Made by a program: the position numbers and the translations under genes. 64,000 bases of DNA from Hymenobacter lapidiphilus (GTDB lineage: Bacteria; Bacteroidota; Bacteroidia; Cytophagales; Hymenobacteraceae), in assembly GCF_013377885.1 (NCBI RefSeq), contig NZ_JABKAU010000012.1:1-64000 (forward strand), written 5' to 3'. Position 1 is the stretch's first letter, and each line of letters opens with the position of its first letter. The notes beneath the pieces are model-generated. The model was not told the DNA's origin. It worked only from the letters and a program-made list of their open reading frames with translations, and made no database searches. Positions 1 through 64,000 of this stretch are shown piece by piece.

Positions 1-46
1 CTGGAGAATCTTCGTATCTTCGTGTCTCATCTGTTGTTTCGTTAGT

Positions 47-85
47 GCCGGCAGCCTCGTTCGAGCGGGGCTGCCGGCTTTTTTT
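47..85 (+). terminator. Intrinsic terminator at left edge
   Basis: A 10-bp perfect stem (GCCGGCAGCC pairing with GGCTGCCGGC) is followed by seven T residues. It reads rightward, so it probably ends a gene lying left of the window. Nothing coding is visible in bases 1-46. Confidence 0.75.
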
Positions 86-103
86 GTGGGGGTGTGTGGG
101 TTG

Positions 104-376
104 TTAGGGGCGGGCGACATAGAGCTTGATTGCCTGCCGCCACTTTTTTATATCAGCTTCTAGGCTGTCCACTAGGTCATTAGTGATGATGTTGAAAGTG
201 CGGGCCGTGGAAACCTCATCCAGCCATTCTTCGCATTTCATTACCTCATCTTTTATCCGGCGGTAGTGAGCCCGTTTGCAGTCAGCGTTTTCGAGCGGGT
301 CAAGCATCAGACAGCAGAAGTAGTCTGTCAGGCAGCGGCCGGGGTTGAGCCCTTCGATTTCAGGCGGTGTCATCAC
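104..376 (-). CDS. Small hypothetical protein of phage-like islet
   Basis: This 90-residue protein is not recognised. It is soluble, has no signal peptide or membrane segment, contains several Cys near residues 15-50, and looks mainly helical. It lies 78 bp downstream of the octapeptide-repeat gene on the same strand and is probably the last gene of that leftward transcript, ending close to the terminator at the window edge. Its position next to an antirepressor and a CI-like repressor suggests a phage or satellite accessory gene; that is inference from context only. Confidence 0.5.
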   Translation of the reverse strand: MMTPPEIEGLNPGRCLTDYFCCLMLDPLENADCKRAHYRRIKDEVMKCEEWLDEVSTARTFNIITNDLVDSLEADIKKWRQAIKLYVARP

Positions 377-454
377 TTCCGTTTCATTAGCCCCCGCAGC
401 AGCGGCCGGGGCGGTGGGGGTAGCCCCGGCAGGCGTTGCCGGGGCGGGGGCGGA

Positions 455-1309
455 TTAGGCTTCGATGAAGTTTCCGGCTTCATCGAGTTTGTAAGCGACG
501 TTGGGCTTGATGCCGTTTTCGCTCACGTTGGCCATGTGAAACCTGTAGCGTTTACCGTTCCAGCGTTTGATGAAAATTGATCCATCCTCCCCGGCCGTTG
601 CGGTGCCACGGTTCCCGGCCGTTGCGGTGCCAGCGTCCCCGGCCGTGGCGGTGCCAGCGTCCCCGGCCGTTGCGGTGCCATCCTCCCCGGCCGTTGCGGT
701 GCCACGGTTCCCGGCCGTGGCGGTGCCAGCGTACCCGGCCGTGGCGGTGCCATCCTCCCCGGCCGTGGCGGTGCCACGGTACCCGGCCGTTGCGGTGCCA
801 GCGTCCCCGGCCGTGGCGGTGCCAGCGTCCCCGGCCGTGGCGGTGCCAGCGTACCCGGCCGTGGCGGTGCCAGCGTACCCGGCCGTTGCGGTGCCACGGT
901 ACCCGGCCGTTGCGGTGCCACGGTCCCCGGCCGTGGCGGTGCCACCAATAATGGCGCGGCCCTGCCCTCCGTTAGCAGCCAAATAGGCCGTAGCCTCTAG
1001 CCGGTCACCACAGCAGACCACCTCGCCCTGGGGGTACTTCACCTTACCCTGTAGTTCCACGTAGGCGGCAACTTTCACCACGAGCCATTTGGAATCTTCG
1101 CGGATAGTGGCCACCGAGTGGTCGCCTTCGCCCCACAGCCAGCCATGCAGGCCGTTGCCGCATTCGGCGCTGTCTAGCCAATCGGGGGCGGCAACGGGCC
1201 CGGATACCGGCCAGATGAAACCATTATAGGCGCTCATGTCGGCGGCGCAGACGCGCAGCACCAGCACGGGCTTTTCGGGGGTGATGAGGTGGGTTTTCTT
1301 GGCTTTCAT
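455..1309 (-). CDS. Octapeptide-repeat protein, ice-nucleation-like repeats
   Basis: A 284-residue protein in three parts. Residues 1-120 form a unique N-terminal region with a CGNGLHGWLWGEGD segment. Residues about 122-242 are 15 perfect-length octapeptides of consensus GTATAGxx. Residues 243-284 are a unique C-terminal cap. Only the last two repeat residues vary (DR, YR, YA, DA, ED, NR). Written in another register the repeat is AGY-x-G-T-A-T, matching bacterial ice-nucleation octapeptides (AGYGSTxT) at five of eight positions and keeping the TxT pattern of ice-binding beta-solenoids. There is no signal peptide, so the protein appears cytoplasmic. From memory, similar GTATAG-type repeats occur in phage and prophage proteins with comparable caps, which fits the neighbouring antirepressor and CI-like genes. 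Function is unknown; ice binding is a structural analogy only. Confidence 0.7.
   Translation of the reverse strand: MKAKKTHLITPEKPVLVLRVCAADMSAYNGFIWPVSGPVAAPDWLDSAECGNGLHGWLWGEGDHSVATIREDSKWLVVKVAAYVELQGKVKYPQGEVVCCGDRLEATAYLAANGGQGRAIIGGTATAGDRGTATAGYRGTATAGYAGTATAGYAGTATAGDAGTATAGDAGTATAGYRGTATAGEDGTATAGYAGTATAGNRGTATAGEDGTATAGDAGTATAGDAGTATAGNRGTATAGEDGSIFIKRWNGKRYRFHMANVSENGIKPNVAYKLDEAGNFIEA
584..943 (-). repeat. 15 x 24-bp in-frame tandem repeat
   Basis: Fifteen contiguous 24-bp units without indels encode the GTATAGxx octapeptides. The six-base segment coding for the last two residues changes between units, while the 18-base remainder is nearly constant apart from a silent third-base change (gccgttgcg / gccgtggcg). 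The array keeps frames open on both strands, which produces spurious overlapping reading frames. Unit number can be expected to vary by slippage or recombination. Confidence 0.95.
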
Positions 1310-1464
1310 CGTATCTTGGTGGTAAGTGGTTTGTGATAGCCCGGTGTCCGTTCTGAGCGGAGCCGGGCTTTTTCGTTGCCCCCGCTACCGATGCGCCGCA
1401 CTAGGCGGCCCCAGGGGCGGGGGTGGTGGGGGTGTTGTGTTAGTAGTGTTATAAAGGTAGTGTA

Positions 1465-1504
1465 TTTGTTATCAAATGCAAGTGAATAAGATAACAAACA
1501 CAAC
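1465..1504. promoter_or_regulatory. Putative operator half-sites upstream of repeat gene
   Basis: An inverted pair, TTTGTTATC (1465-1473) and GATAACAAA (1490-1498), is extended on the right to GATAACAAACACAAC. The same 15-mer occurs at 3041-3055 beside the CI-like repressor gene. Its place 155-195 bp upstream of the leftward repeat gene suggests a second operator for the same regulator. The rest of 1310-1523 holds only a GC-rich hairpin near 1338-1372. Confidence 0.5.
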
Positions 1505-1523
1505 AAAAGAGGGCAAAAAAATA

Positions 1524-2309
1524 TCAGGCCGCCTGTTTATATCTCTTTGTGAGCCACTGGAGCCCTTTTCCTGTTACGCGGGTAGTACCTACAATACGCT
1601 GCCCTTTCTCGCCGGCCTTGTAGTGCTGGGTCTGTACTTCGAATAGCCCGGCATCTACATGATGCTGATACGGCTCATTGTTGGCCTGCAACACCTTATC
1701 AGCGCGTAACATTCGAAACAGCTTGTTGCGGCCAATGCCGGGCAGTTTCAGGTGTTTGGCGGCGGCACCCATCGGCACCGAGTTGGCGGCAATAGCTACG
1801 GCGTCGGCAAATTCAATCTTCGGGCGGGCCCGCTCCAGCTGGGCAACGGCCTGGCTGGCTTGCGCGAGAGCCAGCTGCTTGCTTTCCTCGGCATCAGCCC
1901 AGGCGCGGGCCGAAGCAACAGGGTCGGAGAAGTCCGGCAGGCTGCCGCGTAGTAGATTCTTGACGGCCTTGCGGCAGTTGCGGTACACGTCGAACACTTC
2001 CCGGTTGGCCCGTACCACAAAGTATTCAAGGCAGGAGGTGGTGAGCGAGTAAACTTCTTCGGGCCGGCCGCCGGTAGGGTTTTCAGGAAGTTGCCGTAAA
2101 ACCTCAAAGTCAACGCCTTCAACGAAGCTCTTTCGAAGCGCAGCCACGGCATCCGCCTTGCGGCCGTAGCCGATGCGCCACACGCTACTAAGGCGCACGG
2201 CAAATTCTTCCCCGCTATCCTCGGCAGCGAACACGGCTTCGAAGTAGTGGCGCAATTTCTCGGGGGCGGTTACGTCGCCGTTGGCTAGGGTAATCTGCAG
2301 AGCTTCCAT
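1524..2309 (-). CDS. Phage antirepressor (KilAC/ANT C-terminal domain)
   Basis: A 261-residue protein with the layout of phage antirepressors. The N-terminal half (about residues 1-120) resembles AntA/MSV199-type regions, with a tyrosine-rich stretch around YSLTTSCLEYF and VYRNCRKAV. The C-terminal third (about 160-258) matches the KilAC/ANT DNA-binding domain, with the typical NSVPMGAAAKHLKLPGIGRN and RVTGKGLQWL segments. Antirepressors of this kind bind or counteract the lysogenic repressor. Its start overlaps the stop of the upstream zinc-finger-like gene by one base (TAATG), so the two are translationally coupled. It lies in the operon divergent from the CI-like repressor at 3074. Confidence 0.8.
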   Translation of the reverse strand: MEALQITLANGDVTAPEKLRHYFEAVFAAEDSGEEFAVRLSSVWRIGYGRKADAVAALRKSFVEGVDFEVLRQLPENPTGGRPEEVYSLTTSCLEYFVVRANREVFDVYRNCRKAVKNLLRGSLPDFSDPVASARAWADAEESKQLALAQASQAVAQLERARPKIEFADAVAIAANSVPMGAAAKHLKLPGIGRNKLFRMLRADKVLQANNEPYQHHVDAGLFEVQTQHYKAGEKGQRIVGTTRVTGKGLQWLTKRYKQAA

Positions 2310-2683
2310 TAAAATACGGGGTTTTCAGGGTGCTGAGAGAAATCAAAATGCTCCGGCTCGTACATGGAGCATTCAGTAGGCATTCGAACAAGGCCCGGCT
2401 CCAGTTTGCCGAGCATCCGGCGGCGCTCGACTACGTAGGTGTACATATCCTGCCCCGTCTTAGCGCACGTAAAATGCTGGTGGCCTGATTCGACAAGCGC
2501 CCCAGTGCGGCCCACACCCACAGCGTAGCGTTCCACGGCCAGAAACTGGCAGCCAAAGCAGCGGTGCTGATTACGCGGGTTATGGCGACAGAATAGTTCG
2601 TGGCGCTCGGCCGCGGCTTTTGTCAGGCGATACTTACTGCAGTGGTCACATCGGTAAATAGTGCGGTTGGGTATCGTTTTCAT
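2309..2683 (-). CDS. Small zinc-ribbon-like phage protein
   Basis: This 124-residue protein has two cysteine/histidine clusters in its first half (CDHC near residue 13, an H-x3-C-x-H stretch near 28-34, and CFGC near 42-45), suggesting one or two zinc-binding knuckles. No enzyme motif is visible. It is the middle gene of a leftward operon, 3 bp after the 83-residue gene and overlapping the antirepressor start by one base. A DNA- or RNA-binding role is plausible from the Zn ligands and context but is inferred. Confidence 0.6.
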   Translation of the reverse strand: MKTIPNRTIYRCDHCSKYRLTKAAAERHELFCRHNPRNQHRCFGCQFLAVERYAVGVGRTGALVESGHQHFTCAKTGQDMYTYVVERRRMLGKLEPGLVRMPTECSMYEPEHFDFSQHPENPVF

Positions 2684-2686
2684 AGC

Positions 2687-2938
2687 CTACGCGCTGGCAG
2701 GTTGCAAATACGCGGCCCCGGCCCGACGCCCGCGCTCCTCGTTGCTGAGCCGCTCCAGCGCCTGCAGCACTTCCATATCCTGCACAATGCCCTTGCGGGC
2801 ATTGCGGATGCGGGTAACAGCTTTGCCTGGCAGCGCCTGCAGCACCTGGTCCACGTAGCGGGCTGGCAGCACCAGGGCGGCGAGCCGGCCGTGGTAGGCC
2901 AGCTTCTCTTGCGGGGTGATTTTGGTTTTTCGTTCCAT
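2687..2938 (-). CDS. Small hypothetical protein, first gene of early operon
   Basis: An 83-residue, charged and mostly helical protein with no recognised family. It is the promoter-proximal gene of the leftward operon that also holds the zinc-ribbon and antirepressor genes, and it lies immediately next to the operator-rich divergent region. In lambdoid-type switches this position is taken by a Cro- or CII-like regulator. I cannot see a helix-turn-helix, so the role is left open. Confidence 0.5.
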   Translation of the reverse strand: MERKTKITPQEKLAYHGRLAALVLPARYVDQVLQALPGKAVTRIRNARKGIVQDMEVLQALERLSNEERGRRAGAAYLQPASA

Positions 2939-2940
2939 AC

Positions 2941-3070
2941 TTTGTTAGTTTATTTGGTTTATTTGTTAACAAATGTACCTTTGTGCCCAACCCGGCATAT
3001 GCTTTGTAGGGCCGGGAACACACCAAAGGTAACAAAGCAGGATAACAAACACAACTAATAAGATAACAAA
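2941..3070. promoter_or_regulatory. Divergent operator region with TAACAAA half-sites
   Basis: The 135 bp between the leftward operon and the repressor gene contain at least five copies of TTTGTTA/TAACAAA: 2941-2947, the perfect palindrome TTTGTTAACAAA at 2962-2973, then 3029-3035, 3042-3049 and 3063-3070. The arrangement resembles a lysogeny switch with several operators for the adjacent XRE repressor. A copy of GATAACAAACACAAC recurs at 1490-1504. Confidence 0.6.
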
Positions 3071-3073
3071 AAG

Positions 3074-3775
3074 ATGGCAAACACCGAATCAATAGGTGAC
3101 CGATTGCGCCGGTTGCGGGATGCGGCCGGGCTTACGCAAGCGGAGCTGGCCGATGCGGCAGGAATTTCCCGCCCCTCCCTAAACGAAATAGAAACTGGCA
3201 TCACGGCCCGGCCCCGCCGCGGCACGCTACTCAAGATTGCCGCGGCGTTGGGCGTGGCGGTGGAGACGCTGCAGGGCCGCCAGCTCGCAGCCGCGCCCAA
3301 GGGCCCCTTCCTGCCCGGCGGCGACGTCGGGCCGATGGGGGCCACGGTCGTTCCCCGCGGCGGGCTTGCCGCGGCGCTCGGGGCGGACTTTGGCGAGGAT
3401 GACGGTACCCGCCGCGGCGCCCCGGCGCCCACTACGGCCCGCGAATTTATCGACGGGTTGATAAAAGAAGCAGACGGCTTGCGGGCGCAGTTGGCCCACT
3501 GCCAGAACGAGAGCAAGAAACTATCAGTCATCATTGCCGAGTTGCAGGAGTCGCAGCGCACCAGCTTGCAGCACATCAGCCTACTACTGGGAAAGCCGGT
3601 GGGTAGCCAATACGACTCCCTGGTACTTGAGCCGCTTCCCGAGCCCGCCCGGCCCGTTGTACGGGGCCTGTGGCGGGACAGCAACGCGCCCATTCCCGAG
3701 GCAATCAGCCGGCCCGCCTGCGTGGTACGCCAGCTGATTGCCGCGGATTTGGACGACCTTGCCGTGGCAGCGTAG
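3074..3775 (+). CDS. CI-like XRE-family repressor
   Basis: A 233-residue regulator. Residues 5-68 are a clear XRE/Cro-CI helix-turn-helix (LTQAELADAAGISRPSLNEIE). Residues about 85-125 are a Gly/Pro/Ala-rich linker and residues 135-170 a probable coiled coil. No LexA/S24 Ser-Lys peptidase signature is visible, so induction by RecA-driven self-cleavage is unlikely; the antirepressor encoded divergently may instead relieve repression. The start ATG lies 4 bp after a putative operator half-site, which suggests autoregulation. Confidence 0.8.
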   Translation: MANTESIGDRLRRLRDAAGLTQAELADAAGISRPSLNEIETGITARPRRGTLLKIAAALGVAVETLQGRQLAAAPKGPFLPGGDVGPMGATVVPRGGLAAALGADFGEDDGTRRGAPAPTTAREFIDGLIKEADGLRAQLAHCQNESKKLSVIIAELQESQRTSLQHISLLLGKPVGSQYDSLVLEPLPEPARPVVRGLWRDSNAPIPEAISRPACVVRQLIAADLDDLAVAA

Positions 3776-3906
3776 TTACCAGATTGGTTACCCGGTCCTG
3801 ACACTCCGTTGGGATGGACTCTTTATCAGGAGCTTACACTGAATATGTAAGCTTGCGGAAATAATATACCTTCCCGCATTCATTCACTCTCTTCCCCCTT
3901 TTGCTC

Positions 3907-4440
3907 ATGGAAAACACCACTACTCCTGCTGTTACCCCCGTTTCTGTTGGTATTCGGTACGGCCTGCTGACGGGCATCGTAACCGTTATCTATTCCCTGA
4001 TCCTGAAGGCGGCCGACCTAGAGCAAATGCCTGTCATGGGCCTGCTGACGTTTGCCATTTTGATTGCCGGAATTGTGTTAGCGCATAAATTCTACAAGAA
4101 GGCTTCCGGTGGCTTTATGAGCTACGGGCAAGGCTTGGGCATTGCAACTGTTACCGGTGCCGTTATAGGTGTACTGAGTGGCATCTTCAACTATATATAT
4201 GTCAATTTTATTGACACAGAGTATGCGCAGCGGACAGTGGCTGCAGCCCGGGCGAAAATGGAAGCTGACGGTAAGCTCAGTGAAGAGCAGATTGACCAGG
4301 CGATGGAGTGGACGTCGAAAATGATGCCTACCGGACCTTTGAGCATCTTCTGGGCTATTCTGGCAACTGCTTTTTTTGCCTTCCTACTGGCCCTTGTTAT
4401 TTCCGCCTTCACCAAAAACAAACGCCCTGAGTTTGAGTAA
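3907..4440 (+). CDS. DUF4199 family membrane protein
   Basis: A 177-residue integral membrane protein with about four hydrophobic segments (about residues 18-38, 47-65, 80-102, 140-165) and a charged amphipathic stretch between the third and fourth. This matches the DUF4199 family of Bacteroidota, whose function is not established. The ATG at 3907 is preferred to an in-frame TTG six bases upstream. The stop overlaps the likely TTG start of the next glycosyltransferase, so the pair is probably one operon. Confidence 0.8.
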   Translation: MENTTTPAVTPVSVGIRYGLLTGIVTVIYSLILKAADLEQMPVMGLLTFAILIAGIVLAHKFYKKASGGFMSYGQGLGIATVTGAVIGVLSGIFNYIYVNFIDTEYAQRTVAAARAKMEADGKLSEEQIDQAMEWTSKMMPTGPLSIFWAILATAFFAFLLALVISAFTKNKRPEFE

Positions 4441-5419
4441 GCGCCTGCCGCAGCACTTTCCGGTGGAGCTGTCCATCGTTATTCCGCTGCTCAACGAAGC
4501 CGAGTCCCTGCCTGAGCTAACGCGCTGGATTCACCGCGTGTTGGCTCAGCACGGGCTTACCTACGAGGTCATTCTTATTGATGATGGCTCGACTGACGAC
4601 TCCTGGGACGTGATTGAGGAACTGGCCACGGCCAACACGCACCTGCGGGGTATCCGTTTCAACCGCAACTACGGCAAGTCGGCGGCCCTCAACGTGGGCT
4701 TCAAGGAAACGACTGGCCGGGTGGTGTGCACCATGGATGCCGACCTGCAGGATTCGCCCGAGGAACTGCCCGAACTCTACCGCATGATTACCGAGGACGG
4801 CCTCGACCTGGTGAGCGGCTGGAAGAAAAAACGATTCGACCCTCTCAGCAAAACCATTCCTACCAAGCTGTTCAACGGCGTTACGCGCTGGATTTCGGGC
4901 ATCAGTCTGCACGATTTCAACTGCGGGCTTAAAGCCTATGACAGCCGGGTGGTGAAAAGCATCGAGGTGTACGGTGAAATGCACCGCTACATTCCCGTTA
5001 TTGCCAAATGGGCCGGTTTTCGGCGCATCGGCGAGAAGGTGGTGCAGCACCAGGAGCGCAAGTATGGTACCACCAAGTTCGGGCTGGAGCGGTTTGTCTA
5101 CGGCTTCCTCGACCTGATGAGCATCACGTTTGTAAGCCGGTTCCGGCGGCGGCCGATGCACTTTTTCGGGGCAATGGGTTCGGTTTCCTTCCTGCTCGGT
5201 ATGCTGATTGCGCTCGGGCTGATGATAGACAAAGTCTGGCACTCCTGGCAGAACGTGGCTACCCGCTCCGTGACCGATCAGCCCCTGTTCTTCCTGGCCT
5301 TGGTAGCCGTGATAGTAGGTGTGCAGCTCTTTCTGGCCGGTTTCCTAGCTGAAATGGTACAGCTCAACGGCGACAACCGGAACGACTATCTGGTAAAGGA
5401 GCGGCTGAATCTAAAGTAA
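4433..5419 (+). CDS. GT2 family membrane glycosyltransferase (GtrB/DPM1-like)
   Basis: Family 2 glycosyltransferase, about 328 residues from a TTG start that overlaps the DUF4199 stop by eight bases; a GTG at 4463 is the alternative. The catalytic domain carries LSIVIPLLNEAESL, DDGSTDDS and the DADLQD metal-binding motif. Two hydrophobic segments follow near the C-terminus (after FFGAMGSVSFLLG and near LFFLALVAVIVG). This layout is typical of enzymes that load a sugar onto a polyprenyl phosphate on the cytoplasmic face of the membrane. The exact sugar cannot be deduced. The GT4 glycosyltransferase at 5561 follows after a palindromic repeat. Confidence 0.85.
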   Translation: MSKRLPQHFPVELSIVIPLLNEAESLPELTRWIHRVLAQHGLTYEVILIDDGSTDDSWDVIEELATANTHLRGIRFNRNYGKSAALNVGFKETTGRVVCTMDADLQDSPEELPELYRMITEDGLDLVSGWKKKRFDPLSKTIPTKLFNGVTRWISGISLHDFNCGLKAYDSRVVKSIEVYGEMHRYIPVIAKWAGFRRIGEKVVQHQERKYGTTKFGLERFVYGFLDLMSITFVSRFRRRPMHFFGAMGSVSFLLGMLIALGLMIDKVWHSWQNVATRSVTDQPLFFLALVAVIVGVQLFLAGFLAEMVQLNGDNRNDYLVKERLNLK

Positions 5420-5432
5420 AGACTACGAAGCA

Positions 5433-5526
5433 TTGTCATCCTGAGCGAAGCGAAGGACCCGCGTAGAAGCTACTCTCTTTTGAAGTCAGCTTCTGCGCAG
5501 GTCCTTCGCTTCGCTCAGGATGACAA
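5433..5526. repeat. REP-like palindrome, GTCATCCTGAGC family
   Basis: Perfect inverted arms of 27 bp (5433-5459 and 5500-5526) enclose a 40-bp loop that itself has short complementary ends. It fills the gap between two co-oriented glycosyltransferase genes and belongs to the dispersed family seen about ten times in this window. Confidence 0.85.
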
Positions 5527-5560
5527 CTGCTGTTATTCCATCACCTAGTTATCCAGCACC

Positions 5561-6688
5561 ATGCGCGTCGTAATTATTGGGCCGGCGTATCCGTTGCGGG
5601 GAGGATTGGCGACGTATAACGAGCGGCTGGCCCACGCCTTCCGGGAGGCCGGCGACGAGGTGCGGCTCGTGACGTTTTCGCTGCAATACCCTGAGTTCCT
5701 GTTTCCAGGCCAGACCCAGTTCAGTACCGGCCCTGCGCCCGAGGGCCTGGATATTGAGGTCAGTCTGAACTCGGTGAACCCGCTTTCGTGGTGGAAAGTA
5801 GGGGAGAAGCTGCGCCGTGAAAAGCCCGATTTGGTGATTTTTCGGTTCTGGCTACCGTTTATGGGGCCGGCGCTGGGCACCGTGGCCCGCCTGGTGCGCC
5901 GCAATGGCCACACCCGCGTGGTAGCCATCACCGACAACGTGATTCCACACGAAAAGCGCCCCGGCGACCGGCCGCTGACGCGCTACTTCCTGAGTGCCTG
6001 CCACGGCTTCGTGACGATGAGCCGCGCCGTGCTGGCCGATTTGCGCCGCCTGCACTTCCGCCAGCCGGCCCTCTACCGCCCGCACCCGCTCTACGATAAT
6101 TTCGGCCCCACCAAACCCAAAACCAACGCCTTAGCTGCCCTCCACCTCGACCCGGTGTTTGGCTACCTGCTGTTCTTTGGCTTTATCCGCGCCTACAAGG
6201 GCCTCGACATTTTGCTCGAAGCCTTCGCCGACGAGCGGCTGGCCAAATTGCCAGTGAAGCTGATAATTGCCGGCGAGTACTATGAGGAAGCCGCACCTTA
6301 CGAGGCCCTCATCAAGCAGCATAACCTAGAAAACCGCCTCATCCGGGCCACCGACTTCATCCCCAACGAGCAGGTAGCCGACTACTTCTGCGCCGCCGAT
6401 ATGGTAGTGCAGCCCTACAAAAACGCCACCCAAAGCGGCGTTTCACAGATTGCCTACCACTTCGGCCGCCCCATGCTGGTAACCGATGTCGGCGGCCTGG
6501 CCGAGCTGATTCCGGACGGGGAAGTGGGCTACGTGGTGCCGCCCACGCCCCGCGCCATTGCCGACGCGCTGGTTGATTTCTACGCCCAGCAGCGGGAGGT
6601 AGAGTTTATGGCTGGGGTGGAGGCGAAGCGCAAGGATTTTTCGTGGGAGGTGATGGTGGAGGCGCTAAAGGAAGTAGCCTTGAATTAA
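5561..6688 (+). CDS. GT4-type glycosyltransferase
   Basis: A 375-residue GT-B fold glycosyltransferase. The N-terminal part has a typical PLRGGLATYNERLAHAF donor/acceptor loop. The C-terminal nucleotide-sugar domain starts near residue 200 (LLFFGFIRAYKGLDILLEAF) and includes the E-x7-E-like region around SGVSQIAYHFGRPMLVTDVGG that contacts the donor sugar. It is likely cytoplasmic and membrane-associated and works in cell-surface glycan synthesis. It follows a GT2 gene and converges on a GT9 gene, so the neighbourhood is devoted to envelope glycans. Donor and acceptor are unknown. Confidence 0.85.
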   Translation: MRVVIIGPAYPLRGGLATYNERLAHAFREAGDEVRLVTFSLQYPEFLFPGQTQFSTGPAPEGLDIEVSLNSVNPLSWWKVGEKLRREKPDLVIFRFWLPFMGPALGTVARLVRRNGHTRVVAITDNVIPHEKRPGDRPLTRYFLSACHGFVTMSRAVLADLRRLHFRQPALYRPHPLYDNFGPTKPKTNALAALHLDPVFGYLLFFGFIRAYKGLDILLEAFADERLAKLPVKLIIAGEYYEEAAPYEALIKQHNLENRLIRATDFIPNEQVADYFCAADMVVQPYKNATQSGVSQIAYHFGRPMLVTDVGGLAELIPDGEVGYVVPPTPRAIADALVDFYAQQREVEFMAGVEAKRKDFSWEVMVEALKEVALN

Positions 6689-6717
6689 CTGTAAACTCTC
6701 AACTAGAAGCTGACAGT

Positions 6718-7821
6718 TTACATCGGCACACTCTCCAGCACGGCCTCGAACACCTTTTCGGCTGGTAAATCCTCCATGCAGCCCGGGCCTCCCAGCTTGC
6801 AGGTACCGCGGTAAAAGCAGACGCACTGCTTATCCGGCTGCACGATTTGGCCGCGGCCGTAGAGGTCGAATTCGTAGGGGTTGAAGATGTTGTTCATCAA
6901 AATGGTAGGCTTGCCGAGGGCGATGCTGATGTGCATGCCCATCGTTACCTGCGTCACGATACCGTGCATCTGGTGCATGAGGTTGATGAACTGGGGCAGC
7001 GGAAACGTACCGAGGTAGGCTGCGCCGGTAGCTTGGTTCAACTCACAGTTGCGGGCGTCTTCAGCCTCGCCGCCCAGCAGCACGGGCGCATAGCCGGCCG
7101 CTTGCAGCTTCGTGATTAGTGCGGTCCACTTTGCGGTGCTCCACAAGCGCGTCGTCCATCGGTCGCCGCAGCCGGTGTTCAGGCCGATGCGGGGGGAAGG
7201 GCCGGCGGGTAGCTGGCTCCAGTCGTAGCCTTTGTCATCGTGGGTGTCGAATACGTACTCCTCGCCCCGGAAATCGAAGCCGCAGAGCTCGAAAATCTCC
7301 TGTACGTAAGGCTTGGTGTTGGCCAGGCTGAGCTGGTCGAACACGCCGGTGAGATACTTGTGGCTGGCCAGCTCGTTCACCGGCCACGGCACGCCATCGG
7401 CGGGGCGTAGCGCGTAGCCGAACTTCTCGTGGGCGACAATGGTGTTCAATAGTGCGCAGGCTTCCTTTTCCTTGTCGAGGTTGATAACGACATCGAACTC
7501 GCGGGCCTGTAGCTGCAGGGCGCTGGCAAAATCGAACTTCAGGATTTCCTCAATCTCGTGCTGGGGCAGGATGGCGGGCGTGAGCGTGAGCCAAGTGATG
7601 AAGCAGCCGGGGCGCTCCTGCCGCAGCCGCCGCAGCAGCGGTGTCGTCCGGATTACGTCGCCGATGGCCCCGAGCTTGATGATCAGAATCCGGCTCGTAA
7701 CGGGCGCGTACACCGGGCAATCGGCGCAGGTGTAGCCGTCGGTTTTGTTGGGCCGGCAAGGCAGGTCGCCCCGGAAATGGTGGCAGTCGGGATGTACGGT
7801 GATGCCGTTGAGTTGAGCCAT
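6718..7821 (-). CDS. GT9 family (heptosyltransferase-like) with Cys clusters
   Basis: A 367-residue GT9 glycosyltransferase. The Rossmann start RILIIKLGAIGDVIRTTPLL and the later segments GLNTGCGDRWTTRLW and GIVTQVTMGMHISIALGKP are hallmarks of ADP-heptose:LPS heptosyltransferases. Unusually, the first 40 residues carry C13, C22, C32 and C35 and the C-terminus carries another Cys group (CVCFYRGTCKLGGPGC); together they look like a metal-binding module. The start is placed at the ATG at 7821; an upstream in-frame ATG would add 24 residues of poor quality. It converges with the GT4 gene. gmhB, which makes the heptose precursor, lies at 16016. Confidence 0.8.
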   Translation of the reverse strand: MAQLNGITVHPDCHHFRGDLPCRPNKTDGYTCADCPVYAPVTSRILIIKLGAIGDVIRTTPLLRRLRQERPGCFITWLTLTPAILPQHEIEEILKFDFASALQLQAREFDVVINLDKEKEACALLNTIVAHEKFGYALRPADGVPWPVNELASHKYLTGVFDQLSLANTKPYVQEIFELCGFDFRGEEYVFDTHDDKGYDWSQLPAGPSPRIGLNTGCGDRWTTRLWSTAKWTALITKLQAAGYAPVLLGGEAEDARNCELNQATGAAYLGTFPLPQFINLMHQMHGIVTQVTMGMHISIALGKPTILMNNIFNPYEFDLYGRGQIVQPDKQCVCFYRGTCKLGGPGCMEDLPAEKVFEAVLESVPM

Positions 7822-7998
7822 TATCGTCTGGTGTTCCTGGGCGTAAATAGTGGTTTTCTGCAATTGCTGGCTGGCTTTATTGCAGCGGTACATAGCGGTA
7901 GGTGCGGCGGAGGTTGAAAGAATATCCGGCCGTTAGGTTAGGAAAACTAGTCAGCACACTGCGAACTTGCGCACTTGCGCGGGAAATGACACCCGGCG

Positions 7999-9354
7999 TT
8001 ACATGCCCACGTAGTTCTGTGGCGTGATGGCGCGCAGCTCCTGCTTCACGGCGTCGCTCACATCCAAACCGTCCACGAACTCGCGGATGGTTTCCTGCGA
8101 AATAGCTTCGCCGGTGCGGGTGAGGGCTTTGAGGGCGTTGTAGGGGTCGGGGTAGGCTTCGCGGCGCAATATTGTTTGCAGCGCCTCGGCCACCACGGCC
8201 CAGTTGGCCTCCAGGTCGCGGTGCAGGGCGGCTTCGTCGAGGGCCAGTTTGCCCAGGCCGCGCTGCAAAGCCGCGAGGGCGATGAGCGTGTGGCCCAGCG
8301 GCACGCCCAGGTTGCGCAGCACCGTCGAGTCGGTGAGGTCGCGCTGGAGCCGCGAAATCGGGAGCTTGGCTGAGAGGTGTTCGAGCACGGCGTTGGCCAG
8401 GCCCAGGTTGCCCTCGGCGTTTTCAAAATCGATGGGGTTCACCTTGTGCGGCATGGCCGAGGAGCCCACCTCGCCGGCCTTCACCGTCTGGCGGAAGTAG
8501 CCCATGGCAATGTACTGCCACACGTCGCGGGCCAGGTCGATGAGAATGGTGTTGAGCCGTTTGAGGCCGTCGCAGAGGGCCGCCAGGTGGTCGTAGTGCT
8601 CAATCTGGGTGGTGGGGTGGCTGCGCTTGAGGCCCAGCCGGCCCTCCACAAACTGTTGGGCAAACTGGTGCCAGTCGAGGTTGGGGTAGGCTACGTGGTG
8701 GGCGTTGAAGTTGCCAGTAGCGCCGCCGAACTTGGCCCCAAACGGCACTTGGCCCAGCAGCTCCACCTGGGCATCGAGCCGGGCCACGAACACCTCGATT
8801 TCCTTACCCAGGCGGGTGGGCGAGGCCGGCTGGCCGTGGGTGCGCGCTAGCATGGGTACAGCGGCCCACTCCTGGGCGCGGGCGGCCAGCTGGTTGCGCA
8901 CGGCGGCGTAGCCGGGCAGCAGCGTGTGCAGCAGCGCATGCTGCAGGCTCAGCGGAATAGCAGTGTTGTTAATATCCTGCGAGGTGAGGCCGAAATGGAT
9001 AAACTCCACAAACTCGCCCAGCCCCAACGCCGAGAACCTGTCGCGCAAAAAGTACTCCACGGCCTTCACATCGTGGTTGGTTACGCGCTCATGGGCCTTC
9101 ACGGCCTCGGCATCGGTGGCGGTGAAATCGGTGTAAATAGCCCGCAATGGCCCAAATGAAGCCGCATCTACGCCCGCCAGCTGCGGCAGCGGCAGCTCGG
9201 CCAGGGCAATAAAATACTCCACTTCCACCAGCACGCGGTACCGAATCAGGGCCAGCTCCGAAAAATAGGCTGTCAGCGGGGCCGTCTGGCGGTGGTAGCG
9301 GCCATCGAGGGGAGAAACGGCGGTAAGCGGCGTGAGGGTGGCGGTGTCAGGCAT
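7999..9354 (-). CDS. purB: Adenylosuccinate lyase
   Basis: PurB of 451 residues, catalysing two fumarate-releasing steps: SAICAR to AICAR, and adenylosuccinate to AMP. The N-terminus LTAVSPLDGRYH, the TSQDINNTA loop and the family signature SSAMPHKVNPIDFENAEGN (with the catalytic Ser loop) identify the E. coli-type purB branch. The ATG at 9354 is chosen because a -7 promoter element lies just upstream at 9385-9392; a longer frame reaching 9477 would include that promoter. Confidence 0.93.
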   Translation of the reverse strand: MPDTATLTPLTAVSPLDGRYHRQTAPLTAYFSELALIRYRVLVEVEYFIALAELPLPQLAGVDAASFGPLRAIYTDFTATDAEAVKAHERVTNHDVKAVEYFLRDRFSALGLGEFVEFIHFGLTSQDINNTAIPLSLQHALLHTLLPGYAAVRNQLAARAQEWAAVPMLARTHGQPASPTRLGKEIEVFVARLDAQVELLGQVPFGAKFGGATGNFNAHHVAYPNLDWHQFAQQFVEGRLGLKRSHPTTQIEHYDHLAALCDGLKRLNTILIDLARDVWQYIAMGYFRQTVKAGEVGSSAMPHKVNPIDFENAEGNLGLANAVLEHLSAKLPISRLQRDLTDSTVLRNLGVPLGHTLIALAALQRGLGKLALDEAALHRDLEANWAVVAEALQTILRREAYPDPYNALKALTRTGEAISQETIREFVDGLDVSDAVKQELRAITPQNYVGM

Positions 9355-9384
9355 CAGCAAGGAGGGAAGGAGTGAGTTCGCAGG

Positions 9385-9392
9385 CAAATATA
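9385..9392 (-). promoter_or_regulatory. Bacteroidota -7 element for purB
   Basis: On the minus strand the sequence reads TATATTTG, a full match to TAnnTTTG, 31 bp upstream of the purB ATG. No clear -33 TTG was found. Confidence 0.5.
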
Positions 9393-9401
9393 CTGTCATC
9401 C

Positions 9402-9494
9402 GTAATCCGGCGTCCGCAACGCCAACAACTTGCATGGGGATGCCACCCGGTAAGCGTTTCCGGCGGGCCCTTCCCATAGCGGACGCCGGATTAC
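9402..9494. repeat. Inverted repeat between divergent promoters
   Basis: Perfect 16-bp arms, GTAATCCGGCGTCCGC at 9402-9417 and its complement at 9479-9494, enclose 61 bp. It lies between the purB and transglycosylase promoters and does not match either of the two main repeat families in the window. Confidence 0.6.
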
Positions 9495-9546
9495 TGATAA
9501 CGGGAGTTTTCGTTCATTTACGCACTCAGGGCGCAGGGCTTTTTGC

Positions 9547-9554
9547 TACCTTTG
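9547..9554 (+). promoter_or_regulatory. Bacteroidota -7 element for GT51 gene
   Basis: TACCTTTG matches TAnnTTTG. Transcription would begin near 9560, which excludes the earlier in-frame start at 9543 and supports the GTG at 9636. Confidence 0.5.
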
Positions 9555-9635
9555 CCGCATAAGCTACTTGGCCGGTGGCGGGTTCGGCCCGATGCTGGCT
9601 CGCCCGGCTCTGGCCTTTCGCTTTCTCCCCGATTC

Positions 9636-11780
9636 GTGCACATCACTCCCGTCATTAAGAAAAGAATTGGCATCGGCCTGGGCATCCTGGCGGTGCTGCT
9701 GCTGGCTGGTTTGGGCCTGTTTCTGGTTAAGCGCCAGCAGCTGCTCGAAGCAGCCCTGGTACGGGTGAAGGCCAAGGTCGAAGCTAAATTCCCGGTAACG
9801 CTCACGCTGGGTCCGGCCCGATTTACAGACCTGAATACGGTAGAGCTGCGCGGTATCAGTGTAGTGCCCACAGCTCCGCTCACCGATACGCTGCTACGCG
9901 CCCGCACCGTGCGCGCCTCGCTCAGCGTACGCAGCCTGTTTGCCGGCCGGCCCGTATTCAGCAACCTCGAAATTGATACGGTGCGCCTCACGGCCCGCCA
10001 GACCGCCAACGGAACAGATAACTACTCTTTCCTCTACAAGAAGAAAAAGGGCGCGCCCACTGTGGTCCGCGACACAACCAAGGGCACTAATTACGGCCTG
10101 TTGGCCAATCAACTCCTCGAAGCTACCTTCGATAACGTGCCCGACGAGGCCGATTTTCGCGAGTTTTTCATCACCTACGACGGCCCGCGCCACCGCGCCC
10201 GCCTCGTAATGCCGCGGCTGGCCATCAAGAGCGGTGAAATTTCGGGCGAGATGACAGCCCTGATTGACTCGGTGGAAAACCGGGTAGGCGTTACTGGTTC
10301 TATCGACGCCGGCAGCTACGAGGTGGATGCCCAGGTATTCGGCCTCGATAAGCGGCCGGTGGTGCTGCCTTTTGTGCAGCGTCGCTACGGCGCCCGGGTG
10401 CAGTTCGATACCATTCGCGTGAGCCTCTCCGACAAGACCTTCCGGCGCGATGAGCTGACGCTTACCGGCACGGCTTCGGCCGTCAATTTCATCGTTAATC
10501 ACCCCAAACTGTCCGATCAGGATGTGCGCTTCCCACGCGGGGGCATCGATTTCGTGACCCGGCTGGGACAGGCGTCGTTTGCACTCGAGAAAGGCACGCG
10601 GGTGCTGCTCAACCGCATGGAGTTCTTTCCGGAGCTGAGCGTACGCCGCCGGCCGGTGCCCGAGCGGGTTATCGGCAAGAACATCAACGGCCTGACCAGC
10701 CGCAGCCAGGCACTGGCCGGCATGGTGGTGAACCTGGATGTAGAGTCATCTGAAACCAAGGCCAACGACTTTTTCGAGGCCCTGCCCGAGGGCATGTTTG
10801 AAACCCTGGAAGGCACCCGTGCCGAGGGCACGCTGCAGTACAAGCTGCACGCCGCCCTCGACATGAACCAGGTAGATAGCCTGGAGTTCGATTCGAGCCT
10901 GCGGGCTACTAAGTTTCGCATCACTCGCTTCGGCCGCGAAAACCTCAACAAGCTCAACGAATCGTTCCTCTACACGGCCTACAACGACAAGGGTGACTCG
11001 GTGAAAGTGTTTAAGGTAGGTCCCGAAAACCCCGAATTCACCCCTTACAACCAGGTTTCTGACTACCTGAAGTACGCCATCATGACGGCCGAAGACCCAC
11101 GCTTCATGACTCACCGCGGGTTCATGGAGAAGGCCTTTGTGAAGTCGGCCATCCAGAACCTGAAGGAGCGGCGATTCGCCCGTGGCGGCAGCACCCTCTC
11201 GATGCAGCTGGTGAAAAACGTATTCCTGACCCGCAAGAAAACCATTGTGCGCAAGGTCGAGGAGGCGCTCATCGTCTGGATTATTGAGAACACCCGGCTG
11301 GCCAGCAAGCAACGGATGCTGGAAGTGTACCTGAACATCATCGAGTGGGGCCCGCGGATTTACGGCGTGCATGAAGCAGCCGATTTTTACTTCGACAAGT
11401 CGCCGGCCAACCTCAATCTGTCAGAAAGCCTGTATCTGGCCAGCATTATCCCGAGTCCGAAGCGCTTCCGGGCTGGCTTCAACCAGTACGGCGACCTGCG
11501 CGGTTCATCGCGCTATTTCCGCCGCCTGATTGCCCAACTCATGGCCCGGCGCGGCTACATTTCGGAAAGCGAGTCTGAAAGCGTCGGTGGCGTAAGCTTT
11601 AGCGGCAGTGGCCTGCGGGCCATGAACTTCAGCGCCCGCCCCGACACCACCCGCCTGTTTCTGGCCCCCGACTCGACCCGATTCGACGAACCCATCGACC
11701 TGCTTGACTTGCTCGGCACCGATGTGCCACCCAGCCAGGAGGTGCCAATCGCGCCTGCTGTTCCGCCGAAGCCGGAGTAG
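9636..11780 (+). CDS. AsmA-like domain plus GT51 peptidoglycan transglycosylase
   Basis: A 715-residue protein. A single N-terminal membrane anchor (about residues 8-30) is followed by about 420 residues of beta-rich AsmA-like sequence, and only then by a GT51 lysozyme-like transglycosylase domain. That domain has the catalytic-Glu motif AEDPRFMTHRG (E486), RGGSTLSMQLVKNVFL, the RK..E region and EVYLNIIEWGP. The enzyme would polymerise lipid II glycan strands; no transpeptidase domain follows. The GTG start at 9636 is supported by the promoter element at 9547-9554. Usual monofunctional enzymes place GT51 directly after the anchor, so the long insert is unusual. The C-terminal 70 residues are Pro/Asp-rich. 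Confidence 0.8.
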   Translation: MHITPVIKKRIGIGLGILAVLLLAGLGLFLVKRQQLLEAALVRVKAKVEAKFPVTLTLGPARFTDLNTVELRGISVVPTAPLTDTLLRARTVRASLSVRSLFAGRPVFSNLEIDTVRLTARQTANGTDNYSFLYKKKKGAPTVVRDTTKGTNYGLLANQLLEATFDNVPDEADFREFFITYDGPRHRARLVMPRLAIKSGEISGEMTALIDSVENRVGVTGSIDAGSYEVDAQVFGLDKRPVVLPFVQRRYGARVQFDTIRVSLSDKTFRRDELTLTGTASAVNFIVNHPKLSDQDVRFPRGGIDFVTRLGQASFALEKGTRVLLNRMEFFPELSVRRRPVPERVIGKNINGLTSRSQALAGMVVNLDVESSETKANDFFEALPEGMFETLEGTRAEGTLQYKLHAALDMNQVDSLEFDSSLRATKFRITRFGRENLNKLNESFLYTAYNDKGDSVKVFKVGPENPEFTPYNQVSDYLKYAIMTAEDPRFMTHRGFMEKAFVKSAIQNLKERRFARGGSTLSMQLVKNVFLTRKKTIVRKVEEALIVWIIENTRLASKQRMLEVYLNIIEWGPRIYGVHEAADFYFDKSPANLNLSESLYLASIIPSPKRFRAGFNQYGDLRGSSRYFRRLIAQLMARRGYISESESESVGGVSFSGSGLRAMNFSARPDTTRLFLAPDSTRFDEPIDLLDLLGTDVPPSQEVPIAPAVPPKPE

Positions 11781-11885
11781 CAAGCAGGCGTTAATGTGCG
11801 TTTAATCCGGTGTGTAGTCCTGCCGCGGTTGAGCCCCAGCGGCACGCGCAGAAGTAGCCGTCTTTCAGCTAATTCAAGCCGGGGA

Positions 11886-11976
11886 GGTCGATGTAGGGGC
11901 GGGGCTTGTCCTCGCCCGCCGTCTGGCGATAATCGTTTAACGGCGGGCGGGGAAAAGCCCCGCCCCTACATCGACC
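11886..11976. repeat. Palindrome, GTAGGGGCGGGGC family
   Basis: Perfect 22-bp arms (11886-11907 and 11955-11976) flank a 47-bp spacer. A second copy with the same core lies at 29211-29323. The 580-bp gap 11781-12362 holds this element, a terminator and another repeat; no gene is visible. Confidence 0.8.
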
Positions 11977-12003
11977 ACTGTTGAAAAGCATGTAAGCTGC
12001 GCT

Positions 12004-12064
12004 AAAAGCCCCAGTGGGTCGACACCAATCGTTGAACGATTGGTGTCGACCCACTGGGGCTTTT
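12004..12064. terminator. Perfect 30-bp-arm bidirectional terminator
   Basis: Two perfect 30-bp arms separated by one G form a 61-bp palindrome that starts with AAAA and ends with TTTT, giving a T tract on both strands. It sits between the convergent transglycosylase and TerC-type genes and should end transcription from both sides. Confidence 0.75.
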
Positions 12065-12118
12065 GATGTTCTTGTGTACGATGCTGCTACCGATATGTCG
12101 CGCCTTTAGGGCTGAAGC

Positions 12119-12260
12119 TGTTTAGGAAGTCAACTAGAACGTCATGCTGAGCTTGTCGAAGCATCTCTACTGCTTTGTAGTGGGGCGTTCAACGAGGCAG
12201 TAGAGATGCTTCGACAAGCTCAGCATGACGTTCATTTAAATAGCAGACACTTCCTAAACA
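12119..12260. repeat. REP/MITE-like palindrome, GTCATGCTGAGC family
   Basis: Outer ends TGTTTAGGAAGT / ACTTCCTAAACA and inner long arms containing GTCATGCTGAGCTTGTCG are both inverted. The same outer ends recur at 26403-26550 and, in weaker form, at 34603-34747, so the unit is about 140-150 bp with its own termini. Confidence 0.85.
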
Positions 12261-12362
12261 GGTTCGCTGTATTCGGTTAAACCAATGGTCTCCAACCCGG
12301 GCTAATTGAATCGTTGATTGGCTACGGACACGCCTCCCCATTAGGGCTAAACCGGGGTACAG

Positions 12363-13310
12363 TTACTCGCCTGCCACCTCGCTTTTCTCTATGACAGGTT
12401 TCGGGAAAAGCAATGACAGAATTACCGACATGACTAGAATAAGCCCAACCGTGCCCAGCGACCAGCCCATCGAGATATGCAGGTCGAATCCTTCTGCGAG
12501 CAGCTTACCACCGATGAACACCAGGATAAGCGCCAGGCCATAGTGCAGGTAATGAAACAGGCGCATGAGGCCTTCGAGGGCGAAGTACAGCGCCCGTAGG
12601 CCAAGTAGCGCAAACACGTTGCTGGTGTACACAATGAACGTGTCGCGCGAGACGGCCAGAATAGCCGGGATGGAGTCGGCGGCGAAAATGACATCGGTGG
12701 TTTCCACCATCACTAAAACCACCAGCAGGGGCGTGGCGAACAGTACGCCGTCTTTGCGCACGAAAAAATTACCGCCGTGTAGCTGGCTGGTGATGGGCAA
12801 ATGGCGACTCAGGAACTTGACTATCGGGTTGTTGTCGGGGTCTATTTCGGGCTCGGAGCCACTGGTAGCCATTTTGATGCCCGTGTACACGAGGAAGGCC
12901 CCGAGCACATACATAAGAAAATGGAACTTGGCCAGCAGCGCCGCACCCACCAGAATAAACATGCCGCGCAGCACCAGTGCCCCAATAATTCCCCAGAACA
13001 GGATTTTGTGCTGGTACTGCGCCGGTACCTTGAAATAGGTGAAAATCAGCAGGAATACGAACAGGTTGTCTACGCTCAGCGACTTTTCGATGAGGTAGCC
13101 CGTGAGAAACTCCAGGGCCGCAGCTTTACCCAACCACTGATAGACCAAGTAGTTGAAGCTCAGCGAAAGCGCAATCCAGAAAGCGCTCCAGCTCAGCGCC
13201 TCGCGCATGCTCACAACGTGGTCTTTGCGGTTGAAAACCAGCAGGTCGAGCAACAGCAGGGCCAGCACAACTACGTTGAAGCCGATCCAGAACAGAGGGG
13301 AAATTTCCAT
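12363..13310 (-). CDS. TerC/Alx family membrane protein
   Basis: A 315-residue membrane protein with about nine hydrophobic segments. It has the two acidic family motifs EKSLSVDNLFVF and VETTDVIFAADSIPAI. TerC/Alx proteins are linked to tellurite resistance and to manganese export or metal loading of exported proteins. The ATG at 13310 is preferred to a TTG three codons upstream. It converges with the transglycosylase gene and is separated from it by repeats and a terminator. Confidence 0.88.
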   Translation of the reverse strand: MEISPLFWIGFNVVVLALLLLDLLVFNRKDHVVSMREALSWSAFWIALSLSFNYLVYQWLGKAAALEFLTGYLIEKSLSVDNLFVFLLIFTYFKVPAQYQHKILFWGIIGALVLRGMFILVGAALLAKFHFLMYVLGAFLVYTGIKMATSGSEPEIDPDNNPIVKFLSRHLPITSQLHGGNFFVRKDGVLFATPLLVVLVMVETTDVIFAADSIPAILAVSRDTFIVYTSNVFALLGLRALYFALEGLMRLFHYLHYGLALILVFIGGKLLAEGFDLHISMGWSLGTVGLILVMSVILSLLFPKPVIEKSEVAGE

Positions 13311-13373
13311 TAGCGGCAAGATACGCGGCCGCCGCCAAAAGGAAGGGCCGGGGTATAACGGTTAGGCCGTTTT

Positions 13374-14192
13374 CTAGTGCGTTTCCGAATCGGTAGGGCC
13401 GGCCGTGGCGGCTGTAAGCGGGCCGGTGCGGTGGGTAGTGTCGGTAGGCGAAGCCTCGGCAGTGCGGTCGAAGCGGCGAAACAGACTGCTGATTTTCATC
13501 TGCACCACGCCAAAAAAGGCTTCTTTGAAGATACCTTTACTCATTTTAGAAGTGCCCCGGGTGCGGTCGGTGAATACAATCGGCACCTCCTTGAGACGAA
13601 AGCCATACTTGTGGGCCAGCCACTTCATCTCAATCTGGAAAGCGTAGCCTACAAACCGGATTCGCTCGCGCATAATTACCCGTAGTACCGGGGCCGTGTA
13701 GCACTTAAAGCCGGCCGTAGCGTCCATAATGGGCATGCGCGTAATCAACCGCACATAGGCCGAGGCGAAGTACGACATCAATACCCGGTTCATGGGCCAG
13801 TTGACCACATTAACCCCCTCAATGTAGCGCGAGCCGATGGCCAGGTCGTAGCCCTGAGTGGCGCAGGCGTCGTAGAGGCGCATCAGGTCCTCGGGGTTGT
13901 GCGAGAAATCGGCGTCCATTTCGAACACGTACTGGTAGCCACGGGCCAGCGCCCAGCGGAAGCCGTGCAGGTAGGCCGTGCCCAGCCCCATTTTACCGCT
14001 GCGCTCTTCCAAAAACAGCCGATCCGGAAACTCCGCCATCATCTCGCGCACAATGGTAGCCGTACCGTCGGGCGAGCCATCGTCAATGATGAGCACGTCG
14101 AACGGCTGGGGCAGCGAGAAAACTTTACGGATAATCAATTCCGCGTTTTCCCGCTCGTTGTAAGTTGGTATCAGAACGAGGCCGTCAGTCAT
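13374..14192 (-). CDS. Polyprenol-phosphate glycosyltransferase (DPM1-like GT2)
   Basis: A 272-residue GT2 enzyme without the C-terminal membrane domain. LVLIPTYNERENAELI, IDDGSPDGTATIV, EMDADFSHNPEDL and GSRYIEGVNVVNWP identify the polyprenol monophosphomannose synthase group, which transfers mannose from GDP-mannose to polyprenyl phosphate. In Cytophagales such genes are common and the sugar is rarely proven. The ATG at 14192 starts MTDGLVLIPTYN, directly at the domain edge. It is 63 bp from the TerC-type gene on the same strand. Confidence 0.85.
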   Translation of the reverse strand: MTDGLVLIPTYNERENAELIIRKVFSLPQPFDVLIIDDGSPDGTATIVREMMAEFPDRLFLEERSGKMGLGTAYLHGFRWALARGYQYVFEMDADFSHNPEDLMRLYDACATQGYDLAIGSRYIEGVNVVNWPMNRVLMSYFASAYVRLITRMPIMDATAGFKCYTAPVLRVIMRERIRFVGYAFQIEMKWLAHKYGFRLKEVPIVFTDRTRGTSKMSKGIFKEAFFGVVQMKISSLFRRFDRTAEASPTDTTHRTGPLTAATAGPTDSETH

Positions 14193-14482
14193 TGCCGTAA
14201 AGGTAAAATTTTGCGCGAGGAGCGGGGCCGCCAAATAGAAATACGGATTCCGACGGCGCAACTGCTGGGGCAAAAGCCGGTAGGCTGTCCGAAAGATGCG
14301 CCCGGTCAGCAGCGGGTTGCGTGTCGCAGGCCAAATAACCGCGCTGTGGCCTTCGGGTCCAGCGAATATAGAGTTTATGCGCTTATTGTCTTTTAGTCGA
14401 TTTGGGGCCGAAAAATCCCGGTACTACGCCGCCGCGCCATCATTTCTGACCTTGTGCCGGGCTGCCGGGCTGCCCTGCCGGC

Positions 14483-15817
14483 CTACCGGGCCGCGGCCAG
14501 CGTGGCGGCCAGTTGGCGGGCGTGGCGCACGCAGTCGGGCACGCCGGCGCCCGCACGCCAGTTGGCCGTAGCGTACAGGCCCTGGGCCTGCAGGGCATCG
14601 GCGGCGGTGTGGGCGGGCACAATGCGGGCATCGAACTGCGGAATGGCGCGGGGCCAGAAGTAGCGGTGCTGCCAGACCGGCGCGGCGCCCGCTTTCAGGC
14701 CATAAAAGCGGCTGAGCTCGGTGTGCACGGCCGCCAACTGCTCGGCGGCCGGCTCCAGGGCCTGCGGCTCGTACTGGGTGCCGCCCACAAACGTGGTGAA
14801 CAGCACCTGTCCGGCCGGGGCTCGGTTGGCAAACAATGAGCTGGTCCAGATGCTGCCGGCGGCGTAGGGCTGCTCGGCCTTGGGGTGCAGGGCCCCGAAA
14901 CCATTGAGCGGGTGGCCCACATCGGCGCGCTGGTAGGCGGTATACACGGCGGCCATGGGCGGGTAGTACACGGCGGCCAGCGCGGCGGCCTGCTCCGGAA
15001 ATTGCTCGGCTAGCAGCGGCGCGGCCGCGTAGGTGGGCAGGGCCAGCACCACGTGCTTGTACAGGCGCGGCGCGGGGCCTGCGGTGGTTTCCAGCTCCCA
15101 GCGGCCATCGTCGTCGTGGCGGTGCAGGCGGGTGGCGGCCTGCCCGAAATGGGCGCGGCGCAGCTTGGCTGCCAGCATGGCGGGCAGCGTCTGCAGGCCC
15201 CCGGCCAGCGACACCACGCGGCGGCGGCCCGCCTTGCTCTTGCCCTGCATCAGCCCGCGCAGCACCGAGCCGTGCTGCTGCTCCAGGGTGGCCAGCTGCG
15301 GGAAGGTTTTATGTAGCAGCAGCTGCGAAGGGTCGCCGGCATAGATGCCCGAAATGAAGGGGTTGAGCGCGTACTCGACTACTTCAGGGCCGAAACGGCG
15401 GGTGAAAAACGCGCTCAGCGTTTCGAGCTCATCGATGGGGGCCGGCTTCCGAAATAGCTCCCGCACAATGTTGTAGCGGCCTTTCAGGCTGAAAAACTTG
15501 CTGGTGAGCAGGCCTGGGGGCGTACCGGGCAGGGGCTGGTAGGCCCCGCCGCGCAGCACATAGCGGTTCTGGCTCACGGCGGCCGCATCCTCTATTTTAT
15601 CGTTCAGTCCCAACTCGCTGAATAGGTCCGCCAACTCGTCGGAGAGCTGTAACGAGTTGGGCCCCACTTCGAGCAGGTAGCCACCGTGCTGTTCCGAGCA
15701 GATGGTGCCGCCCGGCCGCGCACTGGCCTCAAACAGGTCATAGTCAATACCCGCCCGCTGCAGCCCCCAGGCCAGTGTAAGGCCCGAAATACCCCCGCCG
15801 ATAATTGCAATAGCCAT
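14483..15817 (-). CDS. hemG: Oxygen-dependent protoporphyrinogen oxidase
   Basis: A 444-residue FAD enzyme oxidising protoporphyrinogen IX to protoporphyrin IX in heme synthesis. The N-terminus AIIGGGISGLTLAWGLQRAG is the dinucleotide-binding motif and GGTICSEQHGGYLLEVGPNS is characteristic of the HemY/PPOX branch. The C-terminal FAD contact (YATANWRAGAGVPDCV) is also present. The ATG at 15817 is supported by the -7 element at 15864-15871. It is a single gene, divergent from gmhB. Some annotators use hemY for this oxygen-dependent form. Confidence 0.88.
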   Translation of the reverse strand: MAIAIIGGGISGLTLAWGLQRAGIDYDLFEASARPGGTICSEQHGGYLLEVGPNSLQLSDELADLFSELGLNDKIEDAAAVSQNRYVLRGGAYQPLPGTPPGLLTSKFFSLKGRYNIVRELFRKPAPIDELETLSAFFTRRFGPEVVEYALNPFISGIYAGDPSQLLLHKTFPQLATLEQQHGSVLRGLMQGKSKAGRRRVVSLAGGLQTLPAMLAAKLRRAHFGQAATRLHRHDDDGRWELETTAGPAPRLYKHVVLALPTYAAAPLLAEQFPEQAAALAAVYYPPMAAVYTAYQRADVGHPLNGFGALHPKAEQPYAAGSIWTSSLFANRAPAGQVLFTTFVGGTQYEPQALEPAAEQLAAVHTELSRFYGLKAGAAPVWQHRYFWPRAIPQFDARIVPAHTAADALQAQGLYATANWRAGAGVPDCVRHARQLAATLAAAR

Positions 15818-15863
15818 TTTTGATGTGCTGATTTTTTGGTGTGCCGCTATACCGATACCCGGG

Positions 15864-15871
15864 CAAAGATA
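15864..15871 (-). promoter_or_regulatory. Bacteroidota -7 element for protoporphyrinogen oxidase
   Basis: TATCTTTG on the minus strand, 47 bp upstream of the ATG at 15817, is a full match to TAnnTTTG. Confidence 0.5.
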
Positions 15872-15983
15872 CGGCCCTACTTGGCGGGGTGAACAACGAG
15901 CCCCCGCCAGCGTGGCCGCAGGAGCGGCTCGTTCGACCAGCACCAGCGCCTGTGGTGCGCCGCCGTTCGAGAAAACACGCCCC

Positions 15984-15991
15984 TATCTTTG
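15984..15991 (+). promoter_or_regulatory. Bacteroidota -7 element for gmhB
   Basis: TATCTTTG lies 24 bp upstream of the gmhB ATG at 16016, implying a leader of under 20 nucleotides and excluding any earlier start. Confidence 0.55.
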
Positions 15992-16015
15992 CCCACGCAT
16001 CAGCATAACAACCTC

Positions 16016-16546
16016 ATGAACAAAGCCATTTTTCTTGACCGCGACGGAGTGCTTAATCGCGAAATCGGGACGTATGTGTGGGAGCCGAGCCGTTTTGAGG
16101 TGTTGCCGGGCGTGGCCGAGAGTCTGGCCCGGCTAAAGGCTGCGGGTTACCACCTGATTGTGGTAACCAACCAGGCCGGCATTGCCCGCGGCCTCTACAC
16201 CGCGGCCGATGTGCAGGCCTGCCATGCCAAGCTGCAGCAGGCCGTGGGTGGCCTTATTGATGCCCTGTACTTCGCGCCCGGCCACCCCAGCGTGTCGGAG
16301 AGCCTGCGCCGCAAGCCCGATTCGCTGATGCTGGAGCAGGCGTTGGCGCGTTTCGGGCTCGATGCGGCCCGCTGCTGGCTGGTGGGCGACCGGCTCCGTG
16401 ACATAGCGGCTGCCGAAAAAGTGGGCGTGCGCGGCCTGCTGGTGGGCTCCGACGAGCCGGCCGGCTACACCCCGCGCACCGCCGACCTGCCCACTGCCAC
16501 CGATTTCATCCTGGCCGCCGACACAGCGCTGACAAACGGCCGGTAA
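16016..16546 (+). CDS. gmhB: D,D-heptose 1,7-bisphosphate 7-phosphatase
   Basis: A 176-residue HAD phosphatase. Motif I is DRDGVLN, followed by VTNQAGIARGLYT (motif II) and VGDRLRDIAAAEKVGV (motif IV). These are diagnostic for GmhB/HisB-type phosphatases, which remove the 7-phosphate from D-glycero-D-manno-heptose 1,7-bisphosphate on the way to ADP-heptose. GmhB usually has a Cys-based zinc loop (CxHxxxxxCxCRKP). Here that region reads FAPGHPSVSESLRRKPD and lacks the cysteines, as in zinc-less homologues, so a related sugar phosphate is possible. The GT9 gene at 6718 may use the product. Confidence 0.8.
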   Translation: MNKAIFLDRDGVLNREIGTYVWEPSRFEVLPGVAESLARLKAAGYHLIVVTNQAGIARGLYTAADVQACHAKLQQAVGGLIDALYFAPGHPSVSESLRRKPDSLMLEQALARFGLDAARCWLVGDRLRDIAAAEKVGVRGLLVGSDEPAGYTPRTADLPTATDFILAADTALTNGR

Positions 16547-16625
16547 GCCACTGTAACGCAACTGGCCGCCGGCTTTCTGCAGCCCCAGAATCCAGCGGCC
16601 GGGCGGGTAGTTGAGGCATTGGGAA

Positions 16626-16784
16626 TTACGGCTGGCTGGTGCTGATGGATGTGCTGGCCAACATGGATGCTGCCGGAGTAGCCTGGTGCAAAGTGGGTGT
16701 GGTAGAGCTATAGGCAGGACACTGCGTGCGGCAGGAAACGGCTCCGAGGGACAGCAAAATCCCGAAAAACAGCAGCTTTTTCAT
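16626..16784 (-). CDS. 52-residue lipoprotein, CPAYS paralogue 2
   Basis: A tiny predicted lipoprotein beginning MKKLLFFGILLSLGAVSC, with a signal peptide ending in a lipobox (GAVSC) and then a Thr/Ser-rich tail of about 34 residues. The mature end starts CRTQCPAYS. The sequence CPAYS follows closely after the lipid-modified Cys, as it does in the neighbour at 16960-17118. Both genes are 52 codons long and on the same strand, so they look like a tandem duplication. Function is unknown. Confidence 0.65.
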   Translation of the reverse strand: MKKLLFFGILLSLGAVSCRTQCPAYSSTTPTLHQATPAASMLASTSISTSQP

Positions 16785-16889
16785 GAGAAACAATCGGTGG
16801 GTGGTGAAGGGTGGGGTAGCATGCATAACGCCTGCTGCCTCCCAACGATTCGGCTGCCCCCAGATTGCCCTGCCTGCCGAAAGAACCGG

Positions 16890-16948
16890 CCCCGCCGCAA
16901 TGCAAAACGCCCTCCCGGAACGGGAAGGCGTTTTGCATTGCGGCGGGG
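16890..16948. other. Long hairpin between twin lipoprotein genes
   Basis: Arms 16890-16917 and 16921-16948 pair almost perfectly (about 27 bp, one asymmetric base) around a 3-base loop. There is no T tract. It begins 12 bp after the stop of the upstream lipoprotein gene and could be an mRNA-stabilising stem or a REP-like element. Confidence 0.6.
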
Positions 16949-16959
16949 TGCAGTGGCGA

Positions 16960-17118
16960 CTACTGACGGTCGGCGGCGGCAGCCGGACCCTGGGCCATTA
17001 CGGGCGACGAGAGCCGGTTGGCATCCTTGATGCCGCTGTAAGCCGGGCAGTTGGCCTTTTTGTTGCAGGAACCGAGGCCGAGGCCGGCTACACAGGCAAG
17101 GAGTAGGATTTTTTTCAT
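16960..17118 (-). CDS. 52-residue lipoprotein, CPAYS paralogue 1
   Basis: A small predicted lipoprotein, MKKILLLACVAGLGLGSC followed by NKKANCPAYSGIKDANR and an Ala/Pro tail. It shares the signal peptide type, the total length of 52 residues and the C-x(3-5)-CPAYS motif with the gene at 16626. Proteins of this kind are, from memory, widespread but uncharacterised in Cytophagales. The signal and lipobox place it on the periplasmic face of the inner membrane or in the outer membrane. Confidence 0.68.
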   Translation of the reverse strand: MKKILLLACVAGLGLGSCNKKANCPAYSGIKDANRLSSPVMAQGPAAAADRQ

Positions 17119-17233
17119 GCGTGAAAACAGAGGTAGGGGCACCGCCCAAAGAAGATATCGGCCATAAAGATAACCGTCTGAAACCCGCCTTGCAACTACC
17201 CGGCCAACGCTGTGGCCGTAGGCCTTGCGGAGG

Positions 17234-17277
17234 CCCAAAAAAAGCGGGAGCCCCGGCCTGGGACTCCCGCTTTTGGG
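17234..17277 (-). terminator. Terminator of arginine decarboxylase gene
   Basis: A GC-rich stem (AGCGGGAG / CTCCCGCT) is followed on the minus strand by seven T residues. It begins 31 bp after the speA stop. The other strand has four T residues, so weak bidirectional action is possible. Confidence 0.75.
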
Positions 17278-17307
17278 CTGGGTAGGGGAGGGACAAGCCC
17301 CGCGCCG

Positions 17308-18711
17308 CTATACCTGATAGCCCAGAATCCGGAGCATCGACTCGCCGGTCTGCTCCTCGGCAAACACCCGGTCGGTGAGGTTGCCGTCAGCGTCGCGGTC
17401 AAGAATCACGATTTTGGGGGCCGGAATCAGGCAGTGCTTTACGCCGCCGTAGCCCGAGAGGCTTTCCTGGTAGGCGCCTGTGTGGAAGAAGCCCACATAC
17501 AGCGGCTCAGCGTCGATGGCGGGCTTGCGCTCGGGCAGAAACACTTGGTAGATGTGCTTCTCGGAGTTGTAGTAGTCCTGCGAGTCGCAGGTGAGGCCGC
17601 CGAGCTGGATTTTCTTGTATTTCTTGTCCCAGCCGTTGATGGCCAGCATGATGAAACGCTGGTTCAGGGCCCAGGTGTCGGGCAGGTTGGTGATGAACGA
17701 GCCGTCAATCATGTACCAAAGCTCCTTGTCGTTCTGCAGCTTTTCGTCCAGAATCGAGTAGATGGTAGCGCCGGATTCGCCCACCGTGAAGATGCCGAAC
17801 TCGGTGAACACGTCGGGCTCCGGCACGCCTTCGTCGGTGCAGATGCGCTTGATGGTGCGCAGTACCTCCTCAATCATGTACGGGTAGTCGTACTCCTTTT
17901 GAATGGACGTCTGAATGGGCAGGCCGCCGCCGATGTCGATGGTGGTGAGCGTGGGGCACACCTTGCGCATCTCGCAGTACTGGTGCACAAACCGGCTCAG
18001 CTCCGACCAGTAGTAGGAGGTGTCCTTGATGCCGGTGTTGATGAAGTAATGCAGCATCTTCAGCTCGAAGCGCGGATCGTCCTTGATTTTGCTTTCGTAG
18101 AGCGGCAGCGCATCGGCGTAGCGGATGCCCAGGCGCGAGGTGTAGAACTGGAAGCGCGGCTCCTCATCCGAAGCCAGGCGCATGCCCAGGCAGCACGATT
18201 CGCGCACGTTGTCGTGGTAGTAGTCCACCTCATTAGGCGAGTCGAGGATGGGCATGCAGTTGCCGAAGCCGTCGTTGATGAGGCGGGTAACTTCGCGCTT
18301 GTACTCCTCGGTTTTGAAGCCGTTGCAGATGATGTAGGTGTCCTTGGTTACCCGGCCCTTGGCGTACATGGCCCGGATGATGTTGGTATCAAACCACGAC
18401 GAGGTTTCGATGTGGACGTTGTTTTTGAGAGCTTCCTCCACTACAAAGCTGAAGTGCGAGGCCTTGGTGCAGTAAGCGTAGGAGTACTTGCCGCGGTAGC
18501 CCGTTTGCTCGATGCCGCGCCGAAACCACTCCTGGGCCCGCTGAATCTGGGAGCTGATTTTGGGCAGGTAGGCCAGCCGCAGCGGCGTACCGTGCTTTTT
18601 TACCAGGGCCATCAAATCGATGCCTTCGAAGCGCAACTCATTATTCTCAACCTTGAACTCGTCGGTCGGGAAGTCGAACGTCTGGGAAATCAGGTCGTGG
18701 TACGTGTCCAT
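17308..18711 (-). CDS. speA: Arginine decarboxylase (fold III, PLP)
   Basis: About 467 residues, matching the Bacteroidota form of biosynthetic arginine decarboxylase, which is shorter than the E. coli enzyme. It converts arginine to agmatine, the first step to putrescine and spermidine. Visible features are the PLP-lysine segment SYAYCTKASHFSFV, a Gly-rich phosphate loop (TIDIGGGLPI) and the second-subunit catalytic Cys segment LTCDSQDYYN, with HTGAYQESLSGYGG near the end. The start MDTYHDL is used; an ATG three codons upstream is possible. A leader of about 150 bases separates it from its -7 element. It is divergent from arginase. Confidence 0.88.
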   Translation of the reverse strand: MDTYHDLISQTFDFPTDEFKVENNELRFEGIDLMALVKKHGTPLRLAYLPKISSQIQRAQEWFRRGIEQTGYRGKYSYAYCTKASHFSFVVEEALKNNVHIETSSWFDTNIIRAMYAKGRVTKDTYIICNGFKTEEYKREVTRLINDGFGNCMPILDSPNEVDYYHDNVRESCCLGMRLASDEEPRFQFYTSRLGIRYADALPLYESKIKDDPRFELKMLHYFINTGIKDTSYYWSELSRFVHQYCEMRKVCPTLTTIDIGGGLPIQTSIQKEYDYPYMIEEVLRTIKRICTDEGVPEPDVFTEFGIFTVGESGATIYSILDEKLQNDKELWYMIDGSFITNLPDTWALNQRFIMLAINGWDKKYKKIQLGGLTCDSQDYYNSEKHIYQVFLPERKPAIDAEPLYVGFFHTGAYQESLSGYGGVKHCLIPAPKIVILDRDADGNLTDRVFAEEQTGESMLRILGYQV

Positions 18712-18874
18712 GTAGGGCATTGGAGGTTTTTGGAGCTTAGGGCCTGGAGCTTAATGCTTAGGCAGGAAACAGACTATAGCAGAACAAAAGACGCGAAGCA
18801 AAGGGGAGCGGCAGCTGGAGAAAAAATTTTCTCCGGGCACAGAGCACAATCAACTAAGCCTTAAATTGCAGATG

Positions 18875-18882
18875 CAAAGATA
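18875..18882 (-). promoter_or_regulatory. Bacteroidota -7 element for speA
   Basis: TATCTTTG on the minus strand, about 165 bp upstream of speA. A short GC hairpin (CCCCC-tcg-cGGGGG) lies directly beside it at 18883-18896. The remainder of the 350-bp gap 18721-19072 shows no gene. Confidence 0.45.
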
Positions 18883-19072
18883 CCCCCTCGCGGGGGTTTT
18901 GGTTGTGCTTTGTTCGTTGGTTGCGCCGGAAGGACCGTGTGCGTCAAGCCTGGGCGGATTTTTGGTCCCCTCAATCGGCAAGCATTTGATAAGTATTGCT
19001 TGGTTGGTACTACATGGTACTACCTGCTCACTGCTTACTTAACCACCCTAACCTCTTTTCTGCCAATGTAAT

Positions 19073-20047
19073 ATGCGACGTATCAAGCTGCTGGAAGTTC
19101 GCTCCGAACTCGGGGCCGGAACCCGGGGGGCCAGTATGGGCATCGACGCCCTGAAGGTGGCCTGCCTCAACAAGGGCTCCGATTACTTCCGCCGGTTCAA
19201 CTCGGTGCAGGTGCCCGACCTGAACCATGTGCTGTTCGAGAAAAATCACTTCCCCTTCGCCCGCCACATCGACTCCATTTACATGGTGCAGAAGGGCATT
19301 GCCAGCACCGTGGAGCAAACGCTGCGCCTGGGCGAGTTCCTGCTGGTGCTGGCCGGCGACCATAGCAACGCCTCGGCTACCATTGCCGGCATCAAGGCCG
19401 CCTACCCTCAGAAAACGCTCGGCGTCATCTGGGTTGATGCCCACGCCGACATCCACTCGCCCTACACCACGCCCTCGGGCAACATGCACGGCATGCCGCT
19501 GGCCCTGAGCCTGAACGACGACAACCGCGAGTGCCAGCGCAACCAGCCCGCCGCCGAGACCGAGTTCTTCTGGCAGCGCCTGCGCGATTTGGGCGAGCCC
19601 GGCCCCAAAGTGGCCCCCGAGCACCTCGTATATGTGGTAGTGCGCGACACCGAGGCCGAGGAAAACGCTATTATCGAGCGCCTGGGCATCAAAAACTACC
19701 AGCTCGATGAAGTGCGCGAGAAGGGCATCCGACAGGTGGCCCGCGAAATTTATGAGCGCCTGCGCTTCTGCGATATGGTGTACATCTCGTTCGATGTGGA
19801 CTCGCTGGATTCGCGCTTCAGCAAAGGCACCGGCACGCCCGTTGAGGACGGCCTGAACGTGGAGGAGGCCATCGGACTGTGCCGCGTGCTGCTCGAAAAC
19901 GACCGGGTGGTGTGCTTCGAGATGGTGGAAATCAACCCCACCCTCGACCAGGAAAACACCATGGCCAACAACGCTTTCGATATCCTTGAAGCCGCCACCG
20001 ACGCCATCCAGACCCGCCTGCGCCTCGCCGAAGTAGTAAGCCGGTAG
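19073..20047 (+). CDS. Arginase family ureohydrolase
   Basis: A 324-residue binuclear Mn ureohydrolase. The metal ligands are seen in GDHSNASA, WVDAHADIHSP and SFDVDSLDSRFSKGTGTP. The loop SGNMHGMPLALSL and the EINPTLDQENTMA segment are closer to arginases (arginine to ornithine and urea) than to agmatinases, which usually have an SHGTPFR-like loop. It stands divergent from arginine decarboxylase, so agmatinase remains a possible alternative; I favour arginase at moderate confidence. Confidence 0.8.
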   Translation: MRRIKLLEVRSELGAGTRGASMGIDALKVACLNKGSDYFRRFNSVQVPDLNHVLFEKNHFPFARHIDSIYMVQKGIASTVEQTLRLGEFLLVLAGDHSNASATIAGIKAAYPQKTLGVIWVDAHADIHSPYTTPSGNMHGMPLALSLNDDNRECQRNQPAAETEFFWQRLRDLGEPGPKVAPEHLVYVVVRDTEAEENAIIERLGIKNYQLDEVREKGIRQVAREIYERLRFCDMVYISFDVDSLDSRFSKGTGTPVEDGLNVEEAIGLCRVLLENDRVVCFEMVEINPTLDQENTMANNAFDILEAATDAIQTRLRLAEVVSR

Positions 20048-20069
20048 CTTTAACTGCGCGAAGGTCAGT

Positions 20070-20114
20070 GTCATGCTGAGCATGTGGCGAATGGAGCCAC
20101 ACGCTCAGCATGAC
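20070..20114. repeat. Short palindrome, GTCATGCTGAGC family
   Basis: GTCATGCTGAGC at 20070-20081 and its complement at 20103-20114 flank a spacer that has its own small stem (TGTGGC/GCCACA). It is a minimal member of the dispersed family, located after the arginase stop. Confidence 0.75.
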
Positions 20115-20216
20115 GTTGTTTTAAACCAGTACTGCAGTAGACTGGCTACTCCGTCGCGTGGCCATCCGCTAACTATTTTACCGGCTTCCCCGTAATCTTG
20201 CGACAAACTTTGCCCT

Positions 20217-21956
20217 ATGTCAAACCAACCGTTGCCGCGTATTACGCCGTTTTCTCAGTTGCCTAAGGCCCGCACCGGCATCGAGGGGCTCGATGAAATA
20301 ACTGATGGCGGCCTGCCCCTGGGCCGGCCTACGCTGGTGTGCGGCAGCGCGGGCTGCGGTAAAACGCTGCTGGGCATCGAGTTTTTGGTGCGCGGCATCC
20401 TCGACTACGACGAGCCGGGCGTACTGATGGCCTTTGAAGAAACGGCGGCCGAGCTGTCGGCCAACGTAACCTCACTGGGCTTCGATCTGCCGCAGCTGGT
20501 GGCCGATAAAAAGCTGCGCATCGACCATGTGCACATCGACCGGGCCGAAATCGACGAAACCGGCGAGTACGACCTCGAAGGGCTGTTTATCCGGCTGGGT
20601 TACGCCATCGACACCATCGGGGCCAAGCGCGTGGTGCTCGACACCATCGAGTCGTTGTTTTCGGGCTTTAGTAACGAAGCCGTGTTGCGCTCGGAAATCC
20701 GCCGGCTGTTTCGCTGGCTGAAAGACAAAGGAGTGACCACCGTCATCACGGCCGAGCGGGGCGAAGGCACGCTTACGCGCCAGGGCCTGGAAGAGTACGT
20801 GTCGGACTGCGTAATTCTGCTCGATAACCGCGTAATCGACCAGATAACTACCCGGCGGCTGCGCATTGTAAAGTACCGCGGCAGTACCCACGGCACCAAC
20901 GAGTACCCCTACATCATCACCGAAGATGGCCTTTCGGTGCTGCCCGTTACGTCGCTTAAGCTTGAGCACACGGTGTCCGACGAGGTGGTATCGACCGGGG
21001 TGCCCGATCTGGATAGTATGTTCCGGCGCGGCGGGCTTTATCAGGGCAGCAGCACCTTGGTTACGGGCACGGCGGGCACGGCCAAAACCACGCTGGCGTC
21101 GTCGTTTGCCCTCGAAGCCTGCCGTCGGGGCGAGCGGTGTCTGTTTTTCGTATTTGAAGAGTCGCCGGCCCAGCTGCTGCGCAACATGGCCACGGTGGGC
21201 CTCGAGTTGCAGCCGTTTGTAGAAAGCGGGCTGCTGCGCATTGAAGCCAGCCGCCCCACGCTCAACGGCCTGGAGCGCCACCTGGTCACGATTCATCGGA
21301 TTATCGGGCAGTTCAAGCCCCAGACGGTCATCATCGACCCCATCAGCAACCTTGTCTCGGTGGGCAGCCATTCGGAAGTAAGCAGCATGCTCACGCGGCT
21401 CGTCGACTTTTTGAAGGTGCAGGGCATCAACGCGCTGTTTACAGCCCTTGTCAGCGGCAATCGGGCCCAGCAGGAAATAACGGACGAGGGCATTTCCTCG
21501 CTCGTTGATACCTGGATTCATGTGCGCGACCTGGAGGGCGTGGGCGAACGGAACCGCGGTATCAGCATCCTCAAGGCCCGGGGCATGGCTCACTCCAACC
21601 AGGTGCGCGAGTTTGAGGTAAGCGAGAAGGGTATCCGGCTGCTCGACGTACTGGTGGGCCCAACCGGCATCATCACCGGGGCTAGCCGCCTCGCCCAGCA
21701 TATTCAGGAGCAGGCCCGGTATATTGCCGCCGAGCAGGAAGCCGAGCGCCGCGACCGGGACCTGGAGCGCAAGCGCCGGGTACTGGAAGCCACCATTGCC
21801 AACCTGCGCACCGAATTCGAGTCGGTGGAGGAGGAGCTGCGCCGGGTTAACTCGGAGGAGCAGCAGCGCCACGATTCGATGGCTGAGGAGCGCCGGCAGC
21901 TGGGCCATACTTTTTCGGCCCATCCGCCCGCTACTCCCAACGGTTCGGGCGCGTAG
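20217..21956 (+). CDS. kaiC: KaiC-family circadian clock ATPase
   Basis: A 579-residue double RecA-fold ATPase. CI has Walker A GSAGCGKT (residues 43-50) and the catalytic pair FEET; CII has Walker A GTAGTAKT (284-291) and FEES. The cyanobacterial phosphorylation segment (SITDSHISTITD) aligns with EITDEGISSLVD, giving T422, S427 and S428 at the positions of T426, S431 and T432, so autophosphorylation is plausible. The C-terminal KaiA-binding A-loop is not recognisable; residues about 490-560 are instead a charged coiled coil rich in Glu and Arg. It is the first gene of a kaiC-kaiB-kaiB-kinase operon. KaiA is absent from the window. It could act as a timer or in stress signalling. Confidence 0.92.
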   Translation: MSNQPLPRITPFSQLPKARTGIEGLDEITDGGLPLGRPTLVCGSAGCGKTLLGIEFLVRGILDYDEPGVLMAFEETAAELSANVTSLGFDLPQLVADKKLRIDHVHIDRAEIDETGEYDLEGLFIRLGYAIDTIGAKRVVLDTIESLFSGFSNEAVLRSEIRRLFRWLKDKGVTTVITAERGEGTLTRQGLEEYVSDCVILLDNRVIDQITTRRLRIVKYRGSTHGTNEYPYIITEDGLSVLPVTSLKLEHTVSDEVVSTGVPDLDSMFRRGGLYQGSSTLVTGTAGTAKTTLASSFALEACRRGERCLFFVFEESPAQLLRNMATVGLELQPFVESGLLRIEASRPTLNGLERHLVTIHRIIGQFKPQTVIIDPISNLVSVGSHSEVSSMLTRLVDFLKVQGINALFTALVSGNRAQQEITDEGISSLVDTWIHVRDLEGVGERNRGISILKARGMAHSNQVREFEVSEKGIRLLDVLVGPTGIITGASRLAQHIQEQARYIAAEQEAERRDRDLERKRRVLEATIANLRTEFESVEEELRRVNSEEQQRHDSMAEERRQLGHTFSAHPPATPNGSGA

Positions 21957-22037
21957 CTGTTAGCAGGTCAGGGACGATGACGTGGTGCCAGTAAGCAGCC
22001 TCAGGTTCCTACCCCTCAAAATCCAAAAAAGAAAACT

Positions 22038-22328
22038 ATGAGCGAGGATACGTGGGAGTTGCGGTTGTACGTGGCCGGGCAGACGGTAAAGTCGATGACG
22101 GCGCTGGCAAACCTGAAAACCTATTGCGAAAAGCACCTGAAGGGGCGCTACCGCCTGGAAATCATCGACCTGCTGGAGCATCCGCAGCTGGCCGAGGGCG
22201 ACCAGATTCTGGCCATACCGACGCTGGTACGCAAAGTGCCCGCGCCCATCCGCAAAGTCATCGGCGACCTGTCCAACCACGAGCGGGTGCTGGTCGGCCT
22301 CGATCTGCGGGCCCTCGACCCCTCCTAG
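22038..22328 (+). CDS. kaiB: KaiB, canonical type
   Basis: A 96-residue KaiB with the thioredoxin-like/metamorphic family pattern: [50 protein letters not shown] and [16 protein letters not shown]. It is strikingly close to cyanobacterial KaiB, including the GDLS segment that takes part in the fold switch needed to bind the KaiC CI ring. It begins 81 bp after kaiC and is followed after 10 bp by a second KaiB, so one operon is almost certain. Confidence 0.92.
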
Positions 22329-22338
22329 GTCCGCCATT

Positions 22339-22695
22339 ATGCAAGAATGGCCCCCCACCGATGCGCGCCCGCCCGATTATGTACTGGAACTCTATATAAC
22401 CGGTGCCACGCCCAACTCGATGCGGGCCGTGCGCAACCTCAAAGACATCTGCGAGCAGTACCTGGCCGGGCGCTACGAGCTGACTATCATCGACATCTAC
22501 CAACAGCCCGAGTTGGCCCAGACGGCCCGCATTGTTGCCGCGCCTACGCTCATTAAAGTACGCCCCGAGCCGCAACGCTGGCTGGTGGGCGACTTGTCGG
22601 ACCTGCCGCGGGCGTTGCGCCTGCTGGGCCTGGGCCCCGGCTTCGGCCCCGATCCTGACCTTGACCCCGAATCCCAACCAGCTCAACCCAGCTAA
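22339..22695 (+). CDS. Divergent second KaiB-like protein
   Basis: A 118-residue KaiB-family protein. It keeps LELYITGATPNSMRAVRNLK, IIDIYQQPELA, APTLIK and VGDLSD, but the second half departs from KaiB1 (RPEPQRWLVGDLSDLPRALRLLG) and ends in a Pro/Asp-rich tail of about 20 residues. It may be a constitutive thioredoxin-fold KaiB, like the KaiB-like sensor domain of SasA. It sits 11 bp upstream of a histidine kinase, a gene order consistent with a split SasA. The pairing is inference. Confidence 0.85.
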   Translation: MQEWPPTDARPPDYVLELYITGATPNSMRAVRNLKDICEQYLAGRYELTIIDIYQQPELAQTARIVAAPTLIKVRPEPQRWLVGDLSDLPRALRLLGLGPGFGPDPDLDPESQPAQPS

Positions 22696-22706
22696 GCTTC
22701 CAGGCA

Positions 22707-24410
22707 ATGCGTGCCGATTCCGACCCTACCTCTCCAACGCCCGCCCAGCTGGCCCGCGAAAACGAAGAGTTGCGCCAGCAGCTCTCCGAAGCCGAGGAGC
22801 TGCTGATGGCCATCCGCACCGGCAGCATTGATGCGCTGGCCGTGCAGGGGCCCGGGGGGCCGCGCATTTTCACGCTCGAAGGTGCCGACCAGAGCTACCG
22901 TACCCTGATTGAGCAGATGAACGAAGGGGCGCTGCTGCTCTCGCCCGATGCCACCGTACTCTACTGCAACGCCTGTCTGGCGGGCCTGCTCGAAGCCCCG
23001 CTCGAAACGCTGATGGGCAACTCGTTCGACCAGTTTGTGCCCGATGATTTCCGGGTGTACTGGCAGGAGCTGGTGACAAACGGCTGGGACGGGAAAAGCA
23101 GGGGTGAAATGCCGCTGCTCACGGCCGGTGGCCGGCTGCGGCCCATGGCCCTGGCCCTGAACGTGCTGGGCTCGGCCGAAGCGCCGGTGCTGGCCGTTAT
23201 TGCCACCGACGTATCGGCGCGCCGCGAAATCAGCGTTATCCGGGCGCGGGTGGCGGCCCAGAACGAGCTGCTGGGATTACAGCAGCAGGAGTTGCAGGCG
23301 AAGGCGAAGGAAGCCACCGAAACCAGCCGCATTCTGGAAGGTCTCCCCCACATTGCCTGGACGGCCGACCCACAGGGCGAGAGCACCTACCTCAATCGGC
23401 GCTGGTTTGCTTACACCGGCCAGGATCCACAGCATGTAACGCCCACCCTGATACTAGCACAGCTGCATCCCGACGACCTGGAGCAGGCAATGCGCAGCTG
23501 GAAGCAGGCGCTGGCGGGAGGCGAGGCCTTGGAGCTGGAATGCCGCATCCGCGACGCGGCCGGCAACTACCGCTGGATGCTGGGCCGGGCTCTTCCTTGG
23601 CGCGATGAGCAGGGTGAAATTGTGCGCTGGATTGGTACCTACACCGACATGCACGAGCAGAAGCTGGCCATGGCCCGCGTAGAGGAAACCCGGCAGGAGC
23701 TGCGCGCCAATAATCAGCAGCTCACCCGCATCAACGCCGACCTCGACAACTTCATTTACACCGCGTCCCACGACCTTCGCTCGCCCATTACCAACATTGA
23801 AGGCCTGCTGGAAACCCTGAACCAAGAGCTGCCCGCCAACCAGCGCCTGGGTGCCGTGGAGCCCGTACTACGCATGATGCAGGACTCGGTGGACCGCTTT
23901 AAGCGTACGATTGAGAACCTGACCGATATTTCGAAGCTGCAGAAGGACAGTGTCCTGCCCCGCACGCCGGTGGCGCTGGCCTCGCTTATTGAGGATGTGC
24001 GCCTGGACCTGCAGCCCCTGATTCAGACGGCGGCTGGCGAGCTGGAGGTAGATATTACGGAGTGCGCGACCATTGTGCTGGCCGAAAAAAACCTGCGCTC
24101 CATTGTCTATAACCTGCTCAGCAACGCCTTCAAGTATCACGACCCCGCCCGGCCCGCCCGCGTGCGGCTGCGCTGCTGCCCGGCCGAGCCGGGCTTTGTG
24201 GCCCTGCAGGTGCACGACAACGGCCTGGGCCTCGACCTGCGCGAAGACCGCCAATTGTTTACCATGTTCCAGCGCCTGCACGACCATGTGGAGGGCTCAG
24301 GCATCGGGCTATACATGGTGAAGAAAATTGCCGAAAACGCCGGCGGCCGCGTTGCCGTGGCAAGCGAGCTGGGCGAAGGGTCGGTTTTTACGGTGTACCT
24401 ACCCGAATAA
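22707..24410 (+). CDS. PAS-domain hybrid-less histidine kinase of kai operon
   Basis: A 567-residue soluble sensor kinase. An N-terminal coiled coil (residues 10-35) is followed by PAS 1 (about 60-170), a second coiled coil, PAS 2 with PAC (about 205-325; IAWTADPQGESTYLN and WIGTYTDMHEQK), HisKA with FIYTASHDLRSPI (phospho-acceptor H355) and a HATPase domain (NLLSNAFKYHD, DNGLGLDL, GSGIGLYMVKKI, GEGSVFTVYLP). There are no membrane segments and no receiver domain. As the last gene of the kai operon it is the likely output or input kinase of KaiC; its response regulator is not in the window. Confidence 0.9.
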   Translation: MRADSDPTSPTPAQLARENEELRQQLSEAEELLMAIRTGSIDALAVQGPGGPRIFTLEGADQSYRTLIEQMNEGALLLSPDATVLYCNACLAGLLEAPLETLMGNSFDQFVPDDFRVYWQELVTNGWDGKSRGEMPLLTAGGRLRPMALALNVLGSAEAPVLAVIATDVSARREISVIRARVAAQNELLGLQQQELQAKAKEATETSRILEGLPHIAWTADPQGESTYLNRRWFAYTGQDPQHVTPTLILAQLHPDDLEQAMRSWKQALAGGEALELECRIRDAAGNYRWMLGRALPWRDEQGEIVRWIGTYTDMHEQKLAMARVEETRQELRANNQQLTRINADLDNFIYTASHDLRSPITNIEGLLETLNQELPANQRLGAVEPVLRMMQDSVDRFKRTIENLTDISKLQKDSVLPRTPVALASLIEDVRLDLQPLIQTAAGELEVDITECATIVLAEKNLRSIVYNLLSNAFKYHDPARPARVRLRCCPAEPGFVALQVHDNGLGLDLREDRQLFTMFQRLHDHVEGSGIGLYMVKKIAENAGGRVAVASELGEGSVFTVYLPE

Positions 24411-24483
24411 GACGCGGCGCGGCCGGCATTGGCCGGCTGGAAGGGGCACCGCAAAAAAACGGCAGCCATCCGGCCGCACTTTC

Positions 24484-24491
24484 TACCTTTG
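24484..24491 (+). promoter_or_regulatory. Bacteroidota -7 element for argS
   Basis: TACCTTTG, a full match to TAnnTTTG, about 110 bp upstream of the argS start; it implies a leader of about 100 nucleotides. Confidence 0.5.
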
Positions 24492-24600
24492 CACATAAGG
24501 AGAGCCCGACAGTTTCGGGGGTGGCGGCCGTTGCCGCGGCCGCACTGCGCTCCTTCGCTTCCCGCCGCTCGTGCCGCAGCGGCCCCTACGACTCTATCCT

Positions 24601-26394
24601 GTGCAGCAACTCGAACAAAGCCTCAAATCCGCCCTCAGCGCGGCCATTCAACACGTATTCGGGGCCGATGTGCCCGCCGCGCAGTTGCCTTTGCAGGTCA
24701 CCCGCAAAGATTTCGCCGGCCAGTTTACGCTCGTTACCTTTCCGCTCACCAAAGCCCTGGGCAAAGGCCCCGAGCAAATCGGGCAGGCACTGGGCGAGTA
24801 CCTGCTGGCCCACGAGCCACGCGTTTCCGGCTTCAACGTGGTAAAGGGCTTCCTCAACCTGGAAATAGCCGACAGCGAGTGGGTGCGCGTATTTGAGGCG
24901 CTGCGCCAGCGGCCGGCCGGCACGCCCGTAGCCACCGGTGGCCCGCAGCGCGTGGTAGTCGAGTACTCGTCGCCCAATACCAACAAGCCCCTGCACCTGG
25001 GCCACCTGCGCAACAACTTTCTGGGCTACTCGGTAGCCGAAATCCTGAAAGCCACCGGCGCGGAAGTCACCAAGGCCAACCTGGTGAATGACCGGGGCAT
25101 TCATATCTGCAAGTCGATGCTGGCCTACCAGCATTACGGCCAGGGCGAAACCCCGCAGAGCGCCGGCATCAAGGGCGACCACCTGGCGGGCAAGTACTAC
25201 GTGCTCTTCGAGAAGCACTACCGCGAGCAGGTGCGCCAGCTCGAAAACGAAGGTGTGGCCCCCGATGTAGCCAAAAAGAAGGCCCCGCTCATGCTCGAAG
25301 CCCAGGACATGCTCCGGGCCTGGGAAGCCAATGATGAGGCCGTGGTAAGCCTCTGGAAGCAGATGAACGGCTGGGTCTACGAGGGCTTCGATTCGACCTA
25401 CAAAAACATCGGCGTCGATTTCGACAAGTTCTACTACGAGTCGCAAACCTACCTGCTGGGCAAGGAGCGGGTGGAGGAAGGCCTGCAGAAAGGCGTCTTC
25501 TTCAAAAAAGACGACGGCTCGGTGTGGGTGGACCTCAAGGAGGAAGGCCTCGACGAGAAGCTACTGCTCCGCGCCGACGGCACCAGCGTCTACATCACCC
25601 AGGATCTGGGTACGGCCGAACTCAAGTTCGAGCATTTCGGCTACGACCTGAGCGTATACGTCATTGCTGACGAGCAGAACTACCACATGCAGGTGCTGCG
25701 GGCGGTGCTCCAGAAGCTGGGCAAGCCCTACGCCGACGCCATCCACCACCTTAGCTACGGCATGGTAGACCTGCCCTCGGGCAAGATGAAAAGCCGCGAA
25801 GGCACCGTAGTCGACGCCGACGAGCTGGTGCGTGAAGTGGTAGCCGCCGCCGAAGCTGCCACCCTCGAAAAGGGCAAAACCGAGGGCCTGAGCGAAGACG
25901 AGTTGACCCGGCTCTACCACATGCTGGGTCTGGGCGCCCTCAAATACTACCTGCTGAAGGTGGACCCCAAGAAGCGCATGCTCTTCAATCCCGAAGAGTC
26001 GGTGAAGCTCGAAGGTGACACCGGCCCGTTCATCCAGTACAGCCACGCCCGTATTTCCAGCATCCTGCGTAAGGCGGCCGAGCGCGGCGTTGGGCCCGAT
26101 GGGGAGCTGACGGGTATCGAGGAGCTGCAAGGCACCGAGCGGGACCTGATTCAGGAGCTGGCGCGCTACGATGCCGTGGTGGCCGAAGCTGCCCGCGTGC
26201 AGTCGCCCGCTTTGGTGGCCCAGTTCGCCTACGACGTGGCCCGCGCCTACAACCGCTTCTTCGCCGAAGTGCCCATTATTGCCGAAGCCGACGAGCAAAA
26301 GCGCGCCTTCCGCGTGGCCCTCTCGGCCCAAACCGGCCGGGCCCTCAAAACCAGCATGGGACTGCTCGGCATCGAGGTGCCCGAGCGGATGTAA
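24601..26394 (+). CDS. argS: Arginyl-tRNA synthetase
   Basis: A class Ia synthetase of 597 residues charging tRNA-Arg. It has the N-terminal Add-1 domain, the HIGH-type signature in SSPNTNKPLHLGHLRNN, a KMSKS-like segment GKMKSREGTVV, and a C-terminal DALR anticodon domain (SHARISSILRKA and KTSMGLLGIEVPERM). The GTG at 24601 begins QQLEQSLKSAL, the usual family start; another GTG ten codons upstream is possible. It is a single gene with its own promoter, following the kai operon. Confidence 0.93.
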   Translation: MQQLEQSLKSALSAAIQHVFGADVPAAQLPLQVTRKDFAGQFTLVTFPLTKALGKGPEQIGQALGEYLLAHEPRVSGFNVVKGFLNLEIADSEWVRVFEALRQRPAGTPVATGGPQRVVVEYSSPNTNKPLHLGHLRNNFLGYSVAEILKATGAEVTKANLVNDRGIHICKSMLAYQHYGQGETPQSAGIKGDHLAGKYYVLFEKHYREQVRQLENEGVAPDVAKKKAPLMLEAQDMLRAWEANDEAVVSLWKQMNGWVYEGFDSTYKNIGVDFDKFYYESQTYLLGKERVEEGLQKGVFFKKDDGSVWVDLKEEGLDEKLLLRADGTSVYITQDLGTAELKFEHFGYDLSVYVIADEQNYHMQVLRAVLQKLGKPYADAIHHLSYGMVDLPSGKMKSREGTVVDADELVREVVAAAEAATLEKGKTEGLSEDELTRLYHMLGLGALKYYLLKVDPKKRMLFNPEESVKLEGDTGPFIQYSHARISSILRKAAERGVGPDGELTGIEELQGTERDLIQELARYDAVVAEAARVQSPALVAQFAYDVARAYNRFFAEVPIIAEADEQKRAFRVALSAQTGRALKTSMGLLGIEVPERM

Positions 26395-26402
26395 TTGTCA
26401 GA

Positions 26403-26550
26403 AAGCTGTTTAGAAAGTCAAAAGGACGTCATGCTGAGCTTGTCGAAGCATCTCTACCGCTTCGCTGAGCGACTGTAACGAAACGGTAGAGATGCTTCGA
26501 CAAGCTCAGCATGACGTTCTGATTGATTCCAGGTACTTCCTAAACAGCTT
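26403..26550. repeat. REP/MITE-like palindrome with terminal repeats
   Basis: The outer ends AAGCTGTTTAGAAAGT / ACTTCCTAAACAGCTT are inverted with two mismatches, and the inner arms (ACGTCATGCTGAGCTTGTCG and complement) are perfect. It is closely related to 12119-12260. It fills the whole gap between argS and the LOG gene. Confidence 0.85.
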
Positions 26551-26577
26551 CAACTTCTCAAACTTACCAGCTGCCTT

Positions 26578-27159
26578 ATGAAAAGCGTTGCCGTGTACTG
26601 TGGCTCGGCCACCGGAACCAACCCCGCCTACCAGCGGCAGGCCGAGGAAATGGGCCGTCTGCTGGCCGAACGCGACCTGACGCTGGTGTACGGCGGCGGC
26701 CGCGTGGGCCTGATGGGCGTAGTGGCCGACAGCGTGCTGGCTCACGGGGGCAAAGTGGTGGGCGTGATTCCCGACTTCATGATGGGCAAGGAAATCGAGC
26801 ACCGGGGCCTCACGGAGCTACATATTGTGGCCAGCATGCACGAGCGGAAGCTGCTGATGGCCGAGCGCGCCGAGGGCTTTGTGGCCATGCCCGGCGGCTA
26901 CGGCACGCTCGAAGAGTTGTTCGAGGTGCTCACCTGGGGCCAGCTGGGTCTGCATCCCAAACCCATCGGGGTGCTGAACGTGGAAGGCTACTACGACCAT
27001 CTGCTGCGCGCCCTCGACCATATGGCCAACGAGGGCCTGCTGCGCCGCGAAAACCGCCAGCAACTCCTGAGCCACCCCAGCCCCGCCGCCCTGCTCGATG
27101 CCCTGGCCGCCTACGTGCCCATTCCCGTTGAGAAGTGGCTGCGGCCGGGTGAGGAATAG
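26578..27159 (+). CDS. LOG family Rossmann protein (TIGR00730)
   Basis: A 193-residue lysine-decarboxylase-like Rossmann protein. VYCGSATGTNPAY at the N-terminus and the PGGYGTLEELFEVLTW motif define the LOG family, whose characterised members release cytokinin bases from nucleoside 5'-monophosphates (phosphoribohydrolase activity). In bacteria without plant hosts the physiological role is usually unknown and may be nucleotide salvage. It is flanked by palindromic repeats on both sides. Confidence 0.88.
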   Translation: MKSVAVYCGSATGTNPAYQRQAEEMGRLLAERDLTLVYGGGRVGLMGVVADSVLAHGGKVVGVIPDFMMGKEIEHRGLTELHIVASMHERKLLMAERAEGFVAMPGGYGTLEELFEVLTWGQLGLHPKPIGVLNVEGYYDHLLRALDHMANEGLLRRENRQQLLSHPSPAALLDALAAYVPIPVEKWLRPGEE

Positions 27160-27174
27160 GCGGCGGCGGATGAG

Positions 27175-27311
27175 TTAAGGAGTCTGGGTATCATCTGTCA
27201 TCCTGACGAAGGAAGGACCTTATCTTGTAAAAACGGCCGTAGCAACGACTCGTTTTTACAAGATAAGGTCCTTCCTTCGTCAGGATGACAGATGATACCC
27301 AGACTCCCTAA
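27175..27311. repeat. Long perfect palindrome overlapping a stop codon
   Basis: Arms of about 60 bp (from 27175 and ending at 27311) are nearly perfect and contain GTCATCCTGACGAAGGAAGG and its complement. The right end supplies the TAG stop of the KAS III-like gene at 27308-27310. The element belongs to the GTCATnCTGA family and lies between convergent genes. Confidence 0.85.
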
Positions 27312-28411
27312 GCCGGCACCCGGTATACCACGGCGTTGCAGTTCATGCCGGCCCCGACGGAGGCGAAAACCAGCACTTCGCCGGGCGTAATGGCGTAGCC
27401 TTCAAGCTGGCCTTTGATCAGCAGATCGAGCAGCGTAGGAATGGTGGCCACCGAAGAATTGCCGAGCCAGGAGATGGTCATGGGCATGATGTCGGCGGGG
27501 GCGGGGGTGTCGCCGGCCAGGGCATAGAGGCGCTTGAGGATGGCCTCGTCCATTTTGCCGTTGGCCTGATGAATGATCAGACGGCTCATATCGGCTACTT
27601 GCAGGCCCGCCTTCTCCAGGCAGTCTTTGATGGCCTGGGGCACGGTTTTGAGGGCGTACTCGTAGAGCTTGCGACCCTCCATCTGTAGAAATAGCTCGGT
27701 GCCGGTGTAGGCCGGGTTGCGCGAGGTGGCCATGCGCAGCAGCAGCGCCGCCTGGGCCGTGTCGGAGCGTGAGCTGTGGGCCAGGATGCCTTCTGGCAGA
27801 CCCGCAGCCGCGTCGGCGGTTTCGCGGGCCTCAAACAGTACTGCGCCGGCCCCGTCGGAGTAAATCATGCTGTCGCGGTCGTGCGGGTCGCACACGCGCG
27901 AAAGCGTTTCGGCCCCGATAACGAGCACCCGCTTGGCGTCGCCGGAGCGCAGGTAGTAATCGGCCTGAATAACGCCCTGCAGCCAGCCCGGACAGCCAAA
28001 GGGCAGGTCGTAGGCCACGCAGTGCGGGTTTTGGATGCCGAGCTTGTGCTTGACGCGGGCGGCCAGGCTGGGCACGAAATCGGAGCGCCGGTTATCGGCG
28101 GTGATGTCGCCGAAATTGTGGGCAACCAGAATATAGTCGAGCTGCTCGGGGTCGGTGGTGGGGCAGGAGGCAAATAGGTCCTGGGCGGCCAGCAGGGCCA
28201 GGTCGGAGGCCACTTGGTGGTCTTCGGCGTAGCGCCGCTCGCGGATGTCGGTAATCTGGGCAAAGCGCTCCACGATTTCGGCGCCCGGCTTGTCGAGCCG
28301 CTGGCCGTTGCCATCGAAAAAAGCACTGTCGAAAAAAGCATCATTGCTAACGATGCGGGCCGGGATGCAGGACCCTGTTCCGGTAATGACTGAGTGCAAA
28401 GCCTTACGCAT
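27308..28411 (-). CDS. 3-oxoacyl-ACP synthase III-like protein
   Basis: A 367-residue thiolase-fold KAS III. The catalytic triad is visible: C140 in AYDLPFGCPGW, His in LIIHQANGKMDEA and Asn in SWLGNSSVATIPT, followed by the glycine-rich end SVGAGMNCNAVVYR. FabH enzymes condense a short acyl-CoA with malonyl-ACP. This protein is longer than housekeeping FabH (about 330 residues) and has an insertion after residue 20, so a specialised substrate is likely. It is a single gene, convergent with the LOG gene. Confidence 0.85.
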   Translation of the reverse strand: MRKALHSVITGTGSCIPARIVSNDAFFDSAFFDGNGQRLDKPGAEIVERFAQITDIRERRYAEDHQVASDLALLAAQDLFASCPTTDPEQLDYILVAHNFGDITADNRRSDFVPSLAARVKHKLGIQNPHCVAYDLPFGCPGWLQGVIQADYYLRSGDAKRVLVIGAETLSRVCDPHDRDSMIYSDGAGAVLFEARETADAAAGLPEGILAHSSRSDTAQAALLLRMATSRNPAYTGTELFLQMEGRKLYEYALKTVPQAIKDCLEKAGLQVADMSRLIIHQANGKMDEAILKRLYALAGDTPAPADIMPMTISWLGNSSVATIPTLLDLLIKGQLEGYAITPGEVLVFASVGAGMNCNAVVYRVPA

Positions 28412-28589
28412 GAGCAGGTTGGGGTGAAGAAACTGGTGTGCTATTCAACGAAAGTAAGTGCTTTTTAGCTAGGGTTGAGCTCTGATGTTCAAAATTCCGG
28501 CTTTTACTATGGCTGGTGCCGTCGGCCACCCTCACCCGAACATTCGGGGTATCGGGTGGGTTGTCAGCCGCAAACTTCGCACTTCCCGT

Positions 28590-29204
28590 ATGAAAACGCT
28601 ACACCTGCCGGGCTTACTACTCGTTGCCACGCTGGGCACGGGCGGCTGCACTTCGGCCCCCGGCACTTCTCCCGTTACTGCCACTACCCCTGTTACCCCC
28701 ACTGCCATGTCCGAATCAACCGCCACCGCCACTTCCGTTTACGATTTCACGCTCAACGACATCAACGGCCAGCCCGTGCCGCTGAGCCGCTACCGGGGCA
28801 AAAAACTGCTGCTTGTGAATACGGCCTCCGAGTGTGGCTACACGCCACAGTACCAGGAGCTGGAGCAGCTCAGCCGCCAGCACGCCGACCAGGTAACCGT
28901 ACTGGGCTTCCCGGCCAACAACTTCGGCGGCCAGGAGCCCGGCTCCGACGCCCAGATTGCCTCTTTTTGCGAGAAGAACTTCGGCGTTACGTTCCCGCTG
29001 TTCAGCAAGGTTTCGGTGGCTGGTTCCGACGCCGCTCCGCTGTTTCAGTACCTCGGCAGCAAGGCCCAAAACGGCGTAACCGACGAAAAGCCGAACTGGA
29101 ATTTCTGCAAGTATCTGATTGACGAAACCGGCCACGTGGTGGCGTTCTTCCCCTCGAAAGTGAAGCCGATGGGCGAGGAGCTGCTGTCGGCCATCGGGAA
29201 GTAG
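28590..29204 (+). CDS. Lipoprotein glutathione peroxidase
   Basis: A 204-residue protein with a lipoprotein signal peptide (MKTLHLPGLLLVATLGTGGC), a Thr/Pro/Ser-rich linker to about residue 45, and a Cys-type glutathione peroxidase domain. The peroxidatic Cys is in NTASECGYTPQY; the Gln and Trp of the active site are in FPANNFGGQEPG and NWNFCKYLID. It would reduce peroxides in the periplasm or at the outer membrane, probably with thioredoxin-like donors rather than glutathione. The ATG at 28590 is chosen because it opens the signal peptide. Confidence 0.88.
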   Translation: MKTLHLPGLLLVATLGTGGCTSAPGTSPVTATTPVTPTAMSESTATATSVYDFTLNDINGQPVPLSRYRGKKLLLVNTASECGYTPQYQELEQLSRQHADQVTVLGFPANNFGGQEPGSDAQIASFCEKNFGVTFPLFSKVSVAGSDAAPLFQYLGSKAQNGVTDEKPNWNFCKYLIDETGHVVAFFPSKVKPMGEELLSAIGK

Positions 29205-29210
29205 AGGTAT

Positions 29211-29323
29211 CAGAACGCTGTAGGGGCGGGGCTTGTCCCCGCCCGCCATACGTGCTGTTAAACGAAAGCGTTGAAGCGGCGTGAACGGCGGGCGGGGGCA
29301 AGCCCCGCCCCTACAGCGTTCTG
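29211..29323. repeat. Palindrome, GTAGGGGCGGGGC family
   Basis: Perfect 25-bp arms (29211-29235 and 29299-29323). The core is the same as at 11886-11976. It starts 7 bp after the peroxidase stop. Confidence 0.8.
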
Positions 29324-29403
29324 CTTGCCTGGGTTTGTGCCACGCTACGCCTAATACCAGTTCTGGTACCTTCGCGGCAGTTCTACCAGCTTTCCTGCAC
29401 CCG

Positions 29404-30060
29404 ATGCAAACCGTTATTTTCGACATGGACGGCGTGCTCGTCGATACCGAGCCCGTGCACCGCTACGCCTACTTCCGGCACTTCGAGGAGCTGGGCCTGG
29501 CCGTGACGGATGCCGAGTATGCCACGTTCACCGGCCGCTCGACCAAGAACGTGTACCAGCACCTCAAGGACCAGCACGGGCTGGCGCAGGAGGTGCAGCA
29601 GTTGGTGCTGGCCAAGCGGGCGCACTTCAACCGCGCCTTCGACGAAAAGCCTGACTTCGACCTGCTGCCCGGCGTGCGCGTCCTCATCGAAGACCTGCAC
29701 CGACACGGCCTGGAAATGCTGCTGGCCTCCTCGGCTTCGCACTCCACCATCAACCGGGTGATGCAGCGGTTTGCGCTGGCCCCGTATTTCAGCCACCTCA
29801 TCAGTGGCGAAGATTTCCCCCGCTCCAAGCCCGACCCGGCCATTTTCGAGCATGCCGCCGCCGTGGCCCGCTCGCCTGGGGCCGAGTGCGTGGTTATCGA
29901 GGATTCAACTAATGGCGTGGCCGCCGCCAAGGCCGCGGGCCTCTACTGCATCGGCTACAACAGCATCCACTCGCCCAGCCAGGATTTACGGCAGGCCGAT
30001 TTGGTGGTGGCCGATTTCGGGGAGCTGAGCACGGCCCGGATTGCCGCGCTGGCGTTGTAG
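29404..30060 (+). CDS. HAD phosphatase, beta-phosphoglucomutase-like
   Basis: A 218-residue HAD subfamily IA protein with a helical cap. Motif I is FDMDGVLVDTEP, motif II is LLASSASHSTINRV, the motif III lysine is in FPRSKPDP and motif IV is VIEDSTNGVAAAKAAG. The cap-1 region between residues 17 and 85 fits the beta-phosphoglucomutase/phosphatase group acting on small sugar phosphates. The true substrate is unknown. The ATG at 29404 is preceded by the -7-like TACCTTCG at 29367-29374. Confidence 0.85.
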   Translation: MQTVIFDMDGVLVDTEPVHRYAYFRHFEELGLAVTDAEYATFTGRSTKNVYQHLKDQHGLAQEVQQLVLAKRAHFNRAFDEKPDFDLLPGVRVLIEDLHRHGLEMLLASSASHSTINRVMQRFALAPYFSHLISGEDFPRSKPDPAIFEHAAAVARSPGAECVVIEDSTNGVAAAKAAGLYCIGYNSIHSPSQDLRQADLVVADFGELSTARIAALAL

Positions 30061-30093
30061 GGTGTAGTTTTGGGGGGGGGACAGGGGAAATAG

Positions 30094-30217
30094 AACGTGT
30101 CATGCTGAGCGCAGCGGAGCGCAGTCGAAGCACCTCTACCGCCATGCAAACCCTGTAGTCTGAATGGCGCTGCAACGAAGCGGTAGAGATGCTGCGCTGC
30201 GCTCAGCATGACACGTT
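30094..30217. repeat. REP-like palindrome, GTCATGCTGAGC family
   Basis: Outer arms AACGTGTCATGCTGAGCGCA and complement are perfect; the inner arms diverge (GTCGAAGCACCTCTACCG against CGGTAGAGATGC). It lies between the HAD gene and menA. Confidence 0.8.
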
Positions 30218-30293
30218 ATTGCTGCCTCCACAACCCGTAACTCCACCGCTCCCTTACCTCACCTCCTTACCTCTATCACCCCAAAAATACCCT

Positions 30294-31223
30294 ATGACCT
30301 TTTCCGCTAAAGCCTGGGTTTCGGCGTTTCGGCCGCGTACGTTGCCGCTGGCGCTGGCCAGCATTATGGCCGGGGGCTTTCTGGCGGCCAGCCACGGACA
30401 GTTCAGGCTCGAAGTGGTGGTGCTGGCGGCCCTTACCACCGTGCTACTCCAGATACTGAGCAACCTGGCCAACGACTACGGCGACTCGCAGAACGGGGCC
30501 GACAGCGTGCACCGCGAGGGGCCGCTGCGGGCCGTGCAGAGCGGCGCCATTACGCCGGCCCAGATGCGCAAGGGCATGGGTTTGTTCGGGGCGCTGTCGT
30601 TGGGGAGCGGGGTGCTGCTGCTGTGGGTAGCGCTGGGGGCGGCCGGGGTCTGGGTGTTTCTGGCGTTTCTGGTGCTGGGGCTGTTGGCCATCTGGGCGGC
30701 CGTGAACTACACGGCGGGCAGCAAGCCCTACGGCTACGCCGGGCTGGGCGACTTATCGGTATTCGTGTTTTTTGGGCTGGTGGGCGTGTGCGGCACCTAC
30801 TTCCTGCAGGCCTACAGCCAGGTGCCTACTATTGCGCAGGCCCTGCCCTGGCCGGTGCTGCTGCCGGCGGCGGCGCTGGGCTGCTTCGCGACGGCCGTGC
30901 TCAACGTGAATAACATCCGCGATATCCGCTCCGACGCGCTGGCCGGCAAAATCACGATTCCGGTGCGGTTGGGGCCGGTGCGGGCCCGCCGCTACCACTG
31001 GCTGCTGCTGGCGCTGGGCTTTGCGGCGGCCGTGCTTTACGTGGCCTTTACTTACCACTCGCCCTGGCAGTGGCTGTTTTTATTGAGCGCCCCGCTGCTG
31101 CTGCGCAACGCCCGCGCCGTGTGGCAGCGCCAGGATTCCCGGCAGCTCGACCCGCTGCTCAAGCAAATGGCCCTCACCACGCTCGTTTTTACGCTGCTGT
31201 TCGGGCTGGGGCAGGTGTTGTAG
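30294..31223 (+). CDS. menA: 1,4-dihydroxy-2-naphthoate polyprenyltransferase
   Basis: A 309-residue UbiA-superfamily membrane enzyme with about eight transmembrane segments. The first Asp-rich motif, NLANDYGDSQNGAD, and the second region NVNNIRDIRSDALAGKIT are typical of MenA, which prenylates dihydroxynaphthoate to demethylmenaquinone. This fits a menaquinone-respiring Bacteroidota. The ATG at 30294 gives the usual TFSAKAWVSAFRPRTLPL start. Confidence 0.9.
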   Translation: MTFSAKAWVSAFRPRTLPLALASIMAGGFLAASHGQFRLEVVVLAALTTVLLQILSNLANDYGDSQNGADSVHREGPLRAVQSGAITPAQMRKGMGLFGALSLGSGVLLLWVALGAAGVWVFLAFLVLGLLAIWAAVNYTAGSKPYGYAGLGDLSVFVFFGLVGVCGTYFLQAYSQVPTIAQALPWPVLLPAAALGCFATAVLNVNNIRDIRSDALAGKITIPVRLGPVRARRYHWLLLALGFAAAVLYVAFTYHSPWQWLFLLSAPLLLRNARAVWQRQDSRQLDPLLKQMALTTLVFTLLFGLGQVL

Positions 31224-31262
31224 GGGTAGGTGTAAGGCCGGACAAATGTGTATCTTGGCTGC

Positions 31263-31622
31263 ATGCGCGGCCTTAATAAAGTCACCCTTATCGGCAACCT
31301 GGGCAAAGACCCCGACGTGAGTGTGCTGGAGGGCAACGTGGCCGTGGCAAAATTCTCGCTGGCCACCTCCGAAACCTGGCGCGACAAAGCCGGCCAGCCC
31401 CACACCACCACCGACTGGCACAGCGTGGTGCTGTGGCGCGGCTTGGCCGAACTGGCCCAGGCCTACCTGCGCAAGGGCAGCCTCGTGTACCTCGAAGGCA
31501 AGCTCAAAACCCGCCATTACGACGATGCTGCCGGAGTTCGCCATTACGTAACCGAAATTATAGGTGAGCAGCTGTTGCTGCTGGATAAGAAGACCGGCGC
31601 CCTACCGCCTCCGGCCGTATGA
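31263..31622 (+). CDS. ssb: Short single-stranded DNA-binding protein
   Basis: A 119-residue OB-fold SSB (MRGLNKVTLIGNLGKDPDV, WHSVVLWRGLAELAQAYLRKG, YVTEIIGEQLLLL). It lacks the Gly-rich linker and the acidic C-terminal tip that recruits repair and replication proteins; it ends in ALPPPAV. That suggests a specialised paralogue rather than the main replication SSB. Its stop overlaps the start of the tyrosine recombinase (ATGA), implying translational coupling and a shared task in recombination. The -7-like TATCTTGG lies only a few bases upstream of the ATG. Confidence 0.88.
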   Translation: MRGLNKVTLIGNLGKDPDVSVLEGNVAVAKFSLATSETWRDKAGQPHTTTDWHSVVLWRGLAELAQAYLRKGSLVYLEGKLKTRHYDDAAGVRHYVTEIIGEQLLLLDKKTGALPPPAV

Positions 31623-32704
31623 AGGCCGCCGTTTCGTTGCGCCTGACCGACGACCGTACCGGGTTCCAGGTGTTCTTTCCGTACTCCGATACCACCGTGC
31701 GCATGGCCTTACTGGCAGCCGGCGTGCACTATGCGGCGGCCGAACGGGGCTACCTATTGCCCGCCACGCCCGAAGCTGTGGCCCCGTTGCGGCAGGCGTG
31801 CCAGCAACTGGGCGTGCCGCTGCACGTGCCCGTGGTGCCTGCCCTGGCCGTGGCCCCGCCGCCGCCCACACCGCATGAGGTGCTGCTGGGGCGCTATTGC
31901 CAGCTGATTGTGCTGAAACGTTACAGCTCGCAAACACTGAAAAGCTACCGGGGCGCGTTTCAGCAGTTTTTGGGCTACTGCCACCCACGGCTACCGCTCG
32001 ACCTGAACAAGCAGGATGTGTTGAACTACCTGAGTGAGCGGGTGGCGGCGGGCATTTCCGAGGCGTACCAGAACCTGCTCATCAACGCCATTAAGTTTTA
32101 CTACGAGCAGCTGGAGGGCCAACCACGCCAGTATTACGACCTGCCGCGCCCCAAGCGCCCACTGCAAAATCCTAAAGTGCTGGCCCAAACGGAAGTACAA
32201 GACCTGTTGCGAGGCACCGAAAACCTGAAACACCGTGCCATGCTCATGCTGGCCTACGGCCTGGGCCTGCGCCTGAACGAGGTGCTGGCCCTCACGCCTG
32301 CCGACATCAATGCCCAGCGCATGGCCCTATACGTGCGCGGCGGAAAGGGTAAAAAAGACCGCGACCTGCCACTTCCCGAAAAGCTGCTGCTGCTGTTACG
32401 CGAACAGTTCCGGCAGTTTCGTCCCGTTACGTATTTGTTCGAAGGCCAGAGACCCGGCGAAGCCTACAGCCCCCGCAGCCTGCAGTTGGTGATAAAGCAG
32501 GCGGCGGCCCGCGTCGGTATCTTGCGCCCTATCACGCTGCACATGCTCCGCCACAGCTACGCTACGCATCTGCTGGAAGCCGGTACCGATATCCGCATCA
32601 TCCAGGACCTGCTCGGTCATAGCAGTATCAAAACGACCGAAATATATACGCATGTTGCCCAACACAGTCGCCCACCCTCGCCCCTCGATAGCCTCGACTT
32701 GTAA
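31619..32704 (+). CDS. Tyrosine recombinase with N-terminal extension
   Basis: A 361-residue site-specific recombinase. Residues about 95-175 form the SAM-like core-binding domain and 185-355 the catalytic domain, with R218 (GLGLRLNEV), the Lys in GGKGKKDRDL, H308 and R311 (HMLRHSYATHLLE), His in LLGHSS and nucleophile Y343 (TTEIYTH). Residues 1-90 are an extra domain ending in a Pro-rich linker, not found in XerC/XerD. The catalytic C-terminus also resembles integron integrases, but the integron-specific insert is missing. It is translationally coupled to ssb and lies directly beside an AT-rich foreign cassette. Confidence 0.88.
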   Translation: MKAAVSLRLTDDRTGFQVFFPYSDTTVRMALLAAGVHYAAAERGYLLPATPEAVAPLRQACQQLGVPLHVPVVPALAVAPPPPTPHEVLLGRYCQLIVLKRYSSQTLKSYRGAFQQFLGYCHPRLPLDLNKQDVLNYLSERVAAGISEAYQNLLINAIKFYYEQLEGQPRQYYDLPRPKRPLQNPKVLAQTEVQDLLRGTENLKHRAMLMLAYGLGLRLNEVLALTPADINAQRMALYVRGGKGKKDRDLPLPEKLLLLLREQFRQFRPVTYLFEGQRPGEAYSPRSLQLVIKQAAARVGILRPITLHMLRHSYATHLLEAGTDIRIIQDLLGHSSIKTTEIYTHVAQHSRPPSPLDSLDL

Positions 32705-32795
32705 ACCTTCGCTTACCGGTCCAATTCAGTACGGTAAACGAAGGTTACTTGCGTACTGAGGTAGGGTTAGCGAAACTCACACCTTCGCTAACCCT
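32701..32795. other. Clustered inverted repeats beside recombinase gene
   Basis: Two adjacent stems follow the recombinase stop. An imperfect pair (CCTTCGCTTACCG near 32706 with CGGTAAACGAAGG near 32731) is followed by a perfect 12-bp pair, AGGGTTAGCGAA at 32763-32774 and its complement at 32784-32795. The shared CTTCGC motif and the location suggest a recombination site or a terminator. The stop of the AT-rich gene lies only 5 bp further right. Confidence 0.5.
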
Positions 32796-32799
32796 AATG

Positions 32800-33522
32800 T
32801 TAGGTGCAAGCTGTGAGAACTACCGACCATTGTTCAGCCATAGCTTTTGCAATTCCACTAAAAGTTTTACTACTTTGTTTTTGTGTTATGTTTCTATAAG
32901 TTGCTTTTTGTCCTCTTTTTGCACCTCCAGTATTGGAGGGTAAATAAGGAACGTAATTTTCTTTTATATCAGTAGGTTTTAATTTAGGTAAGTTTTTTAG
33001 CCACAAATGAGTTCTTTTTGAATATTCGTGTCCATACTCATAAGGCTGTATTACTTGCGTTTCTTTTGGCAATCCTACTACTTTTAAAGGCAAAGGATTT
33101 TCTACTGCTATAAATTCAATATTAGCATTTAAGCAATTCATAAAAAACTGTTTTGCATCCATTGCTAATTTCAATCTTTCAGTACAAATATTCCCGGCTG
33201 TTGGAAACATCCATCTTGCACCAGCTCTACTCATAAAAGTACAAGGTGGATGGAATATTCCTAATTTTGGTTTTATTAATTCAATAGCATCAAAAACACT
33301 CATTTGTAAATGCCATTCAGGATGTCCACCGCTACATTGTTGCAAGTCGCAACTGTAAGCCTCTATTCCTAACTGCCTAAATGCTTTTGTAACTTCTTGA
33401 CTTTCTTTGCAACCAACGATAACCCGAAAGCCTGCACCTAACACTGCATTGGCAATATTGGGGCTTCCGTGCTTAATTTGAGCTTTTGTGCTTTCTAATA
33501 TCATTTGTAATAATTTGAACAT
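32800..33522 (-). CDS. AT-rich phage-type cytosine methyltransferase-like protein
   Basis: A 240-residue protein. RVIVGCKESQEVTKAF resembles the start of a SAM-binding Rossmann fold, FHPPCTFMSRAGARW carries HPPC (residues 91-94) in the place of the PCQ loop, and VENPLPLKVV, YEYGHEYSKRTHLWLKNLP follow. This pattern is known from phage proteins annotated as DNA cytosine methyltransferases; activity is uncertain because the classical motifs are reduced. Base composition is very different from all neighbours (about one third G+C by eye, many AAA/ATT/TTA codons), marking recent transfer. It points toward the recombinase gene. Confidence 0.7.
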   Translation of the reverse strand: MFKLLQMILESTKAQIKHGSPNIANAVLGAGFRVIVGCKESQEVTKAFRQLGIEAYSCDLQQCSGGHPEWHLQMSVFDAIELIKPKLGIFHPPCTFMSRAGARWMFPTAGNICTERLKLAMDAKQFFMNCLNANIEFIAVENPLPLKVVGLPKETQVIQPYEYGHEYSKRTHLWLKNLPKLKPTDIKENYVPYLPSNTGGAKRGQKATYRNITQKQSSKTFSGIAKAMAEQWSVVLTACT

Positions 33523-33579
33523 TTGTACTTTCTAATCCCCAACATCGCCAATGCTTTTACGTTAGCCTAAGAATTAGAT

Positions 33580-33620
33580 AAAAGCGGCCGCTACTTCTGA
33601 TGAAGCAGCGGCCGCTTTTT
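33580..33620 (-). terminator. Bidirectional terminator after DUF808 gene
   Basis: A stem of AAAAGCGGCCGC pairing with GCGGCCGCTTTTT gives T tracts on both strands. It ends the leftward DUF808 gene and marks the right limit of the AT-rich insert. Confidence 0.75.
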
Positions 33621-33646
33621 GTTTCTGCCCAAAGTATTCCTGTGCC

Positions 33647-34570
33647 TTACTGCTTGCCCGGCACCACTTTCTTTACCAACCGCACTACCTGGTCAATCAG
33701 AAAACCTAGCGCAAGCCCACCGATACCACTGACCACTACTTTGGCCAGCCACGCCACTACCGGCACCGAGGCCAGCGCCATTTCCAGCTCGTGGAGCAGG
33801 TGGGCCGTGTAAGGAATGCCGTGGGCAATGATTTCAGCCCCCACCCACAGCATGGCGGCGGTGCCCACGTAGCTCAGGATACTCAGGAAGTTAGGCATGA
33901 ATTTCACGATGCCGCGGCCAAATTTCTGAACGCCGGGGCTACCTTCCTTCTGCGCCAGGTGCAGGCCAATATCATCGGCCTTCACAATCAGGCCCACAAA
34001 GCCGTACACGGCCACGGTTATAAACACGGCTACGGCCAGCATCACAACAATCTGGTTCACCAGCGGCGAGTCGACTACCTGGCTGTAGGCAATGGCCATA
34101 ATTTCGGCCGACAGGATGATATCGGTGCGCACGGCCCCGGCAACCCGTTCTTTCTCCAGCTCCTCCGGCGTAATGGTCTGCATCTGCTCACTGTCCGGCT
34201 GCACCTCGGGGTGCTGGCTGAACATCGAGTGCACCTTTTCGTAGCCTTCGTAGCACAGGTACGCGCCGCCCAGCATCAGAATAGGCGTGATGGCCCAGGG
34301 CGCAAAATACCCCAGCACCAACGCTGCCGGCGTGAGGATGAGCAGCTTGTTGAATAGTGATTTTTTGGCAATCTGGAAGATGATGGACAGCTCGCGGGAG
34401 GGATCCAGGCCTACCACGTATTTGGGCGTCACGGCCGTATCATCAATCACGATGCCCGACACCTTACCGGTCGTTTTAGCCACCTGCGCCGGCACATCGT
34501 CCAGGCTGGCTGCACTGACTTTCACCAAAGCCGCCACATCATCTAGTAAAGCAAAAAGTCCGGAGGCCAT
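33647..34570 (-). CDS. DUF808/YedI family inner-membrane protein
   Basis: A 307-residue membrane protein with about six to seven hydrophobic segments. Its start, SGLFALLDDVAALVKVSAASLDDV, followed by a long soluble loop and LCYEGYEKV, is characteristic of the DUF808 (YedI) family. The function is not established. It is a single leftward gene bounded by a terminator and a palindromic repeat. Confidence 0.85.
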   Translation of the reverse strand: MASGLFALLDDVAALVKVSAASLDDVPAQVAKTTGKVSGIVIDDTAVTPKYVVGLDPSRELSIIFQIAKKSLFNKLLILTPAALVLGYFAPWAITPILMLGGAYLCYEGYEKVHSMFSQHPEVQPDSEQMQTITPEELEKERVAGAVRTDIILSAEIMAIAYSQVVDSPLVNQIVVMLAVAVFITVAVYGFVGLIVKADDIGLHLAQKEGSPGVQKFGRGIVKFMPNFLSILSYVGTAAMLWVGAEIIAHGIPYTAHLLHELEMALASVPVVAWLAKVVVSGIGGLALGFLIDQVVRLVKKVVPGKQ

Positions 34571-34602
34571 AAAGTGAGTTGAGTGATTGGGGTATGAAGA
34601 TC

Positions 34603-34747
34603 ATTTAGAAAGTCAAAAGAACGTCATGCCGAGCGAAGTCGAAGCATCTCTACCGCTTCGTTGCAGTTGTTCGACGAAGCGGTAGAGATGCTTCGACTTC
34701 GCTCGGCATGACGTTCTGCTTGATTTTAAGTGCTTTCTGAACAGCTT
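34603..34747. repeat. REP/MITE-like palindrome
   Basis: Degenerate outer ends (TTTAGAAAGT / GCTTTCTGAACAGCTT) and perfect inner arms with AACGTCATGCCGAGCGAAGT and its complement. It is the third member with the TGTTTAGGAAGT-type termini and lies between DUF808 and pta. Confidence 0.8.
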
Positions 34748-34799
34748 CACTGGAGTAATACGGAGACGCGTCTTTGCGTCTTCCTGTTGAATAGTGCCC

Positions 34800-36899
34800 T
34801 TACGCTTCCTGCGCCTGAATGGCCGTCAGCAGCACCGTGTTGTAGATATCGTCCACGGTGCAGCCGCGGCTCAAATCATTCACGGGCTTGTTGAGGCCCT
34901 GCAGCATGGGGCCGATGGCCAGGGCCCCGGTTTCGCGCTGCACGGCTTTATACGTGTTGTTGCCGGTGTTCAGGTCGGGGAAGATGAGCACGCTGGCCTG
35001 GCCCGCTACCGGCGAGCCGGGCAGCTTCTGCTGGCCTACCGCCAGGTCTACGGCCGCGTCGTACTGGATGGGGCCTTCCACGAGCAAATCGGGGCGCAGC
35101 TGCCGTACCAGGGCCGTAGCCTCGCGCACCTTGTCCACGTCGGTGCCCTCGCCTGAGGTGCCCGAGGAGTAGGAGAGCATGGCAATGCGCGGCTCGATGC
35201 CAAAGCGCCGGCTGCTTTCGGCCGACGATATGGCAATTTCGGCCAGCTGGGCGGCGGTGGGGTTGGGGTTCACGGCGCAGTCGCCGAACACCGCCACGCG
35301 GTCGGGCAGGCACATAAAGAACACCGACGACACCACCGACACACCCGGCTTGGTTTTGATGAACTGCAGCGCCGGCCGGATGGTGTGCTGGGTGGTATGT
35401 GCCGCCCCCGACACCATGCCGTCGGCCAGGCCCTTGTACACCAGCATCGAGCCGAAATACGACACGTCCGTCATCAGGTCGCGGGCCATTTCCAGGTTCA
35501 CGCCCTTGCTCTGGCGCAGCTCGTGCAGCGTCTGGGCGAATTCGGGGGCCAGCTCGGAGGTTTGGGGGTTGATGAGCTGCACCCGCGCCGGGTCGAGCGG
35601 GCGGCCCAGGCGGCGGGCGGCGGCCAGTATCTGGTCGGGCTCGCCGAGGATGATGAGTTCCACCACGTCCTGCTCCAGCAGGCGGGCCGCCGCCAGCAAT
35701 ACCCGGTCATCGGTGCCCTCGGGCAGTACAATGCGCTTGCGCTGGGCCCGCGCGCCCTGCAGCAGCTGGTACTGAAACATGTGGGGCGTGAGGCCGCGGG
35801 GCGCAAACGTGCTCAGCTCCTGCAGCAGCCGGGCAGTATCGAAATGGCGCTCGAAGGTTTGGATGGCGAGCCGGATTTTGCTTTCCTGCCCCGGCCCGAT
35901 GCGCGACTGAATGCGGCCCACGCGGGTGGTGGCCTCGAACGTGCCCGGCTCGACCAGCACGATAGGCACCACCTCGGGCAGGCCCTCAATCAGGCGCAGC
36001 ACCGACTCCTCGGGCCGGTAGCCGCCCGAAAGCACCAGCCCGGCCACTCGCGGATAGTTGGCCGAACTGTTGGCCTGCAGGGCCGTGAGCATAATATCGG
36101 CCCGGTCGCCGGGCGTGATGATGAGCACGTTTTCCTGCAGGCGCAGCAGAAAGTTGGGCACCTGCATGGCCCCGTTGATGAAGTGGTCGACGGGGTTGGC
36201 CAGCAACTCGTGCCCGAACAGCAACTCCCCACCCAGCTGCTCCTGAATCTCGCGCATTGTGGGGCTGCGCAGCGCCTGGCTTTCCGGAATAACGGCCAGC
36301 AGCGTGTCGGGCGAAAGTTGGGCCGCCAGCCGGGCCTGCACCTCGGCCAGCTGCTCGGGTGGCACCCGGTTGAGCACCAGGGCCAGCACCCGCACATCCT
36401 CGTTCTCGGCGTCGCGCCTAATGGAAAGAGCTGCATCCACGAGCTGGTCGGCAGTTTTGCCCAGGCCCGATATGAGCAGCATCACCGGAATGCTGAGCGT
36501 GTGGGCCACTTTCCAGTTCAAATCGAGCTCCAGCGCCAGGCCGGTGCCCACGAAATCGGTGCCCTCGACTACCACGAAATCGTGCGCCTCCTCAATCTGT
36601 TTGTAGCGGTGGATGATGGTGTCGAGCAGCTGGCCGGTGCGGCCGCTTTCGAGCAGGCGCAGGGCCTGCTGGCCGGTGTAGGCGTAGGTATCGGCATAGG
36701 GCTGGGGCAGCTGGAAGTGCCGGAGCACCGTGTCGATGTGGGCGTCGGGCTGGTCGGGGCTGCCATCGGCCGGGGTGATGATGGGCTTGAAGTAGCCCAC
36801 CTTCTGGGCCTGGCCCAGCAGCAGGTTCACCAGCCCCAGCGTCAGCACCGATTTGCCGCTGTAAGGCTCGGCGGTGGCAATATAAACGGCTTTGCTCAT
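34800..36899 (-). CDS. pta: Phosphate acetyltransferase, long form
   Basis: A 699-residue, three-domain phosphotransacetylase. Residues 1-220 are a P-loop BioD-like domain (AEPYSGKSVLTLGL), about 225-330 a DRTGG domain and about 370-695 the PTA catalytic domain (LPEGTDDRVL near the start; AVFGDCAVNPNPTAAQLAEIA and LSYSSGTSGEGTDVDKV). It interconverts acetyl-CoA and acetyl phosphate. ackA, its usual partner, is not adjacent. A GC-rich 190-bp region separates it from the divergent crcB. Confidence 0.92.
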   Translation of the reverse strand: MSKAVYIATAEPYSGKSVLTLGLVNLLLGQAQKVGYFKPIITPADGSPDQPDAHIDTVLRHFQLPQPYADTYAYTGQQALRLLESGRTGQLLDTIIHRYKQIEEAHDFVVVEGTDFVGTGLALELDLNWKVAHTLSIPVMLLISGLGKTADQLVDAALSIRRDAENEDVRVLALVLNRVPPEQLAEVQARLAAQLSPDTLLAVIPESQALRSPTMREIQEQLGGELLFGHELLANPVDHFINGAMQVPNFLLRLQENVLIITPGDRADIMLTALQANSSANYPRVAGLVLSGGYRPEESVLRLIEGLPEVVPIVLVEPGTFEATTRVGRIQSRIGPGQESKIRLAIQTFERHFDTARLLQELSTFAPRGLTPHMFQYQLLQGARAQRKRIVLPEGTDDRVLLAAARLLEQDVVELIILGEPDQILAAARRLGRPLDPARVQLINPQTSELAPEFAQTLHELRQSKGVNLEMARDLMTDVSYFGSMLVYKGLADGMVSGAAHTTQHTIRPALQFIKTKPGVSVVSSVFFMCLPDRVAVFGDCAVNPNPTAAQLAEIAISSAESSRRFGIEPRIAMLSYSSGTSGEGTDVDKVREATALVRQLRPDLLVEGPIQYDAAVDLAVGQQKLPGSPVAGQASVLIFPDLNTGNNTYKAVQRETGALAIGPMLQGLNKPVNDLSRGCTVDDIYNTVLLTAIQAQEA

Positions 36900-37087
36900 G
36901 AGTCAGGAGGTTTTCGCGCGGAGATTCGCGGAGAAAGAGAACTGCAAACGCTCCGCACCGGCAAAAATACGCACTACCCGCCCGCCGGCCCGGTTTGCCG
37001 GTTGGCGGCCATTCTTTACCTTGCCGCCGGTAGGGCTCCGGCCGCCAGCGCGGCGGTTACCCGGGGCAGCCCACGTAAGGTACTGGT

Positions 37088-37465
37088 ATGAATAGTTCGG
37101 TGTGGTTTATTGGCCTGGGAGGCTTTATCGGGTCGGTGAGCCGCTACTGGGTGCAGCAGTATTTCCTGCGGCTGATGCCGGGCGCCTTTCCGCTCGGCAC
37201 GTTCGTGGTAAACGTGCTGGGCTGCCTGCTGATTGGCCTGCTGTTGGGCGCTTTCGAGCGGCACACCGCCGTGCCCGCGCCCTGGCGGCTGTTTCTGACG
37301 ACGGGCTTCTGCGGGGGCTTTACCACCTTCTCTACTTTCGCCTACGAAAGCGTGGCGCTGGGCCGCACCGGCGAGTTGCTGCTGCTGGCCCTATATGCGG
37401 CCGGGAGCCTGCTGCTGGGCATGCTGGCGGCTTTCATAGGCGTCTGGGCGGCCCGGTTTATCTAG
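37088..37465 (+). CDS. crcB: Fluoride efflux channel CrcB/Fluc
   Basis: A 125-residue four-helix membrane protein. GGFIGSVSRYW, GTFVVNVLGCLLIG and TTGFCGGFTTFSTFAYE are the Fluc signatures; the Asn in the second and the Phe-box/Thr in the third line the fluoride pore and Na site. It works as a dual-topology dimer exporting fluoride. I found no fluoride riboswitch in the upstream 180 bp; a weak -7 (TACCTTGC) lies at 37017. Confidence 0.92.
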   Translation: MNSSVWFIGLGGFIGSVSRYWVQQYFLRLMPGAFPLGTFVVNVLGCLLIGLLLGAFERHTAVPAPWRLFLTTGFCGGFTTFSTFAYESVALGRTGELLLLALYAAGSLLLGMLAAFIGVWAARFI

Positions 37466-37492
37466 CTCCGGCTATGCTGCGCTAAACGCAAA

Positions 37493-37542
37493 AAAGCCTC
37501 AAAAACTGCATCTGCGAACAGGTGTACAGTTTTTGAGGCTTG
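37493..37542 (-). terminator. Terminator after tRNA-Leu
   Basis: A 15-bp stem, AGCCTCAAAAACTG and CAGTTTTTGAGGCT, is followed on the minus strand by six T residues. It lies about 30 bp downstream of the tRNA 3' end and may also catch crcB transcripts. Confidence 0.7.
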
Positions 37543-37570
37543 ATTTGGGGAAGCTTCTAGAGCTTCCGAG

Positions 37571-37652
37571 TACCCGGAGCCGGAATCGAACCGGCATATC
37601 TCTCGATATCGGTGTTTGAGACCGACGCGTCTACCAGTTCCGCCATCCGGGC
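37571..37652 (-). tRNA. tRNA-Leu (CAA)
   Basis: A complete 82-nt cloverleaf on the minus strand. The acceptor stem is GCCCGGA with TCCGGGT (first pair G-U), with A as discriminator. The anticodon loop CTCAAAC gives anticodon CAA. The variable arm is long (TATC-gaga-GATA), as expected for leucine, and the T arm is GCCGGTTCGATTCCGGC. The CCA end is not encoded. Confidence 0.95.
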
Positions 37653-37676
37653 GTCTATTCCGTTCCGACAGGTAGC

Positions 37677-38219
37677 TTAGGAACGGGCTGCAAACTTAGA
37701 AAGAGATTCGCGAATGCGCAATAGGTAGCGCTTTTTGAGGTAGTAGGTTCGCACCTGCTGCAATGCCTGGGTACGGGAATCACCGGGTAGTCCTTCGTAG
37801 CCGATCAGCACCGGCTCGATGCCAGCATCGAGCGTATCGCTCAATGTGTTAACTTCCGTTTCGACATTGTTTACGATGGCTGGATCGGGCTCAAACTCCA
37901 GCTCCATCAGCTGCTCATTCAGGTCCATTACTTCCATTAAAAAATCGGGCGGCAGGGCCTGCTTGCCTTCTTCCAGCAGGCCGTGGCGGCCCAGAATGTA
38001 GGCCATACGCTGGTCGGGGTGGCTGAGCGTACGGTAAGCATCGGTATTAAGCGTAGCCAAATGCAGAATTTCCTCCTGCCTCTCCGCGCTGGCCGTGCCG
38101 TGGAAATCGGGGTGATACTCCCGGCTCAGGGCGTAGTATTTGCGCTTGAGCGCCGCCTCATCGGGCCGGAACGTTTCGGGCAGCTCGTAGAAATCGAAGT
38201 AGTTGGGCGTTTCGGGCAT
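37677..38219 (-). CDS. hscB: Fe-S assembly co-chaperone HscB
   Basis: A 180-residue J-type co-chaperone. The N-terminal J domain has YALSREYHPDFHG with the HPD motif, and the C-terminal three-helix domain (DFLMEVMDLNEQLMELE) binds the IscU scaffold. It delivers IscU to HscA during Fe-S transfer. hscA and iscU are not adjacent. The gene follows the tRNA-Leu on the same strand, 25 bp from its 5' side. Confidence 0.9.
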   Translation of the reverse strand: MPETPNYFDFYELPETFRPDEAALKRKYYALSREYHPDFHGTASAERQEEILHLATLNTDAYRTLSHPDQRMAYILGRHGLLEEGKQALPPDFLMEVMDLNEQLMELEFEPDPAIVNNVETEVNTLSDTLDAGIEPVLIGYEGLPGDSRTQALQQVRTYYLKKRYLLRIRESLSKFAARS

Positions 38220-38335
38220 GGGGTCGGGGAGAGAGGGGGCGGGCTGCCGGTGAGGCCGGAGGCGACTTAAGCTGTCGGGTTCAACCTGCAGCCGGCCCGA
38301 TAGGTTACGGTGCCCGGCCGAAAAGGGACGCCGGG

Positions 38336-38644
38336 TTAAGCTTTGGCCGGGGCGGGCAGTACGGCCGGCTGTACCGAAAAAGCCAGCGGTGGGGCCGCAA
38401 ACAGGGGCTTGGTAGCCGGCCAGACCTGCCCGAACAGGGCTGAGCGCCGGTACGCATTCAGCGCCTCAACCGACTCCCAATGACTGTGCGTGCAGTACAC
38501 CCGTGGGTCGTCGGCGTCCTGCCACAGCTCTAGGTGGCGGCAGCCCGGCATTTGCCGGATTTGCTCTTCTGAGTCCTGAAAAATGCGCAGGAAGGCAGGT
38601 ACGTGTTCGGGGGCGAAAGTGAGGCGAACAATCCGGATCAGCAT
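38336..38644 (-). CDS. Antibiotic biosynthesis monooxygenase (ABM) domain protein
   Basis: A 102-residue dimeric alpha/beta-barrel (ABM) protein. LIRIVRLTFAPEHVPAFLRIF, LELWQDADDP and CTHSHWESVEALNAYRRS fit the family, which includes small quinone monooxygenases and heme-degrading enzymes as well as many uncharacterised members. The ATG at 38644 is chosen; an upstream ATG at 38713 begins with a similar MLIRI but adds 23 low-quality residues. Substrate unknown. Confidence 0.75.
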   Translation of the reverse strand: MLIRIVRLTFAPEHVPAFLRIFQDSEEQIRQMPGCRHLELWQDADDPRVYCTHSHWESVEALNAYRRSALFGQVWPATKPLFAAPPLAFSVQPAVLPAPAKA

Positions 38645-38768
38645 CGGCTCAACAAATGAAGGGGGAGGTGTGTACTGGGCGCGACTGTCATAGTGGCCGA
38701 TGCGTATTAACATAATGTAAACACGAGAGGTGTTTTCCTGCTTGGTGGGCTGCTAAGCCGTATTTTCT

Positions 38769-39539
38769 TCAGCCCAGGTAGCGCACATCCACCTGCGAGT
38801 CGAAGTGAAGGCCCAAGAGTTCGGAGGCATTACCCTGGTTGATACCGATGCAGAGTCGGTCTTGGCTGTTGAATATGCACACGGCCTCGCCTGGGTCGGC
38901 GGCCTGAAAGTGGGGCGCAACGGAGCGCACAGTTTCGCGGGCGAAGTGGATGGTGAAGGGCCGGTCGCGGCCGATAACTTCGAGGGCCGAGCGGGAAATA
39001 TCGGTTATCAGGTTGCCATAGTGGTCGATGTGTACCACGTGGCCCGTGATGCGGTTGTCCTGTAAGCGCAGCTGGCGGTTGAGCAACTCGTAGGGCTCGG
39101 CCAGTTCGGGGCCGAGGTCGGCCAGCGGCCGACCCTGGGCCAGGTGCACGGCGGCGGGCACCAGCAGGTCGCGGGTGGGGGAGGCGGTAGGCTGCTGGCC
39201 AGGGTTGAGGCGCACGAGCTGTTCGGGTGCGCCGTCGCAGAGTAGGGGCAGTAGGCCATTGTCGGCAGCCACAAAGTAGTGCCCCTGGAAGCGGGCGGCC
39301 AGCCAGGCGGCGTGGGGGGCGCCTAAATCGTTTACGCCCACCAAATGCACGGTGCCGACCGGGAAATCGGCGTACACGGCCCCCAGCACATGCACGGCGT
39401 GGGCAATGTTGAAGGGCTCGATGCCGTGGGTGAGGTCGAGCACCGGCAACTCGGGGGCCAGCTGCAGAATTCGCGCCTTCACAGCGGCCACGTAATGGTC
39501 GCGGTAGCCGAAATCTGACAGAAACGTAATCAAACCCAT
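38769..39539 (-). CDS. SAM hydroxide adenosyltransferase (DUF62)
   Basis: A 256-residue protein of the fluorinase/chlorinase-like family. The N-terminus MGLITFLSDFGYRDHYV, the LDLTHGIEPFNIAHAVHVL segment and VHIDHYGNLITDI are diagnostic. Members without the halide-binding insert hydrolyse S-adenosylmethionine to adenosine and methionine, probably for SAM homeostasis; the Asp-Arg-His triad typical of those enzymes is consistent here but was not aligned. It is divergent from phoH. Confidence 0.85.
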   Translation of the reverse strand: MGLITFLSDFGYRDHYVAAVKARILQLAPELPVLDLTHGIEPFNIAHAVHVLGAVYADFPVGTVHLVGVNDLGAPHAAWLAARFQGHYFVAADNGLLPLLCDGAPEQLVRLNPGQQPTASPTRDLLVPAAVHLAQGRPLADLGPELAEPYELLNRQLRLQDNRITGHVVHIDHYGNLITDISRSALEVIGRDRPFTIHFARETVRSVAPHFQAADPGEAVCIFNSQDRLCIGINQGNASELLGLHFDSQVDVRYLG

Positions 39540-39725
39540 GACCGGAAATTGGGAGTTATTCGTACTATTGCTTTGTCCCCCGTGGGGGTGGCAAAAGTAG
39601 CCCTTTTGCCCGGAATCAGGTCGGGCAACGATAACCCGGGTTTTGCTGTTGTAAGCAGCAGAAGCCTGCATCCGTCGGGCGCTCAGCCCCTTATTTTTCT
39701 CTTCCCGCTTTTAAAATCTTCTAGT

Positions 39726-40742
39726 TTGGTCGAAAAAGTCATCACGTTGGAAAATGTGTCCCTGGTAGAGTTCCTGGGACCCGACAACCAGAATATCCGC
39801 CAGCTTGCGGCGGCCTTCCCGGGCAGCAAAATTGTATCCCGAGGCAACGAAATTAAGATTCAGGGCCAGCCGGCCGTCATCAGCCGCATCAACGAAATCC
39901 TGTCGGCACTAATCGAGCATTACCACGAGTACGGCACCATCACCGATAAAACTGTAAACCAGTACCTGTCCTCGGCCAATGAGGAAGTGGAGGAGGCCCG
40001 CATGGCGGCCGCGCCCGACGTGATTCTGTTCGGTGCCAAGGGCGGCGTTATAAAGGCCCGCACCGCCAACCAGCAGCGGTTGGTGGAGGCCGTAATAAAG
40101 AACGACTTGGTGTTTGCGCTCGGGCCGGCTGGTACGGGCAAAACATACATTTCGGTAGCCTTGGCCGTGCGCGCGCTCAAGAACAAGGAGGTCAAGAAGA
40201 TCATCATCTCGCGCCCCGTAGTGGAGGCCGGCGAAAGCCTGGGCTTTCTGCCTGGTGATATGAAGGAGAAAGTTGATCCCTACCTGCGGCCCATTTATGA
40301 TGCGCTGGAGGATATGCTGCCGCCCGAGAAGTTCAAGTTCTACATGGAGAACAAGACCATCGAAATTGCGCCATTGGCCTACATGCGCGGCCGCACGCTC
40401 AACCACGCTTTTGTGCTGCTCGATGAAGCCCAGAACACCACGCCTTCGCAGTTGAAGATGTTTCTGACCCGCATGGGCCCCCACGCCAAGGTAATGGTGA
40501 ATGGCGACCGGAGTCAGATTGACCTGCCTACCAAGCAGAAGTCCGGCCTCAACCAAGCCCTCGATATTCTGCGCGACGTGCCCGGCATCGGCTTCATAGA
40601 AATGACAGCCGACGACGTGGTGCGCCACCGTTTGGTAAAGGAAATCGTGCTGGCCTACGACCAGTTCGATACCGAGCAGGAGCAGGAACGCGCCGACCAG
40701 GCCAACCGCCCCGTGCGCCCCGCCCAACGCCGCAGCGAGTAG
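39726..40742 (+). CDS. PhoH family ATPase
   Basis: About 338 residues from a TTG start at MVEKVITLENVS. An N-terminal KH-like segment (residues 10-75) precedes a RecA-like ATPase with Walker A GPAGTGKTYISVALA, the ISRPVVEAGESLGFLPG loop and Walker B LLDEAQNTTPSQLKMFLTRMG. Proteins of this type are probable RNA helicase/nuclease partners and are often linked to ybeY. The true start could be further upstream, since the open frame reaches 39549; the family usually begins near the chosen site. Confidence 0.87.
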   Translation: MVEKVITLENVSLVEFLGPDNQNIRQLAAAFPGSKIVSRGNEIKIQGQPAVISRINEILSALIEHYHEYGTITDKTVNQYLSSANEEVEEARMAAAPDVILFGAKGGVIKARTANQQRLVEAVIKNDLVFALGPAGTGKTYISVALAVRALKNKEVKKIIISRPVVEAGESLGFLPGDMKEKVDPYLRPIYDALEDMLPPEKFKFYMENKTIEIAPLAYMRGRTLNHAFVLLDEAQNTTPSQLKMFLTRMGPHAKVMVNGDRSQIDLPTKQKSGLNQALDILRDVPGIGFIEMTADDVVRHRLVKEIVLAYDQFDTEQEQERADQANRPVRPAQRRSE

Positions 40743-40824
40743 TTACTTCAGCTGTTAGCCATTAGCTGACAGCTGTTAGCTTGACTGCCTTTCAGGTTGA
40801 GCATGTCGCGCATCGAGCGAGAAC

Positions 40825-40878
40825 GAAGGACCTATATAGAAGCCCGTATCTGATGATGGCTTCTTATATAGGTCCTTC
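40825..40878. repeat. Degraded member of palindromic family
   Basis: GAAGGACCTATATAGAAGCC and its near-complement (40858-40878) form a stem. The right flank GCGTCAGGATGAC retains the family core and the left flank is decayed, so this looks like an ageing copy. Confidence 0.65.
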
Positions 40879-40939
40879 CTGCGTCAGGATGACAACGGCG
40901 CGTTTACTTTTGACTTTTACCTTCTTGACTTCGATTCTT

Positions 40940-41371
40940 ATGCAAGTCCGCCGCATTACCACCGACGCCGACCTGGAAGCGGCGCTGGCCATCCGCCATA
41001 CCGTGTTCGTGCTGGGCCAGAACGTGCCCGCCGACCTGGAGCACGACGCCCACGACCGCACCGATGCCACCCACTATCTGGCCCTCACGGCCGCCGGCCA
41101 GCCCTGCGGTGCTGCCCGCTGGCGTCTTACCGAAGCCGGCGTGAAGCTGGAGCGTTTCGCGGTGCTGGCCGAGTACCGCAACCAGCAAGCCGGAGCAGCT
41201 CTGCTCGCCGCCGTGCTGCATGACGTGCAAGCGGCTCATCCGGCTGCTTTTGTGTACCTGAATGCCCAACTGCCCGCCGTGCGCTTCTACGAACGCCACG
41301 GCTTCACGAAAGCGGGTAATCTGTTCGAGGAAGCTGGTATCGGGCATTACAAAATGAGCTGGCAGGGATAG
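40940..41371 (+). CDS. GNAT family N-acetyltransferase
   Basis: A 143-residue GNAT of the ElaA/YjcF type. VRRITTDADLEAALAIRHTVFVLGQNVP is the typical start, LERFAVLAEYRNQQAGAALL holds the acetyl-CoA pyrophosphate loop, and LNAQLPAVRFYERHGFTKAG completes the fold. The acceptor is unknown. The ATG at 40940 is chosen because the upstream frame runs through a palindromic repeat. Confidence 0.85.
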   Translation: MQVRRITTDADLEAALAIRHTVFVLGQNVPADLEHDAHDRTDATHYLALTAAGQPCGAARWRLTEAGVKLERFAVLAEYRNQQAGAALLAAVLHDVQAAHPAAFVYLNAQLPAVRFYERHGFTKAGNLFEEAGIGHYKMSWQG

Positions 41372-41532
41372 AAGGCCGGCATTACCCCACCGCTTTTTCA
41401 TCGTGGCAGGACACCGGTAGTCTTTGCGGTTTCAACTATTTTCTACACCTTGATTACCCGCTGCCTGCCCTAGCCAAACCGCCCGGTCGAAAGCTGTCAG
41501 CTATCAGCTAAACGCCAGCAGCCTAAAAGCTT

Positions 41533-43770
41533 ATGCAAGTCAAATGGGCCCCGAATGCCTTCGTGCGCCTTGTGCTGCCGCTGATGGCCGGCATCCTGAC
41601 GTATTTGTACTATGGCGCAATGCTGCCCGACCTCTGGCCGCTGCTGCTGGGGTTGGGGGCGCTGTTTGCCGGCGTGCAGTGGTGGGCGGCGCGGCAGACA
41701 ATGCCCGGCCCAACTGACGCCGCCGGGCTGCTGGCCGTGCTGGCCCTGTATGTGGCCGGCCTCACGCTCACGCAGCAGGCCACCGAGAGCCGGGCGAGCA
41801 ACCACCTGTACCGCTTTGGCGGCGAAGTTGAATTTTATCGGGCCGTGGTGGACGATTATACCGTGCGACGGCCCGCTACCTACGCCACTACCGTGCGGGT
41901 TTCGGCGGTGCGGGTGGCGGGGCAGTGGCGGCCGGCGGTGGGCGGCATTCGCGTTTCCGTGCCGCGCACCGATTCGCTGCCGGCCCCGCAGTACGGCGAC
42001 CTTTGGCTGGTACGCGGCGCGCCCGCCCCGAGCAAGGCCCCGCTCAACCCTGGCGAGTTCGACTACCGCCGCTACCTGCAGTACCACCAGGTGTACCACC
42101 AGCAGTTCATCCACCCCGACCAGTACCAGCGCATTGGCATAGCGCCCCCGAGTGTGCTGCGGGCCGTGGCCATGCGGGCGGCCCGAGTAGTGGAGGGCGT
42201 TTTCAAGCAGTACGTGCATGCCAAGCGCGAATACGCGCTGGCTTCGGCGCTGGTGCTGGGCCTCAAAGACGACGTGGACCAGCAGACCAAGGAGGCGTAC
42301 GCCAACACCGGCACCACCCACATTATGGCCGTTTCGGGCCTGCAGGTGGGGCTGCTGTTCGGGGCAGTAAGCTGGCTGCTGGGGCTGCTGCCGGGCCGCC
42401 GGGGGCCGCTGATGCGGCTGGCCACGGCGCTGGCCGGACTGGGCGTTATCTGGAGCTACGCCTTCCTGACGGGCCTCTCGGCCTCGGTGCTGCGGGCGAC
42501 TGTTATGTTTTCGTTCCTGATCGTGGCCCGCGCTTTTGGCCGGCAGACGTCGATGTACAACCTGCTGGCCGTGGCCGCCTTTTTCCTGCTCTGCTACGAT
42601 CCGTATCTGCTATGTGACGTGGGCTTTCAGCTCTCATTTCTGGCCGTGTTGAGCATTGTGTATTTGCAGCCGCGTATTGCTTCCTGGCTGCACCCGAGGG
42701 CCTACTTCCTGGCCCGGCAGCGGCCCTGGCAGTCGTCGGCAGTGCAGCGGCTCTGGAAATGGACAGGGATTGTGCTTGATTGGCTGTGGAAGGCTACGGC
42801 GCTGTCGTTGGCGGCTCAGGTGGCCACGTTTCCGCTGGGGTTGTTCTATTTCCACCAGTTCCCGCTCAGCTTCCTGCTTTCCAACCTCGTGGCCGTGCCC
42901 ATATCCAGCCTGGCCGTGTACGTGGGCCTGGCGCTGCTGGCGCTTAAAGGCGTCGGTTGGGTACTGGGGCTGATTTCGGCTTCCGCCGCATGTGGCTTCG
43001 ACTACCTGATTAAAGGCTTGGCTTGGGTGTTTGAAAACATGATCTGGCTGTTCAACGAGTATATCTTCCTCATTGGCCGCTCATTGCCCGGGGCGCTGGT
43101 ATCGGGCATCCACATCACGGCTCCGCAGGCGTGGCTGGTATTCGGGGTGATATTGGCGCTGCTGGCCTTCTTGGCCCTTAAACGGTTGCAATGGCTGGCG
43201 CTGGGCTGCACGTTTATGGGCGTGTTTGCCGGCAGCCGCGTGTGGGCCGCCCGCCGCCTGGCCCCCAACGAGCAGTTGGTGGTGTACAGCATTCCGCGCC
43301 GCTCGGTAGTTGGCTTCTGGCAGGGTGCGGCCGCCGATATTGTGCCCCTCGACTCGCTGCCGCTCACCGAAACCGAGCGCACCTACCGCATCGTACCGGG
43401 CAGCATTCGGCGTAATGCCCGGCGCGTAAGCTACTGGCCCGGCTGGCGGGGCAGCCCTGTGCCGGCTGTGGTAGCCGAGCCGGGTTTGGTACTGGCCGGC
43501 TGGCGGGGCCGACAGCTGGCTTTCATCAGTGGGCGGCTTAGCGGCAGCACTCAGCCGCTGCCGGGGCTGGCGGCCGTGGTATTGCGCCGCAATGCCCGCG
43601 TGCGGCCCGCTGAAGTAGCCGCTTTGTTCGGCACGGCTCCGCGAATTGTTTTCGATTCGAGCTGCAAAAGCTGGTACGTGGCCCGCCAGGATTCACTGTT
43701 CCGCGCTGCCGGTTTCCGCACCCACGATGTAACGCTGGCGGGGGCCTTTGTAGTGGGAGGCCAGCCGTAG
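41533..43770 (+). CDS. comEC: ComEC/Rec2 family DNA-uptake channel
   Basis: A 745-residue polytopic membrane protein. The N-terminal DUF4131-like region (about residues 25-180, including an OB-like segment) is followed by the competence domain with LVLGLKDDVDQQTKEAYANTGTTHIMAVSGLQVGLLFG and LLCDVGFQLSFLAVLSIVYLQP motifs. ComEC takes up single-stranded DNA through the inner membrane in transformation. The C-terminal metallo-beta-lactamase domain of many ComEC proteins is not recognisable; the last 200 residues are a soluble beta-rich tail without an HxHxDH motif. This shorter form is common in Bacteroidota. Confidence 0.85.
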   Translation: MQVKWAPNAFVRLVLPLMAGILTYLYYGAMLPDLWPLLLGLGALFAGVQWWAARQTMPGPTDAAGLLAVLALYVAGLTLTQQATESRASNHLYRFGGEVEFYRAVVDDYTVRRPATYATTVRVSAVRVAGQWRPAVGGIRVSVPRTDSLPAPQYGDLWLVRGAPAPSKAPLNPGEFDYRRYLQYHQVYHQQFIHPDQYQRIGIAPPSVLRAVAMRAARVVEGVFKQYVHAKREYALASALVLGLKDDVDQQTKEAYANTGTTHIMAVSGLQVGLLFGAVSWLLGLLPGRRGPLMRLATALAGLGVIWSYAFLTGLSASVLRATVMFSFLIVARAFGRQTSMYNLLAVAAFFLLCYDPYLLCDVGFQLSFLAVLSIVYLQPRIASWLHPRAYFLARQRPWQSSAVQRLWKWTGIVLDWLWKATALSLAAQVATFPLGLFYFHQFPLSFLLSNLVAVPISSLAVYVGLALLALKGVGWVLGLISASAACGFDYLIKGLAWVFENMIWLFNEYIFLIGRSLPGALVSGIHITAPQAWLVFGVILALLAFLALKRLQWLALGCTFMGVFAGSRVWAARRLAPNEQLVVYSIPRRSVVGFWQGAAADIVPLDSLPLTETERTYRIVPGSIRRNARRVSYWPGWRGSPVPAVVAEPGLVLAGWRGRQLAFISGRLSGSTQPLPGLAAVVLRRNARVRPAEVAALFGTAPRIVFDSSCKSWYVARQDSLFRAAGFRTHDVTLAGAFVVGGQP

Positions 43771-43944
43771 GGGCCCCAAAATACTGCCCGGCAGTAGCCG
43801 GGTTTCGCACGTAGTTCGTATTATAGTAGCATCAATTTTGCTAGGTTTGAATTTTCGACCTTCTTTTGGCGCCGCCCGGCCCCTCGCTGCTTGCACCCAT
43901 CGGCCCTTCTGCTGCGCCCCATCTTTGCCCCACCCATTCCGACT

Positions 43945-44757
43945 ATGGAAGACATGCCCACTCAGGAACTAGAAGAACTGCGCTATATCCGCTACGACGT
44001 TCAGGAATCCATTGGCTACATCACCCTCAATCGTCCCGACAAGCGCAACGCGCTCAACGCCAACGTAGTTACCGAGCTCAAGCAGGCTTTTGCCTACGCC
44101 GAGGAAGATGAAGCCTGCAAAGTAATTGTACTGCGGGCCGAGGGCGACGTATTCTGCGCCGGGGCCGATTTGGGCTACATTCAGGAGCTGCAGAGTTTCG
44201 GTTACAACGAGAACCTGGCCGACTCAACCCACCTCATGCAGCTGTTTCATCAGATTTACACCCTCAACAAGGTGGTAATCGGGCAGGTGCACGGCCACGC
44301 GCTGGCTGGCGGCTGCGGGCTGGCCACCATCTGCGACTTCGCCTTTACCGTACCGGAAGCGAAATTCGGCTATACCGAAGTGAAAATCGGGTTCCTGCCG
44401 GCCATCGTTAGCATTTTTCTGCTACGTAAAATCGGCGAAACCCGCACCAAGCAGCTGCTGCTCACCGGCGACGTAATTCCGGCCGATAAGGCCCTGGAGT
44501 ATGGACTGGTGAACTTTGTGGTGCCCCGCGCCGAGCTGGCCGACAACGTGTACCGCTTCGCCCGCCGCCTGTGCGTCGAAAACTCGGCCCAGAGCATGGA
44601 AAGCACCAAAGAAATGATGGCCCGCCTGCCCGAAATGCCCCTCGAAGACAGCCTGCGCTACGCCGCCCGCATGAACGCCGACGCCCGTAGCTCCGACGAC
44701 TGCCGCCGCGGCATTGCCGCCTTCCTAAACAAGGAAAAGCTGACCTGGGATAATTAG
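43945..44757 (+). CDS. Enoyl-CoA hydratase/isomerase family protein
   Basis: A 270-residue crotonase-fold enzyme. GYITLNRPDKRNALNANVV, FCAGADLGYIQEL (oxyanion hole) and GHALAGGCGLATICDFAF are the standard signatures. One of the two catalytic glutamates of hydratases (at the E in FGYTEVKIGF) is present, while the other (after GGGCEL in typical enzymes) is replaced, GGCGLA, so isomerase or another crotonase activity is possible. The start at 43945 is preceded by CATCTTTG at 43920-43927, one base from the -7 consensus. Confidence 0.82.
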   Translation: MEDMPTQELEELRYIRYDVQESIGYITLNRPDKRNALNANVVTELKQAFAYAEEDEACKVIVLRAEGDVFCAGADLGYIQELQSFGYNENLADSTHLMQLFHQIYTLNKVVIGQVHGHALAGGCGLATICDFAFTVPEAKFGYTEVKIGFLPAIVSIFLLRKIGETRTKQLLLTGDVIPADKALEYGLVNFVVPRAELADNVYRFARRLCVENSAQSMESTKEMMARLPEMPLEDSLRYAARMNADARSSDDCRRGIAAFLNKEKLTWDN

Positions 44758-44876
44758 CAAGTGTGGCGATACTAAAGGAGTCCGTGCTGCTACGCATCGT
44801 CGAGGCAGAGCGGATTTTTTTGTTTCCACTACATCACCTGCTAAACCTTCTCTCTTTTTCGCTGGTTAGGGCTACT

Positions 44877-45365
44877 ATGACAACGCTGGGTGCTGTAGCC
44901 GTTACGACGGCTACTTTTTTGGGGATGGAGTTCGTGGCCTGGTTCATGCACCGGTTTGTGCTGCATGGGCCGCTGTGGTTCCTGCACCGCTCACACCACG
45001 TGCGCCATCCGCACCGCTTCGAACGGAACGACTTCTTCTTCCTTTTTTATGGCTCGCTTTCGATGCTGCTCATCATGTCCGGTGCCGAAAGCCACGATTT
45101 TCGGTTTTGGATGGGCGTGGGCATAGCCAGTTACGGTACGCTGTACTTTTTCGTACATGATGTGCTGATTCATGGCCGGCTGCGCTTCTGGCGCAAGTCG
45201 CGCAGTACATATCTGCGGGCCCTGAACATGGCCCATAAGATGCACCACAAAACCACCGGCCGCGACGGCAGCGAAGAGTTTGGTCTGCTGTGGGTGTCGC
45301 CCCGGTATTTCCGGCTGGCGCTGCGCCGGCCTGCGCCTACCCGGGTGCTGAAATCATCCAGGTAG
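44877..45365 (+). CDS. crtZ: Beta-carotene hydroxylase
   Basis: A 162-residue integral membrane di-iron hydroxylase. The eight-histidine pattern is seen in FMHRFVLHGPLWFLHRSHHVRH, FVHDVLIHGR and HKMHHK. CrtZ adds 3-hydroxyl groups to the beta rings of carotene (to zeaxanthin) or of canthaxanthin (to astaxanthin). The ATG at 44877 is used; the upstream frame lacks family similarity. It lies 119 bp after the enoyl-CoA hydratase gene and is followed by a short terminator before the regulatory pair. Confidence 0.92.
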   Translation: MTTLGAVAVTTATFLGMEFVAWFMHRFVLHGPLWFLHRSHHVRHPHRFERNDFFFLFYGSLSMLLIMSGAESHDFRFWMGVGIASYGTLYFFVHDVLIHGRLRFWRKSRSTYLRALNMAHKMHHKTTGRDGSEEFGLLWVSPRYFRLALRRPAPTRVLKSSR

Positions 45366-45392
45366 GCTGGCTGAGCGCAGCTTAGTACCTGC

Positions 45393-45421
45393 AAAGCCCC
45401 GAAAGTGCGTTTTGGGGCTTT
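45393..45421 (+). terminator. Short terminator after crtZ
   Basis: AAAGCCCC and GGGGCTTT form an 8-bp stem with a 13-base loop, separating crtZ from the CarH-like gene. Confidence 0.55.
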
Positions 45422-45518
45422 GTGGGGCGTGTTTTTCCAAACAAAAGCTACCTGCTAATCCTCGTTTCTACACCGCCCTCCGCAACTTGGGTTAGTCAGC
45501 CGCTATCGGCTTAAAAAA

Positions 45519-46415
45519 ATGGGTTACTTCTCCATCTCCGACTTAGAGCAGCTTTCGGGCGTTAAGGCGCACACCATTCGGGTGTGGGAGCAGCGCTATG
45601 GCATTCTGCATCCCGCCCGCACTGCCACCAACATCCGCACCTATTGCGAGGATGATTTGCGCCGGCTGTTGAACGTAGCCACGCTTTGCGACCGGGGCTA
45701 CCGTATTTCCAAGGTAGCCAGCCTAAGCGAAGAGGAGCTTTCGACGGCTGTGCTGGCCGGCAACGACGCGGCGCATAACTATTGCCAGCGTGTAAATGGG
45801 CTGCTGGCTGCCATGCTGGCCATGGACGAGTGCCAGCTGGTACACCTGCTCGATCAGGCTATTCAGCAATTGGGCCTCGAAGAAGCTATTCTGCGGGTTG
45901 CATACCCGTTCCTGCAGCGCATCGGAATTATGTGGCAGGCCGGCACCGTGAATCCGGCGCAGGAGCATTTGATCACCAATTTGCTACGCCAGAAAATGCT
46001 GGCCGGCACCGATGCCCTGCCGCCGGTGTCGCCGGCTTCGGCCCGGCGCTGGGTGCTGTTTCTGCCCGAGCGCGAAATGCACGAGCTGGCCCTGCTGTTT
46101 ATGAACTACGTGTTGCGGGCCCGCCGACACCATGTGCTGTATCTGGGCCAGAACCTGCCCGCTGCCGAGCTAGAAGCCGTGTGTGCCAGCTACCAGCCCC
46201 ACGCCGTGCTGACGGTAATGACTGCCGTGCCCGAGCGCGACGAGGTGGGTTACTTCGTGCAGCAACTGCGCACCTATTGCCCCGGCACGGAGCTTTACCT
46301 CTATGGTCCGCTGGCCCAGCTGGATTTTCCGCTGCCGCCTGAAACTACCCGCCTGACCCTAATTACCGACTTTATAGCCTTGGCGGACACTATCGCGGTA
46401 ACGGCTGAGGTGTAG
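45519..46415 (+). CDS. CarH/LitR-like MerR regulator with B12-binding domain
   Basis: A 298-residue regulator. Residues 3-70 are a MerR helix-turn-helix (ISDLEQLSGVKAHTIRVWEQRYG), 80-165 a four-helix bundle and 175-290 a Rossmann cobalamin-binding fold. The W-x9-EH motif of CarH photoreceptors is exact (W139, E149, H150). The lower-ligand His motif appears as E186-x-H188-E-L-A191, with Ala for the usual Gly. The His that follows the Trp in CarH and forms the bis-His state after light is Gln here, so photochemistry could differ. CarH represses carotenoid genes in the dark using adenosylcobalamin. The position between crtZ and crtIB supports this role. Confidence 0.85.
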   Translation: MGYFSISDLEQLSGVKAHTIRVWEQRYGILHPARTATNIRTYCEDDLRRLLNVATLCDRGYRISKVASLSEEELSTAVLAGNDAAHNYCQRVNGLLAAMLAMDECQLVHLLDQAIQQLGLEEAILRVAYPFLQRIGIMWQAGTVNPAQEHLITNLLRQKMLAGTDALPPVSPASARRWVLFLPEREMHELALLFMNYVLRARRHHVLYLGQNLPAAELEAVCASYQPHAVLTVMTAVPERDEVGYFVQQLRTYCPGTELYLYGPLAQLDFPLPPETTRLTLITDFIALADTIAVTAEV

Positions 46416-46637
46416 TGCCCCAAACCGGTATGGCAGCCCCGCCGTACCTCAGTTGGCCAATGATGCCGGCAGCATATGGCCGGGAAAGCACAAGCTGGTA
46501 CCAGCCTAAAACGGGCTTCAGCACCCGATCCAATATTTTACGATGGCAAAAATGGCTCTGGCAGCGCCTGAAGCCTGATGCCGATTGGTTGTGCGAAATA
46601 AATTGAGCTGCTCTCGTACTTTTTGGCGGGCCCTGCG

Positions 46638-46645
46638 TATATTTG
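46638..46645 (+). promoter_or_regulatory. Bacteroidota -7 element for ECF sigma gene
   Basis: TATATTTG lies 32 bp upstream of the sigma-factor ATG and fits TAnnTTTG. The 260-bp gap 46416-46676 has no other feature. Confidence 0.5.
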
Positions 46646-46676
46646 TTTAACATTTGGCCACCAAAAGCTAAACAGC

Positions 46677-47192
46677 ATGACCTCTCTTGAATTCACTGAC
46701 CAGGTACAGAAGATTTCTTACTCGCTGAAGCCGGTGGCGATGAACCTGACCCGCGACGCCGACGACGCTAAAGACCTCGTGCAGGAAACCCTGCTCAAGG
46801 CGATGCTCAATAAGGATAAGTTTAAAACGGGTACCAATCTGAAGGCGTGGTTGTACACCATCATGCGCAACACCTTCATCAACAACTACAACAAAATAAC
46901 CAAGCGTAATAGCAACATCGACAGCACAGAGTACTTTCAGTACTTTAATACCGATGAAAACTACATTACCCACAACGGAGCTAGCTCAGATTTCGTAGTA
47001 ACGGACATCAACGCGGCTATTGCCGGCCTATCGGCCGACTACCGGACGCCGTTCATGATGTACTATATCGGTTACAAGTATCTGGAAATTGCAGAAAAGC
47101 TGCAGATTCCGATTGGAACCGTGAAAAACCGAATCCACATCGCCCGCAAGGAGCTTAAGCAGGCGCTGAAGACATATGCCCCCGGCGTGTAG
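46677..47192 (+). CDS. ECF-type RNA polymerase sigma factor
   Basis: A 171-residue sigma factor with regions 2 and 4 only. Region 2 includes LTRDADDAKDLVQETLLKAM and LKAWLYTIMRNTFIN; region 4 includes GYKYLEIAEKLQIPIGTVKNRIHIARKELK. No anti-sigma gene is adjacent. In many pigmented Cytophagales a sigma factor of this kind sits between a MerR/B12 regulator and crtIB, so a light- or stress-linked role in carotenogenesis is the best guess. It has its own promoter element and a terminator. Confidence 0.9.
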   Translation: MTSLEFTDQVQKISYSLKPVAMNLTRDADDAKDLVQETLLKAMLNKDKFKTGTNLKAWLYTIMRNTFINNYNKITKRNSNIDSTEYFQYFNTDENYITHNGASSDFVVTDINAAIAGLSADYRTPFMMYYIGYKYLEIAEKLQIPIGTVKNRIHIARKELKQALKTYAPGV

Positions 47193-47231
47193 GGAATAGG
47201 GAGAGAGTACAGACCCGCCCCGGGCGTATCA

Positions 47232-47280
47232 CGGGCCGCGGACTACGCAACCAGCTTTGGCTAGCGTAGTTTGCGGCCCG
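47232..47280 (+). terminator. Terminator of ECF sigma gene
   Basis: A long stem (CGGGCCGC and GACTACGC pairing with GCGTAGT and GCGGCCCG) is followed by TTGTCTTGT. It separates the sigma gene from crtI. Confidence 0.65.
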
Positions 47281-47372
47281 TTGTCTTGTCAGGAAACCAA
47301 ACTTCCGGGCCGTCTGACGGTATCTTAGCATAAATAGGCTGGCGAAACCAGCAAAATCCCATATTTGCGTCT

Positions 47373-48854
47373 GTGAGCAAACACATCATAGTTATCGGGG
47401 CCGGCTTTGCAGGCCTGTCGGCGGCTACCTCTCTGGCCCAGCAGGGCTGCCGCGTTACGTTGCTGGAGAAAAACGAGGGCCCTGGTGGCCGGGCCCGGCA
47501 GTTTCAGGCCGAAGGGTTCACCTTCGATATGGGCCCGAGCTGGTACTGGATGCCCGATATTTTCGAGCAGTACTTCGCCAAATTCGGCCGCAAGGTGAGC
47601 GACTACTACGATTTGGTGCGGCTCGATCCTTCGTACCAGGTGATTTTCAAAGGTCCCGAGGCGGTGGATATTCCGGCGGCCATGAGCGAGCTGCGGGCGT
47701 TGTTCGAACGGTTTGAGCCCGGCAGCGGTGCCCGGCTCGATGAGTTTCTGCGGCAGGCGGCCTACAAATACCAGGTGGGCATTGGCAAGTTTGTGCATAT
47801 GCCCGGCCGCTCGCTACTGGAGTTTGCCGACCCGCGCCTGCTGGTGGACGCCGTGCGCCTCGACCTGTTGCAAAGCATGCACAAGCACGTGCGCAAGTTT
47901 TTCAAAGACCCGCGCCTGTTGGAGCTGGTGGAATTCCCGATTCTGTTTCTGGGCGCTACCTCCGAAAACACGCCGGCCCTGTACTCGCTTATGAACTACG
48001 CCGACCTGGCGATGGGCACCTGGTACCCAATGGGCGGCATGCACAAAATTGTGGAGGGTATGGTGGCCCTGGCCCGCGAGCAGGGCGTAGAAATAGAGTA
48101 CAACGCGCCCGTGGAGCAGATTGTGGTGGAAAACGGCCGTACTACCGGCGTGCAGACGGCCGCCGGCTTCCGGCCCGCCGATGCCGTGGTAGCCGGCGCC
48201 GACTACCACCACGCCGAGCAACACCTGCTGGCCCCCGAGTGGCGCACCTACTCGGAGCAGTATTGGGACAAGCGCACGATGGCCCCGTCGTCGTTGCTGT
48301 TTTACGTGGGCGTGAACAAGCGCCTACCCAACCTGCGCCACCACAACCTGTTTTTCGACCAGGACTTCGGCCTGCACGCCGAGGAAATCTATGAGAACCC
48401 GAAGTGGCCCACCCGCCCGCTGTTCTACGTGTCGGCCCCCTCGCAGACTGACCCCTCGGTAGCCCCTGAAGGCAGCGAGAATATTTTCCTGCTGGTGCCG
48501 GTAGCTCCCAACCTGCCCGACCCCGAGGCCACGCGCGAGCATTACTACAACTTCATTATGGAGCGGCTGGAGCGGCATTGCGGCACCAGCATCCGCGACG
48601 CGGTGGTGTACAAGCGCAGCTACGCCCACCAGAATTTCATCGACGATTACCACAGCTACAAGGGTAATGCCTACGGTCTGGCCAACACCCTGCGCCAGAC
48701 GGCCATCCTCAAGCCAAGCCTCAAAAGCAAAAAAGTCAGCAACCTCTACTTCACCGGCCAGCTCACTGTGCCCGGCCCTGGGGTGCCGCCCTCGCTCATC
48801 TCGGGCCAAGTGGTAGCAGGGGAGGTGCTGAAGGAATTAGGCGTTAAGAAGTAG
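47373..48854 (+). CDS. crtI: Phytoene desaturase
   Basis: A 493-residue FAD-dependent CrtI. The dinucleotide-binding start VIGAGFAGLSAATSLAQQG and GGRARQFQAEGFTFDMGPSW are diagnostic, as is the C-terminal bacterial desaturase signature FTGQLTVPGPGVPPSLISGQ. It introduces four double bases into phytoene to give lycopene. The GTG start opens directly on the FAD motif. crtB follows about 115 bp downstream on the same strand. Confidence 0.93.
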   Translation: MSKHIIVIGAGFAGLSAATSLAQQGCRVTLLEKNEGPGGRARQFQAEGFTFDMGPSWYWMPDIFEQYFAKFGRKVSDYYDLVRLDPSYQVIFKGPEAVDIPAAMSELRALFERFEPGSGARLDEFLRQAAYKYQVGIGKFVHMPGRSLLEFADPRLLVDAVRLDLLQSMHKHVRKFFKDPRLLELVEFPILFLGATSENTPALYSLMNYADLAMGTWYPMGGMHKIVEGMVALAREQGVEIEYNAPVEQIVVENGRTTGVQTAAGFRPADAVVAGADYHHAEQHLLAPEWRTYSEQYWDKRTMAPSSLLFYVGVNKRLPNLRHHNLFFDQDFGLHAEEIYENPKWPTRPLFYVSAPSQTDPSVAPEGSENIFLLVPVAPNLPDPEATREHYYNFIMERLERHCGTSIRDAVVYKRSYAHQNFIDDYHSYKGNAYGLANTLRQTAILKPSLKSKKVSNLYFTGQLTVPGPGVPPSLISGQVVAGEVLKELGVKK

Positions 48855-48970
48855 CTGGTTTAAGCGCCTGCCAGAAAATTTGAAATATGGATTGAGGATG
48901 CTGAATGAGCCGTTTTGCTAAGCGAGCGACATTCGAAATTCGAAATTCAAAACGCATAACTCGAATACAT

Positions 48971-49813
48971 TTGGACCACGTTGCCCTTTTCACTGAAACC
49001 AGCCGGGCGTGCAGCAAGCTGATTACCCAGCGCTACAGCACGTCTTTCACGCTTGGCATCCGCACGCTCGATAAGCGGTTTCACCTGCCGGTGTATTCGG
49101 TGTATGGCTTCGTGCGCTGGGCCGACGAAATCGTGGACACCTTCCACGAGCACGACAAGGCCGCGCTGTTTGCCGATTTTGAGCGCCAGACCTATGAGGC
49201 CCTCGACAAGCGCATCAGCCTGAACCCGGTCCTGCACGCTTTCCAGGATGTTGTACACCAGTATGGTATCGACCGGGAGTTTATTGCGGCCTTCCTCTAT
49301 AGTATGGAGATGGACCTCGATGACCGTAGCTACGACCAGTCGCTGTACAGCAAATACATCTATGGCTCGGCCGAGGTAGTAGGGCTTATGTGCCTGCGTA
49401 TCTTCTGCGAAGGCAATGAGGCAGAGTTCGAGCGGCTGCGTGAGCCGGCCCGGCGGTTGGGTTCGGCCTTCCAGAAAATCAACTTTCTGCGCGACATCCG
49501 CTCCGACTACGAAGAGCGGGGACGGGTATATTTTCCGGGGGTGCAGTACGAACAGTTCACCGATGCGGTGAAGCGCGACATTGAGGACGATATCCGGGCC
49601 GATTTTGAGGCCGGTTACGCGGGCATCGTGCAGTTGCCGCAGGCGGCCCGGCTGGGGGTTTACCTGGCGTATGTATACTATCTGAAGCTGTTTGACAAAA
49701 TCCGGCGGCTGCCGGCGGCCCACATTCAGCAGCAGCGGGTGCGGGTACCTACCAACACCAAGCTGCTGCTGCTGATGGGCTCGTGGCTACGTTACCGGAT
49801 GGCTAAAATATAG
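48971..49813 (+). CDS. crtB: Phytoene synthase
   Basis: A 280-residue squalene/phytoene synthase joining two geranylgeranyl diphosphates. The two Asp-rich motifs are VRWADEIVDTF and FLRDIRSDYEERGRVYFP. The TTG at 48971 is chosen because similarity begins at DHVALFTETSRACSKLI; an ATG at 48905 would add 22 residues encoded by an AT-rich, internally repetitive stretch. With crtI it forms the core of the carotenoid operon. Confidence 0.9.
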   Translation: MDHVALFTETSRACSKLITQRYSTSFTLGIRTLDKRFHLPVYSVYGFVRWADEIVDTFHEHDKAALFADFERQTYEALDKRISLNPVLHAFQDVVHQYGIDREFIAAFLYSMEMDLDDRSYDQSLYSKYIYGSAEVVGLMCLRIFCEGNEAEFERLREPARRLGSAFQKINFLRDIRSDYEERGRVYFPGVQYEQFTDAVKRDIEDDIRADFEAGYAGIVQLPQAARLGVYLAYVYYLKLFDKIRRLPAAHIQQQRVRVPTNTKLLLLMGSWLRYRMAKI

Positions 49814-49928
49814 GCCTGCAGATGCCGGATTGCGCTGAATTTCGCTATTTGGCGTCATAATTGAAGCAAGGCGGCTGTAACCGCGGCACACCAGGCCGCC
49901 GGCCTGCCGCCGTTTCCTGCCCTCTGCC

Positions 49929-50450
49929 GTGCCTAAGTTTCTGATTTTAACCATCCTTCTGATTTTCTCTACGCTCGTGTCAACCGAAGCCAACCCCTAC
50001 GCCCTGCCCAAGCTCCGCCAGCAGTACCAGCAGGCAGCCGCCAGCAAAGAAGCCGGCGAGAAGTTTCATAAGCTGATGAGCGCCTACACCCGGCAGGATG
50101 CCGTGGTGCTGGCGTACAAGGCGGCCGCCGAGGCCATCCGTGCCCGCGACGCCTCCATGCTCAGCAAACTGACGTATGTCCAGCAGGCCAGCAAGCAGTT
50201 CGAGCAGGCAGTGCAGCTCGATTCGGCTAACCCCGAAGTGCGGTTTCTGCGCCTGAGCGTGGAAAGCAACCTGCCTTCCTTCTTGGGCTTGAGCCAGCAC
50301 GTAGACGAAGACCGGCAGTTTTTGCTTAAAACGCTGCTCAACCATCCCAACTCGGGCCTCGATGCTGAATCGTTCGGTCTGGTGCGCAATTTTCTGGTAG
50401 AGCGGGGCCACGTGTCGGACGCCGATGCCCAGAAGCTGGCCCGGTTATAG
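49929..50450 (+). CDS. Exported hypothetical protein in carotenoid cluster
   Basis: A 173-residue protein from a GTG start. Residues 1-20 are a signal peptide (FLILTILLIFSTLVSTEA). The mature part is helical with one TPR-like pair (about residues 60-110, KQFEQAVQLDSANPEVRFLRLSVE). No catalytic motif is visible. Related small exported proteins occur beside crtB in Cytophagales as far as I recall, but no role is known. Confidence 0.75.
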   Translation: MPKFLILTILLIFSTLVSTEANPYALPKLRQQYQQAAASKEAGEKFHKLMSAYTRQDAVVLAYKAAAEAIRARDASMLSKLTYVQQASKQFEQAVQLDSANPEVRFLRLSVESNLPSFLGLSQHVDEDRQFLLKTLLNHPNSGLDAESFGLVRNFLVERGHVSDADAQKLARL

Positions 50451-50576
50451 AAGCGCTTATTTAATATAAGGCCCTTGGGTGGCAGATGGGTGCTCCGTTT
50501 CGCCGGGTTTCCCGGTCTGTTCGCGGCCCATGGCTCTACTATCTGCCTTTCGGGCTCCTTCCTTCTTATTTTGCCT

Positions 50577-51785
50577 ATGAAATCTTCGCTTTTACTCCTG
50601 CTAGTTTTTCTGTTCGGTAGTCACCTGGCTCAGGCACAGGCAATTCTGCTAAAAGGCCGCGTGCTTGATGAGAAAAACCAACCCGTACCCTATGCGGGGG
50701 TGGGGGTAGTAGGGGCCGAAGTGGGTACGGCCACCAACGAAGCCGGCGAGTTTCTGCTGCGGGTTCCGCGGCTGCCCCAGCAGCTTACAGTAAACAGCCT
50801 GGGCTTCGAGCCCGCTACGCTCAACGTCAGTGCGGCAACGGTGGCCACGGCGCTGGAAATCCGTCTTAAAAGCAGCTCGGTTTCCTTGCCCGAAGTGCGG
50901 GTGCGCAACCCCGGGCAGGTGGCGGCCGAGCTGGTGCAGCGCGCCAGCGCCAAGCTGGCCCGGCACCAGCGCAAGGCCATGTACGGGCAGGCTTTCTACC
51001 GCCAGAAACAGCGCCACAATGGCCGCTACACCGAGTTCATGGATGCCTTCTATGATGTGCGCTTCACGGCGGAAGGCGTGAGCGGCTGGCAGCTGACGCA
51101 GGCCCGTTACGGGCAGGTGAAGGAGGAAACGGGCGTGGATATGATGAATTTTTCGGCCGCCCTGCGCCTGATTCCGGTGTTTGATCCCAACCCCAGCCCA
51201 CGCAAGGTAGCCGTGCCGTTGGGCCCACGTGCTACTGAGCAGTTCGTGTTTCAGCTGCGCGAGGTACTACGTGATGAGACGGGCGAAGTGGCCGTTATCG
51301 ATTTCCGGCCCCGGCCCGAACTGGGCCAGTCGGCCCTGACCGGCACACTCTACCTCGATATGGAAACAGCCACCCTGCGCCGCATGGAGAGCCGGGTACC
51401 CATTGCCGACCTCATGTCGCTGCAGTTTGGCGAAGGAACCAGCCTCGACTCGCAGAATATGCGCCTGACGGCCGATTTTGCACCGTATCAGGACTCGCTC
51501 AGCCAGTTGCGGGCCGTGCGGGCCGAGCAGCGCATTGTGCTGAGCTACAATGGCCGCCCCGACACCACCACGCTCAGCGGCAACCTGTTTTTCTATCGTT
51601 ACGCCAAGGGTGCCAATACCAAAGGTTACAAGAACACCGGCGTAAACTACAACGACCTGCGGCAGGCTCAAAAAGGTCCTTATGAACCCGAGTTCTGGCG
51701 CAACCGCGAAGTACTGCGTGCTTCTCCGGCCGAAGAACGGGTTATCCGCGACATGGAGGAGCAAAAGGCGTTCGGTACATTTTAA
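50577..51785 (+). CDS. Exported carboxypeptidase-regulatory-domain protein
   Basis: A 402-residue protein with a signal peptide (residues 1-21, ending AQAQ), a carboxypeptidase D regulatory-like beta-sandwich (about 24-105; LKGRVLDEKNQPVPYAGVGV, TNEAGEFLLRVP) and a long beta-rich region of DUF5686-like character to the end. It is probably periplasmic or outer-membrane associated. There is no TonB plug or barrel. Function unknown. It lies between the exported hypothetical gene and ispH. Confidence 0.78.
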   Translation: MKSSLLLLLVFLFGSHLAQAQAILLKGRVLDEKNQPVPYAGVGVVGAEVGTATNEAGEFLLRVPRLPQQLTVNSLGFEPATLNVSAATVATALEIRLKSSSVSLPEVRVRNPGQVAAELVQRASAKLARHQRKAMYGQAFYRQKQRHNGRYTEFMDAFYDVRFTAEGVSGWQLTQARYGQVKEETGVDMMNFSAALRLIPVFDPNPSPRKVAVPLGPRATEQFVFQLREVLRDETGEVAVIDFRPRPELGQSALTGTLYLDMETATLRRMESRVPIADLMSLQFGEGTSLDSQNMRLTADFAPYQDSLSQLRAVRAEQRIVLSYNGRPDTTTLSGNLFFYRYAKGANTKGYKNTGVNYNDLRQAQKGPYEPEFWRNREVLRASPAEERVIRDMEEQKAFGTF

Positions 51786-51885
51786 CCGAACTGCTTGCAC
51801 GAGGCGGGCGTGGGCTTTTTGCGAAATCCAGCTTATCTTCCGCAAGCCGTAACCTTCCGGGCCGCTTCCAGGTTACTGCTTCGCT

Positions 51886-52734
51886 ATGCCGCACCACTTA
51901 AGCGTTCGAATCGACCCCAACTCCGGCTTTTGCTTTGGCGTTATCTATGCCATTCAGATGGCCGAAGACCTGCTCGATGAGCAGGGCTACCTGTATTGCC
52001 TGGGCGATATTGTGCACAACGATGAAGAAGTGGAGCGCCTTGAACGTCGGGGCCTGCGCATCATCGACTACGAGCAGCTGGCTGGCCTGCGCCGCGAGGC
52101 TGTACTTATCCGGGCACACGGCGAGCCACCCAGCACCTACCAGATGGCTATGGAGAACGAGCTGACGCTCGTGGATGCCTCGTGTCCGGTGGTACTTAAA
52201 CTGCAGAACCGCATTAAAACCAGCTACGACAAGCAGGACCAGATCTTTATATACGGCAAGCACGGGCACGCCGAGGTGCGTGGCCTGCTGGGCCAGACCA
52301 GCGGAAATGCCGTGGTGTTCGAAAGTCTGGAAGAGTTGCTGGGCCACGAGCTGCCGCCCAGCCTCACGCTCTACAGCCAGACCACTAAGAGCACCGACTC
52401 GTTTTACCGCATCAAAAACGAGCTGACTGAGCGCGGCTATGAGGTAAATGCCAACGACACCATCTGCCGGCAGGTAAGCAACCGCGACAAGGATCTGCGC
52501 CGCTTTGCCGCTCAATACGACCAAGTAGTATTCGTATCGGGGACCAAAAGCTCCAACGGCAAGGTGCTGTACCAAGTCTGCAAGGATACCAACCCAGCCA
52601 CGCACTTCATCTCCAAGCTCGACGACCTCGATTACGGCTGGTTTATGCCGGGCCAGAGTGTGGGCATCTGCGGGGCTACCAGCACCCCCATGTGGCAGAT
52701 GGAGCAGATTCGCGACGCGCTGCTGGCGCTGTAA
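51886..52734 (+). CDS. ispH: 4-hydroxy-3-methylbut-2-enyl diphosphate reductase
   Basis: A 282-residue Fe-S enzyme, last step of the MEP pathway, giving IPP and DMAPP. The three cluster cysteines lie in SGFCFGV, VDASCPVV and ICGATSTP. The catalytic region IRAHGEPPSTYQM and the active-site His (YGKHGHAEVRGLLG) are present. Placement between crtIB and crtW makes sense because it supplies the C5 units for carotenoids. Confidence 0.93.
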   Translation: MPHHLSVRIDPNSGFCFGVIYAIQMAEDLLDEQGYLYCLGDIVHNDEEVERLERRGLRIIDYEQLAGLRREAVLIRAHGEPPSTYQMAMENELTLVDASCPVVLKLQNRIKTSYDKQDQIFIYGKHGHAEVRGLLGQTSGNAVVFESLEELLGHELPPSLTLYSQTTKSTDSFYRIKNELTERGYEVNANDTICRQVSNRDKDLRRFAAQYDQVVFVSGTKSSNGKVLYQVCKDTNPATHFISKLDDLDYGWFMPGQSVGICGATSTPMWQMEQIRDALLAL

Positions 52735-52758
52735 GTCGCTGAACGAGTACGTAAGCCA

Positions 52759-53523
52759 ATGAGTGAACTTAGCTATCCTGTTGCTGAAAACACGACTGCC
52801 GCATTGCCGCCGGCCCGGCCAGGCCGGGTGCGGCCGGCGCCATTAGAAGGGCGGGGCGTAGTGGCGGCGGGACTGGTGCTGGTCTGTTGGGGCGGGCTGC
52901 TTACGTTTTTGCTGGCTTTCTTCCAGCCCGACTGGCGCACGCCCTGGCCTTACTTGCTGGCGCTGCTGCAAACCCATCTGTATACTGGCCTTTTTATTAC
53001 GGCCCACGATGCCATGCACGGAGTGGTAAGCTCCAACAAGCGCCTCAACAATACCATTGGCACGCTGGCCGCCGGGCTTTTCGCGTTCAACTGGTTTCCG
53101 GGCATGCTGGCCAAACACCACGCCCACCACCGCCACGTAGCCACCGAGCACGACCCCGACTTCCACAACGGCCGCCACCCGGGCTTCCTGCCCTGGTTTG
53201 TGCGCTTTGCCTGGAACTACGTAACCGTGTGGCAGGTGCTGCTGATGGCGGCCACCTACAATGTGCTCAAGCTGTTCTTCCCGCAGGCTAATGTTATTGC
53301 CTTCTGGATGCTGCCGGCCGTGTTGGGTACTTTTCAACTGTTTTATTTCGGTACCTACCTGCCGCACCGGGGCGAGCATGAAGCCGACAATGCGCACAAA
53401 TCGCGCAGCCAGTTTCGCCACCATGCTTGGGCCTTTATAAGCTGCTACTTCTTCGGCTACCACTACGAGCACCACGACCAGCCCTACCTGCCTTGGTGGC
53501 GGCTATGGAAGGCAAAGGGGTAG
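52759..53523 (+). CDS. crtW: Beta-carotene ketolase
   Basis: A 254-residue membrane di-iron enzyme. FITAHDAMHG, KHHAHHRHVATEHDPDFH, YFGTYLPHRGEHE and FGYHYEHHDQPYLPWWRLW are the CrtW histidine clusters, distinct from general fatty-acid desaturases. It introduces 4-keto groups into beta rings. With crtZ this predicts ketolated xanthophylls such as astaxanthin or adonixanthin, provided a lycopene cyclase exists elsewhere. It starts 24 bp after ispH. Confidence 0.9.
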   Translation: MSELSYPVAENTTAALPPARPGRVRPAPLEGRGVVAAGLVLVCWGGLLTFLLAFFQPDWRTPWPYLLALLQTHLYTGLFITAHDAMHGVVSSNKRLNNTIGTLAAGLFAFNWFPGMLAKHHAHHRHVATEHDPDFHNGRHPGFLPWFVRFAWNYVTVWQVLLMAATYNVLKLFFPQANVIAFWMLPAVLGTFQLFYFGTYLPHRGEHEADNAHKSRSQFRHHAWAFISCYFFGYHYEHHDQPYLPWWRLWKAKG

Positions 53524-53533
53524 TTCGGGCTGC

Positions 53534-54268
53534 CTAATTCCGCCTGATGAGCGTGGTATTGACAATCTGCTCGGTTACCCGCTCGCGGTAGGTCTGGCCC
53601 AGCGGCAGGGCGTGGCCGGCCACTTTCACCTCCAAAGAGCTCATGGAGTCGATGCGGGCAGCGTTGACGAGGTAGGAGCGGTGGGTGCGCACGAACAGGC
53701 CGGCCGGTAGTTGGTGCTCCAGGTTTTTGAGGTTTACCAGCGTCAGGTGCGAGCGGCCGTCGGCGGTGTTGATTTTGGTGAAGTCCTTCAACGCTTCAAT
53801 GAAGAGCACCTCACGGTAGTGCAGACGCACAAACCGGGCATCGGTACGGATAAAGAACGAGCCCCAGTCGGGGGCCGCATCGGGCGGCAGGTCTGCCGAA
53901 TGGGTTTGCACTCGCAGCAGGCTTGCCACTTTGTTTACGGCCCTTAAAAACCGTTCGAGCGAAATAGGCTTGAGTAGAAAGTCGATGACATCCAGGTTGA
54001 AGCCTTCCATCGCGTACTGCGGATGTGCCGTCATCAGCACAACCAACGGTGGATGGTGCAGCGACTTAACGAGGTCGATGCCGCTGAGGTGAGGCATGGT
54101 AACATCGGAGAACAGCACCTGTACCGGATTTTCCAGCAAATATTGGTGAGCTTCCAGCGGGTCGGTGAAGGCTGCTTTTACCTCCAGCACGTTGGTCATG
54201 GTTGCGTAGGCCTGAAGCAGTTCCAGCACCAACCGGTCATCGTCGAGGAGCAGGCAGGATATCTTCAT
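53534..54268 (-). CDS. LytTR response regulator, orphan
   Basis: A 244-residue regulator. The receiver domain (1-118) has the acidic pair DDDR, phospho-acceptor Asp in LFSDVTMPHLSG, Thr in LMTAHPQ and Lys in LLKPIS. The LytTR DNA-binding domain (about 140-240) has FIRTDARFVRLHYREVLFIEALKDF and FVRTHRSYLVN. No sensor kinase is adjacent. It converges on crtW with 10 bp between the stop codons. Confidence 0.88.
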   Translation of the reverse strand: MKISCLLLDDDRLVLELLQAYATMTNVLEVKAAFTDPLEAHQYLLENPVQVLFSDVTMPHLSGIDLVKSLHHPPLVVLMTAHPQYAMEGFNLDVIDFLLKPISLERFLRAVNKVASLLRVQTHSADLPPDAAPDWGSFFIRTDARFVRLHYREVLFIEALKDFTKINTADGRSHLTLVNLKNLEHQLPAGLFVRTHRSYLVNAARIDSMSSLEVKVAGHALPLGQTYRERVTEQIVNTTLIRRN

Positions 54269-54614
54269 AAAGAATAAGCGGGAAAGCAGTTTGGGTACCG
54301 ACGTAAGCCGCCCTGTAGGTGGAGTAGTAGTCGGTAATATAGGTTGATTAAACCAGACTATTTTTATAAACGCGCTGAAATTTATCTGTTCGTCGGATAT
54401 ATAGCCCCGTTGGCATACTATTTAATCTGGTTGCTATACTATTCGAAGCCCAGATACATAGGCCATTACATCTATGCAGGAGGGCCGGCGGTAAGCAACA
54501 ACCCAGTTTGGGTATGCTACTTGCCGCCGGCCCTTCTGTACTATCGGCCCTGAGCCATAAGCTGCCACATGGCGGCAATGCTCAGCCAATTACCAACTGG
54601 CTTGGCCAGGTGAT
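54269..54614. other. 346-bp gap with one structured hairpin
   Basis: No gene is visible. A nested stem occupies 54481-54544 (AGGGCCGGCGGTAAG with CTTGCCGCCGGCCCT, plus inner ACCCA/TGGGT); it has no T tract. The AT-rich part 54320-54440 may hold the promoter of the LytTR gene. Confidence 0.5.
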
Positions 54615-54983
54615 TTAGTGAACGTCGTTGGTTTTCTTGCAGCACTCCGGCAGGCGCTCATAGGCCTTATCATCAGCCAGCTGACCGTTGGCATCGTAGC
54701 CGGTTTTCTGCACGGCCGAGGTAAGCGCGGCGGCGTTGGTTTTATCAGGACGGAAAGTGACGGTCAGCATCTGGCTGGGCACGTCGAGCGTGGCCTGCTG
54801 GACGCCTTTTTCGTAGGCCATGGCCTTTTCAAGGCGGGCTTTGCACATGTCGCACACGGCCGAAGTTTTGAGCTGCAGTGTTGCGGTGGCCGGACCTTTG
54901 GCCTTGCTCTTGGTGGTTTGGGCAAAAGCGCCGCTCGAAATCAAGAGCAGGCACGACAGCAGGAAAGAAGGGAAGAATTTCAT
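54615..54983 (-). CDS. Exported heavy-metal-associated (HMA) domain protein
   Basis: A 122-residue protein with a signal peptide (residues 1-21) and one HMA domain (about 36-105) carrying the metal motif SAVCDMCKARLEKAM (CxxC). The C-terminus adds a second Cys pair (LPECCKK). Periplasmic HMA proteins usually handle copper or zinc. It is the third gene of a leftward locus after a small Cys-rich protein and a TonB receptor, so a periplasmic metal-capturing role is likely. Confidence 0.85.
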   Translation of the reverse strand: MKFFPSFLLSCLLLISSGAFAQTTKSKAKGPATATLQLKTSAVCDMCKARLEKAMAYEKGVQQATLDVPSQMLTVTFRPDKTNAAALTSAVQKTGYDANGQLADDKAYERLPECCKKTNDVH

Positions 54984-55053
54984 AGTAGCAAAACAGTTTT
55001 ACAAGTGAGAAAAGTGCGTTTTCAGATTAAAAAAGGCTGCTAGCCTGGAGCAG

Positions 55054-57306
55054 CTAGGGTAGCGTGAAGCGCATGCCCAGATAGCTCATGCGCCCGTACA
55101 CGGGGCCCCATACCATGGCCGCATCGAAAGTCGGGCCAAAAGGCGCGGCGGCTCCCTGAATAGGGTTGCGCTGGCGGTAATTGGTCAGGTTCTCGACGCC
55201 GGCATATACTTCCCAACGCTTGAAAGCGCGCGTGATTTGCGTGTTTAGCAGGGCGTAGCGGGGGCTGAAAACCGGGCCCTCCGGCTCGGCGGTACCGGGC
55301 TCGGAGGCCAGCGGGCGTTGGCCGTAGCCCTGCACCGTCAGGTCGGCACGCCACTTGTCGAAGGCCGTGGCGTAGGCCAGGTTGAGGAACAGGCGGTGGC
55401 GGGGTACCAGCACCCGCGGCAGCAGCTGGCCATTGTAATCGGTCTGCACATCGAGGTACTTGTAGGCCGCTTTGGCCTCCAGGCCCTTCACGGGTTCCAC
55501 CTGCACTTCGGCCAAAAAGCTGCGCGAGTAGCTGCGCCCGCCCGGTGCCAGGTTGCCAATCAGCAGCCGGTCGGGGGCGGTGTAGGAGTCAACCACCACT
55601 TGGTTCTGAAACTCGGTGTGGTAGTAATCGGCCACCAGCGTGCCCTGCCGGCCGAAGGCGTTGAAGTACTGAGTGGCCGAGCCGCCCACGCTCCAGGCCT
55701 TTTCGGGCTGCAGATCGGGGCTGATAACGAACTCGCGAGAGCTAACGAACATGCCCGAATTCTCGGCCAGTGGGTTGGCCACCCGCAGGCCCTTGCCGGC
55801 CGCAAAGCGGAGCACCGTATTCTTGGCCGGGTCGTACTTCACGTTCAGGCGGGGCGTAAGCAGCCAGCCGTACAGGTTGTGCCGGTCGAGGCGCAGGCCC
55901 CCGACCACCGTCAGGTTGCTGGCATTCTGGTAGGTGTACTCGCCAAACGCGCCCGGCACCTGCTCGCGGCGGTTGCGCGCCAGCAGTGCCGTGCTGGTTG
56001 TGCTCGGGTTGTAGGTTTCGCGGTAGTCATCGTACTGGAAGCTCAGGCCGGTGCGGTAGGTGTGGGCCGTGGTACCGATGATGCTCTGAAACAGCAGCGT
56101 AGCCAGGCCCGTGCGCTGGCTGCCGTCGTAGTCGCGGCGGCCATAACGGGAGGTGAAATCGTGGTCGGTGCCGCTCAGCAGCAGCCCCAGGCTCTGGTAG
56201 GGGCGGCCGGCCCAGGCGTAGCTGGCTTTGGCGTAGCCGGTGTAGCGGTTGGTTTCCTGCGTGATGCCGTAGTAGGGGCCGGGCGTGTTTTCGCGGAAGC
56301 CCAGCTGCCCGCCCTGGCGGGTTTCGCGAAGCGCCCCCAGACCGGCCTCCAGCACCACGCCGTCGCCCGAGTTATACTTCCACTTATTGAACGCGTTGAA
56401 CTGGGTGGCCCGGGGCAAATCCAAAAAGCCGTCGTCGTTGCGGTCGATGCGGCCGCCCATATGGTCGGTGTGCAGCAGCAGGGCCGTACTAAGCTTGGGC
56501 GTGAGCCGGTGGGCCAAGTTCAGGTTCAGGTCGAATTTGCCCATGTCGTTAACGTAGGCGTTGAAGTGCAGGCGGTCGGTTTTAGCGGGGTCCTTGAGGT
56601 GAATGTTCACCTGGCCGGCAATGCTTTCGTAGCCGTTTACCACCGAGCCCATGCCCTTGATAATGTCGATGCCTTCAATCCAGGGGCCGGCAAGGTAGCC
56701 CAGGCGGTAGGGCGTGGCCAGCCCGCGTAGGGCCGGCAGGTTTTCCAGCGTCAGCAGCGTGTAGGCTCCATCGAGGCCCAGCAACTGAATCTGCTTGGCG
56801 CCCGAGGCCGCGTCGGTGGTCGATACTTCGACCGAGGCATTGGTTTCGAAGCTCTCGGCCAAGTTGCAGCAGGCCGATTTGGTGAGGTCGCGACTGGTGA
56901 TGACCTGGGTGTTGGTAGGCGTGAGGCCCGAGTAAGCGAGGGCGCGGGCTTCTACCTTCACCTCGCCTAGCTCGGCAGAGCGGCGCAGCGGCACGCGCAG
57001 GTAGCGTGTGCCCTCGGCCCGCACGGTATCGGCCAGGTAACCCAGAAAGTTGATGATGAGCCGGTTGTCGGTGCCAGCGGGGCGCACCAGCGAGAAGGCG
57101 CCCTGGGCGTCGGTGGTGGCGGCCCCGGCGGGGTTGCTCAGCCAGCGGACGACTGCGCCGGGCACGGGCGAGTTGTTGGTGGCGTCGAGCACCTGCCCAC
57201 GTACTGGGGCCACAGAAGGGTCGGGCGTTTGGGCCTGCGCGGCAGTGGCGGCCAGCACGAGGCCGGCTACCGCCAGCGCCCGGCTGTACCGGATAGAGGA
57301 ATGCAT
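55054..57306 (-). CDS. TonB-dependent outer-membrane receptor
   Basis: A 750-residue receptor. A signal peptide (1-26) is followed by a carboxypeptidase-like regulatory domain (about 30-115), a plug (about 125-230, with SACCNLAESFETNASVEVS and INGYE-type elements in VVNGYESIAGQVNIHL) and a beta-barrel ending in an aromatic-containing strand (YLGMRFTLP). The Cys pair in the plug and the flanking HMA and Cys-rich genes suggest metal import rather than siderophore or glycan uptake; no SusD partner is present. The ATG at 57306 opens the signal peptide. Confidence 0.88.
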   Translation of the reverse strand: MHSSIRYSRALAVAGLVLAATAAQAQTPDPSVAPVRGQVLDATNNSPVPGAVVRWLSNPAGAATTDAQGAFSLVRPAGTDNRLIINFLGYLADTVRAEGTRYLRVPLRRSAELGEVKVEARALAYSGLTPTNTQVITSRDLTKSACCNLAESFETNASVEVSTTDAASGAKQIQLLGLDGAYTLLTLENLPALRGLATPYRLGYLAGPWIEGIDIIKGMGSVVNGYESIAGQVNIHLKDPAKTDRLHFNAYVNDMGKFDLNLNLAHRLTPKLSTALLLHTDHMGGRIDRNDDGFLDLPRATQFNAFNKWKYNSGDGVVLEAGLGALRETRQGGQLGFRENTPGPYYGITQETNRYTGYAKASYAWAGRPYQSLGLLLSGTDHDFTSRYGRRDYDGSQRTGLATLLFQSIIGTTAHTYRTGLSFQYDDYRETYNPSTTSTALLARNRREQVPGAFGEYTYQNASNLTVVGGLRLDRHNLYGWLLTPRLNVKYDPAKNTVLRFAAGKGLRVANPLAENSGMFVSSREFVISPDLQPEKAWSVGGSATQYFNAFGRQGTLVADYYHTEFQNQVVVDSYTAPDRLLIGNLAPGGRSYSRSFLAEVQVEPVKGLEAKAAYKYLDVQTDYNGQLLPRVLVPRHRLFLNLAYATAFDKWRADLTVQGYGQRPLASEPGTAEPEGPVFSPRYALLNTQITRAFKRWEVYAGVENLTNYRQRNPIQGAAAPFGPTFDAAMVWGPVYGRMSYLGMRFTLP

Positions 57307-57399
57307 AAGAAGCAGATGTTTAGCGTTTTCCGAGGTAAGCACCGGCCCAATCGGGCCCGGCGAAGCGGGCTGCCCAAACGGCAGCCTCCGGAAAAAACG

Positions 57400-57840
57400 C
57401 TAAACGACCAGCTCGCCCACCCGCGTGAGCAGCGCCCGCCCGCCCAGCGGCGGCGACGAATCGGCCGCGTACCAGCGCGGGGCCGGCTGATGCAGGCTGG
57501 CAGCCTTAAAGGCCGGGAACGGGGCAGCGGGCCAAGCCGGCAGCAAAGCCGGCACCGATACTTTCGCCCAGTTCAACTGAGCCGAAGCGGCATCGAGCTT
57601 GTGAAAATCAGCCCCAAACTCGCAGCACGACTTCAACAGGTGGCCTGCTTCGGCCTCGTGGGGCTCAGCGGCTACTTGAACTGGCGCACAGCCGTGGCTG
57701 GCCGGCTGGAAAATAACGTCGGTGCTGCTTTGGCCGCTTTGCAGGCACAGATGCTGCTGCACCGCCAGGCCCACCGAGGAGGTGAGCACCAGCAGGGCCA
57801 GCCAGACACTGAAGAGCCGATGGAGCAGTGGACGTTTCAT
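57400..57840 (-). CDS. Small exported Cys-rich protein, HYC_CC_PP-like
   Basis: A 146-residue protein with one N-terminal hydrophobic segment (about residues 9-28), then a QQHLC motif, a SCCEFGADFHK Cys pair near residue 75 and SSPPLGGRALL near the C-terminus. This resembles the Bacteroidota family named for its HYC, CC and PP motifs (HLC here). It is the promoter-proximal gene of the metal locus. A role in binding or sensing a metal in the periplasm is inferred. Confidence 0.7.
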   Translation of the reverse strand: MKRPLLHRLFSVWLALLVLTSSVGLAVQQHLCLQSGQSSTDVIFQPASHGCAPVQVAAEPHEAEAGHLLKSCCEFGADFHKLDAASAQLNWAKVSVPALLPAWPAAPFPAFKAASLHQPAPRWYAADSSPPLGGRALLTRVGELVV

Positions 57841-58035
57841 AAGCAGCAGCCACAAAGATACGGAATACCACGCGGGGGCTGCGTGCGGAATTGCGAGGGG
57901 CGTGTTCAGTATTAGGGGTTTTAGAAAGCTGTGCCCCAAGAAAAACCGGTTTGCGGCCCCAGGCAGTTGGCGTTGCCCGTTGGATGCGTACTTTTGATTT
58001 TCGCCGATTTCAACGCGGAACCCGAATTACCTGCC

Positions 58036-58965
58036 GTGAACGACTACGCCAACGATACCGCCTACCACCGCCCGGTGATGCTGCGCGAGTGCCTCGAAGC
58101 CCTCGATTTGCAGCCCGGAGGCCGCTATGTGGATGTGACCTTCGGCGGCGGCGGCCACTCGGCCCGCATGCTGGAGCGCCTGCAAAGCCCCGGCCACCTC
58201 TACAGCTTCGACCAGGACGCCGACGCCGAGGCCGAAGCCGCCCAGCTTGCTCGCCCCGAGTTTACGTTCATCCGCGCCAACTTCCGCCACCTGTTTCAGG
58301 AGCTCGACCAGCGCGGCGTGCTGCCCGTCGATGGCCTGCTGGCCGATCTGGGGGTGTCGTCGCACCAGTTCGATACGCCGGAGCGCGGCTTCAGCACTCG
58401 TTTCGACGGGCCGCTGGACATGCGCATGGACCCTGACGGCCCCGACGCCTCGGCCGCCGACCTCATCAACGAGTACTCGGAGGCAGAGCTGCACCGAATT
58501 TTTGGCATGTACGGCGAGGTAACCAATGCCCGCACGCTGGCCGCCACCGTGGTTTCGGCGCGGCGCGGGCAGTCCATCACCACCATTGCGGCCCTCAAGA
58601 AAGCCATTGCGCCCTGCACGCCGCGGGGCAAGGAAAATAAGTACCTGGCCCAGGTTTTCCAGGCCCTGCGCATCGAGGCCAACGACGAAATGGCCGCCTT
58701 GCGCGAGATGCTGGAGCAAACCGTCCGGGTACTGCGCCCCGGCGGCCGGCTGGTGGTTATGAGCTACCACTCGCTCGAAGACCGACTGGTGAAGAATTTC
58801 CTGGCGAAAGGTAAATTCTTCGGCGAGGCCGATAAAGACCTATTCGGCCGCACCGATTTGCCCTTTGAGGTCGTTACCCGCAAGCCCATCGAGGCCACGG
58901 CCGATGAGGTTGCCCTCAACAGCCGCGCAAGAAGTGCGAAGCTGCGCATCGCAATCAAAAAGTAA
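58036..58965 (+). CDS. rsmH: 16S rRNA (cytosine-1402-N4)-methyltransferase
   Basis: A 309-residue RsmH (MraW), first gene of the dcw cluster here. YHRPVMLRECLEAL, VDVTFGGGGHSARML (SAM loop), LLADLGVSSHQFDTPERGFS and VMSYHSLEDRLVKNFL are family signatures. The GTG at 58036 is chosen since similarity starts at NDYANDTAYHRPV; the frame continues upstream to 57931. No mraZ precedes it. It is divergent from the metal locus, and the ftsL-like gene begins 4 bp after its stop. Confidence 0.92.
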   Translation: MNDYANDTAYHRPVMLRECLEALDLQPGGRYVDVTFGGGGHSARMLERLQSPGHLYSFDQDADAEAEAAQLARPEFTFIRANFRHLFQELDQRGVLPVDGLLADLGVSSHQFDTPERGFSTRFDGPLDMRMDPDGPDASAADLINEYSEAELHRIFGMYGEVTNARTLAATVVSARRGQSITTIAALKKAIAPCTPRGKENKYLAQVFQALRIEANDEMAALREMLEQTVRVLRPGGRLVVMSYHSLEDRLVKNFLAKGKFFGEADKDLFGRTDLPFEVVTRKPIEATADEVALNSRARSAKLRIAIKK

Positions 58966-58969
58966 AAAG

Positions 58970-59710
58970 ATGTCCTCCAATACCGTTCGTCCTGCCAGCA
59001 ACCCGCCCCGCGCCAACGTGCCCCGCGCCGTGGAGCCGGCACCGGTGCGCCCGCCGGAAGTGGCCGAACCAGAGCCGGAAGCCGCCCCCGAGCCGGCCCC
59101 CCGGCCAGTGCGGGCGGCCCGGCCGGCGGCCCCGAAGCGCAGCACCTGGAGCGTGTTTACGCTGCTGGAGCGGGCTACGCCCATGGACGGGCTGTTTCGG
59201 GAGGGTCTGCCGGTGCGGCTGCTGCCGCATTTGCTGTTCATCATGTTTCTGGTGCTGCTCTACATCGGCAACACGCACTATGCCACCCGCATGAACCGCA
59301 GCATTCAGAAGATGAAGACTGAAACTGAAGACCTGCGGGCCGATTATACCACGCTTAAGTCTGACTACATGGAGGCCAGCAAGCAAAGCGAAGTGGCCCG
59401 GCGCGTGGCTGCCTACGGGCTGGCCGAAAGCTCCTCGCCGCCTTTTCGTATTGCCGTGCCCGCCGGTGGCCTCGATGAGGCCAAGCTGGACATGATGCCT
59501 GGACTCACGGCCGACTCGGTGGCCGCCATGACAGCCCGCGCCCGCGTCGACTCGCTGCGCCGGGTGGTGGGCCCCGCCCTGGGCAGCGATTCGGTGGTGG
59601 AAGTAGGCGCGCCGCCCGTTCCTATTGGTACCGACCTCAACGGCGAGCCGGCTCCGGCCGCCGCTTCATCTAACCGAGCTGCAACCCGTCGCGATGAAAG
59701 GAAACGTTAA
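58970..59710 (+). CDS. FtsL-like divisome protein
   Basis: A 246-residue bitopic protein. Residues 1-55 are a Pro/Glu/Ala-rich cytoplasmic extension. A TM segment (about 88-108, LLPHLLFIMFLVLLYIGN) is followed by a coiled coil (about 112-150) as in FtsL. The C-terminal 95 residues are low-complexity. Position between rsmH and ftsI is the canonical ftsL slot. It overlaps ftsI by 17 bp. FtsL links FtsB and the FtsW-FtsI synthase. Confidence 0.85.
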   Translation: MSSNTVRPASNPPRANVPRAVEPAPVRPPEVAEPEPEAAPEPAPRPVRAARPAAPKRSTWSVFTLLERATPMDGLFREGLPVRLLPHLLFIMFLVLLYIGNTHYATRMNRSIQKMKTETEDLRADYTTLKSDYMEASKQSEVARRVAAYGLAESSSPPFRIAVPAGGLDEAKLDMMPGLTADSVAAMTARARVDSLRRVVGPALGSDSVVEVGAPPVPIGTDLNGEPAPAAASSNRAATRRDERKR

Positions 59711-61850
59711 AAAAAGCATTGTTACCCGCGTACGGCTGGCCTTCCTGGGGGTCTGTCTGTTTTCGGCGGCCATTGTGTGGCGCATCACCCACGTGCAGTT
59801 TACCGAAGGTGCCAAATGGAGCGCCCTGGAGCAGGAACGGCGGGTGATTTACCAGCCGGTATTTGCCACCCGCGGCAATATTTACTCTGATAATGAGAGT
59901 ATTATGGCTACCTCGCTGCCCTTTTACCGGGTGGCCTGGGACCCTAGTGTGGTGAATGATGCGCTGTTCAACCAGAAGGTAGATTCGCTGGCCGGGCTGC
60001 TGGCGGGCTTTTTTGGCGACCGAAGCAAGCAGGAGTACTACCGCAAGCTCAAGAACGCCCACGACCCCAAGAAGGGCGTGCGCTATATTCGCCTCAACTC
60101 GCGGCAAATCAATTATCAGGAGAAAAAGGAGCTGGCTTCGTGGCCCATTTTCCGGGAGGGAAAAAACCGGGGCGGGGTCATTTTTGAGAAGATTGACAAG
60201 CGCTTCCGGCCTTTTGGTGGGCTGGCTCAGCGCACGATTGGCTTCCTGAACGAGGACAAGAACGGGGCGGGCCTGGAGTTCACCTTCAACCGCCACCTGG
60301 CCGGCCGCGACGGCGAGGCCCTGTTCGAGCGCCTGCCCGGTGGCAACAAGCCCATTTACGATGGTACCGAGGTAAAGCCCCAACCAGGCTACGACGTGAA
60401 GACGACGCTCGATATCAACCTCCAGGACATGGCCGAAAGTGCCCTCTACAAGTCGCTGGTGCAGAATAACGCTCAGTACGGCACCGTCATTCTGATGGAA
60501 GTGGCCACCGGCCATATTAAAGCCGTAGCCAACCTGGGCCGGGTGGCCGACGGCGTGTACCGCGAAAATTACAACTACGCCATTGCCGATCAGGGCCGCA
60601 CCGAGCCGGGCTCGACCTTCAAGCTGGCCTCGATGATGGCCGTATTTGAGGAAAACCCCGAATTGCAGCTAACCGACACGATTAACACCGGCCGCTCGGG
60701 GGCTATGCGCATCGGCGGGGCCGTGAAAACCGACTCGCACCCGTATGGTCGGATTTCCATCCAGCAGGTATTCGAGAAATCGTCGAACATCGGTGTGGCG
60801 CTGCTGACTGACCGCACCTTCAATAAGAACCCTGAGAAGTACACCGACCACCTGAAAAGCTTCGGGCTCGATAAGCCGCTGGGCTTCCAGATGGCCGGCG
60901 AGGCACGGCCTTATATTAAAGATCCAAACGACCGCAGCTGGAGCCGGACCTCGTTGAGTACCATGAGCATCGGCTATGAGCTGAAACTGGCCCCGCTCCA
61001 GACGCTGGCCTTTTACAACGCCGTGGCCAACGGCGGGGTGAAGGTGCAGCCGATGATTGTAAGCGAAATCAAGCAGGCCGACAAGGTGATTGAGCGGTTT
61101 GAGACGGTGGTGCTTAACCCCAAAATATGTTCCGAGGAAACCCTGCAGAAGGTACGCACCATGATGGAAGGCGTGGTGGAGCACGGCACGGCCCGCGGTA
61201 TCCGCACCAGCGACTACCTGATTGCGGGTAAAACCGGCACGGCCTGGAAGTTCAAGAACGGCGCGTACACCCGCACCTATTCCACCAGCTTCTGCGGCTA
61301 CTTCCCGGCCGACAAGCCCAAGTACAGCTGTATTGTAGTGGTCGATTCGCCCAAGAACGGCCGTATTTATGGCGGCGATGTGGCCGCACCCGTGTTTCGC
61401 GAGCTGGCCGATAAGGCCATGGCCCGCGACGCGGCTTCGGAGCGGCCGCTACTGGCCCGCGCCCCGGTGCGCCGCTCGCCGGTGCCGTTGGTGAAGGCCG
61501 GCCTGCAGGACGAGCTGACGATGATGTTCAGCCAGCTGGGGGTGCGCCACCAGGCCACGGCCCCCACCGAAGACTGGGTGCGCACCGCCCGCCCCGACTC
61601 GCAGGCCGCCGACGTGCAACTGCTGCCGCTGCCACTGCGCCCCGGCCGCGTGCCCAACGTAGAGGGCCTGACGCTGCGTGATGCGCTGTTTCTGCTCGAA
61701 AACCGCGGCCTGCGGGTGCGTACCAGCGGCTCGGGCCGCGTAACCAGCCAGTCGGTAGCGGCCGGTACGCCCGCCAAGCGTGGCACCACTGTGCAGCTTA
61801 CTTTGGAGCCGATTGGCATGCAGCCCCGGCCGCTGGCAGTGATGCAGTAG
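59694..61850 (+). CDS. ftsI: Division transpeptidase FtsI (PBP3) with PASTA domain
   Basis: A 718-residue class B penicillin-binding protein. A TM segment (about 12-32) is followed by the dimerisation region with RGNIYSDN, the transpeptidase domain with catalytic S307 in EPGSTFKLAS, SSN (KSSNIGVAL) and KTGTAW, and a C-terminal PASTA domain (about 650-712, VPNVEGLTLRDALFLLENRG). It crosslinks septal peptidoglycan. The start overlaps the ftsL-like gene, so translation is coupled. PASTA domains on FtsI are common in Bacteroidota. Confidence 0.92.
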   Translation: MKGNVKKSIVTRVRLAFLGVCLFSAAIVWRITHVQFTEGAKWSALEQERRVIYQPVFATRGNIYSDNESIMATSLPFYRVAWDPSVVNDALFNQKVDSLAGLLAGFFGDRSKQEYYRKLKNAHDPKKGVRYIRLNSRQINYQEKKELASWPIFREGKNRGGVIFEKIDKRFRPFGGLAQRTIGFLNEDKNGAGLEFTFNRHLAGRDGEALFERLPGGNKPIYDGTEVKPQPGYDVKTTLDINLQDMAESALYKSLVQNNAQYGTVILMEVATGHIKAVANLGRVADGVYRENYNYAIADQGRTEPGSTFKLASMMAVFEENPELQLTDTINTGRSGAMRIGGAVKTDSHPYGRISIQQVFEKSSNIGVALLTDRTFNKNPEKYTDHLKSFGLDKPLGFQMAGEARPYIKDPNDRSWSRTSLSTMSIGYELKLAPLQTLAFYNAVANGGVKVQPMIVSEIKQADKVIERFETVVLNPKICSEETLQKVRTMMEGVVEHGTARGIRTSDYLIAGKTGTAWKFKNGAYTRTYSTSFCGYFPADKPKYSCIVVVDSPKNGRIYGGDVAAPVFRELADKAMARDAASERPLLARAPVRRSPVPLVKAGLQDELTMMFSQLGVRHQATAPTEDWVRTARPDSQAADVQLLPLPLRPGRVPNVEGLTLRDALFLLENRGLRVRTSGSGRVTSQSVAAGTPAKRGTTVQLTLEPIGMQPRPLAVMQ

Positions 61851-61869
61851 GAAGCACGTAGCGGAGGAG

Positions 61870-61991
61870 GAACGTCATTCAGAGCGGAGCGAAGAATCTC
61901 GCGTGCTGACGTAACCGTGCCCATTAAATACAAGTGTTCACTCCTGCAATGTCAACACGCGAGATTCTTCGCTCCGCTCTGAATGACGTTC
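61870..61991. repeat. Palindrome inside dcw cluster
   Basis: Perfect 36-bp arms (GAACGTCATTCAGAGCGGAG and on, with the complement ending at 61991) flank a 50-bp spacer. It is a variant with GTCATTCAGAGC in place of GTCATGCTGAGC and separates ftsI from murE. Confidence 0.8.
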
Positions 61992-62011
61992 TTTCATCAT
62001 CATTCTAAATC

Positions 62012-63478
62012 TTGAAAAATCTTCCCCAACTCCTGACCGCCATAACTGTGCGGGCCCAGCACGGCCCAACGGATGTTTCCATCAATTCCCTTACCCTGGA
62101 CTCGCGGCAGGCAGGGCCGGGAACGGTATTTTTCGCGTTGCGCGGCACAGCGGCCGACGGCCATCAGTTCATTGCCAAAGCCGTGGAGCAGGGCGCGGCT
62201 GTGGTGGTGTGCGAGGAGTTGCCGGCTGCGCTGAACCCGGCCACCAGCTACGTTCAGGTAACCGATTCGGCGGAAGCCATGGCCCTGATGGCGGCCGAGT
62301 TTTATGGGCACCCGTCGCGGCAGCTGCAGCTGGTGGGCATTACGGGCACCAACGGCAAAACCACCTGCGCCACCATGCTGCACAAGCTGTTCCGCGAGCT
62401 GGGCTACCACTGTGGGCTGCTGAGCACGGTGCAGAACCAGATTGACGAGCAAGTAATTCTGAGCACCCATACCACGCCCGATGCTATCCGCCTGAACGAG
62501 CTGCTGGCCCAGATGCTGCGCGCCGGCTGCACCCACGTGTTTATCGAGGTCAGCTCGCACGCCGTGGTGCAGCACCGCGTTACGGGCCTGCACTTTGCGG
62601 GCGGTGTGTTCACCAACCTCAGCCACGACCACCTCGATTACCACGGCACCTTCGATGCCTATTTGAAGGCCAAAAAGGGCTTCTTTGACATGTTGCCGAA
62701 GTCGGGTTTTGCGCTCAGCAACGCCGATGACAAGCGTGGGGCCGTAATGCTGCAGAACGTGGCCGGCCGCCGTGAGCTGTACTCGCTCCGCGGCCACGGC
62801 GAGTTCCGGGCGCGGCTGCTGGAAAACGCGGTGCACGGCCTCCACCTCGAAATTGAGGGCCGTGAGGTGCAGTTCCGGCTCATTGGGGTGTTCAACGCCT
62901 ACAACCTGCTGGCCATTTACGGTACGGCCGTGCTGCTGGGCGAAGACCCCACGGAGGTGCTCACAGTGCTGTCGGGCCTGACGTCGGCACCGGGCCGCTT
63001 CGAGCCGGTGGTATCAGGGAAGGCACGCATTACGGGCATCGTGGATTACGCCCACACGCCCGACGCGCTGGAAAACGTGCTCCAGACCCTGGCCGATATC
63101 CGCCAGCCCAGTCAGCAGATAATTACTGTAGTGGGCTGCGGCGGCAACCGCGACGAAGCCAAACGCCCCGAAATGGCCCGCCTGGCCGCCGTACTCTCCG
63201 AGCGCGCCGTACTGACTTCGGACAATCCCCGCTTCGAAGACCCCAACGATATCCTGACCCAGATGCAGGCCGGCGTACCAGTTACCGCGCTGGGCAAAGT
63301 TCTTACCATTGCCGACCGGCGCGAGGCCATTAAAACGGCTGTAGCCCTGGCTCAGCCCGGCGACATTGTGCTGGTAGCCGGCAAAGGCCACGAAACCTAC
63401 CAGGAAATCAAGGGCATCAAAAACGACTTCGATGACAAGCAGGTGCTGAAGGAGATGTTTGAGCTGCTGGGGAAGTAG
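62012..63478 (+). CDS. murE: UDP-MurNAc-tripeptide synthetase MurE
   Basis: A 488-residue Mur ligase. ITGTNGKTTCATML is the ATP loop, TNLSHDHLDYHG and SRQAGPGTVFFAL are family motifs, and TSDNPRFEDPN includes the DNPR motif that selects meso-diaminopimelate. It adds mDAP to UDP-MurNAc-Ala-Glu. The start is a TTG at 62012 (MKNLPQLLTAI). It follows ftsI after a palindromic repeat and precedes mraY. Confidence 0.93.
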   Translation: MKNLPQLLTAITVRAQHGPTDVSINSLTLDSRQAGPGTVFFALRGTAADGHQFIAKAVEQGAAVVVCEELPAALNPATSYVQVTDSAEAMALMAAEFYGHPSRQLQLVGITGTNGKTTCATMLHKLFRELGYHCGLLSTVQNQIDEQVILSTHTTPDAIRLNELLAQMLRAGCTHVFIEVSSHAVVQHRVTGLHFAGGVFTNLSHDHLDYHGTFDAYLKAKKGFFDMLPKSGFALSNADDKRGAVMLQNVAGRRELYSLRGHGEFRARLLENAVHGLHLEIEGREVQFRLIGVFNAYNLLAIYGTAVLLGEDPTEVLTVLSGLTSAPGRFEPVVSGKARITGIVDYAHTPDALENVLQTLADIRQPSQQIITVVGCGGNRDEAKRPEMARLAAVLSERAVLTSDNPRFEDPNDILTQMQAGVPVTALGKVLTIADRREAIKTAVALAQPGDIVLVAGKGHETYQEIKGIKNDFDDKQVLKEMFELLGK

Positions 63479-63513
63479 CGTTTAGCAGTTGTGGACTAAT
63501 AATAAAAGAACGG

Positions 63514-63569
63514 TGTCATGCTGAGCGAAGGCGCCGCCGCCTTCGCTCAGCATGACGGGGCTTTTTTCA
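63514..63569 (+). repeat. Short palindrome with T tract after murE
   Basis: A perfect 19-bp stem (GTCATGCTGAGCGAAGGCG and complement, 63514-63532 and 63539-63557) is followed by GGGGCTTTTTT. The family core is here fused to a T tract and may act as a terminator between murE and mraY. Confidence 0.75.
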
Positions 63570-63623
63570 CCCCTCCTAACTCAAAAACTCACTACTAACC
63601 GCTAATCCCTCCCCGCTAAAATC

Positions 63624-63631
63624 TACCTTTG
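63624..63631 (+). promoter_or_regulatory. Bacteroidota -7 element for mraY
   Basis: TACCTTTG lies 32 bp upstream of the mraY ATG. Together with the terminator-like repeat it indicates that mraY starts a new transcript. Confidence 0.5.
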
Positions 63632-63662
63632 CGCTTCAACCCGCCCGCCGAACACCGCGCCC

Positions 63663-64000
63663 ATGCTGTATTACCTGTTCAATTATCTATATAAAGTACA
63701 CCACATTCCGGGTACCGGCGTGATGCAGTACAGCTCGTTTCGGGCGGCGCTGGCCATTGTTTCGTCGCTGATTATTGCGCAGTACTTCGGGGCGCCGCTG
63801 ATTCGGCTGCTGCAGCGCCAGCAGATTGGCGAAACCATCCGCGACTTGGGGTTGCAGGGGCAGGCCGAGAAGAAGGGCACCCCCACCATGGGCGGCCTGA
63901 TTATTCTGCTGGCCATTCTGGTGCCGGTGCTGCTGTTTGCCAAGCTCGACAACATCTACATCATCCTGATGCTGCTCAGCACGGTTTGGCTGGGTTTGAT
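63663..64000 (+). CDS. mraY: Phospho-MurNAc-pentapeptide translocase (partial, 3' cut by window)
   Basis: The first 112 codons of MraY. The N-terminal TM segments and the signature [21 protein letters not shown] identify it. The enzyme transfers phospho-MurNAc-pentapeptide to undecaprenyl phosphate, forming lipid I. The gene continues beyond the right edge of the window. ATG 63663 gives [12 protein letters not shown], the usual start. Confidence 0.93.

Follow-up and report, generated by a model that had tools for sequence, protein, structure and literature searches.

A 64,000-nucleotide stretch of the Hymenobacter lapidiphilus genome (the window; NCBI RefSeq assembly GCF_013377885.1, contig NZ_JABKAU010000012.1, positions 1 to 64,000) carries what, on comparative sequence evidence, is a real and conserved B12-type repressor-operator-sigma module, made up of a CarH-like MerR protein, an inverted-repeat operator and an ECF sigma gene. 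We put at roughly 0.6 the probability that the MerR is an adenosylcobalamin (AdoCbl)-bound dark repressor of the sigma gene, which light would release without bis-His ligation so that crt expression rises. In this mechanism AdoCbl would be held between Trp139/Glu149/His150 and the lower ligand His188, and the AdoCbl-bound MerR oligomer would sit on the repeat in the dark with the sigma promoter shut off. Light would cleave the Co-C bond and the adenosyl group would depart; with Gln140 in place, the cobalt would be ligated by water or hydroxide rather than by two His residues, and the MerR would leave the DNA. Sigma would then be made and the expression of crtI-crtB, perhaps also of other photoprotection genes, would go up. 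AdoCbl binding, repression and light release are proposed by homology, and the action of sigma on crtI is the weakest step. The features of the locus are:

44763–45365, + strand: His-rich small open reading frame upstream of merR, probable carotenoid hydroxylase
45519–46415, + strand: CarH-like MerR regulator, 298 aa (open reading frame, Pfam, alignments, profile, AF2/Foldseek), with a winged-helix domain at residues ~1–69, a four-helix cap at 93–160 (W139, Q140, E149, H150) and a C-terminal Rossmann B12-type domain at ~177–297 that contains H188
46638–46645, + strand: promoter element TATATTTG, which fits TAnnTTTG
46644–46674, strand not applicable: proposed operator, inverted repeat TGTTTA-N19-TAAACA (conservation, phylum draw)
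46677–47192, + strand: ECF sigma factor, 171 aa (Pfam Sigma70_r2 and Sigma70_r4_2)
47193–47372, + strand: sigma-crtI gap, candidate crtI promoter region
47373–48854, + strand: crtI, phytoene desaturase (NCBIfam CrtID 759 bits, cut-off 640)
48905–49813, + strand: crtB, phytoene synthase (SQS_PSY)
51886–52734, + strand: ispH (LytB), isoprenoid precursor supply (family match)
52759–53523, + strand: CrtW-like carotenoid ketolase (NCBIfam 225.9 bits, below the cut-off of 350)

The MerR and the adjacent ECF sigma factor are genuine open reading frames at the positions given in the initial annotation, as judged from the list of open reading frames and from Pfam, where the MerR matches MerR_1 (2.7e-15) and B12-binding_2 (9.7e-11); the start of sigma was set at the ATG at 46677, a longer TTG-started frame also being listed. 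The description of the surroundings as a xanthophyll cluster holds broadly, given CrtI, the SQS_PSY-type CrtB, IspH and the ketolase, which scores below its cut-off. The His-rich frame has no Pfam match even at E=5, and we take it to be CrtZ-like.

The MerR protein looks, from its sequence, as though it were built to hold vitamin B12. The W-x9-EH motif that had been claimed for it is exact (W139, E149, H150) in alignments that include the CarH of Thermus thermophilus, the ExHxxA motif is present as E186-M-H188-E-L-A191, and the residue after the Trp is indeed Gln140, in place of the His found there in many, not all, CarH proteins and at position 132 of T. thermophilus CarH. The Thermus CarH chains are its closest solved relatives by sequence and the profile search agrees (6.5e-30), the profile also covering, up to about position 268, the Rossmann half found in methionine synthase and further corrinoid proteins. 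The AF2 model (pLDDT 91.2) retrieves full-length CarH chains at Foldseek PDB ranks 1–12 (best E 2.5e-14), with query TM scores of 0.48–0.59 and rmsd of 9–15 that reflect a differing domain placement, while the B12 domains alone give a target TM of ~0.8; CtMerR (8jbs) and SasPcob (8j2x) are among the lower-ranked matches. Of the SignatureFinder motifs for light-responsive cobalamin domains, GxxW, EH and GxxxP are present, and GxxH is RxxH, the Gly being found in 34 of 68 clustered homologues.

By stricter tests the protein stands apart from CarH. It scores 95.5 bits against the NCBIfam CarH equivalog NF052513, the cut-off of which is 400, and the Pfam B12-binding (Rossmann) model gives E=0.021 only. 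The classic motif D/ExHx2G/P-x41-SxT/V-x22-27-GG, as worded in PMC9304148, is departed from in the alignment by Ala191 for Gly, TxM for SxT/V and Gly263-Pro for GG, with the ligand His188 and Glu186 retained. The residues at Thermus CarH positions 176, 201, 160 and 192, presumably those of the oligomer interface, are M, N, P and R, and because these are changed the oligomer must differ from that of Thermus CarH. Identity is 94–96% to the MerR of Hymenobacter sp. ISL-91, sp. CCM 8763 and H. terrestris, and the genome holds a second MerR copy at 52% identity.

The cobalamin ligands are nevertheless conserved well beyond these relatives. Their presence goes beyond chance: W139, E149, H150 and H188 do not vary across an alignment of 33 sequences, and all four ligand residues are kept in 117 of 144 nonredundant homologues, a set that excludes near-identical loci and is weighted towards Hymenobacter and towards sequences retrieved by their similarity to the query (in Thermus numbering, Trp131 in 142, Glu141 in 140, His142 in 120 and His177 in 124). 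They are intact in 59 of 68 homologues after clustering at 70%, and in 43 of the 44 MerR homologues obtained from an even draw of genomes across the Bacteroidota. At position 132, 76 of the 144 have Gln, 32 Leu, 13 Lys and 2 His, and the even draw has Gln in 36/44 and His in 0/44, so that Gln140 as an oddity of the strain is ruled out by both sets and the exchange of His for Gln is, across these sequences, a rule of the phylum. The suggestion that this Gln may change the light-driven state is a reasonable one, Thermus-type bis-His ligation being excluded, but the state would be typical rather than peculiar to this strain. The genome encodes one ATP:cob(I)alamin adenosyltransferase (PF01923) and has two cobalamin riboswitches, because of which the organism can, by its gene content, make AdoCbl; a third protein with a B12 cap, a 1315-residue frame, is by inference MetH. 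AdoCbl binding, put forward initially as plausible, is supported by the conservation of the ligands, the predicted fold (pLDDT 91), the adenosyltransferase and the riboswitches.

The putative operator lies directly before the sigma gene, where it overlaps the promoter element and has its right end 2 bases 5′ of the start codon. We take TAnnTTTG to be the consensus element of Bacteroidota promoters, and it is found within about 70 bases upstream of sigma in 87 of 99 sigma-bearing clusters; no −33 element was recognised by eye at the usual distance from TATATTTG. The sigma promoters of relatives are nearly fixed in the order TAnnTTTG, TGTTTA and then TAAACA 18 or 19 bases on. In the 150 bases before sigma the strict repeat occurs in 82 and the loose repeat in all of 99 merR-then-sigma loci, which are not independent in that at least 75 belong to a single family (72 family genomes plus 3 named ones), against background rates in the same loci of 0.0015 (strict) and 0.0065 (loose) per 160 bases. 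In merR-crt clusters without sigma the strict repeat stands upstream of merR in 9/9, and in loci without crt genes in line it precedes merR in 1/36. Repeats of the sigma type were also found in Cyclobacteriaceae, Chitinophagaceae, Saprospiraceae, Flavobacteriales and one Bacteroidales bin, and those of the merR type in Sphingobacteriaceae, Crocinitomicaceae and Chitinophagales. A bin titled Williamsia, perhaps misbinned, has a sigma-type repeat as well.

The arm TAAACA matches the half-site TnnACA, which CarH proteins are reported to recognise in tandem 11-bp repeats, nnnnTnnACAn (PMC9304148). Such tandem repeats were rejected as the operator, only 2 of 99 sigma promoters having two TnnACA sites at a spacing of 11 bp. 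A pair of these sites spaced by 22 bp in the window, promising at first, was rejected as well, since unlike the inverted repeat it is not conserved. A scan of the H. lapidiphilus genome for strict arms at gaps of 14–24 returned three repeats, and only that at the sigma promoter has both the right gap and a gene downstream; the other two sit between the 3′ ends of genes and the reversed control gave 2, so a direct Hymenobacter regulon beyond sigma was dropped. The photolyase locus of this genome was searched for the repeat and has none.

The link between repeat and MerR was measured in the even phylum draw, in which 73 of 296 genomes had crtI at E≤1e-120 and 70 crtI loci were taken, the window's own and two other Hymenobacter loci being left out. 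A CarH-like MerR of more than 200 bits was nearby in 44 of the 70 (L208, with a 59-bit MerR, was scored as without). An intermediate form of the repeat precedes merR, sigma or crtI in 41 of the 44 loci that have a MerR nearby and in 1 of the other 26 (Fisher p=1.2e-14), and the reversed control pattern gave 0. The gap of the repeat is 18 in 52 cases, 19 in 10, and other values between 8 and 39 in at most two each. These counts use search windows extended 15 bases beyond the start codon, a change made once the right arm had proved able to overlap it; before that extension the repeat was counted in 32/44. It is absent from three MerR-bearing loci of the draw (L186, L243 and L250). L206, the sole repeat-bearing locus with no MerR linked to it, does have one elsewhere in the genome, which proves little because the other 13 of 14 genomes with an unlinked MerR (4 of the 14 being weak matches) have no repeat at crt. 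In 4 of 12 unlinked-MerR loci (L251, L253, L254 and L257) the repeat adjoins the MerR itself. The distribution strongly implies that the operator belongs to the MerR, and the MerR very probably controls the adjoining carotenoid genes in many Bacteroidota.

Within Hymenobacter there are natural comparisons. The CarH-like MerR is missing from five genomes and unlinked in a sixth (G020), and all six retain sigma followed by crtI and crtB; neither the repeat nor TAnnTTTG occurs within 150 bases in any of these six clusters (0/6), and the left arm TGTTTA persists in four. The six probably share one loss and count as one or two events. In a Hymenobacter subclade the crt-linked MerR copies carry H142R in 14 of 14 tree rows and H177Q in 9 (the tree omits L124, L137 and L167, the last having a broken reading frame), and a loose repeat is kept, with TTCTACA or TTCAACA as its right arm. 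Three genomes of this subclade, G066, G087 and G106, also hold a MerR with intact ligands (L045, L151 and L042, respectively), a parallel to the way in which CarH gave rise to CarA. Two loci with a MerR, L174 and L175, have no repeat within 75 bases and only the loose form within 150.

Outside Hymenobacter, the repeat stands before other genes that bear on the signal. At L074 a photolyase/cryptochrome gene (PF00875, PF03441) and a DPRP photolyase-related gene come before the MerR, and an operon of PTPS, FolE, SDR and flavin reductase lies behind the repeat. The repeat precedes PTPS-FolE, with the MerR next to photolyase genes, in 4 of 10 Pedobacter-type loci (L074, L077, L079 and L127; Pfam was applied to L074), a set in which L076 and L089 end early, and neither the repeat there nor PTPS-FolE motifs were found in L071, L088, L101 and L126. 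Ten MerR-bearing genomes outside family f7 yielded 27 strict repeats, spread over nine of them (G380 has none), against 8 sites for the reversed control, of which G345 by itself contributes 5. Twelve of the 27 are in crt clusters and the other 15 comprise 10 intergenic sites and 5 within open reading frames. Among the intergenic ones, for which Pfam was applied to L297, L298, L299 and L306, PTPS-FolE-SDR occurs twice (L298, L300), a bacteriorhodopsin-like gene (PF01036, 5.9e-42) with a lycopene cyclase (PF05834, 1.4e-46) once (L297), and fasciclin-domain genes twice (L299, L306). Of the 16 sites in three MerR-less genomes, 11 were examined; 10 of these were within open reading frames and 1 was intergenic, giving 10/15 against 1/11 intergenic (p=0.005). 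Three further matches in MerR-less Hymenobacter are intergenic, all within one longer, different palindrome that looks like the site of another regulator; with these included the comparison becomes 10/15 against 4/14 (p=0.07) and the excess is not significant, so the weight rests on what the targets are. Six Flavobacterium-type genomes (g17) have 48 occurrences of the repeat and 34 of the reversed control, and the six sites from family f7 are therefore hand-picked leads and not counts. A set of photolyase, folE and cryptochrome genes is reported to be light-induced through a class II LitR in Pseudomonas putida (PMC9758184). By association, light is favoured over B12 supply as the signal because of this list of targets, that is, the photolyase-linked pterin/folE operon and the rhodopsin with lycopene cyclase.

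The same repressor and operator might instead report the supply of AdoCbl, with Gln140 blunting the light switch, and this reading could draw on the retention of the ligands while His132 is missing in 44 of 44. It could also draw on T. thermophilus CarH, in which His132 becomes the upper ligand after light and the H132A variant was mostly tetrameric in light in one study, a point that counts against the light-release mechanism too; that study itself cites an earlier report that H132A does disassemble (PMC10442372). Against the supply reading stand the targets just named and two proteins described as responding to light with another residue at this position, namely CtMerR, with Arg, whose tetramer gives way to monomers, and SasPcob, with Gln, which goes from dimer to monomer when bilin-bound and is a monomer in both dark and light without bilin (PMC11796333, PMC10979010). 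In the same reports the light end state without His132 has water or hydroxide on the cobalt. Because these proteins are still light-responsive, Gln140 is not evidence against light sensing, and we regard AdoCbl supply as a rather unlikely signal. That the MerR is independent of B12 in the manner of CarA, keeping the fold only and answering to another signal such as another protein or redox, is unlikelier still. The degenerate Rossmann motif would fit this, and repression without B12 seems evolvable because the ligand-losing Hymenobacter subclade keeps the loose repeat, but the window MerR and most of its homologues (117/144) hold all four ligands, and GxxW, EH and GxxxP are retained.

The remaining alternatives concern how the operator is used. 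In promoters activated by MerR proteins, the regulator site overlaps the promoter element. Were the MerR a classical activator that twists the sigma promoter, the overlap or inclusion of TAnnTTTG by the repeat in 83 of 99 sigma clusters and the loss of this element together with the repeat in MerR-less Hymenobacter would be accounted for; however, the repeat in the window starts on TAnnTTTG and covers the stretch from there to the start codon, where a bound protein would be placed to block, and the B12-type relatives described in PMC8156234 and PMC9758184 repress, which leaves activation the least probable of these readings. A more serious contender, though still on the unlikely side, is a single step in which the MerR controls co-transcribed sig-crtI-crtB and sigma serves other genes. 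In 20 loci with a more distant sigma, the sigma gene ends ~2–96 bp before crtI (20 bp or less in 14/20), because of which simple co-transcription is possible, and the sigma-less clusters place the repeat straight before merR-crtI-crtB. Conversely, the gap is at least 165 bp in 68 loci with the Hymenobacter-type sigma, and at L253 MerR, repeat and sigma are found away from a crtIB that has no repeat.

In the preferred reading, a MerR acting on sigma and sigma on crtI, the two steps of the switch that had been suggested fare differently. The first is backed by the candidate operator on the sigma promoter, the sole strict-arm site in its own genome with the right gap before a gene. Sigma is better conserved than the MerR: across the 29 nearest other genomes the identities are 94–100% for sigma and 70–96% for the MerR. 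Of 197 family genomes, 196 each hold a single match to sigma and the remaining one has none. No anti-sigma gene lies beside it, the neighbours being MerR and crtI, and transcription would hence be its natural control point. The second step is the weakest of the mechanism because crtI directly follows the distant sigmas and could share their promoter; a sigma target motif ahead of crtI was not established, CATnTTYG[CT]G being common to only 25 of 68 related loci.

Compared with known systems, the window system would work like CarH and LitR-LitS, while it departs from CarH in the strict tests of family score, Rossmann motif, His132 and tandem repeats. Like T. thermophilus CarH, its top structural match, it has a MerR domain, a four-helix cap and a Rossmann B12 domain with W-x9-EH and the lower His, and carotenoid genes nearby; it differs in its ~24–28% identity, in Gln for His132, in the interface residues and in an operator that is an inverted repeat on a sigma gene rather than tandem 11-bp repeats. 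LitR-LitS of Streptomyces is reportedly a B12-type MerR with an adjacent ECF sigma for carotenoid genes, and the window locus resembles it in layout, in a different phylum. CtMerR of Chloracidobacterium (8jbs/8jbt) and SasPcob (8j2x), which match the window model, are the relatives described as light-responsive without His132 (PMC11796333), although SasPcob has a bilin domain and, in the text available, no MerR domain described. Myxococcus has B12-dependent CarH and the ligand-losing paralogue CarA, as in the Hymenobacter subclade, although CarA lost the Trp, which the subclade keeps while losing H142 and then H177 (PMC9304148). The class II LitR (PplR) of Pseudomonas has a light regulon with photolyase, folE and cryptochrome, as here, but retains just the four-helix half and has a LOV protein as its partner (PMC9758184). 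MliR of Bizionia was rejected as the same protein, being described, as far as the available text goes, without an effector domain (PMC9478572). A plasmid search for further CarH proteins found those of Thermus only, at 1e-20.

The inverted-repeat operator at crt clusters is new here: neither it nor the regulon is described in the open-access titles and abstract openings retrieved on CarH in Bacteroidetes or Hymenobacter, LitR with photolyase, MerR with crt and sigma, and CarH with proteorhodopsin, with subscription literature outside that scope. A MerR gene in Bacteroidota crt clusters is mentioned, in the text available, without a test (PMC11855829, PMC5887021). Chryseobacterium lacus, another member of the phylum, is reported to make carotenoids upon light induction through a regulator called unknown (PMC7064467), and because the strain is reported to be without car/lit genes this MerR does not explain it.

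More broadly, there may be a phylum-wide, coenzyme-B12-gated light regulon in the Bacteroidota, in which a Gln-type CarH without bis-His ligation would act through one inverted-repeat operator whose place varies by lineage between the ECF sigma gene, merR-crtIB, the photolyase-adjoining pterin/folE operon and the rhodopsin with lycopene cyclase, a tentative proposal whose chances we put a little short of even. The analysis provides a candidate regulator and an exact DNA site for many Bacteroidota crt clusters (44 of 70 sampled loci), together with natural comparisons in which the MerR is lost, its ligands are lost or sigma is absent, and the disputed role of His132 becomes testable on proteins that are naturally without it. 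Responses to light, perhaps that of a rhodopsin among them, may be gated by the supply of B12, and if the phylum-wide regulon is true, protection from light and the harvesting of it would both be under the control of one B12 photoreceptor.

Within Hymenobacter, a subclade of 14 loci (L041, L043, L044, L142-L150, L152 and L153) has a crt-linked copy of the CarH-like MerR regulator in which His142 (Thermus CarH numbering) is replaced by Arg and, in nine of the 14, His177 by Gln as well, with the Trp of the W-x9-EH motif, the synteny and the loose form of the predicted operator (inverted repeat TGTTTA-N18/19-TAAACA) all retained. Three genomes of this subclade (G066, G087 and G106) contain a second, intact MerR copy elsewhere. 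The subclade is likely a replay of the transition from CarH to CarA, the ligand-losing paralogue of Myxococcus. At locus L167 (genome G091), which has a promoter of the subclade's type, the MerR reading frame in the crt cluster appears broken, but searches with the sigma factor and the crt proteins still find their matches there.

Close to the second MerR copy of Hymenobacter are the following:

L051, 10355-13124: one or two proteins of 126-142 aa, and a 233-aa protein
L045, 7055-8788: one or two proteins of 126-142 aa, and a 233-aa protein of the CarboxypepD_reg family
L063, 6726-7106: one or two proteins of 126-142 aa

The operator repeat is absent from the promoter of this copy at all three loci.

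A distinct MerR clade of the Saprospiraceae type, without crt genes in line (L078, L081, L091, L093, L094 and L100), has Asn or Ser at His142 and Gln at His177, and with both ligand positions substituted, CarH-style AdoCbl binding is, judging from the sequences, probably impossible. At locus L251 (genome G443), a MerR gene unlinked to crt has the repeat 155 bp upstream and adjoins a Fe/Mn superoxide dismutase gene.

In three Hymenobacter genomes that lack the MerR gene (G056, G057 and G086; L271-L273), an intergenic, perfect 30-bp palindrome, TGTTTACACTTGTAATTACAAGTGTAAACA (one variant), is probably another regulator's site, fitting the strict operator pattern by coincidence. Hand-picked operator-like repeats in Flavobacterium-type genomes (L293, L294 and L296), where the background of repeat matches is high, adjoin a gene labeled TetR-like on the strength of its resemblance and an ABC1-family kinase, the latter assigned with Pfam on L293.

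The operator repeatedly precedes fasciclin-domain genes (L299, L306 and L295), and on a plasmid of the betaproteobacterium Eleftheria terrae (L137) a fasciclin gene adjoins a B12-type MerR. A further arrangement was found in a single genome:

L297 (genome G388), 2622-4666: operator, bacteriorhodopsin-like gene 98 bp downstream, then lycopene cyclase

Because the operator precedes the bacteriorhodopsin-like gene, this one locus hints that a light-driven pump may be under the control of a B12 photoreceptor.
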